Below are positions 1 through 64,000 of a stretch of DNA of 64,000 bases, in pieces. Under the pieces are notes generated by a model. The model saw only the letters and a list, made by a program, of their open reading frames with translations, made no database searches and was not told where the DNA came from. How positions within the stretch are numbered: position 1 is the first letter of the stretch; the number at the start of each line of letters is the position of its first letter. This stretch comes from Gammaproteobacteria bacterium (GTDB taxonomy: Bacteria; Pseudomonadota; Gammaproteobacteria; AKS1), in contig JALTKS010000118.1 in the NCBI GenBank assembly GCA_027006175.1, positions 1 to 64,000 on the forward strand, given 5' to 3'. The translations under genes were made by a program, and so were the position numbers.

Positions 1-42
1 ACCTCCACCAAAGAACATTCCGCTTGTAGAGCCATCCATCAT
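1..42 (-). CDS. N-terminus of an unidentified small protein (partial)
   Basis: On the minus strand an ATG at 42 opens a frame reading MMDGSTSGMFFGGG, which runs off the left edge of the window. A strong Shine-Dalgarno (GGAGGTAG, complement of 45-52) lies just ahead of it, so translation looks real. Only 14 residues are visible. The Met/Gly-rich start resembles small membrane proteins often found in metal-resistance operons, but this cannot be confirmed here. The gene lies 20 bp downstream of the copper ATPase stop in the same direction and is probably in the same operon. Confidence 0.55.
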   Translation of the reverse strand, partial: MMDGSTSGMFFGGG

Positions 43-61
43 AGCTACCTCCTATTTGTTA

Positions 62-2686
62 CTACAGTTTTGCATTTCGTAGTCGTAATGCATTTGTAAT
101 AACTGACACAGAACTAAAACTCATTGCTGCTGCCGCAATAATTGGTGAAAGTAAAATTCCGAATACCGGGTAAAGGACACCGGCGGCAATCGGTACGCCT
201 GCTGCATTGTAAATAAATGCAAAGAAAAGGTTTTGGCGAATATTTCGCATCGTTGCGCGAGATAAATGCCGTGCCTTAACGATACCTCTCAAATCACCTT
301 TAACAAGGGTAACACCCGCACTTTCCATTGCCACATCTGTACCCGTACCCATTGCTACGCCCACCTGGGCTTGTGCTAATGCGGGTGCATCATTAATACC
401 ATCGCCTGCCATTGCTACGATTTTACCCTGCGCTTGCAGTTGTTTAACTACATCTGCTTTTTGATCAGGTAATACTTCTGCTTGAACTTGATCAATATTT
501 AACTTGTTCGCAACCGCTTCAGCTGTTTTCTGGCTATCACCTGTTAACATAACGATAGTAATTCCATCTGCATGTAACTCTTTAATTGCTTCAGGTGTAG
601 ATGCCTTTATTGGGTCAGCAACGCCAATCAAACCAGCTGCTTTTCCATCAATTGAGAAAAACATAACAGTCTGTCCATCAGCACGTTGCTCGTCTGCTTT
701 TACAGGTAAGTCACCTGCATCAATACCCAGACTTTCCAGTAATTTCAAATTACCCAATGCAACATCATGGCCATCGACTTTACCTGTTACACCTTTTCCG
801 GTAACTGACTCAAAGTCTTCTGTTGCCAATAAATTTATACCTCGATCTTCTGCGCCACGAACAATAGATTCTGCCAAGGGATGTTCACTCGCCCGTTCCA
901 AACTCGCCGCTAGTGTTAAGGCCTTTTGTTCATCAATATCACCCACTGTCGTAACTGCAACCAAGGTAGGCTTACCTTCCGTCAGTGTACCGGTTTTATC
1001 AACAACCAGGGTATCAACCTTTTCCATAATTTCGAGTGACTCAGCATTCTTGATTAATACACCTTCCATTGCACCGCGGCCTGTTCCCACCATAATAGAG
1101 ATAGGGGTAGCCAAGCCTAAAGCACAAGGACAAGCAATAATAAGTACTGCAACAGCATTTATCACCGCATAAGCAAGTGCAGGCTCAGGTCCCCAGATCC
1201 ACCAAACGATGAATGAAATTATCGAAATTAAAACAACCACGGGGACAAAATAACCCGCAACCATGTCTGCCATTTTCTGGATAGGCGCACGTGAACGTTG
1301 TGCTTCTGCAACCATTTTAACAATCTGTGATAACAACGTATCGGCACCCACCTTTTGGGCTTCCATTAACAATGTACCTGTACCATTAATGGTCGCGCCT
1401 ATGAGCTTCTCTCCTTTGCTTTTTTCAACGGGAATTGACTCACCTGTCACCATTGATTCATCGACATTACTATTGCCTTCAACCGTCACACCGTCGACCG
1501 GAATTTTTTCACCTGGTCGTACGCGTAATATGTCGCCCGCCTTGACGTGTTCCATTGGAATATCTTCTTCTGTTCCATCATCACGCACGATCCGAGCAGT
1601 CTTTGGAGCCAGTCCGAGCAATAATTTTATTGCTGCATTAGTTTGGCTACGCGCGCGTAACTCTAATACTTGACCTAACAGTACCAGTGCAGTAATCACA
1701 GCCGCTGCTTCAAAATAAACGGGAATAACACCCATTTCATTTGCGACTGATTCCGGGAATATTCCAGGTAGTAATACGCCCGTCATACTGTACAACCAGG
1801 CGACACTGACACCTAAGCCAATCAGGGTAAACATATTTAAATTCATTGTGACGACAGACTTAATAGCTCGAACATAAAAAATCCAGCCACCCCAGACCAC
1901 AACAGGTGTCGCTAAAATCATTTCAAACCACTGCCGGTATACAGGGTTAATAAAATCTGCCATTTCTGCCGGCCAAAACTCGGCTGACATCGCACTAAAA
2001 AACACAGGGATAGCTAATAATGAACTTATCCAAAAACGTTTACTCATGTAATCAAGTTCACTGGTATCTTCTTCTACCTCAACTGTGACGGCTTCCAATG
2101 CCATGCCACACTTGGGACAAGAGCCTGGTTCATCTTGAACAACCTCTGGATGCATTGGACAGGTATATTGTGTTTTAGTCGCAATGACTGGAACACCCAT
2201 TGGTTCAAGTGCCATACCGCACTTTGGACAAGTACCGGGGCCTTCCTGGATAATTTCGGGATCCATTGGGCAGGTAAACATGGTTCCTTCTGGCGCATCG
2301 ACTTCAGCCACCGCATTTGGATCTTTATTAATATATTGTTCTGGATCTGCTTTGAATTTTTCTAAACAATGTCCACTACAAAAATACCAGTCTTTATCTT
2401 TGTGCTTAAAATGATGCTCTGAATCTTCTGTAACACTCATGCCACAAACAGGATCCGTGCCACCTTCCTCTTTCTTTTCATCACCATGTGAGTGTCCACA
2501 ACCGCAACAACCACCTGACTCTTCTTTCTTGATATATTGTTCCGGATTAGCACTAAACTTACCCAGGCATGATTCACTACAGAATAAATACTCTTCTCCT
2601 TCGTGTTCAAAATGATGCTCGGTTGCTTCTGTCACCGACATCCCGCACACTGGATCGGTCAAATTATTTGTTTTATTTTCTGACAT
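62..2686 (-). CDS. copA: Copper/silver-translocating P1B-type ATPase with YHS domains
   Basis: Inner-membrane P-type ATPase of 874 aa that pumps Cu(I)/Ag(I) out of the cytoplasm. The N-terminus has two YHS domains (about residues 11-52 and 77-118, each with a DPVCGM core and a second Cys pair). They are separated by a [10 protein letters not shown] metal-ligand cluster. Two heavy-metal-binding domains with the TCPM(D/H)PE...CPKCGM signature follow (about 138-200). The core is complete: TGES near 415, the CPC transport motif near 519, phosphorylated DKTGT near 562, SEHPL, and GDGIND near 761. The classical HMA (GMTCxxC) domain is absent. The start follows an AGGAGA site. It is the third gene of a merR-redoxin-ATPase operon under a MerR-type operator. 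Metal specificity is inferred from CPC and context. Confidence 0.97.
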
Positions 2687-2704
2687 GCCTGTTTCTCCTA
2701 ACTA

Positions 2705-2929
2705 CTAGCAGTTAAAGAATTCTCGTAATTCATGTTCGGTAGGTTGTTTTCTAAACACCACCTCACCATCAACGACCAGATTGGGTGAATGACGAATAGC
2801 CAACTGCTGACATAGCTCAACTTCATCCTCGGCAAACACTAATTTATGTGCAATACCAAGATCATCCAGTTCTTTGGATAAATTAGTACAGTGGCTACAG
2901 CCACTTGTCGCAATAATCATGACTTCCAT
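2705..2929 (-). CDS. Small glutaredoxin/thioredoxin-like CXXC protein
   Basis: A 74-aa protein beginning MEVMIIATSGCSHC: a first beta strand followed directly by a CSHC redox or metal-binding motif, as in glutaredoxin-fold minimal thioredoxins. The Pro of a cis-Pro loop fits at HSPNLVVDG. The start at 2929 is preferred over upstream in-frame codons because AGGAGA sits about 6 nt ahead of it. It lies between the MerR regulator (20 bp upstream) and the copper ATPase (18 bp downstream), so it is co-transcribed with them. It may reduce disulfides or carry metal in the cytoplasm under copper stress; that role is inferred from context. Confidence 0.8.
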   Translation of the reverse strand: MEVMIIATSGCSHCTNLSKELDDLGIAHKLVFAEDEVELCQQLAIRHSPNLVVDGEVVFRKQPTEHELREFFNC

Positions 2930-2949
2930 TATTTTCTCCTGACTATAGT

Positions 2950-3357
2950 TTAATTTGTTGGTAATTCGATTAAATGACAAACTGAATTACCGTCTGGAAT
3001 ACCATCTGGCATGGTATCCCATTTAATTAATGCTTGTTCCATTCGTTTTTGTAATTTCATGAGCGAATCCAATTCTGCTCTATTTTCTTCAATACGCCGC
3101 TTTAATATTTCCCTAACCCTCGGGCATGGCGATTTACCTTGATCCGAATCATGCATAATTTCTCGTATTTCATTAAGGGTGTACCCAAGCTGCTTAGCTT
3201 GTCGCACAAAACGCAACCATTGTACTTCGGAAAATTGATATAAACGATAACCATTATCTGGATTACGCTCGGGCCTTAATAGCCCCTTGCGCGTGTAATA
3301 ACGTACTGCATGAGGCGTTGTTCCGCTCTGATTTGCGAGCTCTGTAACCGTCAACAT
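2950..3357 (-). CDS. MerR-family heavy-metal-responsive transcriptional regulator
   Basis: A 135-aa MerR-family activator/repressor. The N-terminal winged HTH is clear (TVTELANQSGTTPHAVRYYTR, then GLL.P.R..NGYR.Y), followed by the long dimerisation helix (about 80-115). Candidate ligand cysteines are in SPCPRVRE and near the C-terminus in SVCHLIE. An ATG at 3363 is in frame, but GGAGG at the complement of 3366-3370 is better spaced from the ATG at 3357, so the latter is chosen. It is the first gene of the operon and sits directly downstream of a MerR-type promoter, implying autoregulation. The CueR/PbrR/CadR subgroup cannot be fixed by eye; copper is the contextual guess. Confidence 0.93.
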   Translation of the reverse strand: MLTVTELANQSGTTPHAVRYYTRKGLLRPERNPDNGYRLYQFSEVQWLRFVRQAKQLGYTLNEIREIMHDSDQGKSPCPRVREILKRRIEENRAELDSLMKLQKRMEQALIKWDTMPDGIPDGNSVCHLIELPTN

Positions 3358-3408
3358 AACCATCTCCTCCGATTGTCATTTGAACGCCTAAATTTAAGTC
3401 TTGGGGAA

Positions 3409-3440
3409 AGTGTACAACCTGTACCTTAGGCACAGGTCAA
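3409..3440 (-). promoter_or_regulatory. MerR-type operator/promoter for merR-redoxin-copA
   Basis: Read on the minus strand, a -35 TTGACC (3435-3440) and a -10 TACACT (3409-3414) are separated by 20 bp, the over-long spacing typical of MerR-controlled promoters. The spacer contains a 21-bp dyad at 3417-3437 (half-sites ACCTGTGCC and GGTACAGGT around TAA, one mismatch). It lies about 50 bp ahead of the MerR gene. The dyad and spacing are seen directly; binding by the adjacent regulator is inferred from family behaviour. Confidence 0.85.
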
Positions 3441-3529
3441 GGTTTTATCATTAATTTCATATTAATGATAAAACAAAATAAAAACAATAAGTTAATAATT
3501 ATTTAGGAAGGTTATATCAAGAGGGAAAA

Positions 3530-3560
3530 CTTACCAAACAGGATATCCCTGCTTGGTAAG
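3530..3560 (-). terminator. Hairpin after the diheme cytochrome gene
   Basis: Inverted repeat CTTACCAA ... TTGGTAAG with an additional inner CAGG/CCTG pairing. Read on the minus strand it lies just downstream of the cytochrome stop and is followed by TTTTCCC, a short U-tract. It is plausible as a modest intrinsic terminator separating the cytochrome/porin pair from the MerR operon. Confidence 0.55.
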
Positions 3561-3571
3561 TCTGTAATATG

Positions 3572-4183
3572 CTATTTACTAAACGAACGTAAGTACTTAA
3601 CGACTGCTCTGATATCCGCATCTGTTAAGGCTGTATTACCGCCTTTCGCAGGCATCGCCATTGGTGAACCCGGACTTTGAAAACCATCAGTCACATGCTT
3701 CACTAAAATATCATCTGTTTGTGAGAGTGGGCCCTTCGCGCTACTAAAATCAGGCGCACCCGGCAGGGTTCCTTTACCATCCGCGCCATGACAGGCAATA
3801 CAGGTTTGATTATAAACAGCCTTACCACTAAGTTTGCTTGCCTTAGACGAAGCCGTAGGTGCCTTGGCATCTGTAATTATCGGTTTACGAGCAGGTTTAT
3901 TCGACGATGTTAAAAAAGCAATCACATCGCGGGTTTCCTGGCCGGTCAAACCGCCACGCATACGCATATGAAAGGCAGTGGAATACCACTGATCATCGCG
4001 AAGCTCACGCGCATCACGAATGTTATGACAGCGACCACAGTTGTCGCGCCATACATTGGCACCCCGAGTAAAATCACCCGGTTTTGCATGTCCATCTGCT
4101 TGAGTGGTGGTAGAAAAAGCCATCGCCAGTACAGTTAACATTGTTGCTAACAAGGCCTTTGAAGAATTATTAATAGTTTTCAT
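3572..4183 (-). CDS. Periplasmic diheme c-type cytochrome
   Basis: A 203-aa exported cytochrome. Residues 1-29 form a signal peptide (KALLATMLTVLAMAFS... TTTQA). Two heme c sites are visible: CGRCH at 49-53 and CIACH at 128-132, with Met-rich candidate axial ligands (MRMRGG; SPMAMPAKGG). The start follows AGAGGA. It lies 12 bp downstream of a porin gene and is probably co-transcribed with it. The C-terminal half is an ordinary class I cytochrome c domain; the N-terminal half is more divergent. Its electron partners are unknown. It sits within a metal-resistance block, so a link to periplasmic copper redox is possible but unproven. Confidence 0.9.
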   Translation of the reverse strand: MKTINNSSKALLATMLTVLAMAFSTTTQADGHAKPGDFTRGANVWRDNCGRCHNIRDARELRDDQWYSTAFHMRMRGGLTGQETRDVIAFLTSSNKPARKPIITDAKAPTASSKASKLSGKAVYNQTCIACHGADGKGTLPGAPDFSSAKGPLSQTDDILVKHVTDGFQSPGSPMAMPAKGGNTALTDADIRAVVKYLRSFSK

Positions 4184-4195
4184 GATGTCGTTCCT

Positions 4196-5476
4196 CTAGA
4201 AGCCGTATGCCATTTGAACAAGCCAGCGATTATCATCTGCAATGGCACCTTTTTGGCCATCATTTAATTCATAGGTAATTTTACCGATGACATTACTAGC
4301 AAACAGATAATTCAAACCAAACGCCCATTGCTTTTGATCACGAGCATCCTGCGGGGAATCAAAATCAGTATAACGAGTGACACCTTCAAACTTGGTTGTT
4401 GGAAATAAATAAGATGCTTGAGTATACCAGGACTTCCATTGACCACCGTCTGACGCACTTGCGCCCGTTGTGGCTCTTCCTATCTTCGATTTCACATATT
4501 CACTACGTAGTGCAAACGACTTGTATTGCCACGCTGCATCTATACCAAACACATCATAATCTCGCGCTTGCTCATTTGCTAACGCTGGCGCCGTACCGGC
4601 TGTCACTTCAATACTGGTAACTGTTGCTTTACCGGTTGCTGCCGAAATACCAAATTCTAATCCGGCAAAAGGAATTAAGCCGAAACGACCACCCCAGGCT
4701 TTCTTACCATCACGATCTGCGCCTTTACCCTCAGCGTCAATCCCATCAAGCTCAAAATCAGTACCGTTCCACTCAGTAACCAATTCAGGACCATTACCAA
4801 TATACACCGCATAGTTGGCACGCATGTTACCCAGAGGGAAACCGCCTCTTGCCTGTAAACCGGCTTCTGAGACTGGTGCGGCACCGTCATGACCAAACCC
4901 TGGAGGTGCCGACGCTAATTTGTTAATCCATGATGGATGCAAGTTTTGTCTAAATTGACCTAACGGGCTGAGAAATTTACCACCAACCAAGGCAACATAA
5001 TCATTCACAAACCAATCGATAGTTAAATATTCAAGCGCAACCTTCGTTTCACCATCATCTTCAACTTCAAATTCAAGCTCTGATTCCAGCATGAACATGT
5101 CTTTGTATTGGAAATGGAAAATAGGAGCAAAAGCACCGACAACAAAGCTACCATCTTCGTCTTGCGCATCGGTGTAGCCAATATCAGCATAACCCGACAT
5201 ATGGATTAAAGTGTTTGGATCTTTCCACTCTGAAGCAGCATTGACATGATGCTCTAGTTCTTTTGCCTCGGCTCGTGAAATAGTATTTGCCTCTACTTCT
5301 TTTACCTTAACTTGTTGCTTCTCTAGCGCCTTTTGCATTTCCGCAAGTTGCTTCTGCATCATTTCAACTTGCTGTTTAAGTGCGTCATATGCGGCATCAG
5401 CTGACGCCACTGTCGGTAAGGCTATAGATATAGCAATCGCTAACACATGCCTAATAAATTTTTTCGAATGGTTCAT
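4196..5476 (-). CDS. Outer-membrane porin with N-terminal coiled coil
   Basis: A 426-aa exported beta-barrel protein. The signal peptide is about residues 1-26 (HVLAIAISIALPTVASA). A heptad-like coiled coil follows (about 29-65, rich in Q, K, M, E) and then long alternating aromatic/polar strands ending in the terminal Phe typical of outer-membrane proteins (QMAYGF). This layout matches OprO/OprP-like porins and related trimeric porins. A TTG five codons upstream is in frame, but the ATG at 5476 has GGAG at a proper distance and leads straight into the signal peptide. Substrate is unknown. The diheme cytochrome follows 12 bp downstream. Confidence 0.82.
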   Translation of the reverse strand: MNHSKKFIRHVLAIAISIALPTVASADAAYDALKQQVEMMQKQLAEMQKALEKQQVKVKEVEANTISRAEAKELEHHVNAASEWKDPNTLIHMSGYADIGYTDAQDEDGSFVVGAFAPIFHFQYKDMFMLESELEFEVEDDGETKVALEYLTIDWFVNDYVALVGGKFLSPLGQFRQNLHPSWINKLASAPPGFGHDGAAPVSEAGLQARGGFPLGNMRANYAVYIGNGPELVTEWNGTDFELDGIDAEGKGADRDGKKAWGGRFGLIPFAGLEFGISAATGKATVTSIEVTAGTAPALANEQARDYDVFGIDAAWQYKSFALRSEYVKSKIGRATTGASASDGGQWKSWYTQASYLFPTTKFEGVTRYTDFDSPQDARDQKQWAFGLNYLFASNVIGKITYELNDGQKGAIADDNRWLVQMAYGF

Positions 5477-5642
5477 ATTAAGTTGCTCCAATCATGCAAT
5501 ACCAATATTGATATCATTTGTATCAAACCTAAAAGCATTAGTTATTAATCGATTACTAATTTACTCTGAAAACGCTATTTCAAACCTTGATCTAGATCAT
5601 CAGGCTTAATTTCTAAATAGGGTTGGCTATCATAATAAATAA

Positions 5643-6029
5643 CTATTTCAAGGCGTCACGAACCCGCTCTAGTTTCTCTTTCACTTGTCCTGCTAATTCA
5701 GCAATCCCTTCACGTTCAACCAGGGTCAATACTGCACTTGGATCCATAAAGGAAACGGTTATTTCACCACTTTCTTCTTCACGCACAAGAACATTACAAG
5801 GTAACAATAGGCCGATATCAGGCTCTGCATCAATAGCTTGATTAGCTAACACCGGATTACAGGCACCTAATATCGTATAAGGGCGTTTATCAATGTCGAG
5901 TTTCTTTTTTAATGTTGCTTTCACATCAATTTCAGTCAAAACCCCGAAACCCTCTTTCTGCAATTCTTCGGTAACCCGCGTTATTGCTGTTGAAAAATCA
6001 TTATTCATTGTTACTGAAAAACCATACAT
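5643..6029 (-). CDS. DUF302 domain protein
   Basis: A 128-aa protein covering one complete DUF302 domain. Visible features are the N-terminal strand with F..AI.RV...L..EGFGVLTEIDV, the GACNP motif (about 54-58) and LLPCNV (about 75-80), whose two cysteines are typical of the family. No signal peptide is obvious, so it is probably cytoplasmic. DUF302 proteins are widespread in sulfur-oxidising and metal-exposed bacteria but have no established reaction. Its position between the cytochrome/porin pair and small exported proteins suggests a stress or redox role; this is inference. Confidence 0.85.
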   Translation of the reverse strand: MYGFSVTMNNDFSTAITRVTEELQKEGFGVLTEIDVKATLKKKLDIDKRPYTILGACNPVLANQAIDAEPDIGLLLPCNVLVREEESGEITVSFMDPSAVLTLVEREGIAELAGQVKEKLERVRDALK

Positions 6030-6136
6030 AATTTGTGTCCTTAATCATTACTGTTACTACGCTCTGAGTATCAAAGCTAAAATCCGTATAATAAGTCACT
6101 TCACTCTATCTACGAAACTTAATTTTATTTAGAAAC

Positions 6137-6174
6137 AAAAAAAGGTGCTGTGACAAAAAATCACAGCACCTTTT
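6137..6174 (-). terminator. Strong intrinsic terminator
   Basis: Perfect inverted repeat AAAAGGTGCTGTGA ... TCACAGCACCTTTT with a 7-nt loop. Read on the minus strand it follows the small His/Met-rich protein gene and ends in a run of seven T. It should end transcription before the DUF302 gene. Confidence 0.9.
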
Positions 6175-6187
6175 AATTCCATTAAGT

Positions 6188-6457
6188 TTACAACGGTAAA
6201 TCGTTGGGCAAGAACAATTCTGCTTCAACATCTACACTATGAGCCATATGGTGACCCTGCATACCTGTTTGAGCAATGCTTGAATCATCATCACTCACCT
6301 TAACTGCCGGCTCATTCATGTGGCTATGATTGGGTGCATAGGTCTGCCCAATATTCATGATAGCGGCATCATCATCTGCAATCGTATTATTGTCCACCGC
6401 AAATGCACTACCACTCATTAATGTTAAACCTAAAATTGTTGCGTAAATTGTTTTCAC
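6188..6457 (-). CDS. Small secreted His/Met-rich protein
   Basis: An 89-aa predicted periplasmic protein, not recognised as a named family. A GTG start at 6457 is preferred because AGGAG lies 8 nt ahead and the frame then opens directly into a signal peptide (KTIYATILGLTLMSGSAFA). The mature part is acidic (repeated DDD) and carries NHSHMN and MQGHHMAH, plausible soft-metal ligands. A strong terminator follows immediately, so it ends its transcription unit. A role as a periplasmic metal sponge is suggested by composition and neighbours only. Confidence 0.65.
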   Translation of the reverse strand: MKTIYATILGLTLMSGSAFAVDNNTIADDDAAIMNIGQTYAPNHSHMNEPAVKVSDDDSSIAQTGMQGHHMAHSVDVEAELFLPNDLPL

Positions 6458-6648
6458 TTTTAACTCTCCTAAAACCCCATTTTGGGGTAAATAAATCACA
6501 TAAACGTACCTGAATAGCTTCATAAAGCATTTTTAAATAAATCAGATACAAATTTTTAAATGTCAGTAGCTAAAGATTAAATGACTACCAAAGGTTGGGC
6601 CGGTTTTAGGATGTAATCCTGCCATCACAAAATGGCACATCCCCGACT

Positions 6649-7002
6649 TTATGCGATTTTTCGAGGAGGTCTGAAAAGGTTTCTGTTACTAATACTCTTC
6701 ATATGCTGAGTACTAGTAATCATTGGCTGATACGAGGCCGATACCATCGCACCATGATCCGAAGAAGGAATAATTAATGAAGTACTACTACAATGAGTTG
6801 TGCCTGCCTGACAGTCAGTAAAGCACGATGAATCCATATTGCAATCTTGATGTTCAATATCATGTGATTCTACTTGATGAACAGAAACAGGAGACGCACT
6901 CGCAGAAAAATCTGCATTAGCAGTTAATACACGCAATGGCATTAACGCGATGATCGCGATAATAACCCAATGTATCCAACTGTTATTTTTACGTCCCTTC
7001 AT
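6649..7002 (-). CDS. Small exported Cys/His-containing protein ending FRPPRK
   Basis: A 117-aa protein with one N-terminal hydrophobic segment (WVIIAIIALMPLRVLTANA), likely a signal peptide. The short mature region has DCNMDSSCFTDCQ..TTHCSS (four Cys, one His). The C-terminus NRNLFRPPRKIA shares NLF...FRPPRK with the protein at 13744-14109, at the other end of the efflux operon. Such small proteins are seen near copper and cobalt-zinc-cadmium efflux genes. Function is unknown; periplasmic metal binding is inferred from the Cys/His content. Confidence 0.65.
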   Translation of the reverse strand: MKGRKNNSWIHWVIIAIIALMPLRVLTANADFSASASPVSVHQVESHDIEHQDCNMDSSCFTDCQAGTTHCSSTSLIIPSSDHGAMVSASYQPMITSTQHMKSISNRNLFRPPRKIA

Positions 7003-7139
7003 AATACCAATAATCGTCTATTTCAATATGCTCGAATGTTATGACCAGTGTTGTTTTAAAAAGTTCAAAAGTATCCAGGTGCATAAGATATATAAGCAAG
7101 AACACAAAAAATATGATCTATATCAATTTCAACAAGAAA

Positions 7140-7607
7140 TTATTCTTTCGCTTTTCTTGCTAATTCATCCGTACGATACCAGGCTTCATACAATGGAGCG
7201 GGCCATTTCGCTTTTATAAAAGAAAGAATGTCATCTACCTCTGAGTCTGAAAGTTTCCCTTTAAACGCAGGCATATTACCACCAATCTTACTGGTGCCAT
7301 TGCTGATTGTGTATTTCAACACTGCAGTAGGATGATGCCACGTATGACCAGTACCATTTAATGGCGGCGGTGGGAATTTGCCATTTTCATCACGCTTCTG
7401 CCAACTAGCCGATCCTTCACCTTGTGCACCATGACACACTGCACAGTTATTTTTAAATAACGCTGCACCACGTGCTAACTGTTCAGGGTTAACGTCTCGA
7501 GCAATACTGCTTGAAGATTCACCTGACTTCATTAATTTTTCAATATCATCTGCATCACATGCAGCCAGCCCGAGGCTGACTGCAGTAATAAGAATTAACT
7601 GCTTCAT
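7140..7607 (-). CDS. Monoheme c-type cytochrome lipoprotein
   Basis: A 155-aa lipoprotein: lipobox LAAC with Cys17, then a low-complexity linker and one class I cytochrome c domain with CAVCH at 55-59. A likely axial Met lies in GGNMPAFKGKLSD. The start codon overlaps the stop of the RND pump gene by 4 bp (ATGA), which implies translational coupling and makes it the last gene of the cusCBA-like operon. A cytochrome at this position is uncommon in described Cus operons. It could oxidise Cu(I) or pass electrons from metal handling; that is speculation. Confidence 0.88.
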   Translation of the reverse strand: MKQLILITAVSLGLAACDADDIEKLMKSGESSSSIARDVNPEQLARGAALFKNNCAVCHGAQGEGSASWQKRDENGKFPPPPLNGTGHTWHHPTAVLKYTISNGTSKIGGNMPAFKGKLSDSEVDDILSFIKAKWPAPLYEAWYRTDELARKAKE

Positions 7608-10600
7608 GCTTGAGCCGACTTCAGACCGCGTCGTTTCCAGACAATAAAGACCGCGGGAATAACAACCAGCGTTAATAAGGTAGCTGTGACCATGCCACCA
7701 ACCATTGGCGCAGCAATGCGGCTCATGACTTCTGAGCCAGTACCACTACCAAACATGATCGGTAATAAACCAACAATAATCGCTGATACGGTCATCATGA
7801 TGGGTCGAACGCGTAATAACGCACCTTCAACAACAGACTCATTTAATTCTTCAAGTGTCATTGGACGATCTAAATCCATTGCCTCATTATGACGTTCATT
7901 ATAAGCGATATTGAGGTACACCAGCATCAATACCCCAATCTCAACCGCTACCCCGGAGAGCGCGATAAACCCGACCCCAACGGCTACTGACAGATTGTAG
8001 TCAAGGATATAAAGTATCCACGCACCACCCGCTAGCGCGACCGGTAAGGTTCCCATAATAATAATGACTTCAACAAAATTACGGAAGTTGAGGTATAACA
8101 ACAGCATAATAATCGCCAAGGTCAACGGTCCAACCACTGCCAGCTTATTCATCGCACGTTCGAGATATTCATATTGTCCTGACCAACCGAGAGAGTACCC
8201 AGCAGGTAAAACAACATTCTCTTCAACGGCCCGTTTTGCATCAGCAACATAAGAGGCAATATCTCTGTTTAGGATAGAGACATAAATCCAGCCGTTAAGA
8301 CGTGCATTCTCACTCTTAATCATCGCTGGGCCACTTTCAATATTAATATTTGCGACCTGTGATAAGGGTACGTGTGCACCCATCGGGGTAACCAGTGGTA
8401 GATTACGAATCTTCTCAAGTGAGTTACGCGTACCTTGCGGATAACGTACATTCACTGGGTAGCGTTCTAAACCTTCTACTGATTGTGTGACGTTCAAGCC
8501 ACCGACTGCGGTACTAATAACATCCTGGATATCCATGATATTAAGGCCTAACCGTGCACTGGCTACGCGATCGATATCAACCGTGACATAACGACCACCT
8601 GCCACACGCTCTGCATAAACAGATTGTGTTCCTTCAATAGGCTCTAAGGCTTTTTCTATCTGCTTACCAATATCCTGTATCACTTCCAGATCAGGACCCG
8701 CAACCTTAATACCAATGGGTGTTTTAATCCCTGTTGATAACATATCAATACGTATCTTAATCGGTGGATCCCAGGTATTCGCCATACTCGGCACTTTAAC
8801 CGCATCATTAAGTTCCTGCTTTAGTCCTTCAAGCGTCAACCCTTCACGCCATTCCTCACGAGGTTTTAATCGAACCGTTGTTTCAACCATGGTTAGCGGT
8901 GCAGGATCAGTCGCGGTATCGGCACGACCGACCTTACCAAAAACAGACTCCACTTCTGGAACAGTACGAATCAACTTATTCGTCTGTTGTACAATTTCAC
9001 CGGCTTTACCAATTGAAACAGCAGGGAATGCTGATGGCATATAAAGTAAATCACCTTCATCCAGGGTCGGCATAAATTCACCGCCTAACTGGGTCATTGG
9101 CCACATACCCACAACCATAACAATCAAGCCCACCATAACAACTTTTATAGGTGCACGCAGAACCATATTAATAATAGGTCTGTAAGTCGCGATTAGTAAC
9201 CGATTAACCGGATTCTTGTGTTCAGGCGTGATATGACCACGAATCAAATAGCCCATTAAGATAGGCACTAAAGTAATCGATAAACCTGCTGCTGCTGCCA
9301 TTGCATACGTCTTGGTATAAGCAAGCGGTGCGAACATACGACCTTCTTGTGCTTCAAGTGTAAATACTGGCAAAAAACTCAAGGTAATAATTAACAATGA
9401 GAAGAATAACGGCGGCCCTACTTCAGCAGAAGCTCGCATCATCACGTGCCAGCGATTCATGTCCGTCAGTTTTTCTTTCTCGATATGCTTATGCACATTC
9501 TCGATCAAAACAATGGCGGCATCGACCATCGCACCAATAGCGATTGCAATCCCCCCTAATGACATAATATTGGCATTAATACCTTGAGAATGCATAACAA
9601 TAAAGGCGGCTAAAATACCGACAGGCAAACTAATAATAACAACCAATGCCGAACGCAAATGGAACAAGAACAAGGCACAAACTAATGCCACCACAATAAA
9701 TTCTTCAATTAATTTATGGCTTAGATTTTCAACTGCGCGATTAATTAATGATGAGCGATCATAGGTAGTAACAATATCTACCCCTTCAGGCAAACCTTTC
9801 TTTAATTGCTTGAGTTTGTCCTTAACACCTTGAATAGTCGTCAACGCATTTTCACCAAATCGCATGATAATAACGCCACCAACAACTTCGCCTTCACCAT
9901 TAAGTTCAGCAATGCCACGACGCATCTGTGGTCCAATACGAATGTCAGCAACATCTTTAAGCAAGATAGGCGTACCTTGCGCATTCATTCCCAGTGGCAC
10001 GCCTTCTAAATCTTTAATACCACTAACGTAACCAGTAGCACGAACCATGTATTCCGCTTCAGCCATTTCAATCACCGAACCACCTACTTCCTGGTTAGCT
10101 CTTTTAATAGCTTTTTTAACTTTTGATAGCGGTATTTTGTAAGCGCGAAGCCGATTCGGATTCAATACCACCTGGTACTGTTTAACCATCCCGCCAATTG
10201 TTGCTACTTCAGAAACACCCGCAACCGTTTGTAACTCATACTTCAAAAACCAATCTTGCAAACTGCGTAACTGTGCCAGATCGTTCTTACCTGTTCGATC
10301 AACCAGGGCATATTCATAAATCCAGCCAACACCCGTTGCATCGGGCCCTAGTGCTGCTCGTGCCTGTCGTGGAAGTCTTGATTCAACCTGGCTTAAATAT
10401 TCCAACACACGCGATCGAGCCCAATAGGGATCCGTACCATCTTCAAAAATGATGTACACGTATGAATCACCAAAGAAAGAGTAACCACGCACATTCACCG
10501 CACCCGGTACTGACAACATTGCTGTTGTCATTGGGTAGGTCACTTGATCTTCAACAACTTGCGGCGCCTGTCCAGGGTAGGTTGTTTTAATAATAACCTG

Positions 10601-10735
10601 TACATCTGATAAATCAGGAATCGCATCAAGTGGGGTTTTTTGTACTGAAAGAACACCCCAACCAATAAGCATTGCCGTCAATAAAATAACCAAAAAGCGG
10701 TTTTCGATCGACCAATTAATTATTTTTTCAATCAT
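7604..10735 (-). CDS. cusA: CusA/SilA-type heavy-metal RND efflux pump
   Basis: A 1043-aa inner-membrane proton-driven RND transporter of the heavy-metal-exporting subfamily, full length. The start MIEKIINWSIENRFLVILL is typical. Two sets of transmembrane helices flank large periplasmic loops. Family signatures include ALVCALFLFHLRSALVVII and the charged helix motif GGIAIAIGAMVDAAIVLIEN. Methionines in the porter domain (WPMTQLGGEFMPTLDEGDLLYMPS; IRIDMLSTGIKTPIG) fit the Met-relay of monovalent-metal pumps and favour Cu/Ag over Zn/Co/Cd. It lies 12 bp after the adaptor gene. Confidence 0.97.
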   Translation of the reverse strand: MIEKIINWSIENRFLVILLTAMLIGWGVLSVQKTPLDAIPDLSDVQVIIKTTYPGQAPQVVEDQVTYPMTTAMLSVPGAVNVRGYSFFGDSYVYIIFEDGTDPYWARSRVLEYLSQVESRLPRQARAALGPDATGVGWIYEYALVDRTGKNDLAQLRSLQDWFLKYELQTVAGVSEVATIGGMVKQYQVVLNPNRLRAYKIPLSKVKKAIKRANQEVGGSVIEMAEAEYMVRATGYVSGIKDLEGVPLGMNAQGTPILLKDVADIRIGPQMRRGIAELNGEGEVVGGVIIMRFGENALTTIQGVKDKLKQLKKGLPEGVDIVTTYDRSSLINRAVENLSHKLIEEFIVVALVCALFLFHLRSALVVIISLPVGILAAFIVMHSQGINANIMSLGGIAIAIGAMVDAAIVLIENVHKHIEKEKLTDMNRWHVMMRASAEVGPPLFFSLLIITLSFLPVFTLEAQEGRMFAPLAYTKTYAMAAAAGLSITLVPILMGYLIRGHITPEHKNPVNRLLIATYRPIINMVLRAPIKVVMVGLIVMVVGMWPMTQLGGEFMPTLDEGDLLYMPSAFPAVSIGKAGEIVQQTNKLIRTVPEVESVFGKVGRADTATDPAPLTMVETTVRLKPREEWREGLTLEGLKQELNDAVKVPSMANTWDPPIKIRIDMLSTGIKTPIGIKVAGPDLEVIQDIGKQIEKALEPIEGTQSVYAERVAGGRYVTVDIDRVASARLGLNIMDIQDVISTAVGGLNVTQSVEGLERYPVNVRYPQGTRNSLEKIRNLPLVTPMGAHVPLSQVANINIESGPAMIKSENARLNGWIYVSILNRDIASYVADAKRAVEENVVLPAGYSLGWSGQYEYLERAMNKLAVVGPLTLAIIMLLLYLNFRNFVEVIIIMGTLPVALAGGAWILYILDYNLSVAVGVGFIALSGVAVEIGVLMLVYLNIAYNERHNEAMDLDRPMTLEELNESVVEGALLRVRPIMMTVSAIIVGLLPIMFGSGTGSEVMSRIAAPMVGGMVTATLLTLVVIPAVFIVWKRRGLKSAQA

Positions 10736-10747
10736 TGCCCGACTCCC

Positions 10748-12370
10748 TTATTTAGTTTCCATCGACATATCTTTCGACATTGTCGGGCGGATAGATTCGA
10801 TCATGTAGACATCATCTTTTTCCATCAAATCAAATTCGACTTCCATTCCTGGCTTCAAATCTTTCGTAGAAACCCCTTCAGCCAATTTGAAATCCATGGT
10901 CATTGCTGGCCAACCCAATTCTGAAATAGGCTCATGCGATAAATTTATTTTTCCTTCATCTGTCATGGTGTCGCCAACAACACCTTTACCAGTAATCTTC
11001 TTCGACATATCCATTGATGAACCATCATCCATTTTCATATCACCGGCTGGCTTAGTCTCGGTCATTCGAGTAAAGCTTGCACTTATGCTTGCTTCTGAAT
11101 CGAGTAAGAATTGTGAAGAAGTAACAACATCCTCGTTGCCTTTAAGGCCTTCAACTATTTCAATACGATCGCCAGACTCTATACCGCTTACAACAGCACG
11201 AGGAATAAATTTACCATCACCTAAACTGATAATTACTCGCTCACTATCACCGGTTCTAATAAGTGCTTCCAGAGGGATGCTCACCACATCTTTGGTTGCA
11301 CCACCGTAGATCACAACGTTCGCGAACATATTTGGCTTAAGTGCTTCATCGGGATTATCAAATCTCAACCGTGCACGTAACGTACGAGTCATGGGATCCA
11401 GACTTGGGTAAACATACTCAACCTTTCCTTCCCATTTACGACCGGGAATATAAGACAAGGTTATTTCGGCAGGTTTACCTACTTTAACCCAATCAGACTG
11501 ACGTTCAAACACTTCAACCAGAATCCAGATACTGGATAAATCAGCCAGGGTCATCACTTCCATCTTGGGTTTAACGAACATGCCTTCTCGTGCTTTTAGC
11601 TTAGAAACGATACCGTTTTGTGAAGCACGTATCTCAATCAATTGCTCAGCCTTACGTGTTTTCCTTATTTTGTTGATTTGTGACTTATCTACACCCAGTG
11701 CTCGTAATCGCTCGTAAGATGCACTAATAAGCCGCTTATTCTTACTGCGTAATGCCTGAATATATTCATCCTGGGCATTCACTAATGTCGGTGAATAAAG
11801 TTCAAAAAGTAAATCACCTTTTTTAACTCGCTCACCTTCTGATTTAACAGTCAGGTTTTCAATCCAGCCTTCTGTACGCAAATGTACATGACTAATTAAA
11901 TTTTCATCAAAATCAACATAGCCAACTGAATCAACGCGTTTCCATAGCTTACCAAGCGTCGCCTTTTCAGTTCTCACACCCAGATTCTGGACAATAGCGG
12001 GAGAAATCGTGACCGCACCATCATCACCGCCTCCGTCCTCTTCATAGAAAGGAACAAGATCCATTCCCATTGGAGATTTACCAGGGCCATCTTGACGGAA
12101 GTTTGGATCCATAGGCGCAACCCAATATAGAATTTTCTTTTCTTTCTTCTCTGCCTTTTCTTCCTTGTAGAAAGGAACCAGATCCATGCCCATTGGTGAT
12201 TTACCCGGACCATCTTGACGGAAGTTTGGATCCATAGGCGCAACCCAATATAAAATTTCTTTTTCTTTCTTTGCGCTGTCCATCGAATCACTACTATCAC
12301 AAGCTGTTAAAGATAAAGCCAAGGCAACAACACCCGTAAGTAAACCAATTTTTTTCATTGAGCTATTCAT
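10748..12370 (-). CDS. cusB: CusB-type membrane fusion protein with duplicated metal domain and fused CusF domain
   Basis: A 540-aa periplasmic adaptor lipoprotein (lipobox LTAC, Cys24). Two identical 30-residue heavy-metal-binding domains (39-68 and 80-109; core YWVAPMDPNF...SPMGMDLVPFY) are separated by a Lys/Glu linker. A standard HlyD-like adaptor core follows (barrel-sandwich, alpha hairpin, about 150-420). The C-terminal 80 residues form a CusF-like domain: LSHEPI then GWPAMTMDF holds the His, Trp and two Met used by CusF to bind Cu(I)/Ag(I). In E. coli CusF is a separate chaperone; here it is fused. The start follows GGAGAA. The gene begins 2 bp after the outer-membrane component. Confidence 0.96.
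   Translation of the reverse strand: MNSSMKKIGLLTGVVALALSLTACDSSDSMDSAKKEKEILYWVAPMDPNFRQDGPGKSPMGMDLVPFYKEEKAEKKEKKILYWVAPMDPNFRQDGPGKSPMGMDLVPFYEEDGGGDDGAVTISPAIVQNLGVRTEKATLGKLWKRVDSVGYVDFDENLISHVHLRTEGWIENLTVKSEGERVKKGDLLFELYSPTLVNAQDEYIQALRSKNKRLISASYERLRALGVDKSQINKIRKTRKAEQLIEIRASQNGIVSKLKAREGMFVKPKMEVMTLADLSSIWILVEVFERQSDWVKVGKPAEITLSYIPGRKWEGKVEYVYPSLDPMTRTLRARLRFDNPDEALKPNMFANVVIYGGATKDVVSIPLEALIRTGDSERVIISLGDGKFIPRAVVSGIESGDRIEIVEGLKGNEDVVTSSQFLLDSEASISASFTRMTETKPAGDMKMDDGSSMDMSKKITGKGVVGDTMTDEGKINLSHEPISELGWPAMTMDFKLAEGVSTKDLKPGMEVEFDLMEKDDVYMIESIRPTMSKDMSMETK
12044..12256 (-). repeat. Tandem duplication encoding two identical 30-aa metal domains
   Basis: Two 90-bp units at 12167-12256 and 12044-12133, 123 bp apart, encode the same 30 residues. 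Part of the DNA is identical and the rest differs at synonymous positions, indicating a fairly recent tandem duplication kept intact at protein level. Confidence 0.9.
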
Positions 12371-12372
12371 TT

Positions 12373-13665
12373 TTATTCTCCTGCAAGGTAAAGCAGGCGC
12401 GCATGCGCCTTGGCATAATCCGTATGAATTCGTAATGCCTTCAGGTTTGTATTCAGTTCAGTAATTTTGGCACGCATCAATGTGGCAAAATCAGTGGTGT
12501 CATTCTGGTATGCCAGTAAAGACGCTTCACTGTTTGCCACTGCTTGACCAATCAAGGTCTTTTCATAACGCGCGAGACGCTGTGATAATCTTGTCCAAGC
12601 TGCATGGTCGCGTTCCAGCTTGCTTTGCATTGCCGCATATTTATCATCAAGTTGAAGTTGAGCAGCACTCGCTAATTTTTGCGCTGCAGCAAGACGGCGA
12701 TCCTGACGCTTATCTGTAAAGAGAGGTAAGTCCAATCCTATAGATGCAGCGAGAAAATCGGCGCGGTCACTACCATCAGGATTTTGACCATCACGAATAC
12801 CGTAATTAAGACCCAGCGTCCAGGCAGGTTTATAGGCTTCACGTGCGATAGCAACACTTTTACGATTCATATCAATTTTTGCACTCAATACGCGTAAAGC
12901 CGGATGCGTGGCGATTCTTGACTGAATTTCTGCTCGTGAAGGTAATGCTGGTAATTCAGGTAATTCAGCGGGTAAGTCACGTAAAGAATCAGCGCCTAAC
13001 CATTGTGATAAATTTGCACGCGCAGCTTCTTGCTGTTGTTTAATATGCGTCAAGCGATCTTCTAGTAAGCCAAACTCTAACTCGGCGCGAATAACATCCT
13101 GCTGATTTTGTTTACCTGCTGCATATTGCGACTCAGTGATATCAACTAACTGTCTGAATAACGACATGTCTTTATTGAGTGTTCGTTCCGCTTGCACCCA
13201 ATACCAGGTTTCAAACCAGTATTTACGCACATTACTACGTAATTTAAGTTCTGCATCATCGTTCTTCGCTCTCATTGAACTGGCTTTTAAAGAAGTCCGT
13301 TTAGACTTTAATTCAAGCGTATCGCCTCGAGGTATTGCTTGCTGTAAACCAAAACGAAGCTGTGTAATGGGTTCCTGGGTTCGACTAAATGTGTCGGTCG
13401 GAAAATTAAACATGGTGAACTGCATTTTAGGGTCAGGTAGCTGCCCATCGGCAATAGCGGCTTCATCTAAGGCTTCGGCATTTGCATCCAGCAAATTCAA
13501 CATAGGATCGGCTTTCAGTGCGATGGCTTCCGCTTCAAGCAATGACAATTCTGCACCTGATTGTTCAGCCATCAGATTTGTTGCAAATATGCCTGTTGCA
13601 ACAAATAAAATTAAACTAAATTTTTTGTTTTGCAGCTCTCGCCACAATATATTGAAAGTATTCAT
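12373..13665 (-). CDS. cusC: CusC/TolC-type outer-membrane efflux protein
   Basis: A 430-aa outer-membrane factor with a signal peptide (about 14-33, FSLILFVATGIFATNLMA) and two outer-membrane-efflux-protein repeats. These are visible as long Ala/Gln/Glu/Leu-rich helices (LEAEAIALKADP...; AIAREAYKPAWTLGLNYGIRDG; LAYQNDTTDFATLMRAKI). It lacks the usual acylated Cys, so it may not be lipidated. It is the first gene of the efflux operon. The start follows TGGAG. With the adaptor and RND pump it forms the tripartite export complex spanning both membranes. Confidence 0.93.
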   Translation of the reverse strand: MNTFNILWRELQNKKFSLILFVATGIFATNLMAEQSGAELSLLEAEAIALKADPMLNLLDANAEALDEAAIADGQLPDPKMQFTMFNFPTDTFSRTQEPITQLRFGLQQAIPRGDTLELKSKRTSLKASSMRAKNDDAELKLRSNVRKYWFETWYWVQAERTLNKDMSLFRQLVDITESQYAAGKQNQQDVIRAELEFGLLEDRLTHIKQQQEAARANLSQWLGADSLRDLPAELPELPALPSRAEIQSRIATHPALRVLSAKIDMNRKSVAIAREAYKPAWTLGLNYGIRDGQNPDGSDRADFLAASIGLDLPLFTDKRQDRRLAAAQKLASAAQLQLDDKYAAMQSKLERDHAAWTRLSQRLARYEKTLIGQAVANSEASLLAYQNDTTDFATLMRAKITELNTNLKALRIHTDYAKAHARLLYLAGE

Positions 13666-13743
13666 TGTAAAACTCCATTACGTCATTCTCACCGTACTAA
13701 ATAATACGGTATTGATGCAGCGATACTTAACAGTATCAGCAAC

Positions 13744-14109
13744 TTAGGCGTGGAGTTTTCTCGGAGGGCGAAATTCAGTAAAGAGATTAACCCCCGCAAT
13801 GGTCTCTATCACATTATGAGTATACGAAACATAAGGCGGGGTGCTGGATATCGGGTTTAATGCCGATAAGCCCAAACTAAAGTGAATACAGCTAGAACAG
13901 GTTGTACCGCACTGCTCACAACACTCGCACTTCTCTTTCTGAAGAGCACTTGTATCATCGCTTGATTGTTTAGTCTGTAACATATGCTGATCCGCATTTT
14001 CACACTTCATCTGCCCCTGCTCAGCCATCGCCATATCAGCCATGACATAGGGCAACGGCGCCACTAACAGCGACAAAATCAACCAGAATTGTGAAAATAG
14101 TTTCAACAT
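13744..14109 (-). CDS. Small exported Cys-rich protein ending FRPPRK
   Basis: A 121-aa protein with an N-terminal hydrophobic segment (FWLILSLLVAPLPYVMADMA), then a Cys cluster KCECCEQCGTTCSSC and a C-terminus NLFTEFRPPRKLHA. The same FRPPRK ending occurs in the protein at 6649-7002. The ATG at 14109 is chosen; an upstream TTG (14136) is in frame but neither has a convincing ribosome site. It lies just upstream of the efflux operon. Periplasmic copper binding is plausible from the cysteines; the family is not named here. Confidence 0.62.
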   Translation of the reverse strand: MLKLFSQFWLILSLLVAPLPYVMADMAMAEQGQMKCENADQHMLQTKQSSDDTSALQKEKCECCEQCGTTCSSCIHFSLGLSALNPISSTPPYVSYTHNVIETIAGVNLFTEFRPPRKLHA

Positions 14110-14347
14110 CAGCGTAATAATAACACTTATTATCAATTTATAGGTCTGACTATAACTAATCTAATAAGTTCATTGCAAGAATAGATCATATATTTAAGGT
14201 GTAAAATCATCTACTCAGTAAATTTTGAGCATCGTCTGGTACCATTAATAACAACATTGCTTAAAGTTCAATCAGGCAACACAGCAATCATTTTAGTCGA
14301 ATATGCTATCATTGCGCCGAAATTCACACACAAAACGCGAGAAAACC

Positions 14348-14899
14348 ATGAGTACAGCTAATTCTAACGACCGAAATGCCTCCCGGGCCGTCATGGCACA
14401 AATGATTTTCTGGAGTCGCTGGTTACAAGCCCCCCTTTATCTGGGGCTTATTATCGCACAGGGCGTTTATGTATTCCTGTTCATGAAGGAATTAGCCCAC
14501 CTTGTCGCAGAGGCCAATACCTTTACCGAAAACCAGATCATGCTTATCGTTTTGGGCCTGATTGATGTCGTGATGATCGCGAACCTGCTCATCATGGTTA
14601 TTATCGGCGGTTATGAAACATTTGTTTCTCGACTCAATTTAAAAGAACATCCTGATCAACCTCAGTGGCTATCACATGTGAATGCGACCACCATGAAGAT
14701 TAAACTCTCGATGGCACTGATTGGTATTTCATCTATTCATTTACTCAAAACATTTATCAATGCTGAACAAATGAACAGCGTTACGATTTATTGGCAAGTG
14801 GCTATTCACCTTACTTTTATCGTTTCGGCAATTGCCATGGCGATTACTGATTACATTATGAATAAAAGCATCGCCATCGCACATGGCGAAGAACACTAA
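14348..14899 (+). CDS. YqhA-like (TIGR00645) inner-membrane protein
   Basis: A 183-aa integral membrane protein with about four transmembrane helices (around residues 27-50, 70-92, 121-140, 148-170). Recognisable family features are FWSRWLQAPLYLGL near the start and GGYETFVSRL..KEHP.WL in the middle loop, as in E. coli YqhA (164 aa). An upstream in-frame ATG at 14303 exists, but the one at 14348 has a GAGAA site and begins at the family's usual point. Function in the family is undetermined. The phosphatase gene follows 10 bp later, probably in the same operon. Confidence 0.85.
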   Translation: MSTANSNDRNASRAVMAQMIFWSRWLQAPLYLGLIIAQGVYVFLFMKELAHLVAEANTFTENQIMLIVLGLIDVVMIANLLIMVIIGGYETFVSRLNLKEHPDQPQWLSHVNATTMKIKLSMALIGISSIHLLKTFINAEQMNSVTIYWQVAIHLTFIVSAIAMAITDYIMNKSIAIAHGEEH

Positions 14900-14909
14900 G
14901 TAAGTCATC

Positions 14910-15503
14910 ATGGGTGAAACAATTATTGATTTCATCCGCCACGGCGAGCCTGTCGGTGGTAGAGCCTTTCGTGGTCATCGTATTGATGATCCATTGAGTG
15001 ACAAAGGCTGGCAGCAAATGCGCGTGGCAGTTGGCGAACACTGTCCCTGGTCACATATCATCAGCTCACCCTTACAGCGTTGCAAAGCCTTTGCTGATGA
15101 GCTTGCTAATAAAAACAATCTAACGATCTCGATTGACGACCGCTTCAAAGAAGTTGGCTTTGGTGACTGGGAAGGTAAAACACCCGATCAGCTACAGCAA
15201 CAACGACTGGATGAATATAATGCTTTTTATGCTGATCCGATCAATCATCGTCCACCGGGCGCTGAAAACCTCAACAACTTTATTTCACGTGTTGTTTCTG
15301 CATACCAGGACGTTACTGATCGTTACTTAGGTCAACACACGCTGGTGGTTGCTCATGCCGGTGTCATCCGCGCAGTGATTACACATGTTCTGCATACAGA
15401 ACCTCTTGGCTTATACAAAATTAAAGTCAATAATGCAGGCATCACACGAATACGCATTTCACCTCGTGGTGCTATGTTGGAATACTTAAACCACACACTA
15501 TGA
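14910..15503 (+). CDS. Histidine phosphatase superfamily protein
   Basis: A 197-aa phosphatase of the phosphoglycerate mutase-like fold. The catalytic RHGE is at about 10-13. The partner Arg is in SSPLQRC, the acid/base Glu in FKEVGFGDWEGK, and the second catalytic His in VVAHAGVIR (about 147-155). The overall pattern resembles alpha-ribazole phosphatase (CobC) and GpmB-type enzymes, but no cobalamin genes are nearby and the substrate cannot be assigned. Its stop overlaps the next start by 4 bp, so it is coupled to the methyltransferase gene. Confidence 0.88.
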   Translation: MGETIIDFIRHGEPVGGRAFRGHRIDDPLSDKGWQQMRVAVGEHCPWSHIISSPLQRCKAFADELANKNNLTISIDDRFKEVGFGDWEGKTPDQLQQQRLDEYNAFYADPINHRPPGAENLNNFISRVVSAYQDVTDRYLGQHTLVVAHAGVIRAVITHVLHTEPLGLYKIKVNNAGITRIRISPRGAMLEYLNHTL

Positions 15504-16093
15504 AAAATGATAACAGCTACATTAATGACTTACGTAAAGACATCCAGTTTGATGTAATACTGCGTGACACCCCCCTGCACTTTCATACCACATGGGGATT
15601 ATTTTCACCTCGTGAGATTGATGAAGGCACCTTACTGTTATTAAAATACATTGATATTCCAGACGATGCTGATTGCTTTGATATGGGCTGTGGTTATGGT
15701 CCCATCGGTATTACCCTCGCTAAACTTGCGCCTAAGGGACAAACACTCTTAGCAGACAAAGACTTTGTCGGGGTTAATTATTCCAATAAAAATATTGCTG
15801 CCAATAAAATCAATAATGCTGAAGCGATACTTAGCAATGCCTTTGATCAAGTGGGTGGCAGGAAGTTTGACTGCATTGTTTCAAACATACCTGCAAAAGT
15901 GGGCAAAGAGTTATTACAAATTATTCTTCATGATGCTAAAGCACATCTCAAACCCGACGGCCAACTCTATGTTGTAACGGTTAATGGCTTACGTAAATTT
16001 ATGAAACGTCATTTTGAAGAAATTCTGGGCGATTACAAAAAACTCAAACAAGGTGCACATTACACCATAGCTCGTGCACGCATGAAGGGCTGA
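15500..16093 (+). CDS. Class I SAM-dependent methyltransferase (RsmC-like)
   Basis: A 197-aa cytoplasmic methyltransferase. Motif I is FDMGCGYGPIGI (about 58-69) with the acidic residue of motif II in LLADKD. Motif IV reads VSNIPA in place of the NPP(F/Y) of RsmC-type N2-guanine methyltransferases, so the substrate class is uncertain. It overlaps the upstream phosphatase gene by 4 bp. An rRNA or small-molecule substrate is possible. Confidence 0.82.
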   Translation: MKNDNSYINDLRKDIQFDVILRDTPLHFHTTWGLFSPREIDEGTLLLLKYIDIPDDADCFDMGCGYGPIGITLAKLAPKGQTLLADKDFVGVNYSNKNIAANKINNAEAILSNAFDQVGGRKFDCIVSNIPAKVGKELLQIILHDAKAHLKPDGQLYVVTVNGLRKFMKRHFEEILGDYKKLKQGAHYTIARARMKG

Positions 16094-16110
16094 TCTGTTT
16101 ATCAGCCCTT
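16085..16110. terminator. Hairpin overlapping the methyltransferase stop codon
   Basis: Perfect 10-bp inverted repeat AAGGGCTGAT ... ATCAGCCCTT with a 6-nt loop, including the TGA stop. No U-tract follows on either strand, so it may be a Rho-assisted or weak bidirectional terminator between convergent genes. Confidence 0.45.
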
Positions 16111-16119
16111 CATCCGCCA

Positions 16120-16419
16120 CTATTTAATTGACTCTTTAATATAGCTACGAGCTGTTTTTACTTTCTCAATACAACCATTATAACTACCAAATCCTGACTG
16201 CACCTTTGCTGCGCCCAGTAAACTGGCCGCTTTGGTATATTCCCAACTTCCACCAAACCCTTTGGCACTGGAAAAATTGAGCTCTTTATAACCAATATCA
16301 AGTTCTTTATCACATTGCTTGGCCAATGCAATATCTTCTGCCGGTTTGGTCGGCGAACTACTACACCCTGCTAATGCTACCGAAACAGTTGCAGCTATAA
16401 TCAATAAACGCGTATCCAT
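16120..16419 (-). CDS. Small lipoprotein of unknown function
   Basis: A 99-aa lipoprotein: signal peptide with lipobox LAGC, then SSSPTKP. The mature part has two Cys (KQCDKEL and NGCIEKV) that could form a disulfide, and an Ala/Lys-rich helix (GSWEYTKAASLLGAAKVQ) similar to TPR-like or DUF4398-type small lipoproteins. The start at 16419 is preferred because AGAGGA precedes it. The gene is convergent with the methyltransferase gene. Confidence 0.72.
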   Translation of the reverse strand: MDTRLLIIAATVSVALAGCSSSPTKPAEDIALAKQCDKELDIGYKELNFSSAKGFGGSWEYTKAASLLGAAKVQSGFGSYNGCIEKVKTARSYIKESIK

Positions 16420-16616
16420 AGCTTTTCCTCTTATCATTATTTATAACGGTGCTAACAATACTCGTTACGCAAAAATAAAAAGGTGGTCTGTGTCACAGGA
16501 AATATGTCGATGCAGTCTCAATTAATAATATTGGTCTTGTGCAAAAAAGATTGTTTATTTTCATCTTTCTCCATTGTAATCTGTTCTGGCTAATTTAATT
16601 TTCTTTAGGAAAAACG

Positions 16617-17201
16617 ATGTCTCGTACAGAATCAACCATGCTTGCATTAGGCACTGCCGCACCCGACTTCTCGCTTCCAGAACCCGCCACAGGAAAAACC
16701 ATTAGCTTATCTGATGTTGCCGGCAACAAAGCACTATTGGTCACGTTTATGTGTAACCACTGCCCCTATGTTCTGCACCTGCATCAGCAATTAAATGACC
16801 TCATTGCTGAATATCAGCCCAAAGGGTTAAATGCTGTTGCCATCAATGCTAACGACGTTGAAAATTATCCTGCTGACAGCCCGGATAAAATGGTCACTCT
16901 TAGTAAGGAAATGAACTACTGTTTCCCTTATTTATTTGATGAAGACCAATCGGTCGCAAAAGCCTATAAAGCGGCCTGCACCCCCGATTTCTTTTTGTTT
17001 GATAGTGATCTTAAGCTTGCCTATCGTGGGCAATTCGATTCCTCTCGACCAGGCAATAATACTGCTATTACAGGCTCAGACATGCGCGCAGCATTTAATG
17101 CCGTGTTATCGGGAAACACCATCATGGAAAGCTCTCAGCACCCAAGCATGGGGTGCAATATAAAATGGAAAGCAGATAATGCACCCGATTATTTTGCCTG
17201 A
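16617..17201 (+). CDS. AhpC/TSA-type thioredoxin-fold protein
   Basis: A 194-aa thioredoxin-fold protein with redoxin signature APDFSLPEP..GK and active-site motif MCNHCPYV (Cys46, Cys49). The segment VAINANDVENYPADSP and the late TPDFFLFD are characteristic of the widespread cytoplasmic thioredoxin-family proteins of about 190 aa related to YkvV/ResA. No signal peptide is present. The start follows AGGAAA. It probably acts as a thiol-disulfide oxidoreductase or peroxidase; substrate unknown. It stands alone, with about 200 bp of upstream sequence containing the small palindrome CTGTGTCACAG near 16488. Confidence 0.85.
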   Translation: MSRTESTMLALGTAAPDFSLPEPATGKTISLSDVAGNKALLVTFMCNHCPYVLHLHQQLNDLIAEYQPKGLNAVAINANDVENYPADSPDKMVTLSKEMNYCFPYLFDEDQSVAKAYKAACTPDFFLFDSDLKLAYRGQFDSSRPGNNTAITGSDMRAAFNAVLSGNTIMESSQHPSMGCNIKWKADNAPDYFA

Positions 17202-17272
17202 TTTTTCCTACTTGTTTTTCAGCCAATTGCCTGTATATACTCTACCCTTATATGAATAAGTGGGGTAACAGA

Positions 17273-17893
17273 ATGAAAAAATCTATAGTAGTTTCGTCAA
17301 CTATCGCTGCAGCTGTTTTACTACAACTAGCACTCCCAACAACTGTATCAGCAGATGGTGGTTTCCTCACCGACAGGGATGGTAATTATGTTGTTGATGG
17401 TTTCGGTGAATGTGTTTCGATTATTAAAATCAAACACCGTCCTGGTGTTGACCATCATCACTGTGTAACTTCACACAAGAAAATGCATAAAAAGATGCAT
17501 AAAAAAGTGGCGGCTAAACCTGCACCGAAACCTGTTGCGCATGAGAACATTACACTAGGTGCACACGCCTTATTTGACACAAATAAAAATGACCTGCGAA
17601 GTGAAGGGGTTTCTGAGCTTGATGCTGTCGTTACAAAATTAAAATCGTACCACGTACTCGAGAGTATTTCGGTTACGGGCCACACTGATAGTCGTGGCGC
17701 TGAAGCTTATAATCAGGCTTTATCAGAACGACGTGCTGCTGCTGTTAAAAATTACCTTGTTTCAAAAGGTATTGATGGCAATCTTATCAGCACCAGTGGT
17801 GCAGGCGAAAACTCACCAACAGCATCTAATAATACCGCTGAAGGCCGTCAAATGAACCGTCGTGTTGAAATTATGATTAAGGCAAAAAAATAA
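17273..17893 (+). CDS. OmpA-family peptidoglycan-binding protein
   Basis: A 206-aa exported protein: signal peptide (about 1-24), a short Cys-containing region (GECVSII; HHHCVTS), a Lys/His/Met repeat (MHKKMHKK) linker, then a full OmpA C-terminal domain (about 95-206). The peptidoglycan-binding core reads TGHTDSRG....NQALSERRA..V..YL, ending NRRVEI. No N-terminal eight-stranded barrel is present, so it is an OmpA-like domain protein rather than an OmpA porin. The start at 17273 has GGGG 7 nt upstream; a start seven codons earlier is in frame but lacks a site. Confidence 0.9.
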   Translation: MKKSIVVSSTIAAAVLLQLALPTTVSADGGFLTDRDGNYVVDGFGECVSIIKIKHRPGVDHHHCVTSHKKMHKKMHKKVAAKPAPKPVAHENITLGAHALFDTNKNDLRSEGVSELDAVVTKLKSYHVLESISVTGHTDSRGAEAYNQALSERRAAAVKNYLVSKGIDGNLISTSGAGENSPTASNNTAEGRQMNRRVEIMIKAKK

Positions 17894-17920
17894 AATCATT
17901 CTTTAATTGATTTTAATGTA

Positions 17921-17951
17921 AAAAAGCGGAGCTATAGGCTCCGCTTTTTTT
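17921..17951. terminator. Bidirectional terminator between ompA-like gene and def
   Basis: AAAAAGCGGAGC ... GCTCCGCTTTTTT: an 11-bp stem flanked by A-run and T-run, so it works on both strands. It separates the convergent OmpA-like and deformylase genes and slightly overlaps the def stop region. Confidence 0.92.
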
Positions 17952-18501
17952 ATGTCTCACAGGAAGCATGTGGGTTACCTAATGAGCCTTCTTCAAACAA
18001 TTCTTCTGTAAAACCGAAATAACGCATATCCTCAATACGGGATGGATATAAAATACCATCAAGATGATCACATTCGTGTTGCACAACTCTGGCATGAAAA
18101 CCGGATACCGTTCGATCAATTGATTGTCCAAATTGATCCATACCATGATACCGGATACTCGTATTACGTGGCACCGCACCTCGCATACCCGGCACAGACA
18201 AGCATCCTTCCCAGGCAATCTCTATTTCATCACTACGGGGCTCAATGACTGGATTAATCAGGATGGTGAGCGGTACTTCCTCTGCCTCAGGATAACGCGG
18301 ATTATGCTCCACCCCGAAAATGACGACACGCTGATCAACCCCTATTTGTGGTGCTGCCAGTCCTGCGCCATCACAGGCCGTCATTGTTTCTAGCATGTCT
18401 TCTATTAACTGCTTCAACTCAGGCGTATCAAATTCTTCAACCTCATTGGCTCGTTGCAATAAAAAAGGATCGCCCATGCGTAATATTTTTCTAACAGCCA
18501 T
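17950..18501 (-). CDS. def: Peptide deformylase
   Basis: A 183-aa metalloenzyme removing the N-formyl group from nascent proteins. All three motifs are intact: [10 protein letters not shown] (about 45-54), EGCLSVPG (about 97-104, Cys metal ligand) and QHECDHLDG (about 140-148, two His ligands and catalytic Glu). The length is at the long end of the family and the sequence resembles the second type of deformylase many gammaproteobacteria carry besides the housekeeping one. It overlaps the upstream formyltransferase-like gene by one base (TAATG), suggesting coupled translation. Confidence 0.96.
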
Positions 18502-19397
18502 TATTCTGCCTCAACTAAAACGGTTAATACGCCTTGCTCAAACTGAATCGTCAACTGATTATTGTCGAGCAAAAATGGCGTTTTCATTGTTTTCTGATCA
18601 TCAAAACCAAGTGCTTGTTTCACTCTATAACGATTATTATCAAGATCAAACCACAAAGGGTAAGCCGCATTAACCAAATAGATGAACCGATATGCCCTGC
18701 TTGCAGAGCCTGTGAGTTCAATACACCGATCCTGTACATTTGGAAAACCCTGGTAGTGAGCCTTTGCCTCCGATTGTTGCTGTGGCTCTAGTCTATCTTG
18801 CACCATTGCTACTAAGCTCTTCTCGATTAAATTTGCGCCCTGTTTGGCTAACTCACTTTCAAGCGCTTGACCCTGAAAATCAAGCAATGACACCGATTGC
18901 TGCTCAATAATGGCCCCTGAATCTAACTCACTCTCCACCTGATGCAGGCTTATACCGGTTAGGTCTTCACCTGCCTTTGCTTGCCAAAATAACGGGCTTG
19001 GACCACGATACCGAGGCAATAATGAAGGGTGTAGATTCCACCACCCATGAACAGGGATCGACAACAAAGGCTCAGGGATGCGCCACGGAAAACAACTCAT
19101 TACCGCCAAGTCTGGTGCAATCTTCTTTAACTTCGCCTCTATTTCGTCCTCACAGCCCTTCTGCCAGTAAATTATTGGTAAATCCAGCCTATCTGCCATA
19201 TCAGCTAAACTGCCTGACAGACGAGGTGGGCGTACCGGCAATAAATTAAGTCGCGGTGGATGCTGGGTTGTTTCTGCAACAAAAACCGCTTCAGGAACTA
19301 TTCCTTTTTCACCTAATATTTCAAGGGGCATTGTCGACAATGGGCCTCCCTGACCAATATAGACATATTTTGCTATTTGCGTCCGGCTTAAAGTCAC
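18501..19397 (-). CDS. Formyltransferase-fold protein, divergent Fmt-like
   Basis: A protein of about 298 aa with the Fmt-type formyltransferase domain: [19 protein letters not shown] supplies the Asn and His of the active site, and the catalytic Asp lies in [10 protein letters not shown]. It differs from housekeeping Met-tRNA formyltransferase (usual motif H-S-LLPRWRGAAPI) and its C-terminal domain is only weakly Fmt-like. The N-terminal region ([17 protein letters not shown]) is shifted from the usual start. The start is uncertain: GTG at 19397 has a distant GAGG, and TTG at 19418 is also possible. It is coupled to def, so the two may add and remove formyl groups in the same process; the target is unknown. 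Confidence 0.75.
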
Positions 19398-19439
19398 GGC
19401 ACAATCACGCCTCGGCAAATAAAATGAATTGGAAAAACC

Positions 19440-20336
19440 ATGAGTAACAGCCTTTATGAATCGTCATTGACCAGCTTACCACTGCTTAACCGCGGTAAGG
19501 TACGCGACATTTATGACATCGATGACAAACACATGCTGATTGTCACCACTGATCGCCTATCTGCTTTTGATGTTATTTTACCAACCCCAATCCCAAGCAA
19601 AGGTCGCATTCTCACTGAAATCTCAAATTTCTGGTTCAAACAGCTTAGTGACATTGTACCAAACCAGCTTTCAGATTTGAGCCTGGAAGATGTGCTTCCT
19701 GATGCCAATGAACGTGCACAGGTTGAAGGCCAGGCGATTGTTGTGAAGAAACTCAATGCCCTACCGATTGAAGCCATTGTGCGCGGTTACATCATTGGTT
19801 CCGGTTGGAAAGATTATCAAAACACTGGGGCTATCTGTGGCATCTCCTTGCCTGAAGGCCTGCAGATGGCAGATAAATTAGAACAAGCCATCTATACCCC
19901 CTCCAGTAAAGCGGATGTCGGTGAGCATGATGAAAACATTGATTTTGATGCAACCATTAAACTCATTGGTCAAGATATGGCTGAACAGGTTCGTGATGTA
20001 AGCCTTAAGCTGTATTCAACCGCGCGTGACTATGCCGCTGAGCGCGGTATTATCATTGCTGATACCAAGTTTGAATTCGGTCTTGATGATGAAGGTACGC
20101 TTGTTCTGATTGACGAAGCCCTGACACCTGATTCGTCACGTTTCTGGCCAATGGAAACCTATAAACCAGATAGCAGCCCTGAAAGTTACGACAAACAATA
20201 CATTCGTGACTGGCTGGAAACACAGGACTGGAATAAAAAAGCGCCTGCGCCAGAAGTACCTGATGATGTTGTAGCTAAAACGACTGAAAAATATCTTGAG
20301 GCCTATGAGAAGTTAACCGGAACATCTCTCAAATAA
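19440..20336 (+). CDS. purC: Phosphoribosylaminoimidazole-succinocarboxamide synthase
   Basis: A 298-aa SAICAR synthetase of purine biosynthesis, joining aspartate to CAIR with ATP. Clear motifs are GKVRDIYDIDD near the N-terminus, TDRLSAFDV(I)LP, VRGYIIGSGWKDY, IADTKFEFG and DEALTPDSSRFWP. The size matches the longer PurC form of about 300 aa. It is divergent from the formyltransferase-like gene, with a very short shared promoter region. Confidence 0.97.
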   Translation: MSNSLYESSLTSLPLLNRGKVRDIYDIDDKHMLIVTTDRLSAFDVILPTPIPSKGRILTEISNFWFKQLSDIVPNQLSDLSLEDVLPDANERAQVEGQAIVVKKLNALPIEAIVRGYIIGSGWKDYQNTGAICGISLPEGLQMADKLEQAIYTPSSKADVGEHDENIDFDATIKLIGQDMAEQVRDVSLKLYSTARDYAAERGIIIADTKFEFGLDDEGTLVLIDEALTPDSSRFWPMETYKPDSSPESYDKQYIRDWLETQDWNKKAPAPEVPDDVVAKTTEKYLEAYEKLTGTSLK

Positions 20337-20343
20337 GCTAAAA

Positions 20344-20376
20344 AAAAGGGATACCCTAGAGAGAAAGGTATCCCTT
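20344..20376 (-). terminator. Intrinsic terminator of the outer-membrane protein gene
   Basis: 10-bp stem AAGGGATACC ... GGTATCCCTT with an 11-nt loop. On the minus strand it is followed by eight T. It lies between convergent purC and the minus-strand outer-membrane gene and acts mainly for the latter. Confidence 0.85.
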
Positions 20377-20423
20377 AATGAAAGCTCTGAGGGAAATCAA
20401 GAGCCATCCGTTTAACGTAAAAA

Positions 20424-21437
20424 TTAAAAACTATACTGCCAACCCGCTGTTAGAATTAAGTCAGTTTCCAGTTGGGGCCCATCCAGTTTTTGATACACGG
20501 GTTTGGCTATTTCAAACGTAAGGCGATTTCCTTTGAAAGCACCTTTATGTGCGTTGTAATTAAAACCAACTAAAATATCAGCACGTGAGCCTGCGCGTAA
20601 TTCCGGATCAGCCGTCGAAATCATCATCGGATTAAGATCCGGATCTGCGCCATCAATATCGCCCCAACGCTGTGCCTTCACGCGTAGTGATGTACTAAAT
20701 GAACTTGACCATTTACGCTCTAGCCAGCTAGTTAGTTCAACTTTATTACCCAGAGTGTAATCATTATTATTTTCACCCAACCGTATGGTTGCAAGTGCCT
20801 GTGCACCCCATGAATACGAGGAGCTGTTACCAAGATACGTAATGCCTGGCATCAGATCATAAGTACCTGAACCCAACTGCATCGGGTAAGGTAACTTTGC
20901 ATCATTGGCAGCTGGCGTATCATCGTGCTCATCAATCGAACCTGTTGGCAAGCTAATACCCATATTCAGGTGCACCTGATGAACATCATGGTTCAACAAC
21001 TTATACAGTCCACTGACTTTAACATCACCGATGCCTTCAGCATTGGTTGTAAATTTTCGTCCTGTTCGCGTTACGTGTTTCATGGAGTTTTTTACATACG
21101 GCAACATCGCCATCAACGTCAACTTATTAGTCGGGGCATACATCGCACCAAACATATGCATGCTCATGTCCATACTGGTTGGTGTTACCATGTAGTTAGC
21201 CAATACCTCCGCCTGACTAATCCGCTTCTTGCCATCACGGTTACCATCCATATGCATCGTCATATAACGGTATGTAAACATAACATCACCATCACTGTGC
21301 GTATGACCACCCATGACCCCAATGGGTGCCTCACTATGCGAATGATGATGTTCATGCATAAATGACTCATCCATATCCTGTGCATATAACGTACTACTTG
21401 CTACCATCAAAACTGTACTAACAATTATTTTTTTCAT
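20424..21437 (-). CDS. Outer-membrane beta-barrel protein with His-rich N-terminus (MetA-pathway-like)
   Basis: A 337-aa exported protein: signal peptide (KKIIVSTVLMVASSTLYA), then HEHHHSHSE and GHTHSDGD, followed by regular amphipathic strands ending in Phe (LILTAGWQYSF). The strand pattern and the lines APIGVMGGH.H..GDVMFTYRYM.M and GIGDVKVSGLYKL match the family annotated as transporter/MetA pathway of phenol degradation. The His- and Met-rich surface suggests divalent or soft-metal contact. The start at 21437 has GAGAA nearby; the longer frame upstream lacks a signal peptide. It shares an intergenic region with regB that holds a candidate RegA box. Confidence 0.8.
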   Translation of the reverse strand: MKKIIVSTVLMVASSTLYAQDMDESFMHEHHHSHSEAPIGVMGGHTHSDGDVMFTYRYMTMHMDGNRDGKKRISQAEVLANYMVTPTSMDMSMHMFGAMYAPTNKLTLMAMLPYVKNSMKHVTRTGRKFTTNAEGIGDVKVSGLYKLLNHDVHQVHLNMGISLPTGSIDEHDDTPAANDAKLPYPMQLGSGTYDLMPGITYLGNSSSYSWGAQALATIRLGENNNDYTLGNKVELTSWLERKWSSSFSTSLRVKAQRWGDIDGADPDLNPMMISTADPELRAGSRADILVGFNYNAHKGAFKGNRLTFEIAKPVYQKLDGPQLETDLILTAGWQYSF

Positions 21438-21502
21438 TCTATTCTCATTACGATAACCTGATTCTGTGCGAGATATTATCGTTTCATGAAGTTCTTGAGA
21501 AT

Positions 21503-21517
21503 GTGACAAATTGTCGC
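21503..21517. promoter_or_regulatory. Candidate RegA/PrrA-type operator
   Basis: GTGACAAATTGTCGC matches 13 of 15 positions of the RegR/RegA-type box as I recall it (GNG(A/G)C(A/G)TTNNGNCGC), and is the core of the near-palindrome TGTGACAA-A-TTGTCGCA at 21502-21518. It sits between the divergent outer-membrane gene and regB. Autoregulation by RegA is inferred. Confidence 0.5.
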
Positions 21518-21599
21518 AGTAGCCTCAAAATCAATGTCTTGTAGCTCAACAAGAGGTAAAATACCTTTTCAATTTCACCCTGAGTCAGTGCCATAAATT

Positions 21600-22868
21600 A
21601 TGTTAGAAAAGACCAAACCGTCGGTTACCCAAACGGCTGAATATCTGAACCTGCGCAGACTGTTCATGCTGCGCAATGTTGCTATTCTTGGCCAGTTGGT
21701 CGCTGTGTATGTCACTCAAATTCAACTGGCTATTGCCTTGCCGGTTTTATCTATTGGACTGGTCATTTTTACCTTTGCCCTGTTTAACCTGTTTACCTTA
21801 TTAAGACTGCGCTGGGGTGGAGAAGTCACTCAGCTTGAATTCCTGTTTCAGCTACTTGCCGATGTTTTTATTCTTACCGCATTACTTTATTTAACAGGTG
21901 GAGCGACCAACCCATTCGTATTGTTATTTCTGCTTCCTATCATCATCGCTACCGCTGTTCTTTCAGTACGTTATACATGGATACTGACGATAATCACTGC
22001 TGCCTGTTATAGCTTGCTTATTTGGAAATACCAGCCCTTGCCACACTCCCACAATTCTGAGTCAGGTATTTCACAGCATGTCTTCGGAATGTGGTTATCA
22101 TTTGTTATCAGTGCCGCGATAACCTCTTACCTGGTCGGTAGCATGCGCCATTCACTGCGGGATAAAGATATCGAACTTGCCGCAACGCGTGAGCAACAAT
22201 TACGAGACGAACAACTTGTATTACTTGGTACACTCTCAGCCAGTACAGCTCATGAAATGGGTACTCCGCTCGGAACCATGTCACTACTTTGTGATGAACT
22301 TTCATATCAGCTGAACAGCGAACATCAAGACACCCTTAAAACGCTTAACACACAAATTACTCGCTGCAAGGAAGCTCTATCAACCTTGTCTGCGGCAACA
22401 GGCGGCGCACCATTGAGTGGAGGAAGACTTCTCCCTGTTGAAATATTCCTCAGTGATTTACTTTCACAATGGAAAACAACACACCCTGACTCAGTGATTG
22501 ATACACGCTGGGATGGACTTTCACCGGTCCCTTTAATCCTGGCGGATAGAACATTGCAACAGGCACTGATAAATGTACTCGATAATGCAAATGAAGCATC
22601 ACCTGACAAGGTTAAATGGCTTGCCAGCTGGAATTCAAATACCTTAACGATTAGCATTAAAGATCGTGGTGAAGGTCTAAGCATGGAAGCAGAAAAAGTA
22701 ATTGGCAATCAACCTTTCACCGCAAAAGATGATGGTTTAGGGCTTGGTCTATTTCTTACTCATGCTATTATAAAACGCTTTGGTGGGAGCGTCCGACTAA
22801 TCAATCGTAAGCATGGTGGTGTATCAACCACTATTCATTTACCTGTTGTTGTGCAAGACGGTAATTAG
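21600..22868 (+). CDS. regB: RegB/PrrB-type redox-sensing histidine kinase
   Basis: A 422-aa inner-membrane sensor kinase. About six transmembrane helices fill residues 25-185. They include GGATNPFVLLF (near 100), matching the GGXXNPF ubiquinone-binding motif of RegB. The H-box is HEMGTPLGT (His near 218), the RegB signature. The catalytic domain has an N-box DNANEAS, G1 DRGEG and G2 GLGLGLFL. The redox Cys of RegB just after the H-box region appears as CDEL/TRCKE; the exact equivalent needs an alignment. It is paired with regA 3 bp downstream. Confidence 0.95.
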   Translation: MLEKTKPSVTQTAEYLNLRRLFMLRNVAILGQLVAVYVTQIQLAIALPVLSIGLVIFTFALFNLFTLLRLRWGGEVTQLEFLFQLLADVFILTALLYLTGGATNPFVLLFLLPIIIATAVLSVRYTWILTIITAACYSLLIWKYQPLPHSHNSESGISQHVFGMWLSFVISAAITSYLVGSMRHSLRDKDIELAATREQQLRDEQLVLLGTLSASTAHEMGTPLGTMSLLCDELSYQLNSEHQDTLKTLNTQITRCKEALSTLSAATGGAPLSGGRLLPVEIFLSDLLSQWKTTHPDSVIDTRWDGLSPVPLILADRTLQQALINVLDNANEASPDKVKWLASWNSNTLTISIKDRGEGLSMEAEKVIGNQPFTAKDDGLGLGLFLTHAIIKRFGGSVRLINRKHGGVSTTIHLPVVVQDGN

Positions 22869-22871
22869 CCA

Positions 22872-23417
22872 ATGAATATACAATTTGCTAATGAATCACT
22901 CTTACTTGTTGACGACGACGATGTTTTTCGTGAAACGTTAACTCGCGCCCTTCAGCGACACAATATCAATGTGCACAGTGCTGCTACTAACTCACAGGCA
23001 CTTGAGCATGCTAAAAATTACAATCCTGAAATGGGTATTATTGATCTTTGTATTGGTGATGAATCAGGGCTTCAGTTAATTGAGCAACTCATTCAACATA
23101 ACCCGGATGTGCGACTGGTTGTACTCACAGGCTTTGCCAGTATTGCGACGGCAGTAGAAGCCATCAAACTTGGTGCAAAGCATTACCTCACAAAACCAGC
23201 CACCGTTAATGAGATTATTGACGCTCTATACTCAGAAACAGGTAACGCCGCCATACCGGTTAGCACACAACCGATGTCTGTTAAAAAACTGGAATGGGAA
23301 CACATTCAGAAAGTTCTGGCTGAACATCAAGGTAATATTTCTGCCGCTTCTCGAGCAATGGGGATGCACCGGCGAACCCTTCAACGAAAACTACAGAAAA
23401 AACCTGTTAAAAATTAA
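22872..23417 (+). CDS. regA: RegA/PrrA-type response regulator
   Basis: A 181-aa two-domain regulator. The receiver has acidic pocket LLVDDDD, phosphoacceptor Asp in MGIIDLCIGDESG (near 57), Thr in VVLTGFASI and Lys in YLTKPA. A short Pro-rich linker leads to a Fis-type helix-turn-helix (GNISAASRAMGMHRRTLQRKL, about 153-173), exactly the RegA/ActR/PrrA arrangement. This system controls carbon fixation, respiration and electron-sink genes in response to quinone redox state in other proteobacteria. Which genes it controls here is unknown. Confidence 0.96.
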   Translation: MNIQFANESLLLVDDDDVFRETLTRALQRHNINVHSAATNSQALEHAKNYNPEMGIIDLCIGDESGLQLIEQLIQHNPDVRLVVLTGFASIATAVEAIKLGAKHYLTKPATVNEIIDALYSETGNAAIPVSTQPMSVKKLEWEHIQKVLAEHQGNISAASRAMGMHRRTLQRKLQKKPVKN

Positions 23418-23785
23418 TCACCGGGAGCACATGACGCATTCGCTATCTTTATCAATTTAACCCCTGCCGACAAAATACTACTGAATATTTTCACCACAAT
23501 ACTCAAGATTAAAAATGTCGCCATGAAATAAAGAAAGTATTTAATCGGGTCGGATATGTGCACAAAAAAATCTGAATTATCATATCGCCCAAAGAAAGCC
23601 TTGTCTGATAAGTCGATGGTTTCCATGAGATATTTGATAAGATAAACCTGCTCTGGCTGATAGAATATCTGGTATGTTAGAAAACCAATCATGAGTAAAA
23701 CAATAACCGCAGTGACAACGAGCAGGCTGCCCATTAATAGTAGAAACTTCCCGCCTGCTTTCATTTCTTCTACCTGATCATTCAT
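23414..23785 (-). CDS. Integral membrane protein of unknown function
   Basis: A 123-aa protein with two predicted transmembrane helices (about 12-41 and 80-108) separated by a periplasmic or cytoplasmic loop with aromatic and acidic residues. I do not recognise a family. The stop overlaps the end of convergent regA by 4 bp. The ATG at 23785 is a reasonable start (MNDQVEEMKAGGKF). Confidence 0.65.
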   Translation of the reverse strand: MNDQVEEMKAGGKFLLLMGSLLVVTAVIVLLMIGFLTYQIFYQPEQVYLIKYLMETIDLSDKAFFGRYDNSDFFVHISDPIKYFLYFMATFLILSIVVKIFSSILSAGVKLIKIANASCAPGD

Positions 23786-23850
23786 AAATAATTCCTTTCA
23801 TGCCTGATATGTCCATACTATGCATGAATTAGTTCGGCTATTCCAGAAAC

Positions 23851-23878
23851 AAAAAAGGCGCACCGAAGTGCGCCTTTT
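23851..23878 (-). terminator. Intrinsic terminator after fba
   Basis: AAAAAAGGCGCAC - CGAA - GTGCGCCTTTT: GC-rich stem with a stable CGAA/TTCG tetraloop and T-run on the minus strand, just past the aldolase stop. Confidence 0.93.
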
Positions 23879-23900
23879 CCTAAACCAGAAAACTAAAAGA

Positions 23901-24965
23901 TTAGTTAACTTTTTGGTCTAATTCACCAGCAGCATAGCTCATGAACATTGTTTCAAGGCTCTTAACCTTGATTTTTGATGCATGACCAGCAGAACCGAAG
24001 GCTTCGTAACGTGCCTTACAAATTTCTTTCATACCGGCTGTAGAAGCCTTAAGGAATTTACGTGGATCGAAGTTAGATTTGTTTTCTTCAAGGAACTTAC
24101 GCACTGCACCCGTTGATGCCATACGTAAATCCGTATCGATGTTGACTTTACGGACGCCATTCTTGATACCTTCAAGAATTTCTTCTACAGGTACACCGTA
24201 AGTCTGCCCCATTTCACCACCGTATTCATTGATTGTCTTCAACCATTCTTGTGGTACTGAAGATGAACCATGCATCACTAAGTGAGTGTTAGGTAGGCGT
24301 TCGTGGATTTCTTTAATGCGGTCAATACGCAATACTTCACCTGTTGGTTCTTTAGTGAATTTGTACGCACCGTGAGAAGTACCAATAGCAATCGCCAAAG
24401 CATCAACACCGGTTGCCTTAACAAACTCAGCCGCTTCTTCAACACTGGTTAGAAGCTGGTCCATATCCAATGCACCTTCTGCACCGTGACCGTCTTCTTC
24501 ACCCATCATGCCTGTTTCTAATGAACCCAGACAACCCAGCTCACCTTCAACCGAAACACCACCAGCATGTGCCATTTTTACAACTTCGCTTGTTACCGCA
24601 ACGTTGTATTCAAAGCTACCGGGGGTTTTCATATCGGCCATCAAAGAACCATCCATCATGACTGATGTGAAACCCGATTGAATAGAGCGTAAACAAACTG
24701 AAGGCTCACTACCGTGATCCTGATGCATCACAATAGGAATATGCGGGTACATTTCTGTTGCAGCAGTAATAAGGTGACGCAAGAATGGTTCACCTGCGTA
24801 AGAACGTGCACCGGCAGAACCCTGCATAATCACTGGGCTATCCGTTTCATCTGCAGCCTGCATGATGGCATGTACTTGTTCCATATTGTTTACATTGAAT
24901 GCTGGCATACCGAAATCATTTTCGGCTGCATAGTCCAGCAGTTGTCGCATTGATATAAGGGCCAT
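23901..24965 (-). CDS. fba: Class II fructose-bisphosphate aldolase, CbbA-like
   Basis: A 354-aa zinc-dependent aldolase interconverting fructose 1,6-bisphosphate with two triose phosphates (and sedoheptulose bisphosphate in the Calvin cycle). Active-site features: MHQDHG (near 80) with catalytic Asp and Zn-ligand His, [31 protein letters not shown] and VNIDTDLR. The length and the [15 protein letters not shown] start match the CbbA-type subgroup common in autotrophic and methylotrophic proteobacteria. It ends the tkt-gap-pgk-pyk-fba run, all in one direction. Confidence 0.96.
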
Positions 24966-25031
24966 GTTGACCTCCCGTCTTATCGTTAATAGTTATTAGT
25001 GAATATTAAAAAAATATTGGTTATTAAAAGT

Positions 25032-26504
25032 TTACTCAATTCCTGCTTTGTCTTCAGGGTCTGGCATATTGCCGACCTCAACAATTTTCATTGCATTGGT
25101 TCCGCCATGCTCACCCATCAAGTCACCCTTGGTAATAATCACAAGGTCACCATCGCGTACAGCACCGCGTCGTACCAATTCATCAATTGCATCTTTATTT
25201 ACTTGTGCATGATCTTCCGTCGTTGTTTCAAAACTAACAGGATAAACACCGCGGTACAGAGTGACTTTACGACGTGTATCAACATGTCGTGTCATCGCAT
25301 ATATAGGAATGCCTGAACTAATCCGTGACATCCATAAGGTTGTAGAACCTGATTCGGTTAATGCCGCAATCGCCTTCACACCAAGGTGGTTGGCAGTGTA
25401 CATACTCGCCATCGCAATGGCTTCATCTGTATCTGAAAACTTGGTATCAATTCGGTGATCAGACTTGGTAACTGCGCGCTGCTCTTCAACACCACGACAA
25501 ATTCTATCCATTGCAGCAATGACTTTGTCCGGGTATTTACCCACAGCCGTTTCTGCAGAAAGCATCACCGCATCAGTGCCATCTAATACCGCATTGGCAA
25601 CATCAAACACTTCAGCACGTGTTGGAATCGGACTTTCGATCATCGATTCCATCATTTGTGTTGCCGTAATGACGACTCGGTTCATCGTACGTGCTTTGGC
25701 GATCATCATTTTTTGAACTGGTGGTAAGGCTTCGTCACCAATTTCAACTCCAAGATCACCACGTGCAACCATGATGGCATCACTGGCTTCAATAATTTCA
25801 TCCAGCACATCCATTGCTTCAGCACGTTCTACTTTTGCAATAATACCGCCCTTACCGCCGGCTTCTCGGAATAAGCGACGCGCTTCATGCACATCTTCTG
25901 CATTGCGAACAAATGATACCGCAAGATAATCAGCATCCAGCTTTGCTGCTGAAATAATATCGGCTTTGTCCTTATCGGTCAGTGCCGGAGCAGAAAGACC
26001 ACCACCTTGCTTATTAATGCCTTTACGATTAGATAACTCACCACCCACTGTCACACGACAACGAATTTCCGCACCGTTAACTTCATCGACCCACAGAACG
26101 ATACGTCCATCATTAAGCAGTAAGGTGTCACCGCGCTGTACATCATTAGGTAGTTCTTTATAGGCAATACCGACTCGCTCGGTATTGCCGAGCGAGGGAT
26201 CATGATTGGCATCAAGAATAAATGTATCGCCGTCATATAGCTCAATTGAACCATTCTCAAAGGCATCAACACGAATCTTGGGACCTTGTAAGTCAACAAC
26301 GACTCCGACTTGGCGACCATGTGCACGGGCACGATTTCGTACCGTTTCAGCACGTTCTTTGTGTTTTTCATACGGGTCATGCGAGAAGTTAAGACGGGCA
26401 ACATCCATGCCTGCCTCAATCATCTTGTCCAGAATCTTAAGATCATCTGAACGAGGCCCTAATGTAGCAACAATTTTAGTACGTCTCTTCATACCCTTCT
26501 TCAT
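25032..26504 (-). CDS. pyk: Pyruvate kinase
   Basis: A 490-aa glycolytic enzyme converting phosphoenolpyruvate and ADP to pyruvate and ATP. Signatures: RRTKIVATLGPRS at the start, MDVARLNFSH, the catalytic-lysine region GGIIAKVERAEA, VARGDLGVEIG and the TATQMMESM / RAEVFDVANAVLDGTDAVMLS segment. A second ATG at 26492 is also possible. It lies 63 bp downstream of pgk in the same direction. Confidence 0.97.
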   Translation of the reverse strand: MKKGMKRRTKIVATLGPRSDDLKILDKMIEAGMDVARLNFSHDPYEKHKERAETVRNRARAHGRQVGVVVDLQGPKIRVDAFENGSIELYDGDTFILDANHDPSLGNTERVGIAYKELPNDVQRGDTLLLNDGRIVLWVDEVNGAEIRCRVTVGGELSNRKGINKQGGGLSAPALTDKDKADIISAAKLDADYLAVSFVRNAEDVHEARRLFREAGGKGGIIAKVERAEAMDVLDEIIEASDAIMVARGDLGVEIGDEALPPVQKMMIAKARTMNRVVITATQMMESMIESPIPTRAEVFDVANAVLDGTDAVMLSAETAVGKYPDKVIAAMDRICRGVEEQRAVTKSDHRIDTKFSDTDEAIAMASMYTANHLGVKAIAALTESGSTTLWMSRISSGIPIYAMTRHVDTRRKVTLYRGVYPVSFETTTEDHAQVNKDAIDELVRRGAVRDGDLVIITKGDLMGEHGGTNAMKIVEVGNMPDPEDKAGIE

Positions 26505-26567
26505 TTTCCAGGTCAGTCACTGACCTTCAAGCCACCATGAATATAAACCATTCAGAGTGAAAATTAA

Positions 26568-27746
26568 TTATTTTGCGCGATCTTCCAACATTGCAACAGC
26601 GGGTAATGTTTTGCCTTCCAGATATTCAAGGAATGCACCACCTGCTGTAGAAATATAAGATACCTTGTCGTAGATGTCATATTTTTGAATCGCAGCAATT
26701 GTATCGCCACCACCCGCTAAACTAAAACCATCCGCTTCAGCAATCGCCATCGATACCGCCTTAGTCCCTTCACCAAATTGATCAAACTCAAATACGCCTA
26801 CAGGGCCATTCCAGATAATCGTACCGGCTTTACTGATAATGTCTGCCAATTCTGCCGCAGATTTAGGGCCAATATCAAAAATCATATCATCATCTTCAAC
26901 GTCTGATGGATCTTTCAAAACGGCCGGTTCATTTTCATTAAATTGTTTACCACAGACCACATCAACCGCAATAGGAATATTTGCACCACGTGCACGCATC
27001 TTTTCAACAAGCCCTTTCGCTGTTTCGACTAAATCATCTTCACACAATGATTTACCAACATTGTTGCCCATTGCTTTCAGAAACGTATTTGCGATACCGC
27101 CGCCAACAACTAATTGATCAACCTTTTCTGACAATGCTTCAAGCACGGTTAATTTAGTAGATACTTTAGAACCACCAACAATCGCCACCATTGGACGAGC
27201 GGGTTCAGCCAGCGCTTTTGCTAAACTGTCTAACTCACCTGCGAGCAATAAACCCGCACAGGCAATTGGTGCAAATTTACCCGCACCATGTGTAGACGCT
27301 TGAGCACGATGTGCTGTACCAAAAGCATCCATCACAAACACATCACAAAGTGCTGCGTATTTCTTGGCAAGCTCTTCATTATCTTTCTTTTCACCCGCAT
27401 TAAAACGAACGTTTTCAAGCAATACAACTTCGCCCGCTGCCACATCAAAACCACCATCAAGGTAGTCTTTAATTAACTTAACTTCCTGACCTAATTTTGC
27501 AGTCATATTTTCTGCAATTGGTGCCATTGAGTTTTCTTCGTCAGCCTTACCTTCTTCAGGACGACCACGGTGCGACATCACCATAACTGAAGCACCGGCT
27601 TTAACACAGTGCTCAACAGTTGGCATAGATGCAGTAATACGCGCATCAGATGTTACTTTGCCATCTTTAACAGGTACGTTTAAATCAGCACGAATTAATA
27701 CACGCTTACCAGCCAGATCCAGATCTGTCAGTTTAATAAAAGACAT
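26568..27746 (-). CDS. pgk: Phosphoglycerate kinase
   Basis: A 392-aa enzyme transferring phosphate between 1,3-bisphosphoglycerate and ADP. Signatures: [13 protein letters not shown] at the N-terminus, [34 protein letters not shown] and C-terminal [13 protein letters not shown]. Full length. It lies between gap and pyk. Confidence 0.97.
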
Positions 27747-27835
27747 TTTGCAAACTCCTAAACTTAAATTTTAAAAACTATTTGTGAAGTGTTTTTGCAC
27801 AAGTGTACTTAACAAATAATTCTTTGCTTAAATCA

Positions 27836-27862
27836 ACCAGCCTGAACAAACTTCAGGCTGGT
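27836..27862 (-). terminator. Hairpin between gap and pgk
   Basis: 11-bp perfect stem ACCAGCCTGAA ... TTCAGGCTGGT. On the minus strand it follows gap and is trailed by a loose T-containing tail (TTGATTTAA). It could attenuate or stabilise the gap transcript rather than stop it completely. Confidence 0.55.
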
Positions 27863-27896
27863 GATCAATACTAAACTAACTACTTAAACAAATTTC

Positions 27897-28913
<1,017 letters not shown>

Positions 28914-28950
28914 CTAAGTCTTAATCTAAAAGTATAAATTTAAAATTATT

Positions 28951-30933
28951 TTATAAAACTGATTCAACTGCTTTCACAACGTTTTCAACGGTGAAGCCAA
29001 ATTCTTTGAACAGTTCGCCAGCCGGTGCAGACTCACCGAAGTGGTCAATACCAACGACAGCATCAGCGTACTTGAACCATGCATCAGTCACTGCTGCTTC
29101 AACGGCAACCGTTGGAACACCCTTGATTAATACAGATTCTTTATAGGCATCGTCTTGTGCATCAAACAAATTGGTTGAAGGCATAGAAACAACACGGATT
29201 TTCTTGCCACTCATTGCTTCTGCTGCGCCCATTGCCAGTTCAACTTCTGAACCGGTACCGATGATGATTGCATCCGGTGCGCCATCACAATCTCTCAGGA
29301 TGTAACCGCCTTTTGCGATCTCGGCAATCTGTGCATCAGTACGTTGTTGATGTGCCAAACCTTGACGAGAGAAGATCAATGTAGAAGGACCTTCGCTACG
29401 TTCAATTGCTTGCTGCCAACATACCGCTGATTCAACCGCATCACATGGACGCCATACAGCCATGTTTGGAATCATGCGTAAGGTAGGAATTTGCTCGATA
29501 GGTTGGTGAGTTGGACCATCTTCACCCAGACCAATTGAATCATGTGTGAATACAAAGATGCTTTGAATTTTCATCAAGGCAGCCATACGTAAGGCATTAC
29601 GTGCGTATTCAGAGAACATCAGGAATGTTGCGCCAAATGGGATTAAACCACCGTGCAAAGAAATACCATTCATGATCGCTGACATACCAAATTCACGTAC
29701 ACCGTAGTTCAAGTAGTTAGCTTCTTCGTTGTTGATCATTGGTTTGTAACCAGACCATTCGGTCAGGTTTGAACAACCTAAATCAGCAGAACCACCAAAC
29801 ATTTCAGGCACCATTGGTGAGTAGGCTTCGATAGAGGCTAATGAGGCTTGACGTGTTGCCGGACTTTTTGCATCCGCATTAACCTGTGCAATGTAAGCAG
29901 CAGACTTTTCAGCCCAATCTGCAGGTAAATCACCTGCCATACGACGTTCAAATTCAGCGGCAAGTTCCGGGTAAGCAGATTTGTAAGCGGCGAATTTATC
30001 ATTCCACGCTGCTTCAGCTGCAGCACCTTTTTCTTTCGCATTCCAACCTGCATAAACATCTTCAGGTACTTCAAAAGGACCGTGATCCCAACCAAGTGCT
30101 GCTTTGGTTAAGTTGATTTCATCTTCACCTAATGGTGCACCGTGACAAGCGTGGCTACCGGCTTTGTTTGGCGAACCAAAACCAATGGTTGTTTTACAAC
30201 AAATCATTGTTGGTTTGTCCGTCATTGCTTTTGCTGTGTCGATAGCGCGTTGAATCGCTTCTGGATCGTGTCCATCTACGTCAGCAATAACGTGCCAGCC
30301 GTAAGATTCAAAACGCTTCGGAGTATCATCTGTAAACCAGCCTTCAACGTGACCATCGATAGAAATACCGTTGTCATCCCAGAAGGCAATTAACTTACCA
30401 AGACCTAAAGTACCGGCAAGTGAACAAGCTTCATGAGAAATACCTTCCATCAAACAACCATCACCTAAAAATACGAAGGTGTTGTGATCAACAATGTCGT
30501 GACCTTTCTGGTTAAATTGACCTGCTAATGCTTTTTCAGCAATCGCCATGCCCACGCCGTTAGTAATACCCTGACCTAGTGGACCGGTTGTTGTTTCAAC
30601 GCCTGGTGCATATCCGTATTCAGGGTGTCCCGGTGTTTTTGAATGCAACTGACGGAAGTTTTTCAGATCGTCGATCGTTAATTCGTAACCTGTCAGATGC
30701 AGAAGTGAGTAAATCAGCATCGAACCATGTCCATTTGATAAAATGAAACGATCGCGGTTAGCCCAATTTGGGTTAGCTGGGTTGTGGCTCATGTTGCTAT
30801 TCCACAGTACCTCGGCAATATCGGCCATTCCCATTGGTGCACCAGGATGTCCCGAATTCGCTTTCTGAACGGCATCCATACTTAATGCGCGAACAGCATT
30901 CGCAAGATTGCGACGGTTAGCATTTGCTGACAT
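28951..30933 (-). CDS. tkt: Transketolase
   Basis: A 660-aa thiamine diphosphate enzyme exchanging two-carbon units between sugar phosphates. Signatures: [19 protein letters not shown] at the N-terminus, ThDP motif [15 protein letters not shown] (near 154), catalytic [15 protein letters not shown] (near 467). The start follows AGAGGA. It begins the carbon-metabolism run and has a long, structured 5' leader with a candidate terminator hairpin, so it may be under RNA-level control. Confidence 0.97.
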
Positions 30934-30974
30934 AACAGAATCCTCTTTGAAAACTAAAAAATAATATAAAGGTT

Positions 30975-31012
30975 AAAAAAATTTTTTTGCGTGTTACTAC
31001 ATGACACACAAA
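30975..31012 (-). terminator. Candidate attenuator terminator before tkt
   Basis: On the minus strand TTTGTGTGT (31012-31004) pairs with ACACGCAAA (30994-30986) around a 9-nt loop. It is followed by AAAA and then seven T, about 41 nt before the tkt start. The four A between stem and T-tract make it imperfect as an intrinsic terminator. Confidence 0.45.
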
Positions 31013-31235
31013 TCGTAAATCGTTCATTTCCCCATCAAATGATGAGATAAAGCTAATCCAGTACCGATTGTTTCCAACGGACTCTGAATCTAATATAAAG
31101 CTTAAATTACGGGTACTCCCCTGCCCCCCGTGGGTCCAACGAAGAGCACTTTCTCGTAGGGGAGGCGTATTCTCTCTCACCTGCCGCTTATGAGCAATAC
31201 TCTACTGAGTATGATTATCAGCCCCATAACCCTAA
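31013..31235 (-). promoter_or_regulatory. Long structured 5' leader of tkt, unassigned RNA class
   Basis: Read on the minus strand. Helix A is CTCCCCT (31164-31158) with AGGGGAG (31122-31116). Helix B is ACGGG (31131-31127) with CCCGT (31113-31109). The order makes A and B interlock as an H-type pseudoknot, if both form. Inside A is a 6-bp hairpin ACGAGA/TCTTCGT (31157-31139). A 5' hairpin ATACTC/GAGTAT (31212-31197) and a 3' hairpin CCGTTG-GAAA-CAATCGG (31080-31064) flank it. I could not match this to a riboswitch or 6S RNA consensus from memory. A terminator-like hairpin follows, as in transcription-attenuating riboswitches. Confidence 0.5.
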
Positions 31236-31241
31236 TTCCTT

Positions 31242-31271
31242 ATATAACAATGACTTATAAATATTGGTCAA
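31242..31271 (-). promoter_or_regulatory. Predicted sigma-70 promoter for tkt leader
   Basis: Minus strand -35 TTGACC (31271-31266) and -10 TTATAT (31247-31242), spacer 18 bp. It would start transcription near 31235, giving tkt a leader of about 300 nt. Confidence 0.5.
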
Positions 31272-31372
31272 TATGGATATAAATAGATATGATGAATTAA
31301 ATCGCCAATTATGCTGATTTTACTCATTAAACCATCAAATACCGTGCTATCACTGTACAAAAACCATGAAAC

Positions 31373-31504
31373 GGCTTGGACAAGCCCAGATCTGCTGACT
31401 ACACTTTAATTCATAAACAGAACGCGAGCATTCATCTATCGTTTTAGGGGTAAAACGATGGTGATTCTAACTAAAACTACAAGCAATAGAATCAGAGTAA
31501 TATC
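31373..31504 (+). other. Upstream region of the PhnD-like gene with several hairpins
   Basis: The part of the 571-bp tkt/PhnD-like intergenic region nearest the plus-strand gene. It holds GGCTT-GGAC-AAGCC (near 31373-31386), a perfect 9-bp stem ATCGTTTTA-GGGG-TAAAACGAT at 31438-31459, and GATTCT/AGAATC flanking about 31463-31494. No coding potential was seen. The stems may regulate the downstream gene or be remnants of a repeat; function unknown. Confidence 0.4.
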
Positions 31505-32332
31505 ATGAAAAAACAATATTTATCAGGTGGTTATAAAATATCGACCCTGTTCGTTGTCAGCGCCATATTCTTGCTTATGCTGCTTAGCAATGCCGCTCAG
31601 GCAGCAACGTATACCTTTGTTGTGCAACCTATTTATCCACCAAATAAAACCATTGAAGCATTCACACCACTGACAAATTATTTATCTAAACAAACAGGCC
31701 ATACTTTCAAATTAGTGACTGCGGTTAACTTCCTGAGTTACTGGCAAAATATGAAAAAACCAGGGAAATATGACTTCATTCTGGATGCGGCTCATCTAAC
31801 CGACTACCGGCTAAAACGCATGAAATTCAAGGTCCTTGCCAAACGTGCAGATGCCGTGTCATATACTCTGGTAACAAATGAAAACACCGCCATTATTGAA
31901 CCTGAGGAGCTGATTGGGAAATCGCTCGCAACCATTGGTTCACCCAGTTTAGGTATGCTGCGATTGGAAGAAATGTTCCCAAACCCATTACGCCAACCCG
32001 TTATTATTGAAGTTGATAACTCACTCGATTCAATTAAGAAAGTGCTTGATGGCACAGCTCAGGCGGCGATTGTGCCAACGCCCATGGTGGGTGGTTTTCC
32101 AAACTTACTCACCATTACCACTACCGAGCAAGTACCCCATACCGCTGTTTCTGCTTCACCACGTGTGCCTGCGGATGTTCAGGTTGCTGTACGTAAAGCG
32201 CTGATTGAAGCAAGTAAAACAGACGCGGGTAAAAAAATGCTTGCTGACATTAACTTCCCTTCTTTTGAGAAAACCACCGCGGCAAGCTATGACGGTTTCG
32301 CCAGTTTATTAGAAGGTGTTTGGGGTTATTAA
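31505..32332 (+). CDS. Orphan PhnD-like periplasmic substrate-binding protein
   Basis: A 275-aa exported protein with a long signal peptide (about 1-33, ending AQAA). The mature domain matches phosphate/phosphite/phosphonate-type binding proteins: YTFVVQPIYPPNKTIEAFTPL, then YLSKQTGH.FKLVTA and YDFILDAAHLTDYRL. No permease or ATPase gene is adjacent, so it is an orphan binding protein; such proteins can serve sensor kinases or distant transporters. Ligand is unknown; the phosphonate label should not be taken literally. Confidence 0.82.
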   Translation: MKKQYLSGGYKISTLFVVSAIFLLMLLSNAAQAATYTFVVQPIYPPNKTIEAFTPLTNYLSKQTGHTFKLVTAVNFLSYWQNMKKPGKYDFILDAAHLTDYRLKRMKFKVLAKRADAVSYTLVTNENTAIIEPEELIGKSLATIGSPSLGMLRLEEMFPNPLRQPVIIEVDNSLDSIKKVLDGTAQAAIVPTPMVGGFPNLLTITTTEQVPHTAVSASPRVPADVQVAVRKALIEASKTDAGKKMLADINFPSFEKTTAASYDGFASLLEGVWGY

Positions 32333-32410
32333 AAAACTTTACACAATTTTACTTTTCCATTGTCATTTATCTTTGACATCTTTCCATTTGGCTCTATAAT
32401 CTCTGGTCAT

Positions 32411-32470
32411 ACAGCGCTGATTTGAATTCAGATTGCGGGCGCTTAATAAATACGGCTAAAGCGTGTGGAA
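32411..32470 (+). ncRNA. SAM-II-like riboswitch aptamer upstream of metK
   Basis: The sequence follows the SAM-II pattern as I recall it for the metX element: GCGC-TGATTT, ATTGC, second GCGC, AATAAAT, then GCTAAA. P1 pairs AGCGC (32413-32417) with GCGCT (32439-32443). The 3' GCTAAA (32455-32460) would form part of the pseudoknot that encloses SAM. The aptamer lies about 65 nt ahead of metK and is followed directly by a terminator. SAM-II is best known from alphaproteobacteria, so its presence here is notable. Confidence 0.85.
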
Positions 32471-32483
32471 CCAGATTTTAAAA

Positions 32484-32516
32484 ACCCGCCTTAGTCTAGC
32501 TAAAGCGGGTTTTTTT
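32484..32516 (+). terminator. Riboswitch expression platform: terminator before metK
   Basis: Stem ACCCGC-C-TTAG / CTAA-A-GCGGGT with a 5-nt loop and seven T. The 3' arm CTAAAGCG (32500-32507) repeats 32456-32463 in the aptamer. The 5' arm can therefore pair either with the aptamer segment (antiterminator) or with its own 3' arm (terminator). SAM binding should hold the aptamer segment and favour termination. Confidence 0.88.
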
Positions 32517-32533
32517 ATGAGGAATACACAATA

Positions 32534-33691
32534 ATGAACGAACATCTTTTTACTTCCGAATCAGTTTCTGAAGGCCATCCAGACAAAGTCGCCGATCAAA
32601 TTTCTGACGCCATCCTTGATGCATTACTTGATCAAGATGCAAAATCACGCGTTGCCTGCGAAACCATGGTCACCACCGGCATGGTCATGATCGCCGGTGA
32701 AATCACCACCGATGCCTGGGTTGATATGACTGAAACAGCACGCGGCGTCATTAAAGAAATTGGTTACAACAGCTCTGACATGGGCTTTGATTGGGAATCT
32801 TGTGCAGTACTGACATCAATTGATAAACAGTCGGCGGATATTGCGATGGGTGTTGATGAGTCAGATGATCATGAACAAGGCGCAGGCGATCAAGGCATGA
32901 TGTTTGGTTATGCTTCAAACGAAACCGACGTACTGATGCCAGCACCGATTACTTATTCACATCGACTGGTACGCCGTCAGGCGGAAGTGCGTAAAAATGG
33001 TACCTTGCCGTGGTTACGCCCGGATGCAAAAAGTCAGATCACCTTTCGTTATGAAGATGGCAAACCCGTTGCAATTGATGCCGTGGTGCTTTCAACCCAG
33101 CACACGGAAGACGTAAATCTCTCTACGCTACAGGAAGCGGTCATGGAAGAAATTCTTAAGCCTATTCTTCCGGCTGAGTGGTTACATGCGGATACCCAGT
33201 ACCATATTAACCCTACCGGCCGTTTTGTTATTGGTGGTCCGGTTGGCGATTGTGGCTTAACCGGTCGTAAAATCATTGTTGATACCTACGGTGGTATGGC
33301 GCGTCATGGCGGCGGGGCTTTCTCTGGCAAAGACCCAAGCAAGGTGGATCGTTCTGCTGCTTACGCGACCCGTTATGTGGCAAAGAACATTGTTGCCGCG
33401 GGCATTGCTGACCGCTGTGAGATTCAGGTCTCTTATGCGATTGGTGTATCAAAACCCACATCGGTGCGCGTAGAAACGTTTGGTACCGGTAAAATCAGCG
33501 AAGAACGCATTATTGAACTGATTGATGCACATTTTGATTTACGTGCCGGCGGACTGGTTAAAATGCTGGATTTACTCCGCCCTATTTACCGTTACACCGC
33601 TGCTTATGGGCACTTTGGTCGAGAAGACATTGATCTGCCATGGGAACGTACCGACAAAGCTGATGCACTAAAGGAGGCAGCTGGTCTTTAA
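32534..33691 (+). CDS. metK: S-adenosylmethionine synthetase
   Basis: A 385-aa enzyme making SAM from methionine and ATP. Signatures: [20 protein letters not shown] at the N-terminus, [12 protein letters not shown] (near 118) and [19 protein letters not shown]. The start follows GAGGAA just after the terminator T-tract. Regulation is probably by the SAM-II-like attenuator. It is followed by ahcY under its own riboswitch. Confidence 0.98.
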
Positions 33692-33710
33692 ATAAGTTAT
33701 CCTTCAACAC

Positions 33711-33790
33711 CCTGCTAGCATGAGGGACGCTGCAGCGAGATCATCTCGCCAGGCTCGTGCTAGCAGTTCCAGAACAACCGCGCCCACCGA
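33711..33790 (+). ncRNA. S-adenosylhomocysteine (SAH) riboswitch
   Basis: P1 is a 9-bp stem CTGCTAGCA (33712-33720) with TGCTAGCAG (33758-33766). The conserved core reads GAGGGACGCTGC ... CGCCAGGCTCG, close to the SAH consensus GAGGAGCGCTGC...CCGCCAGGCTCG. The pseudoknot pairs GGG-A-CGC (33724-33730) with GCGCCC (33780-33785), followed by CACC. It lies 25 nt ahead of ahcY with GAGGT as ribosome site. SAH riboswitches turn expression on when SAH accumulates. Confidence 0.93.
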
Positions 33791-33814
33791 CTTTGAACCT
33801 GAAGTGAGGTAGAC

Positions 33815-35236
33815 ATGAACGCCGTTATTGATCCAAATTTTACTGATTATAAAGTAGCTGATATTTCTTTAGCCGAATGGGGCCATAAAGAAATCGCCAT
33901 TGCCGAAACCGAAATGCCTGGACTCATGGCATTACGTGAAGAATACGGCAGTGAACAACCACTCGCTGGCTGTCGCATTATGGGCAGTATTCACATGACC
34001 ATTCAAACTGCTGTGCTAATTGAGACACTGGTTTTCTTAGGAGCTGAAGTGCGTTGGGTATCCTGTAATATTTTCTCAACACAAGACCATGCTGCAGCAG
34101 CGATTGCGGCACAGGGTATTCCTGTGTTTGCATGGAAAGGCGAAACCATTGAAGAATACTGGTGGTGTACAGAACAAGCCCTGATGTGGCCTGACGGTCA
34201 ATTCCCCAACATGATTCTGGATGATGGTGGCGATGCAACCTTATTAGTCCATAAGGGTGTTGAGTTTGAAAAAGCCGGCGCTATTCCAGCCACCAAAGAT
34301 GATGACAACGAAGAATACAAAGCGATTCTTGATGTATTACGTCGCACTATTTCTGACGGTTCTACGCATTGGCAAGATACCGCTGCCAGCGTTAAAGGCG
34401 TAACCGAAGAAACAACAACGGGTGTACATCGTTTGTACGAAATGCAGGAAAAAGGCGAACTGCTTTTCCCTGCCATGAACGTTAATGATTCCGCCACTAA
34501 ATCAAAATTCGATAACCTCTACGGTTGTCGTGAATCACTGATCGATTCAATCAAACGTGCAACAGATGTGATGATTGCCGGTAAGATTGCGGTTGTACTC
34601 GGTTACGGTGATGTGGGTAAAGGCTGTGCGCAGGCATTCAAAGGCATGGGCGCAACCGTATGGGTAACAGAAATTGATCCTATCTGTGCACTGCAAGCAG
34701 CAATGGAGGGTTACCGTGTTGTTGATATGAATGAAGCCTGTTCACAAGGTGATATTTTTGTCACCACCACCGGTAACATGAATGTCATCAACCATGATCA
34801 CATGGCTGCTATGAAAAACGAAGCCATTGTCTCAAACATTGGGCACTTTGATTCAGAAATTGATATTGCCTCACTTGAACAATACGAATGGTCTGAAATC
34901 AAACCACAGGTTGATCATGTTATTTTCCCTGATGGCAAGAGAATTATTGTTCTGGCGAAAGGTCGCCTGGTGAACCTGGGTTGTGCAACCGGTCATCCAA
35001 GCTTTGTGATGTCAGCTTCTTTTACCAATCAGGTAATGGCACAAATCGAATTCTACAAGAATTCAGATAACTACGAGAATCAGGTTTATATTCTGCCAAA
35101 AATTCTTGATGAGAAAGTGGCCCGTTTACATCTGAAAAAAGTTGGTGCTTATTTGAGCACGCTATCTCAGGAGCAAGCTGACTACATTAGTGTGCCGGTT
35201 GAAGGTCCATTTAAACCCAATCACTACCGATACTAA
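33815..35236 (+). CDS. ahcY: S-adenosylhomocysteine hydrolase
   Basis: A 473-aa NAD-dependent enzyme splitting SAH into adenosine and homocysteine, removing the inhibitory product of methyltransferases. Signatures: [24 protein letters not shown], the proteobacterial insertion around 150-190, NAD motif [16 protein letters not shown] (near 263), and C-terminal PFKPNHYRY. Regulated by the SAH riboswitch directly upstream. Confidence 0.98.
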
Positions 35237-35255
35237 TTGGTTATGACTTAGCATC

Positions 35256-35288
35256 CCTGTAAAGAAGGTATTATGCTTTCTTTACAGG
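35256..35288. repeat. Inverted repeat between ahcY and metF
   Basis: Perfect 11-bp inverted repeat CCTGTAAAGAA ... TTCTTTACAGG with an 11-nt loop. No T-tract follows, so it is more likely an mRNA-stability or Rho-type element than a simple intrinsic terminator. Confidence 0.6.
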
Positions 35289-35331
35289 CTGTGCCTTAGC
35301 ATTTCCTTCAAACTTGTCTCGGACAAAAATA

Positions 35332-36174
35332 ATGGCTAATAATACTAACCACTCTTTTAGTTGCGAGTTTTTTCCACCCAAAACAGATAAGGGTAAGGAA
35401 AATATTAACGCAACCATTGTTGAGCTGAAAAAGCTTAACCCTGATTATATTTCCTGTACCTATGGTGCGGGCGGCACCACACAAGATGGTACCTTCGATA
35501 CAATCCAGACAATCATGCAACATGGCATTAATGCTGCGCCGCATATTACCTGTATTGGTTCCAGCAAAGAGAAAATATCCGGTTTACTCCAGCAATACAA
35601 AGATGCTGGTGTATCTCGTATTGTCGCGCTTCGTGGCGATCTTCCTGAAGGGATGGAAGACCCTGGTGAATTTCACTTTGCTAATGAGCTGGTTGACTAT
35701 ATTCGCAAAGAAACCGGCGATCACTTTATGATTGAAGTCGCGGCTTATCCTGAAATGCACCCTCAATCTAATAGCATGCAAGATGAACTGATACATTTTG
35801 CACAAAAAGCTCAAGCCGGTGCCGATACAGCTATCACACAGTACTTTTATAATGCGGATGCATGGGTGCGCTTCGTTGAGGATTGTCAACGCCTTGATGT
35901 CACGATTCCTATCGTGCCCGGCATTATGCCGATCACCAACTACACTCAATTAGCGCGCTTCTCCGCCAGTTGTGGTACTGAAATTCCGCGCTGGATTACG
36001 ACACGACTTGAAGGCTATGGCGATGATCTCGATTCAATTCGTGATTTTGGTTTTGATGTCACCCTGCAACTATGTGAACAGCTCATTGATGCTGGCGCAC
36101 CCGGGCTACATTTTTACTCAATGAACCGCGCCGAACCTACCGTGAAGCTCTGGCACGAACTTAATCTTGGATAA
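35332..36174 (+). CDS. metF: 5,10-methylenetetrahydrofolate reductase
   Basis: A 280-aa flavoprotein giving 5-methyl-THF for methionine synthesis. Signatures: SCEFFPPKTDKG (Glu of the active site), SCTYGAGGTTQDGT, HITCIGSSKE, ALRGDLP and GAPGLHFYSMNRA. The ATG at 35332 is preferred over an upstream in-frame TTG. It completes methionine recycling downstream of ahcY and overlaps bioA by 8 bp. Confidence 0.97.
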   Translation: MANNTNHSFSCEFFPPKTDKGKENINATIVELKKLNPDYISCTYGAGGTTQDGTFDTIQTIMQHGINAAPHITCIGSSKEKISGLLQQYKDAGVSRIVALRGDLPEGMEDPGEFHFANELVDYIRKETGDHFMIEVAAYPEMHPQSNSMQDELIHFAQKAQAGADTAITQYFYNADAWVRFVEDCQRLDVTIPIVPGIMPITNYTQLARFSASCGTEIPRWITTRLEGYGDDLDSIRDFGFDVTLQLCEQLIDAGAPGLHFYSMNRAEPTVKLWHELNLG

Positions 36175-37516
36175 CAAAACACTTAAGCAACGTGACCTGT
36201 CTGTGTTGTGGCATCCCTGCACACAGATGAAAGACCATGAGCAATTACCCATTACCCCGATTAAATCGGGGAGTGGTGTTTGGTTAGAAGATTTTGAAGG
36301 CAACCGTTATATTGATGCCATCAGCTCGTGGTGGGTTAATATATTTGGTCACAGTAATCCACGCATTAATGACGCTCTAAAACAACAACTCGATACACTT
36401 GAACATGTCATCCTCGCTGGCTTCACCCACGAAACAGTCATTGAATTATCTGAACGTTTGGTTAAGCTAACACCCAATACCCTTAAACGTTGCTTCTATG
36501 CTGACAATGGTTCGTCTGCAGTTGAAGTGGCACTCAAGATGAGTTTTCACTATTGGTATAATACCGGCAAACGTAACAAGAAGCGTTTTATCAGCTTGAC
36601 CAATAGCTATCATGGCGAAACGCTCGGTGCACTCTCTGTTGGTCAGGTTGAACTATATAAAGATACCTATGGCCCACTGATGCTGGATGTCATTGCGGTT
36701 AAATCGCCTGACTGTTATCACCGCGAGCAAGGCGAGTCTTGTCATGATTATTCGATACGGTTGTTTGCAGAGATGGAAGCAGCCCTTGAGCAATATGCTG
36801 ACGAGTGTTGTGCGGTGATCATCGAGCCGCTGATTCAATGCGCTGGTGATATGCGTATGTATGATCCGATTTATTTAACCATGCTAAGAGAAGCCTGCGA
36901 CCGACATAATGTGCATCTAATTGCTGATGAAGTTGCAGTTGGCTTTGGTCGTACCGGTAGTCTGTTTGCTTGTGAACAAGCGAATATCAGCCCCGACTTT
37001 ATGTGTTTATCAAAGGGGCTGACTGGGGGTTATTTACCGCTATCGGTTGCCATGACAACCGATGAAATTTACGATGCCTTTTACGATGACTATCAAAATT
37101 TAACTGCCTTTATGCATTCACACAGTTATACGGGAAATGCGCTTGGTTGCCGGGCCGCACTCGCGACACTTGATATTTTTGCTTCGGACAATGTCATTGA
37201 TGAAAACAAGAAAAAATCTGTTTTCATGCGACAAGCCGTTGCGGAGTTAGAAGATCACCCCCATGTTGCTGAAATTCGTCAACATGGAATGGTGCTTGCG
37301 ATTGAGATGGTCAAGAACAAACAAACACGTGAAGCCTATGACTGGAAAGAACGCCGCGGTCTTGCCGTTTACCAACATGGCTTAAAAAATAGTGTATTAC
37401 TACGACCATTAGGTAATGTCGTTTACTTCATCCCACCCTACGTCATCAATGATGATGAAATAAAATTAATGGCACGTGCTGCCATTGAAGGTATTCACAA
37501 AGCAACCAGCGACTAA
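36167..37516 (+). CDS. bioA: Adenosylmethionine-8-amino-7-oxononanoate aminotransferase
   Basis: A 449-aa PLP enzyme of biotin synthesis that uses SAM as amino donor. Signatures: LWHPCTQMKDHE, SGVWLEDFEGNRYIDAISSWWVN, RCFYADNGSSAVEVALKM, SYHGETLGALSVG and CLSKGLTGGYLPLS (PLP Lys). The start is a TTG inside the end of metF; no ATG lies nearby. It uses SAM, so its place next to the SAM-cycle genes is sensible. No other bio genes are in the window. Confidence 0.96.
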   Translation: MDNKTLKQRDLSVLWHPCTQMKDHEQLPITPIKSGSGVWLEDFEGNRYIDAISSWWVNIFGHSNPRINDALKQQLDTLEHVILAGFTHETVIELSERLVKLTPNTLKRCFYADNGSSAVEVALKMSFHYWYNTGKRNKKRFISLTNSYHGETLGALSVGQVELYKDTYGPLMLDVIAVKSPDCYHREQGESCHDYSIRLFAEMEAALEQYADECCAVIIEPLIQCAGDMRMYDPIYLTMLREACDRHNVHLIADEVAVGFGRTGSLFACEQANISPDFMCLSKGLTGGYLPLSVAMTTDEIYDAFYDDYQNLTAFMHSHSYTGNALGCRAALATLDIFASDNVIDENKKKSVFMRQAVAELEDHPHVAEIRQHGMVLAIEMVKNKQTREAYDWKERRGLAVYQHGLKNSVLLRPLGNVVYFIPPYVINDDEIKLMARAAIEGIHKATSD

Positions 37517-37517
37517 T

Positions 37518-38255
37518 ATGCGGATCTCACGACTCTATATCGACGCCCCTCTTGCCGAGCAGCAATCCATTACATTGGAGGGCGAACGCTTAAATTATAT
37601 TGCCAATGTACTACGCCTTAAAATGGGTACCGAGCTTTCAATATTTAATGGTCAAGGTGGTGAGTATTTAGCCAGCATTGCGGATATTAGTAAACGCAGT
37701 GCGACACTTGAGGTTAAACGCTTTTCTGACAACAATATTGAATCGCCTTTATCTATTACCCTTGTTCAGGGAATTTCTCGTGGTGAACGTATGGACTTCA
37801 CCTTACAAAAAGCAACTGAACTTGGCGTCAATCGTATTATTCCTGTTTTTAGCAAACGCTGTACGGTTAGTTTAAAAGGCAATCGACTCGAGAAACGTCT
37901 TCAGCACTGGCAAGGCATTGTACGAAGTGCCTGTGAACAATCAGGGCGAAATACCATCCCGGATGTTGAAACAGCACAACAACTGGCATCATTTCTTAAT
38001 ATTGAGAATAGCCAACCCAAAATTCTACTGGATCCCGAATCAAATCAAGGTCTTCATTCAATTTCTTCACCACCAGCATCGATGACTATTCTTATCGGGC
38101 CAGAAGGCGGGTTTGATCATAGCGAACGAGAAACAGCTTATGCGAAAGGTTATCAAGGTATTCAGTTAGGACCACGCGTTTTACGTACTGAAACCGCGGC
38201 CATTGCAACAATCAGTGCCATGCAAACGTTATGGGGTGACTTTCAGGTAAGCTAA
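37518..38255 (+). CDS. rsmE: 16S rRNA m3U1498 methyltransferase
   Basis: A 245-aa SPOUT-class methyltransferase. N-terminal PUA-like region starts RISRLYIDAPL; C-terminal trefoil knot motifs: LVQGISRGERMDFTLQKATELGV, RSACEQSGR, LIGPEGGFDHSERE and LGPRVLRTETA. The start ATG at 37518 follows the bioA stop by one base. Confidence 0.96.
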   Translation: MRISRLYIDAPLAEQQSITLEGERLNYIANVLRLKMGTELSIFNGQGGEYLASIADISKRSATLEVKRFSDNNIESPLSITLVQGISRGERMDFTLQKATELGVNRIIPVFSKRCTVSLKGNRLEKRLQHWQGIVRSACEQSGRNTIPDVETAQQLASFLNIENSQPKILLDPESNQGLHSISSPPASMTILIGPEGGFDHSERETAYAKGYQGIQLGPRVLRTETAAIATISAMQTLWGDFQVS

Positions 38256-38262
38256 AAGATCG

Positions 38263-38817
38263 CTACTTCTTTTTCTTTGAAGAAGCTTTATTCTTTTTCT
38301 TCGTTTTAGCTTTCGATTTATTCTTGCTGGAAGAGCCAGTAGACGTAAATGCATTCTTTAACATCGCTTCAATTTCATCCATATCAGGAATAATGGCAAC
38401 ATCACCATCAAACACTACATGGCAGGCAATCGCTTTATTATCATCACCTGTTTCATCAATCGCACTCAGCGTTGCCGCAGACACCTGCAATAAACGCGGA
38501 ATACCTTGCGTGACAATTGCAAAATAAGGCACACCAGCCGCATCACCAACGGCATTAATTATCGCAATACTTGAACGCTTACTTTGTTGTTCGTAGCTGC
38601 CACCAAATATTGTTTCAATACTAATGAGCGGAACAGAAATACCTCGCCAGGCGATCATTCCTAGTAGCCAATCGGGTGCGTTTGTACCGATTGTTTCCGT
38701 CAATGCCTCCGGTTTAATATAAGGGATAATTTCTGCAACTGCCGTATTAGGCAAAATAACCCGTTCCCCATGTAAGGAAAGAACCTGGCTTGCAACTTGT
38801 CTGGCAGCTTGTGGCAT
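38263..38817 (-). CDS. chpC: ChpC-like CheW-domain protein
   Basis: A 184-aa protein with one CheW domain (about 10-150; LPNTAVAEIIPY, LLGMIAWRGISVPLISIE) and an unusual Lys/Ser-rich tail (final 25 residues almost entirely Lys, Ser, Asn, Ala). CheW-like proteins couple chemoreceptors to the kinase. Position after ChpB matches ChpC of the Pseudomonas type IV pilus system. It ends 7 bp from the convergent rsmE stop. Confidence 0.85.
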   Translation of the reverse strand: MPQAARQVASQVLSLHGERVILPNTAVAEIIPYIKPEALTETIGTNAPDWLLGMIAWRGISVPLISIETIFGGSYEQQSKRSSIAIINAVGDAAGVPYFAIVTQGIPRLLQVSAATLSAIDETGDDNKAIACHVVFDGDVAIIPDMDEIEAMLKNAFTSTGSSSKNKSKAKTKKKNKASSKKKK

Positions 38818-38828
38818 AAGCTAATCCC

Positions 38829-39998
38829 CTATTTAGTATTCGTCTTGAAATGTTCATCTAACTGATTCGCTAAATCCTCTGGCGAACCATTGAATCCTAC
38901 AATACCTGCTCGTCTTGTTGAATCAGGCATACTACTTATTACACAACTATCCGCATCTTGTGCCCAAACTCGCCCACCACGTGAAGCAATGAGTTGAGAA
39001 CCACGAACACCGTCATTGCCCATACCACTAAACATAATGGCACTCGTACGCACACCATAGCGCATCGATATATCGGTCATTACTGTATCAATAGATGGTG
39101 TATAGATACTTTTACATTCCATTGGCTTTAAACGAACATAGCCCTGTTTATCTAGCGTGATCCGCTCTGAAGTTGGCGCAATGATCACTTCATTATGCTT
39201 CAACAAATGACCTTCTTTTGCCGCGATCACGTTCATTGTTGTGACCTTATCTAACTGCTTCGCAAGCAATGAGACAAAATTACTGCCTATGTGTTGCGCC
39301 AGAACAAATGCAACAGGAAGGTTTGTTTGTATATTAGCAAGAAAACGTTTTACCGATTGTGGTCCACCAATTGAGGCACCGATTACCCATACATTTCTCG
39401 CCGCAATTCCAGCTGTACTCACTGGTGGAGATACATCTTTTATTTCTTCTTGCTCATGATTTATTTCATCTTTAACACGATGTATTGCTTGTTGTTCAAT
39501 ATCTTCAAGGTATTCTGCTTCAATCATGAACGCTGCGGGTTCAGCTATTTCTGGCTCAGAATCAACAATCGTTTCATTAATTGAATCTTCAATTGTAGGT
39601 GTCGCTTGTTGAGCACTGTGCTGATAGTCAGTAAACCCTGCAATATTGGCTAACTTTTTAGTGAGCATCCGCCCCCAGTCACTATTCCTTTGTGCCACTT
39701 TCATTCGTGTTGAAGATGCATCGTTAAACAGAATAGGGATTGGCGACTCTAGTAATTCATCCAGAAAATCCAGTTCATGTTCAACACTGTCGTCCATGTC
39801 AACCAACAAGACATCGGTACAATCTGTATCGAGCTGTTTAATCGATGCTGCAGATAGACGTTGCTCATCCACTACATCCATTCCGCTTGACTCTAATAGT
39901 AACCTTAAGTTCTGACTTTGTTTGTCTGAATCAGAAAGAATCGCTACGCGAAGCTGTTGGCTAGTTTCAACGACCGAGGTCATTTCTGCATTACTCAT
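38829..39998 (-). CDS. chpB: CheB/ChpB-type methylesterase
   Basis: A 389-aa receptor-modifying esterase. The C-terminal CheB domain is intact: GASIGGPQS (Ser near 209), AQHIGSNF (His near 236) and FSGMGNDGVRG (Asp near 329). The N-terminal region (about 20-110; VAILSDSD..SQNLRLLL, DVLLVDMDD) resembles a degenerate receiver, linked by a long acidic stretch. The ATG at 39998 overlaps the chpA stop by 8 bp. Confidence 0.92.
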   Translation of the reverse strand: MSNAEMTSVVETSQQLRVAILSDSDKQSQNLRLLLESSGMDVVDEQRLSAASIKQLDTDCTDVLLVDMDDSVEHELDFLDELLESPIPILFNDASSTRMKVAQRNSDWGRMLTKKLANIAGFTDYQHSAQQATPTIEDSINETIVDSEPEIAEPAAFMIEAEYLEDIEQQAIHRVKDEINHEQEEIKDVSPPVSTAGIAARNVWVIGASIGGPQSVKRFLANIQTNLPVAFVLAQHIGSNFVSLLAKQLDKVTTMNVIAAKEGHLLKHNEVIIAPTSERITLDKQGYVRLKPMECKSIYTPSIDTVMTDISMRYGVRTSAIMFSGMGNDGVRGSQLIASRGGRVWAQDADSCVISSMPDSTRRAGIVGFNGSPEDLANQLDEHFKTNTK

Positions 39999-42900
39999 CC
40001 AGGATCTCTTTGATATTTTCAAGTAAGTCCGCTTCCTGGAACGGCTTACCTAGATAACGATTGACACCAATATCCATCGCGCGCTGCCGATGTTTATCAC
40101 CTGTACGAGAAGTAATCATTATTATAGGAATGTTTTTCAATACATCATCATTACGAATATGCGTTGCCAGTTCGTAACCATCCATGCGTGGCATTTCAAT
40201 ATCAAGTAAGAAAATATCAGGTCTTTGTTCTTGTAAAACCGCGACCGCATCAACACCATCTTTTGCGGTTATTACCTGCATATTATTTCTTTCTAATAAG
40301 CGTGTTGTCACCTTACGCACAGTAATAGAATCATCCACTACCATAACCGTGGTTGGACCTTTCTCAACCACTGGCTCAATAACATCAATATTAGCGTTAT
40401 CCGATTGTAAAATAGATTTAGCCACATCCATATAGACCAATGCGCCAACATCAAGAATAAGCGCAACACTACCATCACTTAAGATAGTCGCACCAGAAAT
40501 GGCACGAACGGTACTGATTTGTGGTCCCACTGATTTAACAACAATTTCTCGGCTACCCATTAAGGCTTCTACTTGCAGAGCAATACGATGATCACCTGCA
40601 CGCGCTAACAAAACAGGTAACTTACCACCCGGTCCTGGCAAAATTGGCTGATTCAGGTTCAATTGTGTACCAAGGTGCATGAAGCGATAGCTGTTACCAC
40701 CATATTGATAATGTGGTTCATGACTATTATAGAAATTTTCTAACTCTTCATGTGTCGCGCGTACAACGCCATCAATAGACGACAATGGAATTGCATAAAC
40801 ATCTTCACCAACGTGTACTAACAAGGCTTTATTGACAGAAAGTGTAAGTGGTAAGCGTACTGTAAACTTGGTTCCCTTTCCTATTACCGTATCAATCTGC
40901 AAACTACCGCCAAGTTGTTTCACCTCACTATTGACGACATCCATACCCACGCCACGACCTGATAACTGTGTGACTTTTTCTGCGGTACTAAATCCTGATT
41001 CCAGAATAAAACGCAATACTTCTTTATCTGTGAAGTCAGAGTCTGACTTCATTAAGCCACGTTCACAGGCTTTCTCACGGATTGCGTCAAGGTTTATGCC
41101 TTTACCATCATCACTAATTCGAATAACAACTTCAGTACCTTCACGTTTAATATCAATCAGTATTGTGCCGGTCTTTTTCTTGTCGGTCTTTTTACGTTCG
41201 GCACGTGTTTCAATACCATGATCGACTGAGTTTCGGAGCATATGTTCAAGTGCAGGTAATACGCGATCGAGTACACTGCGATCCATTTCATCATTTTCAC
41301 CAATGATGACTAACTCAACGTCCTTATCAACCTCGCTGCTGGTTTGGCGAATAAGGCGACGTAATCGTGGCGAATGAGTACTAAATGGCACCATGCGAGT
41401 CCGCATGAGACCTTCTTGTAATTCAGTACTGATACGAGACTGTTGCAATAATAGCGTTTCAGCTTCGCTAGTCTGGTTCTCAAGCAAGCCCTGGATACTG
41501 TTTAAATCGTTTAGAGACTCAAGCAAAGAACGTGACAATTGTTGCATATTGGAAAACCGATCCATTTCCAGAGGATCAAAGTCTTCAGTGCTATCACCTG
41601 CACCTTCAAAGCGATACATAATCTGAGTTTCAGTTTCAATTTCAAAACGACGTAACTGTTCTCGAACACGGCTAATGGTTTGTTCCATTTCCGTCAGATT
41701 ATAAGCAAATGCACCAACTTGTTGATCAATACGCGAACGGTAAATACTCACTTCACCTGCATAATTAACCAGGTCATCAAGTAAATCAGCTCGTACACGA
41801 ATCTGTTCATGCTGCAATCGCCCAGCGGACTTCTGCTCTGGTTCAGGAACAACCTCAAGTGCCTGTGCGGGGATTTCCGGCATGATAACAACTTCTTCTT
41901 CAAGCTGTTCATCTTCTGCAACGGGGAATTCAGCGATAATGTCGTCTGACTGCTCTTTTTCTGCAGCCACGTCAATTGATTCTACTGGTTCTTCTATTTG
42001 TATTTCAGGTTCTTCTTGTACCGGCTCGGTAACTATCTCAACCACTTCTTCAGTTTCAGGAACTGAATCAAGCTCTTCTTTTTCTGTTGTTACATCTTCT
42101 GTACCGTCAGTCAAACTATCAAGCTGGGCAATAAGATCTTTTTTCTCATCAACCGTTTGTTTTGCTCTAACCTGATCTAGCATTCCCACTAATTGGTCAT
42201 GCGCTTGCTGTACAAGATCAAATAACTTACTTGAAATTTCTGTACGACCTTCATCAATCGCAATGATCATTGTTTCAAGACTATGACTCAAATCACCCAT
42301 AGGCTCGATACCCGCCATACGAGCACCACCCTTAAGGGTGTGTATTTCACGCTGCAGCTGGCCAACTAATTCTTTATTGTCTTGTTGATTAATCCAGTTT
42401 TGTAAGGTCACTTCACTGGTATCGAGGATCTCAACAGCTTCTTCAATAAAAATTTCCAGTAATTCATCATCAAAGTTATCTTCTGCTTGATCTGTTTTAT
42501 CCGGCGTCTTCGGTACTTCAATGATTCCACCTGGCGCAGGTGTCATGGTTGGCGTAACAGATAACTCTGATGCTTCCACTTCTTTTTGATAGAGCGCGTC
42601 AATCTTTTTCAACAGTGCATGTTGATATTCGTCACTGGCATTTTCATCAGCAAGCTGTTCAACGCGCTGTTTGATTTCTGCAGAAAATTCCTGGATTAAC
42701 TCAATTATTTCTTCTTCAACACATGCATTGTTAACATTTAACAATTTCGCATATTTTTCCATCAAACTACTGACTTCAGCGATATCAGTAATACCTGCCA
42801 TATGCGAACTACCATGCAAGGTATGAATTGCACGGATCAAGTCATCATTAATTCGGCAGTTTTCCTGTTGTCCAATACACTGTTCTATAAAAGAACGTAT

Positions 42901-45474
42901 ATCATCAAGATGCCTGTTTGACTCTTTGGTAAATATTTCAAGTAATACTGGATCAATACCCGTTGGCTCGGATGCTTTTTCCTCTTCTTTATTGCCGACT
43001 ACTTTTGTGACAGCAATACTTTCTTTGCTCGCTATCACTGAAGGCCCATCTTCCTTACTAGGCACTTCCATCTCACCCGCTTCCAAACGAGACAAACCAC
43101 CACCCTTACTAATCTGATAGCTTTCTTCCTGCAAGGCTTCAAAATCAATATCGTTGGCCGGTTCGCCTTTAAATTGTGCAATAACGTGAGGCAAGGCATC
43201 CAGTGCTTTTTCAATTAATCGAACTACTTCCGGGCTCTGAGGTATAGTATGGTCAAGAACCCTGTTTAATGTATTCTCAAATGCCCAGGCAAACTCTCCT
43301 ATCTCGGTCGCCCCTACCATTCGACCACTGCCTTTTAAAGTGTGAAATGAACGTCGAACAACAGAAAGTGATTCCTCATCCTCCGGATTTGCTTTCCACT
43401 TAGGAAAATAAGTCGCCAGCGTTTCCATTTCTTCTTCGGCTTCTTCAAAAAAGATATCAAGAATTTCATCATCAATATCATTTTCTTCATCATCAAGTAC
43501 TGCTGCGGCACTACTTAACGGCTCTTTCTCTTCCGCGACAACGGGCTCTTCTTGTTGCAGTGTTTCCTGTGGCTCTATGTCTTGGACAGTTATTTCTTCT
43601 GCTTCAGAAACTTTTTCTATTACTGGTTCTGTAACCTCTGCAACTTCTGGTTTTGTAACCTCTACAAATTCAGCAACATCTGCTGCTTCCTTAACTTCTT
43701 CTAACTCAGTCTCTTCTACAGAAGCAACTTCATCTGATGATAACGGATAACCTAATTTAGCAACTCGACTACGTGCAATTTCAAGAATTTCATCACGATC
43801 ACTACGCTCTTCATCAAGCGCTTCCAGATAGTACTCAATACTGGTAATTACATCAGCAAGCGTCTCCAGCATTGTTTGATCAGGAATGTCTTTCTTATTA
43901 ATTAAGTCATTGGTGATGTATTCATTACATGCGGATAAAAGTTCCGCTGCGTGATCAAGTGACAACATCGACATACTGCCACGCACTTGCCTGTTAAGCT
44001 GTGGAACCTCAGATAATAATTCATGCTCCCAAGGTGCGGTAACAAATGAAACAATGGCATCTTTAACTCGCGCCATATCTGTCTTGGCTTCTTTAATTAC
44101 AACTTTCAGTAATTCACGTTGCTCACTATCTTGTAAGAAACCTGACGCTGGCTGTACAGGTTCAACCAGTGTTCCATCCTGTAAACGTTTAAGGCCTTGA
44201 ATAATAGCATCACCATGTTCATCACCCGGGCTACTTTTACCACCGAGCTCAGTCAGGCTGGACTCTACAAATAAAAAGCCACTTGCCATCTCCATAAAGG
44301 TTTCATCCGTGGCGGGCACTTTACCTTCCATGATTGCATTGATAATTTGGGCTTGTTCAACAACAACATTACGCTGTGTTCCCAGACCAAGCATACCTAA
44401 TGTATCAGCTACTTTTTTTAGTGCACCCTTAATTGATTCAAGTGACTTTACATCCTGCTCACTGGTACGAATAAAAATATCAATTTCATCTTTAATTCGT
44501 GAAATATCTTCTTTCACTGCAGAAGTAACTGTTCCCATTACTTCTAAATTAACAGCACTAATCCCTTCGTGCTCACCATCCTTGATACCACTGCCCGACA
44601 ATAAATCATCGAGCTTAAAGGCTGTTGATAGCTGCTCTACTTTTTCACCAGTACTTGTTGCCGTTGCAACATAGTAAAGCAGGTTTTTAATCAACTCGAC
44701 GGGGGGGGCATCAACAATAACCTGCTCACCACCATCAATAATTCTTTTGATTTCTCGATCAACTTGTCCTAACAATAATTTAGATGAAACACTCGGTGTC
44801 AAGCCATCATCTATGAGTGCTTCAATAACCCCCTCTGCTACCCAAAACAATTGAGCAACCGGCTTCTGCTTTGCCACTTTTCTCAATTGCCTAACAACAC
44901 TAATAATTTGTTTTAATGCTCTTTCAACATCACGGTCACGGAACCAGCTTACAAGGCCCATTTGATAATGATGTCTTAACTTCTTCGCCAGCAATGAAAT
45001 GTCCTGACCTTGATCTGCGTCAGGAATGTCAGGAATATCCACTGATAAATCAGGAGAGAAGAAAGCACTTTCAGATAATAAACTCTGTCCACAAATTGCA
45101 CGAATGTCATTTAGCAGTGGTAACAGAGCTAAAGGAACATCTTTTTGGCCCGATTGTAGATGTTCAAGATAATCAGGAAGCTGTAAAATAGCACGCATCA
45201 GAATATCGTAAGCATCTTCTTTCTTGGTTATTTTATTATCTTGTATTGCCAGAGAAAGATTTTCCATTTCCTCAGCAATCATTACCGCACCGTACAACTC
45301 CACCATTTTAAGGGTACCGTGTACCTGATGCAGGTGATTAACACAAAACTGAAGTTGTGCTTCGTCTTCTGGATTTTCAACGAAGGCTTCCAATGACTGT
45401 CTCGCCTGGTCAAGCGTTTCGTCAATTTCACCTTTAACCCAGTTAAGGGTGCTATAGTCGTAACTGTCAGCCAT
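39991..45474 (-). CDS. chpA: ChpA-type multi-Hpt hybrid chemosensory histidine kinase
   Basis: An 1827-aa CheA-like kinase of the type IV pilus system. Domains in order: N-terminal Hpt-like unit (HLHQVHGTLKM, near 50); a degenerate Hpt with Arg in place of His (NRQVRGSMSM, near 497); three intact Hpt units FHTLKGSGRM (near 710), IHTLHGSSHM (near 884) and IHTLKGGARM (near 1043); long acidic linkers; P3 dimerisation; HATPase with MLRNSVDHGIE (near 1415) and ISDDGKGI; CheW-like domain; and a C-terminal receiver with Asp in FLLDIEMPRMDG (near 1758). The linkers are rich in Glu/Val/Pro repeats. It follows pilK in the operon. Confidence 0.97.
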   Translation of the reverse strand: MADSYDYSTLNWVKGEIDETLDQARQSLEAFVENPEDEAQLQFCVNHLHQVHGTLKMVELYGAVMIAEEMENLSLAIQDNKITKKEDAYDILMRAILQLPDYLEHLQSGQKDVPLALLPLLNDIRAICGQSLLSESAFFSPDLSVDIPDIPDADQGQDISLLAKKLRHHYQMGLVSWFRDRDVERALKQIISVVRQLRKVAKQKPVAQLFWVAEGVIEALIDDGLTPSVSSKLLLGQVDREIKRIIDGGEQVIVDAPPVELIKNLLYYVATATSTGEKVEQLSTAFKLDDLLSGSGIKDGEHEGISAVNLEVMGTVTSAVKEDISRIKDEIDIFIRTSEQDVKSLESIKGALKKVADTLGMLGLGTQRNVVVEQAQIINAIMEGKVPATDETFMEMASGFLFVESSLTELGGKSSPGDEHGDAIIQGLKRLQDGTLVEPVQPASGFLQDSEQRELLKVVIKEAKTDMARVKDAIVSFVTAPWEHELLSEVPQLNRQVRGSMSMLSLDHAAELLSACNEYITNDLINKKDIPDQTMLETLADVITSIEYYLEALDEERSDRDEILEIARSRVAKLGYPLSSDEVASVEETELEEVKEAADVAEFVEVTKPEVAEVTEPVIEKVSEAEEITVQDIEPQETLQQEEPVVAEEKEPLSSAAAVLDDEENDIDDEILDIFFEEAEEEMETLATYFPKWKANPEDEESLSVVRRSFHTLKGSGRMVGATEIGEFAWAFENTLNRVLDHTIPQSPEVVRLIEKALDALPHVIAQFKGEPANDIDFEALQEESYQISKGGGLSRLEAGEMEVPSKEDGPSVIASKESIAVTKVVGNKEEEKASEPTGIDPVLLEIFTKESNRHLDDIRSFIEQCIGQQENCRINDDLIRAIHTLHGSSHMAGITDIAEVSSLMEKYAKLLNVNNACVEEEIIELIQEFSAEIKQRVEQLADENASDEYQHALLKKIDALYQKEVEASELSVTPTMTPAPGGIIEVPKTPDKTDQAEDNFDDELLEIFIEEAVEILDTSEVTLQNWINQQDNKELVGQLQREIHTLKGGARMAGIEPMGDLSHSLETMIIAIDEGRTEISSKLFDLVQQAHDQLVGMLDQVRAKQTVDEKKDLIAQLDSLTDGTEDVTTEKEELDSVPETEEVVEIVTEPVQEEPEIQIEEPVESIDVAAEKEQSDDIIAEFPVAEDEQLEEEVVIMPEIPAQALEVVPEPEQKSAGRLQHEQIRVRADLLDDLVNYAGEVSIYRSRIDQQVGAFAYNLTEMEQTISRVREQLRRFEIETETQIMYRFEGAGDSTEDFDPLEMDRFSNMQQLSRSLLESLNDLNSIQGLLENQTSEAETLLLQQSRISTELQEGLMRTRMVPFSTHSPRLRRLIRQTSSEVDKDVELVIIGENDEMDRSVLDRVLPALEHMLRNSVDHGIETRAERKKTDKKKTGTILIDIKREGTEVVIRISDDGKGINLDAIREKACERGLMKSDSDFTDKEVLRFILESGFSTAEKVTQLSGRGVGMDVVNSEVKQLGGSLQIDTVIGKGTKFTVRLPLTLSVNKALLVHVGEDVYAIPLSSIDGVVRATHEELENFYNSHEPHYQYGGNSYRFMHLGTQLNLNQPILPGPGGKLPVLLARAGDHRIALQVEALMGSREIVVKSVGPQISTVRAISGATILSDGSVALILDVGALVYMDVAKSILQSDNANIDVIEPVVEKGPTTVMVVDDSITVRKVTTRLLERNNMQVITAKDGVDAVAVLQEQRPDIFLLDIEMPRMDGYELATHIRNDDVLKNIPIIMITSRTGDKHRQRAMDIGVNRYLGKPFQEADLLENIKEILDE

Positions 45475-45495
45475 AATTAAATGTTCTCCGCCTAC

Positions 45496-46371
45496 CTAGT
45501 TCACTGCCGCCAAGCGACGAAAAGCAAGCGTGTCATTAAAATCAATTTTCTCTAATATTGGTGGTTTCCAGCCTAATATTTCACCTGCCCCCAGTATTAA
45601 AACGCCACCAGGTTCCAGGTGTTCTATTAAGTTATCCAATATCTCAATACGCCTTTCTTTATCAAAATAAATCAACATATTTTGACAAAAAATCATATGC
45701 ATTTTGCCAAAAGGAATTCGATCCATTTCCAATACATTCAGATGCGAGAAACATATTCTTTTTCTTAGTGTTTCCTTTACCTGATAATGTGTATCATCAA
45801 CACGTGTAAAATATTTTCTACGTGTTAGATCATCCACCTCTCTTAGCTTTCGACTATGGAAAATACCTTTTCGCCCAGTCGAAAGTGATGCCATGCTTAT
45901 ATCAGAAGCAGTGATCCCGTAATAATAATCTGCGTGATCAGTATCCCTGAAATTATCCAGCACCATTGCCAGTGTGTACGGTTCTTCACCTGTCGAACAA
46001 CCAACACTCCAGATATTCAGCGTCTTGGGGATCTCGTCCTGACTCATCCATTCGGGCAACAACAGATCCCGAATCAAGTTTACTGATGATATATGACGAA
46101 AAAATCGCGTTTCATGTACTGTCAGACGATCAACTAATGTTGCCCACTCTATCTTTCCACCTTGCCCTTCCAGAACAAAGTTGTAATATTCTCGGTAATT
46201 ACGAAAACCTACTTCGCGCATTCTAATACCCAAACTTGTGGTCAAAAATGAGCGGCGTTCATCTGGCAAAATCATGCCTGTGCGCTGTTCAAGCAACAAC
46301 TTCCATTCAAGATAATGGTCATCTTCCATAGAAGGCATGGATTCAATTCCAGACCACGCAACATTTGCCAT
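45496..46371 (-). CDS. pilK: CheR-type receptor methyltransferase (PilK)
   Basis: A 291-aa chemoreceptor methyltransferase: N-terminal helical domain, then VDRLTVHETRFFRH, WSVGCSTGEEPYTLAM (SAM motif I) and FCQNMLIYFDKE. It sits between pilJ and chpA, where PilK is found in Pseudomonas. It should methylate PilJ Glu residues, opposed by ChpB. Confidence 0.95.
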   Translation of the reverse strand: MANVAWSGIESMPSMEDDHYLEWKLLLEQRTGMILPDERRSFLTTSLGIRMREVGFRNYREYYNFVLEGQGGKIEWATLVDRLTVHETRFFRHISSVNLIRDLLLPEWMSQDEIPKTLNIWSVGCSTGEEPYTLAMVLDNFRDTDHADYYYGITASDISMASLSTGRKGIFHSRKLREVDDLTRRKYFTRVDDTHYQVKETLRKRICFSHLNVLEMDRIPFGKMHMIFCQNMLIYFDKERRIEILDNLIEHLEPGGVLILGAGEILGWKPPILEKIDFNDTLAFRRLAAVN

Positions 46372-46376
46372 GTCTA

Positions 46377-48407
46377 TTACTCTGGCAACTTGAAGCCGGC
46401 TACTGACTTACGCAATTCGTTAGCAAGTTCTGCGAGGTTACCAATCGATGTTGCTGTTTCATTTGTACCTGCTGAGGTCTGCGTTGTAATTTCCTGAATT
46501 ACATTCATGGTTTCAGAAATATTACTTGCTGCGCCTGCTTGCTGGTGAGCTGTCTCGGAAATGTTATTAATCAAGTCCGCAAGCTGTGTTGATACACCTT
46601 CAATTTCAGACAGTGCCTGCCCCGCATCCTCAGCCAGTTTTGCCCCGGAAACCACGTTGGCGGTACTTTGTTCCATTGAGATAACCGCTTCTTTGGTATC
46701 CGTCTGAATTGTTTTCACCAGTGCCTCAATTTGCTTGGTTGCATTTGATGAACGTTCCGCAAGACGTTGGACTTCATCCGCAACTACCGCGAAACCACGA
46801 CCCTGCTCACCCGCCATTGCCGCCTGAATTGCCGCGTTCAATGCGAGGATATTGGTTTGATCGGCAATATCATTAATCAATTCAACGATGTCACCAATTT
46901 CCTGCGAACTTTCACCCAGTCGTTTAATTCGCTTCGAGGTTTCCTGAATCTGCTCACGAATTGTGTTCATACCTTTAATGGTATCTTGCACTGTTTCTGA
47001 ACCACGTTGTGCTGTGTTCACAGAGCGACGTGCCACCTCGGATGACTCTGCCGCGTTCTTCGATACATCTTCAATCGACACCGCCATTTCGTTAATCGCC
47101 GTACTCGCACCGGTAATCTGTTGCGCCTGATGATCTGATGCTTCAGCAAGATGCATTGCCGTTGCCTGTGTTTCCTGTGATGCTGATGATACTTGCACCG
47201 AGGCTTCGTTAATGGATGTTACCAGGGTACGTAACGCATCCGTTGTGAAGTTAATGGAGTCCGCAATCGCGCCGGTAACATCTTCAGAAACGGTGGCTTG
47301 TACTGTTAAATCACCGTCAGCGAGGTCACCCATTTCATTCAACAAGCGCATAATCGCGTCCTGATTACGTTTTGTTGCAGCTTCCGCTTCAGCCTGACGT
47401 TTTTTCGCATCACTGGTAATCATGTAACCAATCAATATCAGTAATACGACCGTGATTAGACCAAATAATGCACCAATCCATAATGCGATGCGTGAACCAA
47501 TATAAGCGTTATAACCCTTGATTAATTCTGCATAATTTCCAAGTAATACTCCCGCTTTAGTTGAAGCGGTATCAGAAGCATCCTGCACCAGGAATAGTTC
47601 AGGTGACGCCTCAAGTACTTGCCCTACCAGTTCGTTAATGATTTTTAAAACTTCGCCTACTTCTGCAAGTTTGTCTTGTGCATCTTCATCATCAATTTTA
47701 GTAATTCTTAATGAACGATCACCTTTTAACATTCCGCGATAGACCCGACCAAATAACGCGGTATCACGACCAAATCGATCCGCTGCTGTTGCTGCACCCT
47801 GGCCACCTTGAATCACCTTGGTAACGTTATTTGCAATACGTTGTGTCAACATTAACTGACGACTAGCAATGTAAATTTGTTGTGGTGCGGCACCGGTCTC
47901 AATCAAAATACCAACCACTTCATCTGAAAGCGCTAACAAGCTTGGTATATTATCGGAGATAGCTTGTACTGATTGCCCTAAAGAAAGGATTGCATCTTTA
48001 CGTGAAAGAATGTCATCAACATTACTTCTGTATTCTGACCAGGTTTTTCCAACTGCGGCTAACTGCGCCTGAACTTCAATAGGAGACGGCTCGAAACCTG
48101 TTGCCACATTACCTTTACTAATGTAACCAAAACTTTTATCTAGTCGGTCTCGAACATTTTGAAGACGACCAAAGGCCTTTTCATTACCTTGCGATGCCGA
48201 CACCGCAAAACGCGACATGGTTTGTGAAAGCACTTGTTGCTCACCAACATAACCTAAATACTCTGTATCATAGGCTGCCTTGTTAGCGTTATAGCCGAAG
48301 AAACTCAGTGCTAAAATCAGCGTAATTACAACCACTGCACCCAGTATCTTGATTATGTCTTGCGTATCGATATTTTTAAAATCTAACGCAGTCATCACGT
48401 TCTTCAT
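46377..48407 (-). CDS. pilJ: PilJ-type methyl-accepting chemoreceptor
   Basis: A 676-aa inner-membrane receptor. Transmembrane helix one is near residues 20-40, then a large periplasmic PilJ domain, helix two near 315-340, a HAMP-like region and a cytoplasmic MCP domain with hairpin tip [33 protein letters not shown] split by conserved residues. The start at 48407 has AGGAG ahead of it. It senses surface contact or pilus state in Pseudomonas; the ligand here is unknown. Confidence 0.95.
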
Positions 48408-48491
48408 GTTGTCATCTCCTAGACTTCCCAACTCACTACTGTGTTACAACTACCGCTATTGTTATTTTCGCGGTTCACAGTTATTAATTTT

Positions 48492-49040
48492 TTATACTGC
48501 AACCTGTAAAAAAAGCGGGCTCTTGGCTAAAGCATGCATGCTAAAGATCCCCCACTCTTCACTATCCTGATTATAAGCACCCGTCATATAGCTCTTTAAA
48601 AAATTATCGACATCGGGCAATTTATGCGAATAATCTTCATCCTGAAAATGTTTCAACCCTAAAACTTCATCAACCAACAAACCGGCAAAAATACCATTAT
48701 GATTAACAACCAACACTCGGCTATTAATATTCAGCTCGGTCGGCTCACGCATTAAATAATCTTTCAAATCCATAATGGGCAGCAAGTTACCCCGTACATT
48801 TGCAATCCCTCTTACCCAGCTTTTCGTTCCTGGGATACGCGACATCGCGGGATAAGTTAATAGCTCGGTAACTTCATCAACGGGGGTAACCATTTTTTTA
48901 CCCGCAACAAGAAAACCGATAACTAGCGAGGTACCCTTAATATCTTCTTGCTGAGGAAGCCCCCTGGAGCTTTCCAGACTACGCAGCTCTATAGCGCGAA
49001 GTAGCTCTAATGGATCTTTCTTTTTTGCTGTTGCAGGCAT
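48492..49040 (-). CDS. pilI: PilI-type CheW adaptor
   Basis: A 182-aa CheW-domain protein linking PilJ to ChpA. Core: GFLVAGKKMVTPVDEVTELL, then SWVRGIANVRGNLLPIMDL and FAGLLVDEVLGLK. It lies between pilJ and pilH. Confidence 0.94.
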   Translation of the reverse strand: MPATAKKKDPLELLRAIELRSLESSRGLPQQEDIKGTSLVIGFLVAGKKMVTPVDEVTELLTYPAMSRIPGTKSWVRGIANVRGNLLPIMDLKDYLMREPTELNINSRVLVVNHNGIFAGLLVDEVLGLKHFQDEDYSHKLPDVDNFLKSYMTGAYNQDSEEWGIFSMHALAKSPLFLQVAV

Positions 49041-49047
49041 TGGCTTA

Positions 49048-49413
49048 TTAACCGCCTAACAACGCTGTAATTTTTTCTAATAGCACTTTTTCATCAACCG
49101 GTTTTGTTAAATAATCCTTTGCACCCTGACGAAGACCCCAAACACGATCTGTTTCCTGATCTTTCGTTGTAACAATAATAATCGGGATGTTCTTGGTTTC
49201 TTCGGTATTTGATATTTTTCGCGTTGCCTGAAAACCATTCATGCCTGGCATGACAATATCCATCAATATAAGGTCGGGCATTTCTTCACTTGCTTTTACG
49301 ACACCATCTTCTCCGCTCTCGGCAGAAAATGTTTCAAAGCCATGCTTATCCAGCATTGTTTTGAGTACGTGGATTTCCGTTGGTGAATCATCCACTATTA
49401 ATATACGTGCCAT
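49048..49413 (-). CDS. pilH: PilH-type response regulator
   Basis: A 121-aa single receiver domain: acidic LIVDDSPTE at the N-terminus, phosphoacceptor Asp52 (LILMDIVMPGMNG), Thr in IIIVTTKDQ and Lys in YLTKPVD. In Pseudomonas PilH acts on pilus retraction or as a phosphate sink. It is the second gene of the operon after pilG. Confidence 0.95.
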   Translation of the reverse strand: MARILIVDDSPTEIHVLKTMLDKHGFETFSAESGEDGVVKASEEMPDLILMDIVMPGMNGFQATRKISNTEETKNIPIIIVTTKDQETDRVWGLRQGAKDYLTKPVDEKVLLEKITALLGG

Positions 49414-49463
49414 CTGATTAATCTCCTGTTACTAACTATATGACAGCCAGTCTAATTATTATT

Positions 49464-49868
49464 TCAATGTTCAATCACGTGTCGTGTTATTGCACCCAAC
49501 AACTCATGCTTCGTAAAGGGTTTCGTCAGGTACTGCTCAGAGCCGACAATGCGCCCCCGTGCTTTATCAAACAAACCATCTTTACTGGAAAGCATAATGA
49601 CCGGTGTTTTTTTATAATTCTCATTATTCTTGATAAGCGCGCAAGTTTGATAACCATCGAGACGTGGCATCATAATATCGACAAAAATAATGTCCGGACG
49701 ATGATCCGCAATCTTCGCTAACGCCTCAAATCCATCAATAGCAGTAATCACTTCACAGCCTGCTTTTTTTAACAATGTCTCAGCGGTACGACGAATTGTC
49801 TTACTATCATCAATAACCATTACATTGAGCCCGGCAAAATCACCGTTTATTTTATTATCGCTCGCCAC
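49464..49868 (-). CDS. pilG: PilG-type response regulator
   Basis: A 134-aa receiver: VMVIDDSKTIRRT, phosphoacceptor Asp64 (IIFVDIMMPRLDGYQ), LSSKDGLFDKARGRIVG and YLTKPF. PilG promotes pilus extension in the Pseudomonas system. First gene of the operon pilG-H-I-J-K-chpA-B-C. Confidence 0.96.
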   Translation of the reverse strand: MASDNKINGDFAGLNVMVIDDSKTIRRTAETLLKKAGCEVITAIDGFEALAKIADHRPDIIFVDIMMPRLDGYQTCALIKNNENYKKTPVIMLSSKDGLFDKARGRIVGSEQYLTKPFTKHELLGAITRHVIEH

Positions 49869-50191
49869 GTACTCCCCCTTGGCACCTACATCATTTACAG
49901 TGGACTACCCACTATAAATGTTTAACACATAATCTAGGAAGTATCCATAAGTTATTGCAAATAATATGGATTTTCCAAAAAATATGTCAATTATTCATTG
50001 AATTCAGGAATAATGCTCGATCTGTGGCTAAATCGCCATCAATCAGACTTTTCACTACTCATGCCTAATTAAAGACGTTGATTGGCCATCCGTCCAGTAA
50101 AATGTCGATATGACGTTTGTCAGTGCCAAAAATGGTGCAATGCGCTAGGATGCTGGCTGATATAAACCATTTTTTGAGTGACTATTTAAAA
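49869..50191. other. Divergent promoter region between pilG and gshB
   Basis: A 323-bp non-coding stretch. On the minus strand TTGCAA (49960-49955) and TAGATT (49936-49931), 18 bp apart, form a possible sigma-70 promoter for the pil-chp operon. A longer reading of the gshB frame (from 50117) crosses it but has no family match in that part. No repeats or RNA genes were recognised. Confidence 0.45.
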
Positions 50192-51139
50192 ATGCCTATT
50201 CAACTTGGAATCGTGATGGATCCGATTGATACCATCAAACCCGTCAAAGACAGCAGTTTTGCCATGCTACTTGAGGCGCAAAGCCGTGGCTATACGCTTG
50301 TTTATATGGAAATGGCTGATCTCGAGTTAAAAGAGGGTCAAATTTTAGGCAAAATGCGCCCCATCCGGGTGAAAGACAACAAAAGTGACTGGTTTGAGCT
50401 TGGTGAAGCCAGTATTCAGCCTTTGTCGTCACTGGATGTGGTGTTAATGCGTAAAGATCCGCCTTTTGATGTTGAATACATCTACGCGACCTATTTATTA
50501 GAAACCGCCGAAAAGAACGGCGTATTAGTCGTGAATAAACCCGCAAGTATTCGCAACGCCAATGAAAAACTATTTGCAACCGAGTTTCCCGACTGTGTCG
50601 CGCCCTCATTAGTCACTCGACGTGCAGAATCAATCCGCCAGTTTCTTGCTGAGCATGGCGACATTATTTTAAAACCATTGGGGGAAATGGGCGGTGCCTC
50701 TATTTTCCGTGTTAAAAAAGACGACCCGAATATTAGCGTGATTATTGAAACCCTGACTAAACATGGCAACAGCTATATCATGGCGCAACGCTTCATTCCT
50801 GAAATCAGTGCCGGTGATAAACGCATTCTGCTTATCGATGGAGAACCCGTACCCTATGCACTCGCACGTATTCCAGCCAAGGGGGAAACACGCGGTAATC
50901 TTGCTGCCGGTGGACATGGTGAAGGGCTCCCGCTCAATGAACGTGACTATGAAATCTGTCGCCAGATTGGCCCCGTGTTAAAAGAAATGGGGCTAATGTT
51001 TGTCGGCATCGATGTGATTGGCGATTATCTTACCGAGATAAACAGTACCAGCCCAACCTGTATCCGTGAACTCGATACCCAATTCAATTTAAACATTAGC
51101 GGCCAACTCATGGACGCTATTGAAAGCAAATTATCATGA
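50192..51139 (+). CDS. gshB: Glutathione synthetase
   Basis: A 315-aa ATP-grasp enzyme joining gamma-glutamylcysteine and glycine. Signatures: LGIVMDPIDTIKPVKDSSFAML at the start, VVNKPASIRNANEKLF, ILKPLGEMGGASIFR, and EINSTSPTCIRELD. The start at 50192 gives the usual family length; the longer frame does not. It overlaps apbE by 4 bp. Confidence 0.96.
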   Translation: MPIQLGIVMDPIDTIKPVKDSSFAMLLEAQSRGYTLVYMEMADLELKEGQILGKMRPIRVKDNKSDWFELGEASIQPLSSLDVVLMRKDPPFDVEYIYATYLLETAEKNGVLVVNKPASIRNANEKLFATEFPDCVAPSLVTRRAESIRQFLAEHGDIILKPLGEMGGASIFRVKKDDPNISVIIETLTKHGNSYIMAQRFIPEISAGDKRILLIDGEPVPYALARIPAKGETRGNLAAGGHGEGLPLNERDYEICRQIGPVLKEMGLMFVGIDVIGDYLTEINSTSPTCIRELDTQFNLNISGQLMDAIESKLS

Positions 51140-52206
51140 CAATAAAATTTCCGAAAATAAGCCGCGTTGTTTCCATACTTTTCCTAACCAGCACACTGGT
51201 ACTCAGTGGTTGTACAGAACCCAAACCGGTCAATGAATTTCATGAAACTGTTTTCACCATGGGCACACTGGTGGAAGTTACCATCATTGGCGAAAAAGAA
51301 GCATTAGCGGAACAAGCCTTTACTGCTATTCTCGATGACTTCAATTACATGCACAACACCTGGCATCCATGGAAATATAATGCCCTAAAACGAATTAATA
51401 ATTTACTCGTCACCGGCGCAAAATTTTCACTTGCCCCCTCTATTTTGCCACTGATAAAAAAATCACAAGTACTGTCCAAACAGAGTCAGGGCTTATTTAA
51501 CCCCGCTATCGGACAGCTCATAAAAATGTGGGGATTTCATCAGGATAATTTAGATGAGATTATTGAGCCACCAGAAGACGAACAAATTCAGGCTTTTCTT
51601 AGCGATTTACCTTCCATGAGTGATATTGAATTCAGCAACCTCAGCATGCGCGGCACGAACAAAAATATACAACTTGATTTCGGTGCCTTTGCTAAAGGTG
51701 TTGCCGTTGATACTACCATTGAACACCTTAAAGAATTTGGTATCAAAAATGCGATTATTAATGCTGGCGGCGATCTACGTGCCATCGGTAATAACAACGG
51801 TCGCCCCTGGCGTATTGGTATTCGCAACCCAAGAGCAAAAGGTGTTTTTGCTGCGGTTGAAGTATCCGGTGATGAAAGTGTCTTTACCTCTGGCGACTAT
51901 GAGCGTTATTTTGAAAGTGATGGTAAACGCTATCATCATATTATTGATCCACGTACCGGTTACCCTGCGAATAAAACCCGTTCTGTCACGGTTATTCATT
52001 CAGAAGCCGGTACGGCAGATGCCGCCGCGACTGCCCTGTTTATTGCCGGCCCGGAAAAATGGCCTGAAATTGCACAAGCGATGGGCATTAAATACGTCAT
52101 GCTGATTGCCCGTAATGGTGATGTACACATGAATCCAGCCATGGCGAAGCGAATTAAATTCACCATCCAACAACCTGCCATTAAATTGAGTAAGCCACTG
52201 AAATGA
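51136..52206 (+). CDS. apbE: FAD:protein FMN transferase lipoprotein
   Basis: A 356-aa ApbE-family enzyme that attaches FMN covalently to Thr/Ser of periplasmic redox proteins. Lipobox LSGC (about residues 22-25), then TMGTLVEVT, LDFGAFAKG, INAGGDLRAIG and HIIDPRTGYPA. It is followed by NusG_II and Gx transporter genes, a known company of flavinylating systems. No flavinylated target protein is visible in the window. Confidence 0.95.
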   Translation: MTIKFPKISRVVSILFLTSTLVLSGCTEPKPVNEFHETVFTMGTLVEVTIIGEKEALAEQAFTAILDDFNYMHNTWHPWKYNALKRINNLLVTGAKFSLAPSILPLIKKSQVLSKQSQGLFNPAIGQLIKMWGFHQDNLDEIIEPPEDEQIQAFLSDLPSMSDIEFSNLSMRGTNKNIQLDFGAFAKGVAVDTTIEHLKEFGIKNAIINAGGDLRAIGNNNGRPWRIGIRNPRAKGVFAAVEVSGDESVFTSGDYERYFESDGKRYHHIIDPRTGYPANKTRSVTVIHSEAGTADAAATALFIAGPEKWPEIAQAMGIKYVMLIARNGDVHMNPAMAKRIKFTIQQPAIKLSKPLK

Positions 52207-52592
52207 GTCGTTCGAGTTTCACAGCGCTCTTTACAACGGCGGATAAACTTTTATTTCTGGTTAGTTTAAGTCTTATTGTTTTTAGCTACGTTTATTTCTG
52301 GCAAACATCTCCCGCAAGCTATGCCATTGTTAAGAGTGGGCAACAAGATTCTCGTTTAATTAATCTTAACGAATCCAAAATTCATCAAGTAGAAGGCCGC
52401 CTAGGTATCAGCAAGCTTGAAGTAAAAGATGGCCAAATTCGTTTTATTTCTTCAGCGTGTAAAAATAAAATATGTATTCAAAGTGGTTGGCATCAACATG
52501 GTGGCGCCGTTACCGCCTGCTTGCCAAACAGGGTCAGTGTGCAACTTGGCCGCCAAACATCACAAACAGATTATGATGCCATTATCTTCTAA
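52203..52592 (+). CDS. NusG domain II-containing membrane-anchored protein
   Basis: A 129-aa protein with one N-terminal transmembrane anchor (LLFLVSLSLIVFSYVYFW) and a NusG_II-type domain whose Cys pattern is SACKNKICIQSGWHQHGG..TACLPNRV. Overlaps apbE by 4 bp. Domains of this kind occur with ApbE and Rnf-like or extracytosolic electron-transfer proteins; direct role unknown. Confidence 0.82.
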   Translation: MSRSSFTALFTTADKLLFLVSLSLIVFSYVYFWQTSPASYAIVKSGQQDSRLINLNESKIHQVEGRLGISKLEVKDGQIRFISSACKNKICIQSGWHQHGGAVTACLPNRVSVQLGRQTSQTDYDAIIF

Positions 52593-53112
52593 ACCCACGC
52601 AAATCCCGATGGGGCATAATGACAAACTCATTGCCGGTTTTGCGGCATTGGCTATCACCATTCACCTGTTAGAAAGCGCACTCCCTTCACCTGTTCCCGG
52701 CATTAAACCCGGGCTAGCTAATCTGGTTACGCTGTATGTATTAATCCGGCATGGCTGGTCATTAGCCGCTAACGTCACCTTGATTCGTGTGATTGCCGCC
52801 AGTTTATTATTAGGCAGCTTTTTGTCGCCAACCTTCGCCATGAGTCTGGCTGGCGCCATTGCCAGTCTGACCATACTTGGCGTCGCCTGGCACTTTCCCG
52901 GAAAACCCTTCGGCCCAGTTGGATTATCTATTCTTGCTGCCATGGCTCATATTTCGGCACAAGTGGTTACCGCTTATTTATTATTTATTCCACATGACTC
53001 ACTCTTCACTTTATTACCCATTTTGCTGACAGCAGCGCTGATCTCGGGCACACTCGGAGGTATACTAGTCAGCAAAATACTTGAGCGAGTAGATAGCATT
53101 ACAAACACATGA
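52573..53112 (+). CDS. Gx transporter family membrane protein
   Basis: A 179-aa integral membrane protein with about five helices. Core: AITIHLLESALPSPVPGIKPGLANLVTLYVL split by conserved Pro and Gly, the hallmark of the Gx transporter (formerly heptaprenyl diphosphate synthase component I) family. Start uncertain between 52573, 52576 and 52609. It follows the NusG_II gene with a short overlap; a role in moving flavin or cofactor is proposed for such clusters, not shown. Confidence 0.82.
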   Translation: MMPLSSKPTQIPMGHNDKLIAGFAALAITIHLLESALPSPVPGIKPGLANLVTLYVLIRHGWSLAANVTLIRVIAASLLLGSFLSPTFAMSLAGAIASLTILGVAWHFPGKPFGPVGLSILAAMAHISAQVVTAYLLFIPHDSLFTLLPILLTAALISGTLGGILVSKILERVDSITNT

Positions 53113-54014
53113 GTGATCTTATTTTAACAGGACAAACCACGCCCAATATTACGGCTATTGATCGCCTCGGCTTAACATTATTCTTTGCCGTAACGATTCA
53201 TGCGATTATCATTTTGGGTATCAGCTTTAGTAACGAACTATTCACGCAAAAAGATCCCGTTCAAACCATGGAAATCACGCTGGTTCAGGCGCGCAGTGAA
53301 ACGCCTCCAGATGAGAACCCACAATACCTTGCACAAGCAAACCAACAAGGCAGTGGCAATACCGATGATGTAAAGCGTCCCCAGGCATTACGTAATGAGG
53401 CCATTAAAACACCTCACCAAACACAAGGTACTGCACCGGATAATGTGATACCGATAAAACAACAACAAAAGCGTATTGAGCAAAAACAACGCGAAGTGAT
53501 GCTTGCCGACAAAGCAAAAACAACCATTAAATCACGCAAACAAACACCTCGCGAAGACACCAAAAAACCGAATGTCAGCAACTTAATTTCAAACGCATTT
53601 CAAATAGCAGCGGCCAGTGCAGAAGTAGAACAACACCGCATGGCGAACAAAAGCAAAAAGCGCACTAAATATATTACCGCCAGTACCAGTGAATTTAAAT
53701 ATGCTGCTTACCAGGATGCATGGCGACAAAAAGTAGAACGTATCGGTCGCCTTAACTATCCGGAGGAAGCACGCAAACGTAAACTCAGCGGCAAACTCAC
53801 TATGACCGTTGTATTGAAACCCAATGGCACACTAAAAAATGTCTCGATTGACCGTCCATCCGGCAACCGATTACTTGATGATGCTGCAAAACGGATTGTC
53901 CGACTTGCCTCACCTTATGCTCCCTTCCCTGAGGATATTCGCCGCGAAACAGATTTACTCTATATTACCCGCACCTGGATTTTTCAGGATGGCAACAGCC
54001 TCTATTCAAAATAA
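53109..54014 (+). CDS. tonB: TonB-family energy transducer
   Basis: A 301-aa protein: N-terminal transmembrane helix (LGLTLFFAVTIHAIIILGISF), a Gln/Lys/Pro/Thr-rich periplasmic spacer, and a C-terminal TonB domain (about 220-300; RIGRLNYPEEARKRKLSGKL and RPSGNRLLDDAA). It transmits proton-motive force to outer-membrane transporters. No exbB/exbD adjoin. Same place, after gshB, as in Pseudomonas-like genomes. Confidence 0.93.
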   Translation: MSDLILTGQTTPNITAIDRLGLTLFFAVTIHAIIILGISFSNELFTQKDPVQTMEITLVQARSETPPDENPQYLAQANQQGSGNTDDVKRPQALRNEAIKTPHQTQGTAPDNVIPIKQQQKRIEQKQREVMLADKAKTTIKSRKQTPREDTKKPNVSNLISNAFQIAAASAEVEQHRMANKSKKRTKYITASTSEFKYAAYQDAWRQKVERIGRLNYPEEARKRKLSGKLTMTVVLKPNGTLKNVSIDRPSGNRLLDDAAKRIVRLASPYAPFPEDIRRETDLLYITRTWIFQDGNSLYSK

Positions 54015-54070
54015 ATCATCTTCCCTGTTAAGAACTTGCCTGTTTCTCATTACTGGCTAATACTTAAGCC

Positions 54071-54634
54071 ATGACCGATGCTAACTTTTTAAATAACCAT
54101 TTTCTTATCGCCATGCCGGCGTTAGAGGATCCTAATTTTTTTCATAGTGTGACCTATATTTGCGAGCACAATGAACAAGGCGCAATGGGTATTGTGATTA
54201 ACCAGCCTCTGGATATTTCACTCGGTGATGTACTCACACACATGGAAATGACCAATGACAACGAGACCTTAGGCTCAACACCCGTGTATTTAGGCGGGCC
54301 AGTCCAGACAGACCGGGGCTTCGTCTTGCATGAACCCGCCGGAAAGTGGGACTCCATGCTCGAAGTGACTGACGATATCGCGGTCACGACTTCTCGCGAT
54401 ATTTTACAGGCGCTTAATGACGGTAAAGGCCCGAATCGTTCGCTTGTCGCGCTGGGTTATGCCGGCTGGGGTGAAGGACAACTTGAAGATGAATTAGTCG
54501 CAAATACCTGGCTTACCTGCCCCGCTGACAGTGCCATCATTTTTGACACCCCTATCGAAAACCGCTGGACAGCGGCGGCCGCTTCTCTCGGTGTCGATCT
54601 AAATACACTCTCTGATACCTTTGGCCACGCATAA
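54071..54634 (+). CDS. yqgE: YqgE/AlgH (UPF0301) family protein
   Basis: A 187-aa protein: LNNHFLIAMPALEDPNFFHSV, then GAMGIVINQPLDI, VYLGGPVQTDRGFVLH and ALGYAGWGEGQLEDEL. Function not firmly established (AlgH linked to alginate regulation in Pseudomonas). Its stop overlaps the ruvX start by one base (TAATG). Confidence 0.96.
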   Translation: MTDANFLNNHFLIAMPALEDPNFFHSVTYICEHNEQGAMGIVINQPLDISLGDVLTHMEMTNDNETLGSTPVYLGGPVQTDRGFVLHEPAGKWDSMLEVTDDIAVTTSRDILQALNDGKGPNRSLVALGYAGWGEGQLEDELVANTWLTCPADSAIIFDTPIENRWTAAAASLGVDLNTLSDTFGHA

Positions 54635-55041
54635 TGTCATCACCACAAACCTTACTGGGTTTTGATTTTGGCGAAAAAAGAACCGGTGTTGCCGTCGGGC
54701 AATCGTTAACCGGCACGGCAACGGGTCTCACCACCCTTTCCAGCCAACGCAACAAACCCGATTGGCCAGGCATCGAAATGTTAATAAAAGAATGGCAGCC
54801 CAACGCCCTTGTTGTTGGTATTCCTGTCCACATGGACGGTAAAGAACAACCAATGACGGTTGCGGCTCGCAAATTTGCCCGTCAACTAGCAGGGCGTTTC
54901 AATTTACCGGTGCATGAGGCGGAAGAAAGACTGAGTTCAGCCGAAGCCGAACAATCGCTGGGAAGTCACGCGGCCAAAGAAGCCATTGATCAGGAAGCGG
55001 CGCGCATTATCCTACAAAGCTGGCTAGGCGAACAATCGTAA
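54634..55041 (+). CDS. ruvX: YqgF/RuvX, pre-16S rRNA nuclease
   Basis: A 135-aa RNase H-fold nuclease: LGFDFGEKRTGVAVG at the N-terminus (first catalytic Asp), VVGIPVHMDGKE, and EERLSSAEAE (Glu). Family acts in 16S rRNA 5' maturation. Coupled to yqgE. Confidence 0.95.
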   Translation: MSSPQTLLGFDFGEKRTGVAVGQSLTGTATGLTTLSSQRNKPDWPGIEMLIKEWQPNALVVGIPVHMDGKEQPMTVAARKFARQLAGRFNLPVHEAEERLSSAEAEQSLGSHAAKEAIDQEAARIILQSWLGEQS

Positions 55042-55097
55042 CCAAGGTTTAAAAATCTTGCAGACAAAAGCCAGAAGTCCTGCCATAATGTCGCCTA

Positions 55098-56108
55098 ATG
55101 TCAAAAGTAGAAACGCAAGCCCAGCCCACGCAACCGGTAACGCTTAGACCGGGAAATATCCAATTAGATCCGCAAGGCAAACTCCGCCATTTTCTGGCAA
55201 TTGAAGGCTTACCCAAAGCGGTTCTGACAAAAATTCTCGATACGGCTGAATCCTTTACCAATAGTGAAGAAAAGAAATTTGAGCTTCTCAAAGGTCACAC
55301 GATTGCCAATCTTTTCTTTGAACCCAGCACCCGTACCCGTACCACCTTTGAATTAGCGGCAAAACGTCTCTCGGCGGATGTGCTCAATATTAATATTAGC
55401 GCCTCCAGTAGTAGTAAGGGCGAAACATTGCTGGATATGTTGCGTAACCTTGAAGCCATGCACATCGATATGTTCGTGGTACGCCACGGCAGCAGTGGTG
55501 CTGCGCATTTCATTGCCAACCATGTGCCGCCGCATGTCAGCGTACTCAATGCCGGCGATGGCAGCCATGAACACCCAACGCAAGCCATGCTGGATATGTT
55601 CACGATTCGCCAGCATAAACCTGATTTTCCATCACTGCGGGTAGCGATTGTCGGCGACTTAATGCACTCACGGGTGGCTCGCTCACAAATCCATGCCCTG
55701 AATACCCTTGGTGTCGGTGAACTGCGCGTCATTGCACCACAAACCTTACTTCCTGTTGGTATCGAAAAGATGGGCGTTCAGGTTTACCAGCATCTTGATG
55801 AAGGCATCAAAGATGTTGACGTCATTATTATGCTGCGCCTGCAACGTGAACGTATGCACGGCGCCTTTATTCCCAGCGAACACGAATACTTCAAACTTTA
55901 TGGTATGACCGAAAAACGACTCGCGCTGGCAAAACCCGATGTGATTGTTATGCACCCCGGCCCTATCAACCGTGGCGTTGAAATGGACTCAGCCGTCGCC
56001 GATGGTTCTCATTCTGTGATTCTGCAACAAGTCAGTAATGGTATTGCTGTGCGCATGGCCGCCATGGCGATGGCGATGCGCAACCCTGATGGGAGCAGTG
56101 CGTCATGA
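55098..56108 (+). CDS. pyrB: Aspartate carbamoyltransferase catalytic subunit
   Basis: A 336-aa enzyme of pyrimidine synthesis. Signatures: [12 protein letters not shown] (carbamoyl phosphate, near 77), [25 protein letters not shown] and [13 protein letters not shown]. An N-terminal extension (about 30 aa) as in class A enzymes of Pseudomonas that form complexes with dihydroorotase-like subunits. No pyrR or pyrI is adjacent. Confidence 0.97.
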
Positions 56109-57391
56109 GCCGTATTCATATAAAAGGCGGTCGCTTAATTGACCCGGCCAACGATATTGATGCTATCACTGATCTCTGGATTGCCGATGGCAAGGTACAA
56201 GCCATTGGTCATGCCCCTGATGGCTTCAGCGCCGATGAAACCATTAACGCCGAACAACTCATCGTCTGCCCGGGTCTCATTGATTTATCCGCACGTATTC
56301 GCGAACCAGGTCAGGCGCACAAGGCAACCATTGCCAGTGAAACAGCGGCGGCAGCCAGTGCAGGTATTACTACGCTGGTTTGCCCACCGGATACCCAGCC
56401 GGTAATTGATTCAGCTGCCATTGTTGAATTAATTCATCTCAAAGCTCGTCAGGCAAATTTATCTCGCTTGCATATGCTTGGTGCGCTCACCTGTAACCTT
56501 GACGGGGAATTAATCAGCCAAATGCTTAGCCTTAAAAATGCTGGCGTGGTGGGTATGAGTAATGCCAACAAACCGGTACCTAACTCTTTAATTCTGCGCC
56601 GCGCATTTGAATATGCCTGCACACATGATTTAACCGTGTTTATTCGTCCTGATGATGATGGACTTAGCAATACTGGCTGTGTCCATGAAGGGGCATTAGC
56701 ATCACGGCTCGGTCTGCCTGGCATACCCGAAGCGGCCGAAACGGTCGCGGTTGCGCGCCATCTGGAACTCATTGAACAAACCGGTGTGAAAGCGCATTTT
56801 AGTCAGCTATCGACTGCCCGAGCCGCCAATATGATTGCCCGAGCACGTCATGACGGACTCAAGGTTACCGCCGATGTTGCGGTACACCACCTCTATCTTA
56901 CTGATATCGATATTCGTGATTACAACAGTGCCTGTCACTTAATTCCGCCACTACGCAGTGAACGTGATCGTGACGGTTTACGCGATGCCGTTAAACGAGG
57001 TGTTATCGATGCCATCTGCTCCGATCACCAACCGCATGAACCCGATGCTAAACAGGCACCGTTCCCGGATACTGAACCGGGTCTGTCTGGACTCGATACC
57101 TTATTACCACTCGTCAAACGGCTGGCTGATGAAAAGCTCTTATCACTATCAGAAGCCATTGATCGCGTGACGCGTTCACCTGCCAATATACTTGGCCTTG
57201 AACAAGGACACTTAAGTGTCGGTGCCATTGCGGATATTTGTATTCTTGACCCTGACATGAACTGGGTCGTCAACAGTGACAACCTTAATAGTGCCGGTCA
57301 CAATACACCTTTCATCGGCTGGGAAATGCACGGCCGAGCCACCCGTACCTTAGTAAACGGACAACTTATTTTTAGCAGTGACCATGACTGA
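56105..57391 (+). CDS. Inactive dihydroorotase homologue (PyrC'/PyrX)
   Basis: A 428-aa amidohydrolase-fold protein overlapping pyrB by 4 bp. The HxH metal motif of active enzymes (GLID-xHxHxREPG) is here [13 protein letters not shown]: His replaced by Ser62 and Arg64, so the binuclear zinc centre cannot form as usual. Later family motifs survive partly ([22 protein letters not shown]). This matches the noncatalytic dihydroorotase of Pseudomonas that is needed to assemble active PyrB dodecamers. An active pyrC must be elsewhere. Confidence 0.92.
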
Positions 57392-58259
57392 GCCAAATCG
57401 CAATACTATTCATGTCGAAGACGCCATAATTATCGACCATCAAGCCTTTGATGGTGATCAATTTATTATGCGTTTACATGCCCCAAAAACAGCGATCGAA
57501 GCCCAGCCCGGCAGTTTTGTGCATATTCGCTGTGCTGAACGCTTACCCATGCGCCGGCCTATTTCCATTATGCGTACTGATCCTCAGCAGGGTGAAATTA
57601 CGTTGCTATATAAAGCACTCGGTGAAGGCACCCGTGCACTGGGCGAACGAAAAGTAGGCGAAACACTCAGTCTGATGGGACCTATCGGTAAAGCCTTTCG
57701 TTTTAACCCGAACAAAAAACGTCCACTGCTTATCGGTGGTGGTGTTGGCATGCCGCCAATGATCTTCATTGCTGAACATTTAAAAGACAATAAAGACATC
57801 GAGCCCTTCGTCATTCTTGGCTCTGAAGTCCCCTTCCCCTTCAAGGTACAGCCATCACAACACATCATTAACGGACTCGCACCTGAGGTGATTGGCACTA
57901 TGCCACTGATGGAAGACTGGGGTATTGCCTGCCGACTCGCTAGCCTGCAGGGCTATCCGGGATGTTTTGAAGGCTACGTCACTGATCTGGCTCGCGCCTG
58001 GCTCGATGGTTTAACTGAAAACCAACGCAACGACGTCGAAATCTTTTCCTGTGGCCCACATCCCATGCTCGAAGCCGTGGCAAAACTGGCTGCCGAATAC
58101 GATTTGCCCTGTCAGGTATCACTCGAAGAATTTATGGCCTGTGCCGTTGGCGGTTGTGCCGGTTGTGTTGTAAAAGTTGAAACCGATAACGGTCCCGCCA
58201 TGCAACGTGTTTGTGTTGATGGCCCTGTATTTGAAGCCAAAAAGGTATTTACAATCTAA
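57384..58259 (+). CDS. pyrK: PyrK-like dihydroorotate dehydrogenase electron-transfer subunit
   Basis: A 291-aa iron-sulfur flavoprotein: FAD-binding RRPISIM (Arg-Pro-hydrophobic-Ser), NAD-binding LIGGGVGMPPMIF, FSCGPHPMLEAV, and a C-terminal [2Fe-2S] cluster with Cys in MACAVGGCAGCVVK and QRVCVDGP. PyrK normally works with a class 1B PyrD, which is not adjacent, so the partner is unknown. The start at 57384 (ATG) is preferred over GTG at 57378. Overlaps the upstream gene by 8 bp. Confidence 0.9.
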   Translation: MTEPNRNTIHVEDAIIIDHQAFDGDQFIMRLHAPKTAIEAQPGSFVHIRCAERLPMRRPISIMRTDPQQGEITLLYKALGEGTRALGERKVGETLSLMGPIGKAFRFNPNKKRPLLIGGGVGMPPMIFIAEHLKDNKDIEPFVILGSEVPFPFKVQPSQHIINGLAPEVIGTMPLMEDWGIACRLASLQGYPGCFEGYVTDLARAWLDGLTENQRNDVEIFSCGPHPMLEAVAKLAAEYDLPCQVSLEEFMACAVGGCAGCVVKVETDNGPAMQRVCVDGPVFEAKKVFTI

Positions 58260-58272
58260 GGAAAGACAGCAA

Positions 58273-59424
58273 CTATCCTAACATTCCCCCACCACCCGGA
58301 CTGTTCTCATCTTCTACTAACGACATACCTCCAATCGCTGTGTCCATTTTTTCAACCGCTTCTTCATCACCCAGTTTAATCATTAAGCGAAGCTCATTCG
58401 CAGAATCGGCTGAGTGAATCGCATCTTCGTAAGTGATCTCTCCTGATGTATAAAGATCATAAAGTGCTTGATCGAAGGTCTTCATACCATTTTGATTCGA
58501 CTTACGCATGAGTTCTTTGAGTTCATGTATTGAACCCTTACGAATAATATCGGCTGCCAATGGTGTGTTAATTAAAACTTCAATGGCGGCACGGCGGCCT
58601 TTGCCATCCGGTGTCGGAATTAATTGTTGTGCAATAATCGCTTTAAGATTTAACGATAAATCCATTAACAATTGATTACGACGATCTTCAGGGAAGAAGT
58701 TGATAATACGATCTAATGCCTGGTTAGCATTATTGGCATGCAAGGTCGCTAAACATAAGTGCCCTGTTTCCGCGAACGTAATGGCATGTTCCATGGTTTC
58801 GCGAGTACGGATTTCACCAATAAGAATAACATCCGGTGCCTGACGTAAGGTGTTTTTTAACGCGACTTCAAATGACTCGGTATCAAGACCCACCTCGCGC
58901 TGGGTAATAATACAACCATCATGCTGATGAATGTACTCGATAGGATCTTCAATACTGATAATATGTCCGGTGGTATTTTTATTACGGTAGCCTATCATCG
59001 CCGCCAGTGATGTTGATTTACCGGTACCCGTACCGCCCACAAATAAAACCAGCCCGCGTTTTGTCATAGATAAATTTTTAATGACTGCTGGTAATCTTAA
59101 ATCTTCTAATGTTGGGATATGTGTTTCAATTTTACGTAACACCATGCCGGCATGGTTACGCTGAATAAAGGCACTGACGCGAAAACGCCCAATGCCGGAA
59201 GCAGAAATAGCGAAGTTACATTCGTTATGCTGGGTAAATTCATCTTTCTGTGCTTCGCTCATAATACTAAACACAGTTTCTTTCGCTTGCGCTGGCGTCA
59301 ATGATGTTTTTGTCACCGGCGTCAATTTGCCGTTTATCTTTAACGATGGCGCCATGCCTGCCGTAATAAATAAATCCGATGCGTTCTTTTGCACCATCAA
59401 CTTTAATAACGATTCAAATTCCAT
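58273..59424 (-). CDS. pilU: PilU, PilT-like twitching ATPase
   Basis: A 383-aa secretion ATPase: Walker A VGGTGTGKSTS (near 136), Asp box and Walker B with ILIGEIRTRETME, and a C-terminal acidic/Gly-rich tail (DENSPGGGG). Length and neighbour PilT identify PilU, an accessory retraction motor of type IV pili. It follows pilT by 35 bp. Confidence 0.95.
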   Translation of the reverse strand: MEFESLLKLMVQKNASDLFITAGMAPSLKINGKLTPVTKTSLTPAQAKETVFSIMSEAQKDEFTQHNECNFAISASGIGRFRVSAFIQRNHAGMVLRKIETHIPTLEDLRLPAVIKNLSMTKRGLVLFVGGTGTGKSTSLAAMIGYRNKNTTGHIISIEDPIEYIHQHDGCIITQREVGLDTESFEVALKNTLRQAPDVILIGEIRTRETMEHAITFAETGHLCLATLHANNANQALDRIINFFPEDRRNQLLMDLSLNLKAIIAQQLIPTPDGKGRRAAIEVLINTPLAADIIRKGSIHELKELMRKSNQNGMKTFDQALYDLYTSGEITYEDAIHSADSANELRLMIKLGDEEAVEKMDTAIGGMSLVEDENSPGGGGMLG

Positions 59425-59459
59425 TCTGGCCTACCTCTTCTCCAGTCTAGCCCAGGCAC

Positions 59460-60500
59460 CTAGGCTAGAAATTGATCCTTATTCGCAGCACGCATACGTG
59501 CATCTTGTACGGTGATCTGACCTTTTCCAACCAAATCTTTCAAACACTGATCGAGTGTCTGCATACCAATACCTTGACCGGTTTGAATAGCCGAGTACAT
59601 TTGTGCAATTTTATTTTCTCGAATCAGGTTACGAATCGCCGGCGTACCAATCATAATTTCGTGGGCAGCAATACGACCACCGCCAATTTTCTTAATCAGC
59701 GTTTGAGCAATTACCGCACGCAGTGATTCAGACAACATAGACCGTACCATGTCTTTTTCAGCCGCCGGGAATACATCAATAATACGGTCAATGGTTTTTG
59801 CTGCGGAACTTGTATGTAGAGTACCAAAAACCAGATGACCTGTTTCTGCCGCTGATAGAGCCAGACGAATCGTTTCCAGATCTCGCATTTCACCGACCAG
59901 AATAATATCCGGATCTTCACGCAATGCTGAACGTAATGCTTCATTAAAGCCTAAGGTGTCACGATGGACTTCTCGTTGGTTTACGAGACATTTTTTACTC
60001 TCGTGAACGAATTCGATGGGGTCTTCAACGGTAAGAATATGTCCAAATTCATTGTCATTTTTGTAATCAACCATCGCCGCCAGAGTAGTAGATTTACCCG
60101 AGCCGGTGGGACCTGTTACCAAAACAATGCCTCTTGGTACATCGGCAATTTCCTTAAATACCGCCGGACAACCCAGTTCTTCCAAACTCAGAATTCGTGA
60201 AGGAATGGTACGAAATACCGCGCCAGCACCACGGTTATGGTTGAAAGCATTGACACGGAAACGAGCTAAACCGGGAATTTCAAATGAAAAATCGGTTTCA
60301 AAGAATTCTTCGTAGTCCTTACGTTGCTTATCATTCATAATGTCATAAATCAGGCTATGAACCTGTTTATGTTCAAGTGCAGGGACGTTTATTCGGCGAA
60401 TATCGCCATCGACACGAATCATTGGTGGTAAACCCGCTGATAAATGTAAATCCGATGCGTCATTTTTAACACCGAAAGCAAGTAATTCTGCGATATCCAT
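59460..60500 (-). CDS. pilT: PilT, type IV pilus retraction ATPase
   Basis: A 346-aa motor: Walker A TGPTGSGKSTTLA (near 135), Walker B IILVGEMRDLET, His box TGHLVFGTLHT, and the PilT hallmark AIRNLIRE near the C-terminal domain. It hydrolyses ATP to depolymerise pilin and drives twitching. Divergent from yggS with a shared 81-bp promoter region. Confidence 0.97.
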   Translation of the reverse strand: MDIAELLAFGVKNDASDLHLSAGLPPMIRVDGDIRRINVPALEHKQVHSLIYDIMNDKQRKDYEEFFETDFSFEIPGLARFRVNAFNHNRGAGAVFRTIPSRILSLEELGCPAVFKEIADVPRGIVLVTGPTGSGKSTTLAAMVDYKNDNEFGHILTVEDPIEFVHESKKCLVNQREVHRDTLGFNEALRSALREDPDIILVGEMRDLETIRLALSAAETGHLVFGTLHTSSAAKTIDRIIDVFPAAEKDMVRSMLSESLRAVIAQTLIKKIGGGRIAAHEIMIGTPAIRNLIRENKIAQMYSAIQTGQGIGMQTLDQCLKDLVGKGQITVQDARMRAANKDQFLA

Positions 60501-60581
60501 GCAATCCTCCCTTAGGGACAGAATTTATTGTTATTAAGTATACTGAATCACCTACAGTATAGCGCACCTACAGAGTTTGAC

Positions 60582-61271
60582 ATGAGCAACATCGCACAGG
60601 GTATTGAGACAGTAAAGCAGCGAATATTAGCGGCTGCAATAGCAGCAAACCGTGACCCAATCGAGGTGACGTTGCTGGCGATCAGTAAAACGCGCCCCAT
60701 CGATGATATTCGTGCTGCTATCGCTGTCGGTCAGCAACATTTTGGTGAAAATTACCTGCAAGATGCCCTACCCAAGATTGCCAGTCTTACCACAGAAGCC
60801 CCCGAGCTATGCTGGCATTTCATCGGTGCTATTCAGTCGAACAAAACCAGCGATATCGCACAACATTTTGACTGGGTGCACACGGTAGAGCGCTTAAAAA
60901 TTGCTAAAAGACTCAATGATCAGCGTCCGGAAGGACTTGAACCTTTACAGGTTTGCCTCCAAGTTAACATCAGCGGTGAAACCAGCAAATCGGGTATAGC
61001 CGCCGATGAGGTACAAGCATTAGCAGAAGCGATTGGTTCGCTACCACGATTAAAACTAAGGGGTTTAATGGCAATACCTGCCGCCACAAATGATGTCGCT
61101 GAACAGCAACAAGCATTTAAACATTTACGACAAATATTGGAACATTTAAACCAACAAGGTTTCCAACTGGATACCCTCTCAATGGGGATGAGTAACGATT
61201 TGGAAGCAGCGATAGCTCAAGGCAGTACCCTGGTTCGCATTGGTACCGCTATTTTTGGCGCACGCGCATAA
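60582..61271 (+). CDS. yggS: YggS-family PLP homeostasis protein
   Basis: A 229-aa PLP-binding protein with no known catalysis; Lys36 (LLAISKTRP) binds PLP. Other motifs: HFGENYLQDALPK, WHFIGAIQSNK, VNISGETSKSG and LSMGMSNDLEAAI. The ATG at 60582 follows GAG and matches the E. coli start. First of four genes yggS-proC-yggT-yggU. Confidence 0.95.
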   Translation: MSNIAQGIETVKQRILAAAIAANRDPIEVTLLAISKTRPIDDIRAAIAVGQQHFGENYLQDALPKIASLTTEAPELCWHFIGAIQSNKTSDIAQHFDWVHTVERLKIAKRLNDQRPEGLEPLQVCLQVNISGETSKSGIAADEVQALAEAIGSLPRLKLRGLMAIPAATNDVAEQQQAFKHLRQILEHLNQQGFQLDTLSMGMSNDLEAAIAQGSTLVRIGTAIFGARA

Positions 61272-61289
61272 TTAAGGTATGTTGAGACT

Positions 61290-62117
61290 ATGAACTATTC
61301 AATTGGATTTATCGGTGGCGGGAATATGGCAGCCAGTATCATTGGCGGGCTCATCAACGATGGCTTCCCTGCTAACAACATCCGTGTTGCAGAACCCAAC
61401 GACACCGCTCGCGGTCAACTCACGACAAACTTCGGCATTCAAACAGAAACGGATAATGCTCAGGTCGCCAACAATGTTGATGTGCTGGTGTTAGCTGTAA
61501 AACCTCAGGTAATGAAGAGCGTCACAGAACACATTGCCGCATCCGTACAGGACAAACAGCCGCTGGTTATCTCCATCGCAGCAGGAATTCGTAGTAACAA
61601 CCTGTCTGATTGGCTGGGTGGCGATGTTGCCGTTGTCCGCAGCATGCCAAATACACCAGCGCTGGTACAAAGTGGTGCAGCTGGGCTGTTTGCTAATAAC
61701 AATGTATCTGAATCGCAACGAGAACAGGCAGAATCGATACTCCGTGCGGTTGGCATTACGGTTTGGTTAGATAATGAACAGCTTATCGATGCCGTAACGG
61801 CATTGTCTGGCAGTGGTCCTGCTTATCTCTTTTATGTCATCGAAGCGATGGAAAATGCTGGTGTTAAACTAGGCTTAGATGCAGATATTGCGCGTCGCCT
61901 TGCGGTACAAACGGCCTTTGGCGCCTCTAAACTGGCACTTGAATCATCTGATGACCCCGCTTTACTACGTGAAAAAGTCACCTCTCCTGGCGGCACAACC
62001 GAACGTGCACTGGAACGCTTAAAAGAAGGTGGTCTTGAAACCCTGTTCATAGAAGCCCTGCAGGCAGCCAGTGATCGTGCCGCCGAATTGGCCGATCAGC
62101 TTGGTAGTGGCGATTAA
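61290..62117 (+). CDS. proC: Pyrroline-5-carboxylate reductase
   Basis: A 275-aa enzyme, last step of proline synthesis. NAD(P)-binding IGFIGGGNMAASIIGGL at the start, RSMPNTPALVQSGAAGL, and SGSGPAYLFYVIEAM with TSPGGTTERAL. Directly downstream of yggS. Confidence 0.97.
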   Translation: MNYSIGFIGGGNMAASIIGGLINDGFPANNIRVAEPNDTARGQLTTNFGIQTETDNAQVANNVDVLVLAVKPQVMKSVTEHIAASVQDKQPLVISIAAGIRSNNLSDWLGGDVAVVRSMPNTPALVQSGAAGLFANNNVSESQREQAESILRAVGITVWLDNEQLIDAVTALSGSGPAYLFYVIEAMENAGVKLGLDADIARRLAVQTAFGASKLALESSDDPALLREKVTSPGGTTERALERLKEGGLETLFIEALQAASDRAAELADQLGSGD

Positions 62118-62145
62118 CCCCATCAATTTTTAGGAGTTTGAACCT

Positions 62146-62760
62146 ATGGGTAGTGATTATTTACTCAACCCGGTTATTTTTCTTGTCGATACCTTGTTTG
62201 GCTTATACATCCTTGTGGTGATGCTGCGCTTCTTGCTGCAAATGGTGCGCGCTGATTTCTATAATCCTTTTTCACAATTTCTGGTAAAGGCAACTAGTCC
62301 ACTGCTTCGTCCATTACGACGCATTATTCCTGGCTGGGGTGGGGTTGATATTGCATCATTAGTACTTTTATTTATCCTGCAAAGCGTGGCTATTTTAGTC
62401 ATGGCACTGTTACAAGGTGGCGCACTTGAAGCGATTGGCATTGCTGGTTTATTCATGGCAACGATCACTAAACTGATTTCATTACTGCTTTATATTTATT
62501 TTTTCAGTTTAATCATCATTGCACTTCTTAGTTGGGTTTCTACTGGCGGCTATAATCCGGTAACTGCATTAATGAGCAGCCTAACCGAGCCCTTATTACG
62601 CCCTGTCAGGCGCATCTTACCCCCGGTAGGAATGTTGGATTTCTCCGTGTTTGTGACTATTTTAGGGCTCGTTGTTGCAAGAATGCTGATTATGCCGCCT
62701 TTGTATGCATTATCAGTGCAACTTGGTTTCCCGATTTCATTATTACGACTACTTTATTAA
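62146..62760 (+). CDS. yggT: YggT family integral membrane protein
   Basis: A 204-aa membrane protein with two YggT units (about 15-90 and 115-195), each with hydrophobic helices and a P(L/I)LRP(L/V)RRI(I/L)P motif. Implicated in osmotic tolerance in some species; function uncertain. AGGAG sits 9 nt ahead of the start. Confidence 0.94.
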   Translation: MGSDYLLNPVIFLVDTLFGLYILVVMLRFLLQMVRADFYNPFSQFLVKATSPLLRPLRRIIPGWGGVDIASLVLLFILQSVAILVMALLQGGALEAIGIAGLFMATITKLISLLLYIYFFSLIIIALLSWVSTGGYNPVTALMSSLTEPLLRPVRRILPPVGMLDFSVFVTILGLVVARMLIMPPLYALSVQLGFPISLLRLLY

Positions 62761-62769
62761 ACCAGAACA

Positions 62770-63063
62770 TTGAACGAAAACCACTACCATTGGCAAGGCA
62801 ATGATCTCATTTTAAATGTACGCTTACAGCCCAAAGCCTCACGAAATGAAATTATTGGTGTCAAAGATAATCTGCTAAAAGTGCGATTAACCGCCCCGCC
62901 CGTTGATGGCAAAGCAAATGCGGCACTTTGTCAATTTATAGCTAAACGTTTTGCGGTCTCACCGAGTCAGGTTGAACTCATCAACGGCGCACATCACCGA
63001 CAAAAACGCTTGCTAATCCATTCACCAAAGCAACTCATTGCTGGAATATGTCACAAAATTTAA
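62770..63063 (+). CDS. yggU: DUF167 (YggU) family protein
   Basis: A 97-aa protein: LNVRLQPKASRNEIIGV, LKVRLTAPPVDGKANAALC and HHRQKRLLI are DUF167 signatures. The start is a TTG 9 bp after yggT; no ATG is available. Function unknown. Confidence 0.9.
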   Translation: MNENHYHWQGNDLILNVRLQPKASRNEIIGVKDNLLKVRLTAPPVDGKANAALCQFIAKRFAVSPSQVELINGAHHRQKRLLIHSPKQLIAGICHKI

Positions 63064-63224
63064 CCTGAAAAATCTCCTTAAAACGCTGCAATTTCAGCAA
63101 AATCGTCTATAACTACTACTATCAGGTGTTGCCACTGGCGCTGCTGTTATGCTTCGGCAACCAATAAAAATAGAATAAATACATGATGTTAGCGGTTATT
63201 TGCCGCACCTTGGAGTAGTACGAC

Positions 63225-64000
63225 ATGCCTAACAATGAGCTGATGTTGCAGATCGAAGCCTATGCAAAATGGAAAAATGATCTCATCCGTGAAATTAAGT
63301 CATACCTCGATTGGCTTGAAGACAATGATCTTAATGACGCTGAAAATGACCTGCGTATTTATGAAACCATTGAGTCATTAAAGTCAGATAAAATTACTGT
63401 TGCCTTTGTAGCAGAAGTCTCTCGCGGCAAAACCGAGCTCATCAATACGCTGTTTTTCTCACAGTACAAACGACGCCTGTTGCCTTCTCAGGCGGGTCGC
63501 ACCACGATGTGTCCCACCGAAATTTTCTTTGACGATAAGGCTGACCGCCCTTATATCCGATTACTGCCGATTGAAACACGCCTCAACGGATACAGTATTG
63601 CTGAATACAAAAAAGAAGTTATTGAGTGGACCAATATTCACCTCGATCCTGAATCACCCGATTCATTAGCCGAAGCCTTCAGCGAAGTCACCCGTACTAA
63701 ACGAGTACCGGTTGAACGTGCTCGTGAACTGGGGTTATATGACGAGAAAGAATTTTTACATTTGGCTTCTCAAGATATTCCCACTACCCATATTGAAATT
63801 CCCAAGTGGCGTCATGCATTAATTAATTTCCCACACCCATTATTGCAACAAGGCCTGGTGGTGCTCGATACCCCTGGTCTCAATGCTCTGGGAGCTGAAC
63901 CAGAACTTACCTTGAACATGCTACCCAATGCACAAGCGGTATTATTCCTGTTGGCGGCAGATACCGGTGTCACTAAATCTGACATGGAAATGTGGCAACA
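63225..64000 (+). CDS. Dynamin-like GTPase, N-terminal part (truncated by window)
   Basis: An open frame of 258 codons running off the right edge. Start ATG at 63225 follows GGAG 9 nt earlier. G1 reads AEVSRGKTELINTL (a Ser-Arg-Gly-Lys-Thr P-loop variant), switch region RTTMCPTEIFF and G3 DTPGLNALG are clear, so this is a dynamin-superfamily GTPase. An N-terminal helical segment (about 1-50) precedes the G domain. The effector domain lies outside the window. A short helix-forming region at 63126-63163 lies upstream. Confidence 0.85.
   Translation, partial: MPNNELMLQIEAYAKWKNDLIREIKSYLDWLEDNDLNDAENDLRIYETIESLKSDKITVAFVAEVSRGKTELINTLFFSQYKRRLLPSQAGRTTMCPTEIFFDDKADRPYIRLLPIETRLNGYSIAEYKKEVIEWTNIHLDPESPDSLAEAFSEVTRTKRVPVERARELGLYDEKEFLHLASQDIPTTHIEIPKWRHALINFPHPLLQQGLVVLDTPGLNALGAEPELTLNMLPNAQAVLFLLAADTGVTKSDMEMWQ

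Follow-up and report, generated by a model that had tools for sequence, protein, structure and literature searches.

A conserved promoter and a putative fast-evolving, structured leader upstream of the tkt-gap-pgk-pyk-fba cluster in a gammaproteobacterium

In a gammaproteobacterial genome (G000; 2.47 Mb, 119 contigs), the transketolase gene tkt heads a cluster that joins the pentose phosphate pathway and glycolysis. Here, we analysed the DNA upstream of this gene within a stretch of 64,000 nucleotides, hereafter called the window. On balance we lean towards reading the region as the 5' UTR of tkt-gap-pgk-pyk-fba, in which a conserved promoter is followed by a lineage-specific, structured and cis-acting leader, and not by a ligand-binding aptamer with a terminator. 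A sigma-70-type promoter at positions 31197-31169 would transcribe the leader from near 31162, and the leader would then influence the stability, translation or elongation of its own mRNA in cis; its sequence and fold probably turn over fast between families.

An earlier reading of the window, made from the sequence only, had proposed an undescribed regulatory RNA of the riboswitch type in the tkt leader. The part of this proposal that stands is a long leader outside all Rfam families, together with conserved structure in the leaders of relatives; the part that does not stand is the riboswitch reading for the window. It is plausible that the 5' UTR is structured, evolves fast and acts in cis, while a ligand-binding aptamer in this leader is not supported. 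For the Gammaproteobacteria as a class, the idea that tkt leaders hold an undescribed regulatory RNA is reasonable to follow. If the leader acted as a regulatory RNA in many members of this class, a control point would be missing from Rfam. For the window itself, our results are chiefly a correction: conservation now yields a prediction of the promoter and of the leader length, and a riboswitch has become unlikely.

Results

To delimit the leader, we relied on tkt upstream regions gathered from about 150 Gammaproteobacteria. In most of these regions, TTGCCn is separated by a 17-nt spacer from GAAAAT or GAGAAT, after which comes a GC-rich discriminator. A promoter pattern score of at least 15 was reached in 120 of the 147 regions compared to 5.0 expected from shuffles, a ratio that is optimistic, as the score had been adjusted by eye on the very sequences it was applied to and many of the sampled species are related. 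Judged from these sequences, the excess is nevertheless too large to be an artefact of the fitting. The window scores 16.0 and shows the sigma-70-type pattern, although both of its hexamers differ so much from the consensus used by a generic promoter scan that the scan did not list the site.

The conserved promoter places the predicted transcription start near 31162, which is about 7 nt past the -10 element with an uncertainty of a few bases, and therefore gives a leader of about 229 nt (Table 1). The sequence-only reading had assigned tkt a leader of 300 nt. A long leader indeed looks real, but it is shorter than stated, as those 300 nt take in the conserved promoter. A transcription start inside its proposed leader had been named in that reading as an outcome that would count against it, and the start predicted here falls within. 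The 5' strand of helix 1, the first helix of the proposed pseudoknot, lies on the predicted start.

Table 1 Features of the window in and around the tkt leader (strand as read in the window).
Feature	Position	Strand	Remarks
tkt, transketolase	28951..30933	-	start at 30933; identity confirmed by Pfam
gap, pgk, pyk, fba ORFs	downstream of tkt	same as tkt	named from translations
tkt Shine-Dalgarno AGAGGA	30941..30946	-	from sequence
A4 U7 tract after hairpin	30975..30985	-	UUUUUUUAACC present in G001 too
terminator-like hairpin UUUGUGUGU/ACACGCAAA, 9 bp, -8.4 kcal/mol	30986..31012	-	from folding
predicted tkt 5' leader, ~229 nt	30934..31162	-	inferred from conserved promoter
helix 2, 3' strand CCCGU	31109..31113	-	CCCAU in G001
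helix 1, 3' strand AGGGGAG	31116..31122	-	pairing out of register in G001
helix 2, 5' strand ACGGG	31127..31131	-	alternative partner 31147-31139 (nested fold); AUGGG in G001
helix 1, 5' strand CUCCCCU	31158..31164	-	on predicted transcription start
-10 element GAGAAT, then GC-rich discriminator	31169..31174	-	class-wide conservation
-35 element TTGCTC, tkt promoter	31192..31197	-	conserved across Gammaproteobacteria
SAM-II (SAM_alpha, RF00521) riboswitch match	32404-32479	+	upstream of metK; 32.0 bits, gathering score 36
SAH riboswitch (RF01057)	33716-33792	+	before ahcY ORF; 50.9 bits, above gathering score

The divergent neighbour of tkt encodes a phosphonate-binding-type periplasmic protein (31505-32332). 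Between the two divergent genes, on the far side of the tkt promoter at about 31290-31265, lies ATCATATCTATTTATAT...ATTGA, which the window has in common with its relative G001 and which is possibly a regulator site or a portion of the promoter of the divergent gene.

On average, tkt leaders of this class show more structure than expected. Leaders measure 100-330 nt in most lineages and 48-56 nt in the sampled Pseudomonas and Shewanella species. They fold better than shuffles with a mean z of -0.98 (103 leaders), and in clade alignments the consensus-fold z was -2.57 for leaders (21 sets) compared to -1.14 for upstream DNA and -1.23 for the tkt coding start (20 sets each). Three of the upstream control sets also fell below z -3; in one of these, an inverted repeat resembling a terminator can be seen. 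Short motifs are enriched as well: AGAATT occurs in 38 of 122 leaders (7.4 expected), ACAGAA in 22 of 122 (3.5 expected), and the ACAGAAUU element is likewise enriched among gammaproteobacterial tkt leaders; the leader of the window carries none of them. Of the 122 leaders, 18 contain a terminator-like hairpin, where 7.2 were expected. Clear ones among them, at the loci L067, L103 and L107, consist of GCCUC...GAGGC followed by U7 and lie 120-160 nt ahead of the start codon of tkt, so that attenuation is suggested for that lineage. Across tkt leaders in general, there was no enrichment of a stable 5'-terminal stem (0.521 vs 0.512 paired), and sequestration of the Shine-Dalgarno sequence was not found as a general feature. 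An invariant pairing of the 5' end with the Shine-Dalgarno sequence was set aside, as it never varies and lies partly before the predicted start. RNAalifold returned no structure on a 16-sequence MAFFT alignment because of misalignment, whereas an eight-sequence alignment and the covariance-model alignment gave one.

The strongest single case comes from a related family, f137 (loci L165-L193). In an alignment of eight of its leaders, a helix close to the Shine-Dalgarno sequence is paired in 92% of cells, and a covariance model extends the structure to 17 species, in which two helices (P1 and P3) covary. Both partners vary in eight of the 15 pairs, and the observed covariation score was not reached in any of 500 shuffles, figures to be read with the reservation that the 17-species alignment was fitted to the model and leans towards structure, and that related sequences can exceed such shuffles. 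The leaders of this family also carry a ACAGAAUU-like linker. The model (R1) recovers leaders of the family, with E-values as low as 1.8e-17 among those that were not part of it, while it gave no match to the window or to the tkt locus of G001 (L012); the Rfam scans placed the f137 leader RNA in no family. These alignments suggest that the covarying leader of f137 is the best-supported candidate RNA among tkt leaders, and it offers a concrete and testable one.

For the window itself, comparison within its own order was restricted by the small size of that order: four genomes were sampled and, besides the host, tkt could be found in G001 only. The structure signal in the window is weak. The consensus fold predicted by RNAalifold for the two leaders reached z -1.8, with 12 of 200 shuffles as good, and z -2.0 when repeated. 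Taken alone, the leader of the window is slightly more stable than its shuffles, with a z of -1.5 over 302 nt and of -1.0 over the 229 nt.

Such values leave considerable room for the rival explanation of a long but passive 5' UTR, in which selection in this genus acts on promoter and ribosome-binding site only and the helices merely follow from the high GC content of the stretch. We consider this a serious possibility, though not the favoured one. It is in line with the z of only -1.0 and with the identity between window and G001, which is no higher in the tkt leader (38%) than in the intergenic DNA upstream of the promoter (44%). Beyond G001, similarity of the window to other tkt upstream regions falls mostly on the promoter. 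The H-type pseudoknot of the sequence-only reading does not exceed local chance either: both helices (7 bp and 5 bp) exist and interlock as described, and such a GC-rich 7/5-bp pseudoknot is rare when all 302 nt are shuffled (0.3%), but shuffling the local GC-rich 79 nt gave a 7/5-bp pseudoknot in 6.7% of cases. Against a passive leader stand the consensus fold with G001, which is somewhat better than shuffles, and the clear conservation of leader structure in several other clades. Conservation in relatives was found in part, with folds kept in the tkt leaders of those clades and the pseudoknot of the window kept only partly in G001. Outside the window, the leader DNA gave only weak matches in the genus, which were discarded; the ones inspected, from G002, G003 and other parts of G000, lie in or at the edge of coding sequence.

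The second rival is the riboswitch or attenuator, in which a pseudoknotted aptamer near the 5' end would sense a sugar phosphate or thiamine diphosphate and control a terminator before the start codon. We regard it as very improbable. The interlocking helices exist, and helix 2 is kept in G001, where the homologous place reads CAUGGGG...CCCCAUG, through one compensatory pair (ACGGG/CCCGU to AUGGG/CCCAU). Helix 1, however, is out of register in G001, which offers CUCCGG/CCCGAG with one mismatch or CGGGUC/GACCCG instead (both read from the sequence), and its first strand sits on the predicted start. The consensus fold of the two leaders did not show the claimed helix pair. In addition, a nested fold competes with the pseudoknot, in which ACGGGGGGC pairs with GCUCUUCGU at a predicted -21.6 kcal/mol; helix 1 with its inner hairpin is predicted at -13.5 kcal/mol and helix 2 alone at -7.2 kcal/mol, to which any pseudoknot penalty still has to be added. 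The nested fold is accordingly predicted to be the more stable one. A pattern search of 369 genomes found the helix-2 motif in just four: G000 and G001, where it is next to tkt, and two others with three matches between them.

The second half of the riboswitch fares no better. Terminators do occur in the tkt leaders of other lineages, and the sequence-only reading correctly described a hairpin near the start codon of the window followed by A4T7. As a terminator, this hairpin is weak: four A's separate the stem from the U-tract, a terminator pattern scan found none on the tkt strand, and in G001 the U7 tract is present with no comparable hairpin before it. The Shine-Dalgarno region is paired less than in shuffles (0.46 vs 0.62), and neither a terminator nor Shine-Dalgarno sequestration was found that could serve as an expression platform in this leader. 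The proposed order of aptamer and terminator is therefore not supported for the window, as the pseudoknot is neither beyond local chance nor the fold predicted to be preferred and the terminator is weak and not conserved.

The lack of a match to a known class was borne out in Rfam. The region 30800-31520 gave no Rfam family match on either strand, be it at gathering or at permissive thresholds (E up to 10), which also led us to reject 6S RNA (RF00013), and no family matched the tkt leader in any of 20 tkt loci scanned. The absence of a match would suit a new riboswitch class, but no conserved aptamer-like core was found in relatives, unlike in the case of the two riboswitches nearby. The SAM-II match is directly followed by a strong intrinsic terminator hairpin (-17.5 kcal/mol; element through 32520), and G001 has both SAM-II and SAH at near-equal scores (31.1 and 49.8 bits), which shows that genuine riboswitches have been preserved well in the two genomes. 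A SAM_alpha riboswitch above the gathering score was also observed in another gammaproteobacterial tkt neighbourhood (L037, 832-908, minus strand).

Discussion

Our preferred reading of the window, a conserved promoter followed by a structured leader acting in cis, draws on a pattern that extends across the class. The sequence comparisons suggest that tkt leaders are under structural selection while changing fast between families. A more far-reaching version is rather speculative: tkt leaders may together form an undescribed cis-regulatory system, in which the promoter is conserved and the task is kept, while the fold is replaced from family to family, with P1/P3 and the ACAGAAUU-like linker in one case, terminators in another and a GC-rich pseudoknot or nested domain here. 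Among the literature searched, no publication describing such an RNA element upstream of tkt was found.

Comparison with known systems

The mRNA leader of E. coli ompA carries a 5' stem-loop and is an example of a structured leader that stabilises its message. What we propose for tkt would resemble it in that a highly expressed gene is preceded by a 5' UTR structure that acts in cis, and would differ from it in that a stable 5'-terminal stem is not enriched in tkt leaders. The SAM-II and SAH elements are another comparison, as they also precede metabolic genes in both G000 and G001 and lie only a few kilobases away from tkt; unlike the tkt leader, they are recognised by Rfam models and well kept in G001.

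The operon studied in Legionella pneumophila bears on a third rival, a protein-binding site (e.g. for CsrA/RsmA) that would control tkt translation or Rho-dependent termination. There, tkt-gap-pgk-pyk form one operon, an RpoD promoter upstream of tkt was mapped by dRNA-seq, and CsrA, which controls the operon, acts against Rho-dependent termination at the start of gap (PMC5338858). We consider such a site highly unlikely in the window: an AGGA is present inside the Shine-Dalgarno sequence (30944-30941), but by eye the leader has no other A(N)GGA, and the strongest site for CsrA in Legionella was located to the 5' region of gap, with the tkt transcript level unaffected (PMC5338858). The documented post-transcriptional control of that operon thus sits at the start of gap and not in the tkt leader, while the gene order tkt-gap-pgk-pyk and the promoter upstream of tkt are features that it shares with the window.

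Follow-up and report, generated by a model that had tools for sequence, protein, structure and literature searches.

The question raised by this locus is whether the leader of a gammaproteobacterial metK, the gene for S-adenosylmethionine (SAM) synthetase, contains a riboswitch through which SAM would limit expression of its own synthetase. The leader comprises 201 nt between metK and the gene for a phosphonate-binding-type periplasmic protein (31505-32332). It was analysed within a stretch of 64,000 nt (the window), which corresponds to positions 1-64000 of contig C118 of genome G000 (2.47 Mb). A SAM-II-like aptamer followed by a transcription terminator had been proposed here in an earlier reading of the DNA (the original prediction). 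The features of the locus, with the basis for each, are as follows.

32373-32400, plus strand: sigma-70 promoter (TTGACA 32373-32378, 16-nt spacer, TATAAT 32395-32400), with 12 of 12 consensus matches
32413-32461, plus strand: SAM-II (RF00521) aptamer, from the Rfam match, pocket residues and P1 covariation
32413-32417 with 32439-32443, plus strand: aptamer P1 (AGCGC with GCGCT), read from the letters
32419-32423, plus strand: aptamer L1 (GATTT), read from the letters
32433-32436 with 32455-32459, plus strand: aptamer P2b pseudoknot, from ATTGC (32432-32436) and GCTAAAG (32455-32461)
32444-32454, plus strand: aptamer L3, containing AATAAAT, read from the letters
32454-32463, plus strand: antiterminator strand GGCTAAAGCG, overlapping the 3′ strand of the ligand-binding pseudoknot and pairing with 32487-32496 in the predicted fold
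32480-32516, plus strand: intrinsic terminator (stem 32480-32495 with 32499-32514, U run ending at 32516), predicted by folding
32518-32524, plus strand: likely metK ribosome-binding site TGAGGAA, 9-10 nt 5′ of the ATG at 32534, read from the letters
32534-33691, plus strand: metK, S-adenosylmethionine synthetase, 385 aa, with Pfam domains S-AdoMet_synt_N, _M and _C above their cut-offs
33716-33792, plus strand: S-adenosylhomocysteine (SAH) riboswitch aptamer RF01057, 50.9 bits against a cut-off of 37 (E=1.9e-6)
33815-35236, plus strand: ahcY, S-adenosylhomocysteine hydrolase, 473 aa, Pfam AdoHcyase 504.6 bits

Identity of the aptamer upstream of metK

Every element of the SAM-II pattern named in the original prediction was found in the leader. 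A search of 228 nt against all 4227 Rfam families matched RF00521 to positions 32404-32479 with 32.0 bits (E=8.1e-6), and a whole-genome search with this model returned the leader aptamer at E=2e-5. Although significant, the match falls 4 bits short of the curated cut-off (36), and a gathering-threshold scan did not list the aptamer. This cut-off is a curation choice, passed by only 30 of the 136 matching genomes described below; a same-genus homologue lies above it with 36.4 bits. A second SAM-II copy in the window's genome is located upstream of metZ.

All of the fully conserved pocket residues of structure 2QWY (U10-U12, U20, U21, G22, C23, G42, C43, U44 and A45-A47 in its numbering; PMC3764141) are present, and map to 32421-32423, 32433-32436 and 32455-32460. 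The P2a portion of the pseudoknot is very short in the window and its covarying pair is T-T here. The fold of the leader was 3.9 s.d. below dinucleotide shuffles of the same leader. Judged by its sequence, the metK leader holds a genuine SAM-II riboswitch, with SAM as the predicted ligand.

Other families were also compared with the leader. SAM-V, which the original prediction had paired with SAM-II as a model to search, gave no match even up to E=10, the SAM-II long loop family RF01726 reached 18.7 bits against a cut-off of 44 (E=0.24), and no other SAM riboswitch class gave an adequate Rfam match.

The promoter listed above was the sole one detected in a scan of 32250-33850, and its position would put the transcript start near 32407, just 5′ of the aptamer. 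A promoter score of at least 9 of 12 was found ahead of the aptamer in 102 of 137 related leaders, compared with 7 of 113 shuffled stretches, and the -10 element most often ended 7-9 nt 5′ of P1. A promoter close to P1 is a layout already described for SAM-II by Corbino et al. 2005 (PMC1273637). The leader shares with the family as defined there (RF00521, SAM_alpha) P1, the pseudoknot P2 and the GATTT and GCTAAA pocket residues, together with a promoter a few nt 5′ of P1 and an intrinsic terminator before a SAM or methionine gene, predicted to act as an OFF switch. The targets differ, being alphaproteobacterial metA, metX, metY/metZ, metC and hom in that study and metK in a gammaproteobacterium here.

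SAM-II leaders across the class

The original prediction regarded a gammaproteobacterial SAM-II as unusual, which did not hold. Such placement has been published since 2007: Barrick and Breaker 2007 reported SAM-II in gammaproteobacteria, with terminators frequent beside SAM-II in alpha- and betaproteobacteria (PMC2258182), and Meyer et al. 2009 found SAM-II to be commonest in alpha-, beta- and gammaproteobacteria (PMC2704228). RF00521 matched 136 of the 369 class genomes sampled at E<=0.01, where chance would yield about four; the 14 control genomes gave no match. With 136 genomes matching and 30 passing, the counts indicate that the 36-bit cut-off hides most SAM-II of this class. One locus (L241) carries a clear SAM-II without an RF00521 match even at E=0.05.

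A set of about 138 distinct leaders was assembled from 100 further stretches and the earlier loci. The collection pattern demanded the core motifs (GATTT, TTGC and GCTAAA) and four P1 pairs, which prove little in themselves; GATTT and TTGC are invariant in the 138 leaders, having also been used as collection criteria. The outer (fifth) pair of P1 was no such criterion. It formed a standard pair in 105 of 138 leaders and occurred as AT, CG, GC and TA; 1000 shuffles, which ignored relatedness, averaged 58 such leaders and reached 74 at most. One P2a pair also covaried, with 87 Watson-Crick pairs compared with 67 when shuffled and none of 1000 shuffles as high, relatedness again being ignored. 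The P2b strands (UUGC and GCUAAA) are present but invariant and therefore carry no covariation signal. Most of the leaders precede methionine or SAM genes.

Several further observations were made in this set. Two SAM-II aptamers lie about 100 nt apart at nine loci (L034, L043, L135, L139, L141, L203, L220, L222 and L225), and several of these pairs precede genes without an obvious methionine role, such as a MoxR-like ATPase in L043; tandem SAM-II and SAM-II/SAM-V arrangements have been reviewed (PMC9481103). One genome (G248) has five SAM-II copies, followed by genes for small proteins and for others that match no Pfam family. Matches to RF02424 (Bp2_287) occur on the reverse strand of SAM-II leaders (L003, L006, L008, L011, L015, L189 and others), and this Rfam family probably represents SAM-II and its terminator, assigned to the wrong strand. 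Leyn et al. 2014 described a metXZ RNA element in betaproteobacterial metX/metZ leaders, comprising a pseudoknot, a GC-rich conserved segment and a terminator; compared by description, it may correspond to SAM-II (PMC4239095).

Terminator, antiterminator and the predicted switch

The terminator alone was calculated at -17.9 kcal/mol. A generic terminator scan did not list it, while folding and a dedicated scan did. Its 3′ arm repeats an aptamer segment, as had been noticed at the outset, with CTAAAGCG at 32456-32463 recurring at 32500-32507. The further claim that its 5′ arm has two competing partners agrees with the folding of nascent transcripts from the predicted start at 32407, which switches from an antiterminator to the terminator. 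P1 together with the antiterminator pairing of 32454-32463 with 32487-32496 was predicted for transcript ends 32495-32506, and the terminator was the predicted minimum from transcript end 32510 onward.

Among the related leaders, 105 of 139 have a terminator within 150 nt of the aptamer. Before the 3′ arm exists, the GCUAAA strand is the dominant partner of the 5′ arm in 95 of these 105, and the two form 9.0 expected pairs on average, compared with 2.9 for a shuffled arm. A complementary, CTTTAG-like segment is present in the 5′ arm or loop of the terminator in 79 of the 105, and CTAAAG in the 3′ arm in only two. Because the complement is widespread and the repeat so rare, the exact recurrence of CTAAAGCG in the 3′ arm appears as a trait of the window's genus, and the competition between 5′ arm and aptamer strand as the general feature.

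Pairing conserved in relatives had been named as a check on the original prediction. P1 covaries in the set of about 138 leaders, but the antiterminator pairing hardly does. A covariation test of the flanks of this pairing gave none that was clear in the same set. The pairing itself is conserved, each leader's own pairs being only slightly stronger (-11.8 kcal/mol) than swapped partners (-11.2 kcal/mol, with none of 2000 swaps as good). The near-absence of covariation follows from the ligand pocket, which fixes GCUAAAG. The pattern is uneven among leaders upstream of metK, since three of them (L165, L210 and L224) have no recognisable terminator and three of another family have a weaker antiterminator pairing.

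These elements suggest the following mechanism. RNA polymerase would start a few nt 5′ of P1. At low SAM, the aptamer 3′ strand GGCUAAAGCG (32454-32463) would be free to pair with CGCCUUAGUC (32487-32496) in the 5′ arm of the terminator, and with the antiterminator formed the polymerase would continue into metK. At high SAM, GCUAA would be locked in the P2b pseudoknot with AUUGC, and the freed 5′ arm would pair with the CUAAAGCGGG arm to form the terminator, ending transcription before metK. SAM should favour termination because the antiterminator strand contains the GCUAA that SAM binding would lock.

A comparable case is the metZ SAM-II of Sinorhizobium meliloti, in which SAM binding is likewise predicted to release a terminator, yielding a short RNA, and where the levels of mRNA and short RNA shift with SAM in vivo (PMC9373788). 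That riboswitch differs in preceding metZ and in belonging to another bacterial class.

Other readings of the leader were weighed against SAM-dependent termination. The aptamer might chiefly control translation, or might rely on another antiterminator, in which CCCGC in the terminator arm would pair with the conserved GCGGG beside the P1 3′ strand. In 76 of 105 leaders, compared as isolated 15-mers, some other part of the aptamer matched or bettered the antiterminator strand in pairing with the arm, and Leyn et al. proposed GC-rich regions 3 and 4 as the antiterminator of the metXZ element (PMC4239095). However, when the whole nascent RNA was folded with P1 formed, the P1 3′ strand/GGG segment was dominant in only two of 105 leaders compared with 95 for GCUAAA. 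The ribosome-binding site of metK (about 32519) is also located past the terminator; either route is considered unlikely.

It is very improbable that the hairpin simply attenuates transcription irrespective of SAM, or is a leftover terminator, beside a functionless likeness of an aptamer. The RF00521 score under the Rfam cut-off would fit such a relic, but against it stand the conservation of pocket residues from family to family, the covariation of P1, an almost constant promoter spacing, and the methionine or SAM genes behind most leaders. A functional RNA on the opposite strand, in the form of the Rfam 'Burkholderia sRNA' RF02424, would agree with the match of that model to the minus strand at 32515-32405 (18.5 bits, E=0.026). 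This is scarcely credible given a cut-off of 70, far above the score, and promoter, gene and U run that all lie on the plus strand; at least 55 of the 66 RF02424 matches in the class are antisense to RF00521 matches. Very probably, then, the metK leader is a SAM-II riboswitch that would act by transcription termination as a SAM OFF switch, the dependence of termination on SAM being a prediction from folding.

metK as a target and the SAH riboswitch behind it

The original prediction judged metK to be an unusual SAM-II target, and the collected leaders bear this out. About 100 of them precede metZ-like genes, and metK is a minority use, with 13 of about 138. Rarer neighbours, assigned by protein sequence, are metF-like genes (L005, L147 and L179), methionine ABC transporter ATPase-like genes (L010, L019 and L144), a homocysteine methyltransferase-like gene (L014), a metX-like gene (L148) and a LysR-type regulator (L149).

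The 13 metK-linked leaders occur in six families: f1 (the window and genome G002), f44, f81, f103, f123 and f54. At 10 of the 13 loci, from five families and including the window, an SAH riboswitch scoring above cut-off lies just behind metK. The f54 loci (those of the three leaders without a terminator) have a metF-like gene behind metK instead, with no SAH match within the stretch examined. Promoter-like sequence was seen by eye between metK and the SAH element in some other families. In the window, the SAH aptamer begins 24 nt past the metK stop codon and the promoter scan of 32250-33850 found no consensus promoter between them. Because of this short gap and the lack of a consensus promoter, transcription likely reads through from metK into the SAH element and ahcY as one unit. 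Genes resembling metF, bioA and rsmE follow ahcY.

Within the genus, a search for MetK found it only in G000 and G002. The absence from the other two genomes is probably an effect of assembly, since both are incomplete and the SAH element of one (G003) sits at a contig start. A contig search with MetK in further genomes, which possibly left out near relatives, returned no metK locus with SAM-II upstream. The MetK tree was largely unresolved between families, with only f1 and f44 of the SAM-II-metK families grouping firmly. The metK aptamers of f1, f44, f81 and f123 were mostly closer to each other than to the metZ aptamers of their own families. This hints, on the basis of short sequences, that these four may share descent.

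RNA control of metK has precedents in the SAM-Chlorobi motif and the SAM/SAH riboswitch, and the Chlorobi operons include ahcY (PMC2864571). Those RNAs have other folds, and neither is described there as sharing an operon with a distinct SAH riboswitch ahead of ahcY. The SAH riboswitch of the window is an ordinary, above-cut-off member of the family known before ahcY (RF01057; PMC4239095), and differs in its position directly behind a SAM-II-controlled metK. Leyn et al. 2014 exclude metK from the genes under SAH riboswitches and report SAM_alpha from Rhizobiales and Rhodobacterales only, with none targeting metK (PMC4239095). No report of SAM-II before metK, or of the order SAM-II, metK, SAH riboswitch, was found in the literature searched, which left subscription journals mostly outside and is weak evidence of novelty. 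What is new here is metK as a SAM-II target and its pairing with an SAH switch; the riboswitch family and its mechanism were already known.

In Escherichia coli, metK is controlled by the repressor MetJ. MetJ is absent from the window's genus. With metK under a SAM OFF switch and ahcY under an SAH ON switch, opposite metabolite switches would be combined in one unit. A tentative extension is a two-switch operon, in which SAM-II would stop the whole operon at high SAM and the SAH riboswitch would permit ahcY expression only at high SAH, so that ahcY output might track the SAM/SAH ratio, requiring low SAM together with high SAH. This would amount to control of methylation capacity by RNA only, without MetJ, kept in at least five families, and is put forward as a possibility. 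The SAM synthetase itself would join the targets of SAM-II, giving the shortest possible feedback loop, and SAM-II feedback on metK would be linked within one operon to an SAH switch governing the SAH-removing enzyme. A genome that lacks MetJ, and in which about 1.3 kb separates the two switches, offers a clean natural system for testing how SAM and SAH signals combine.
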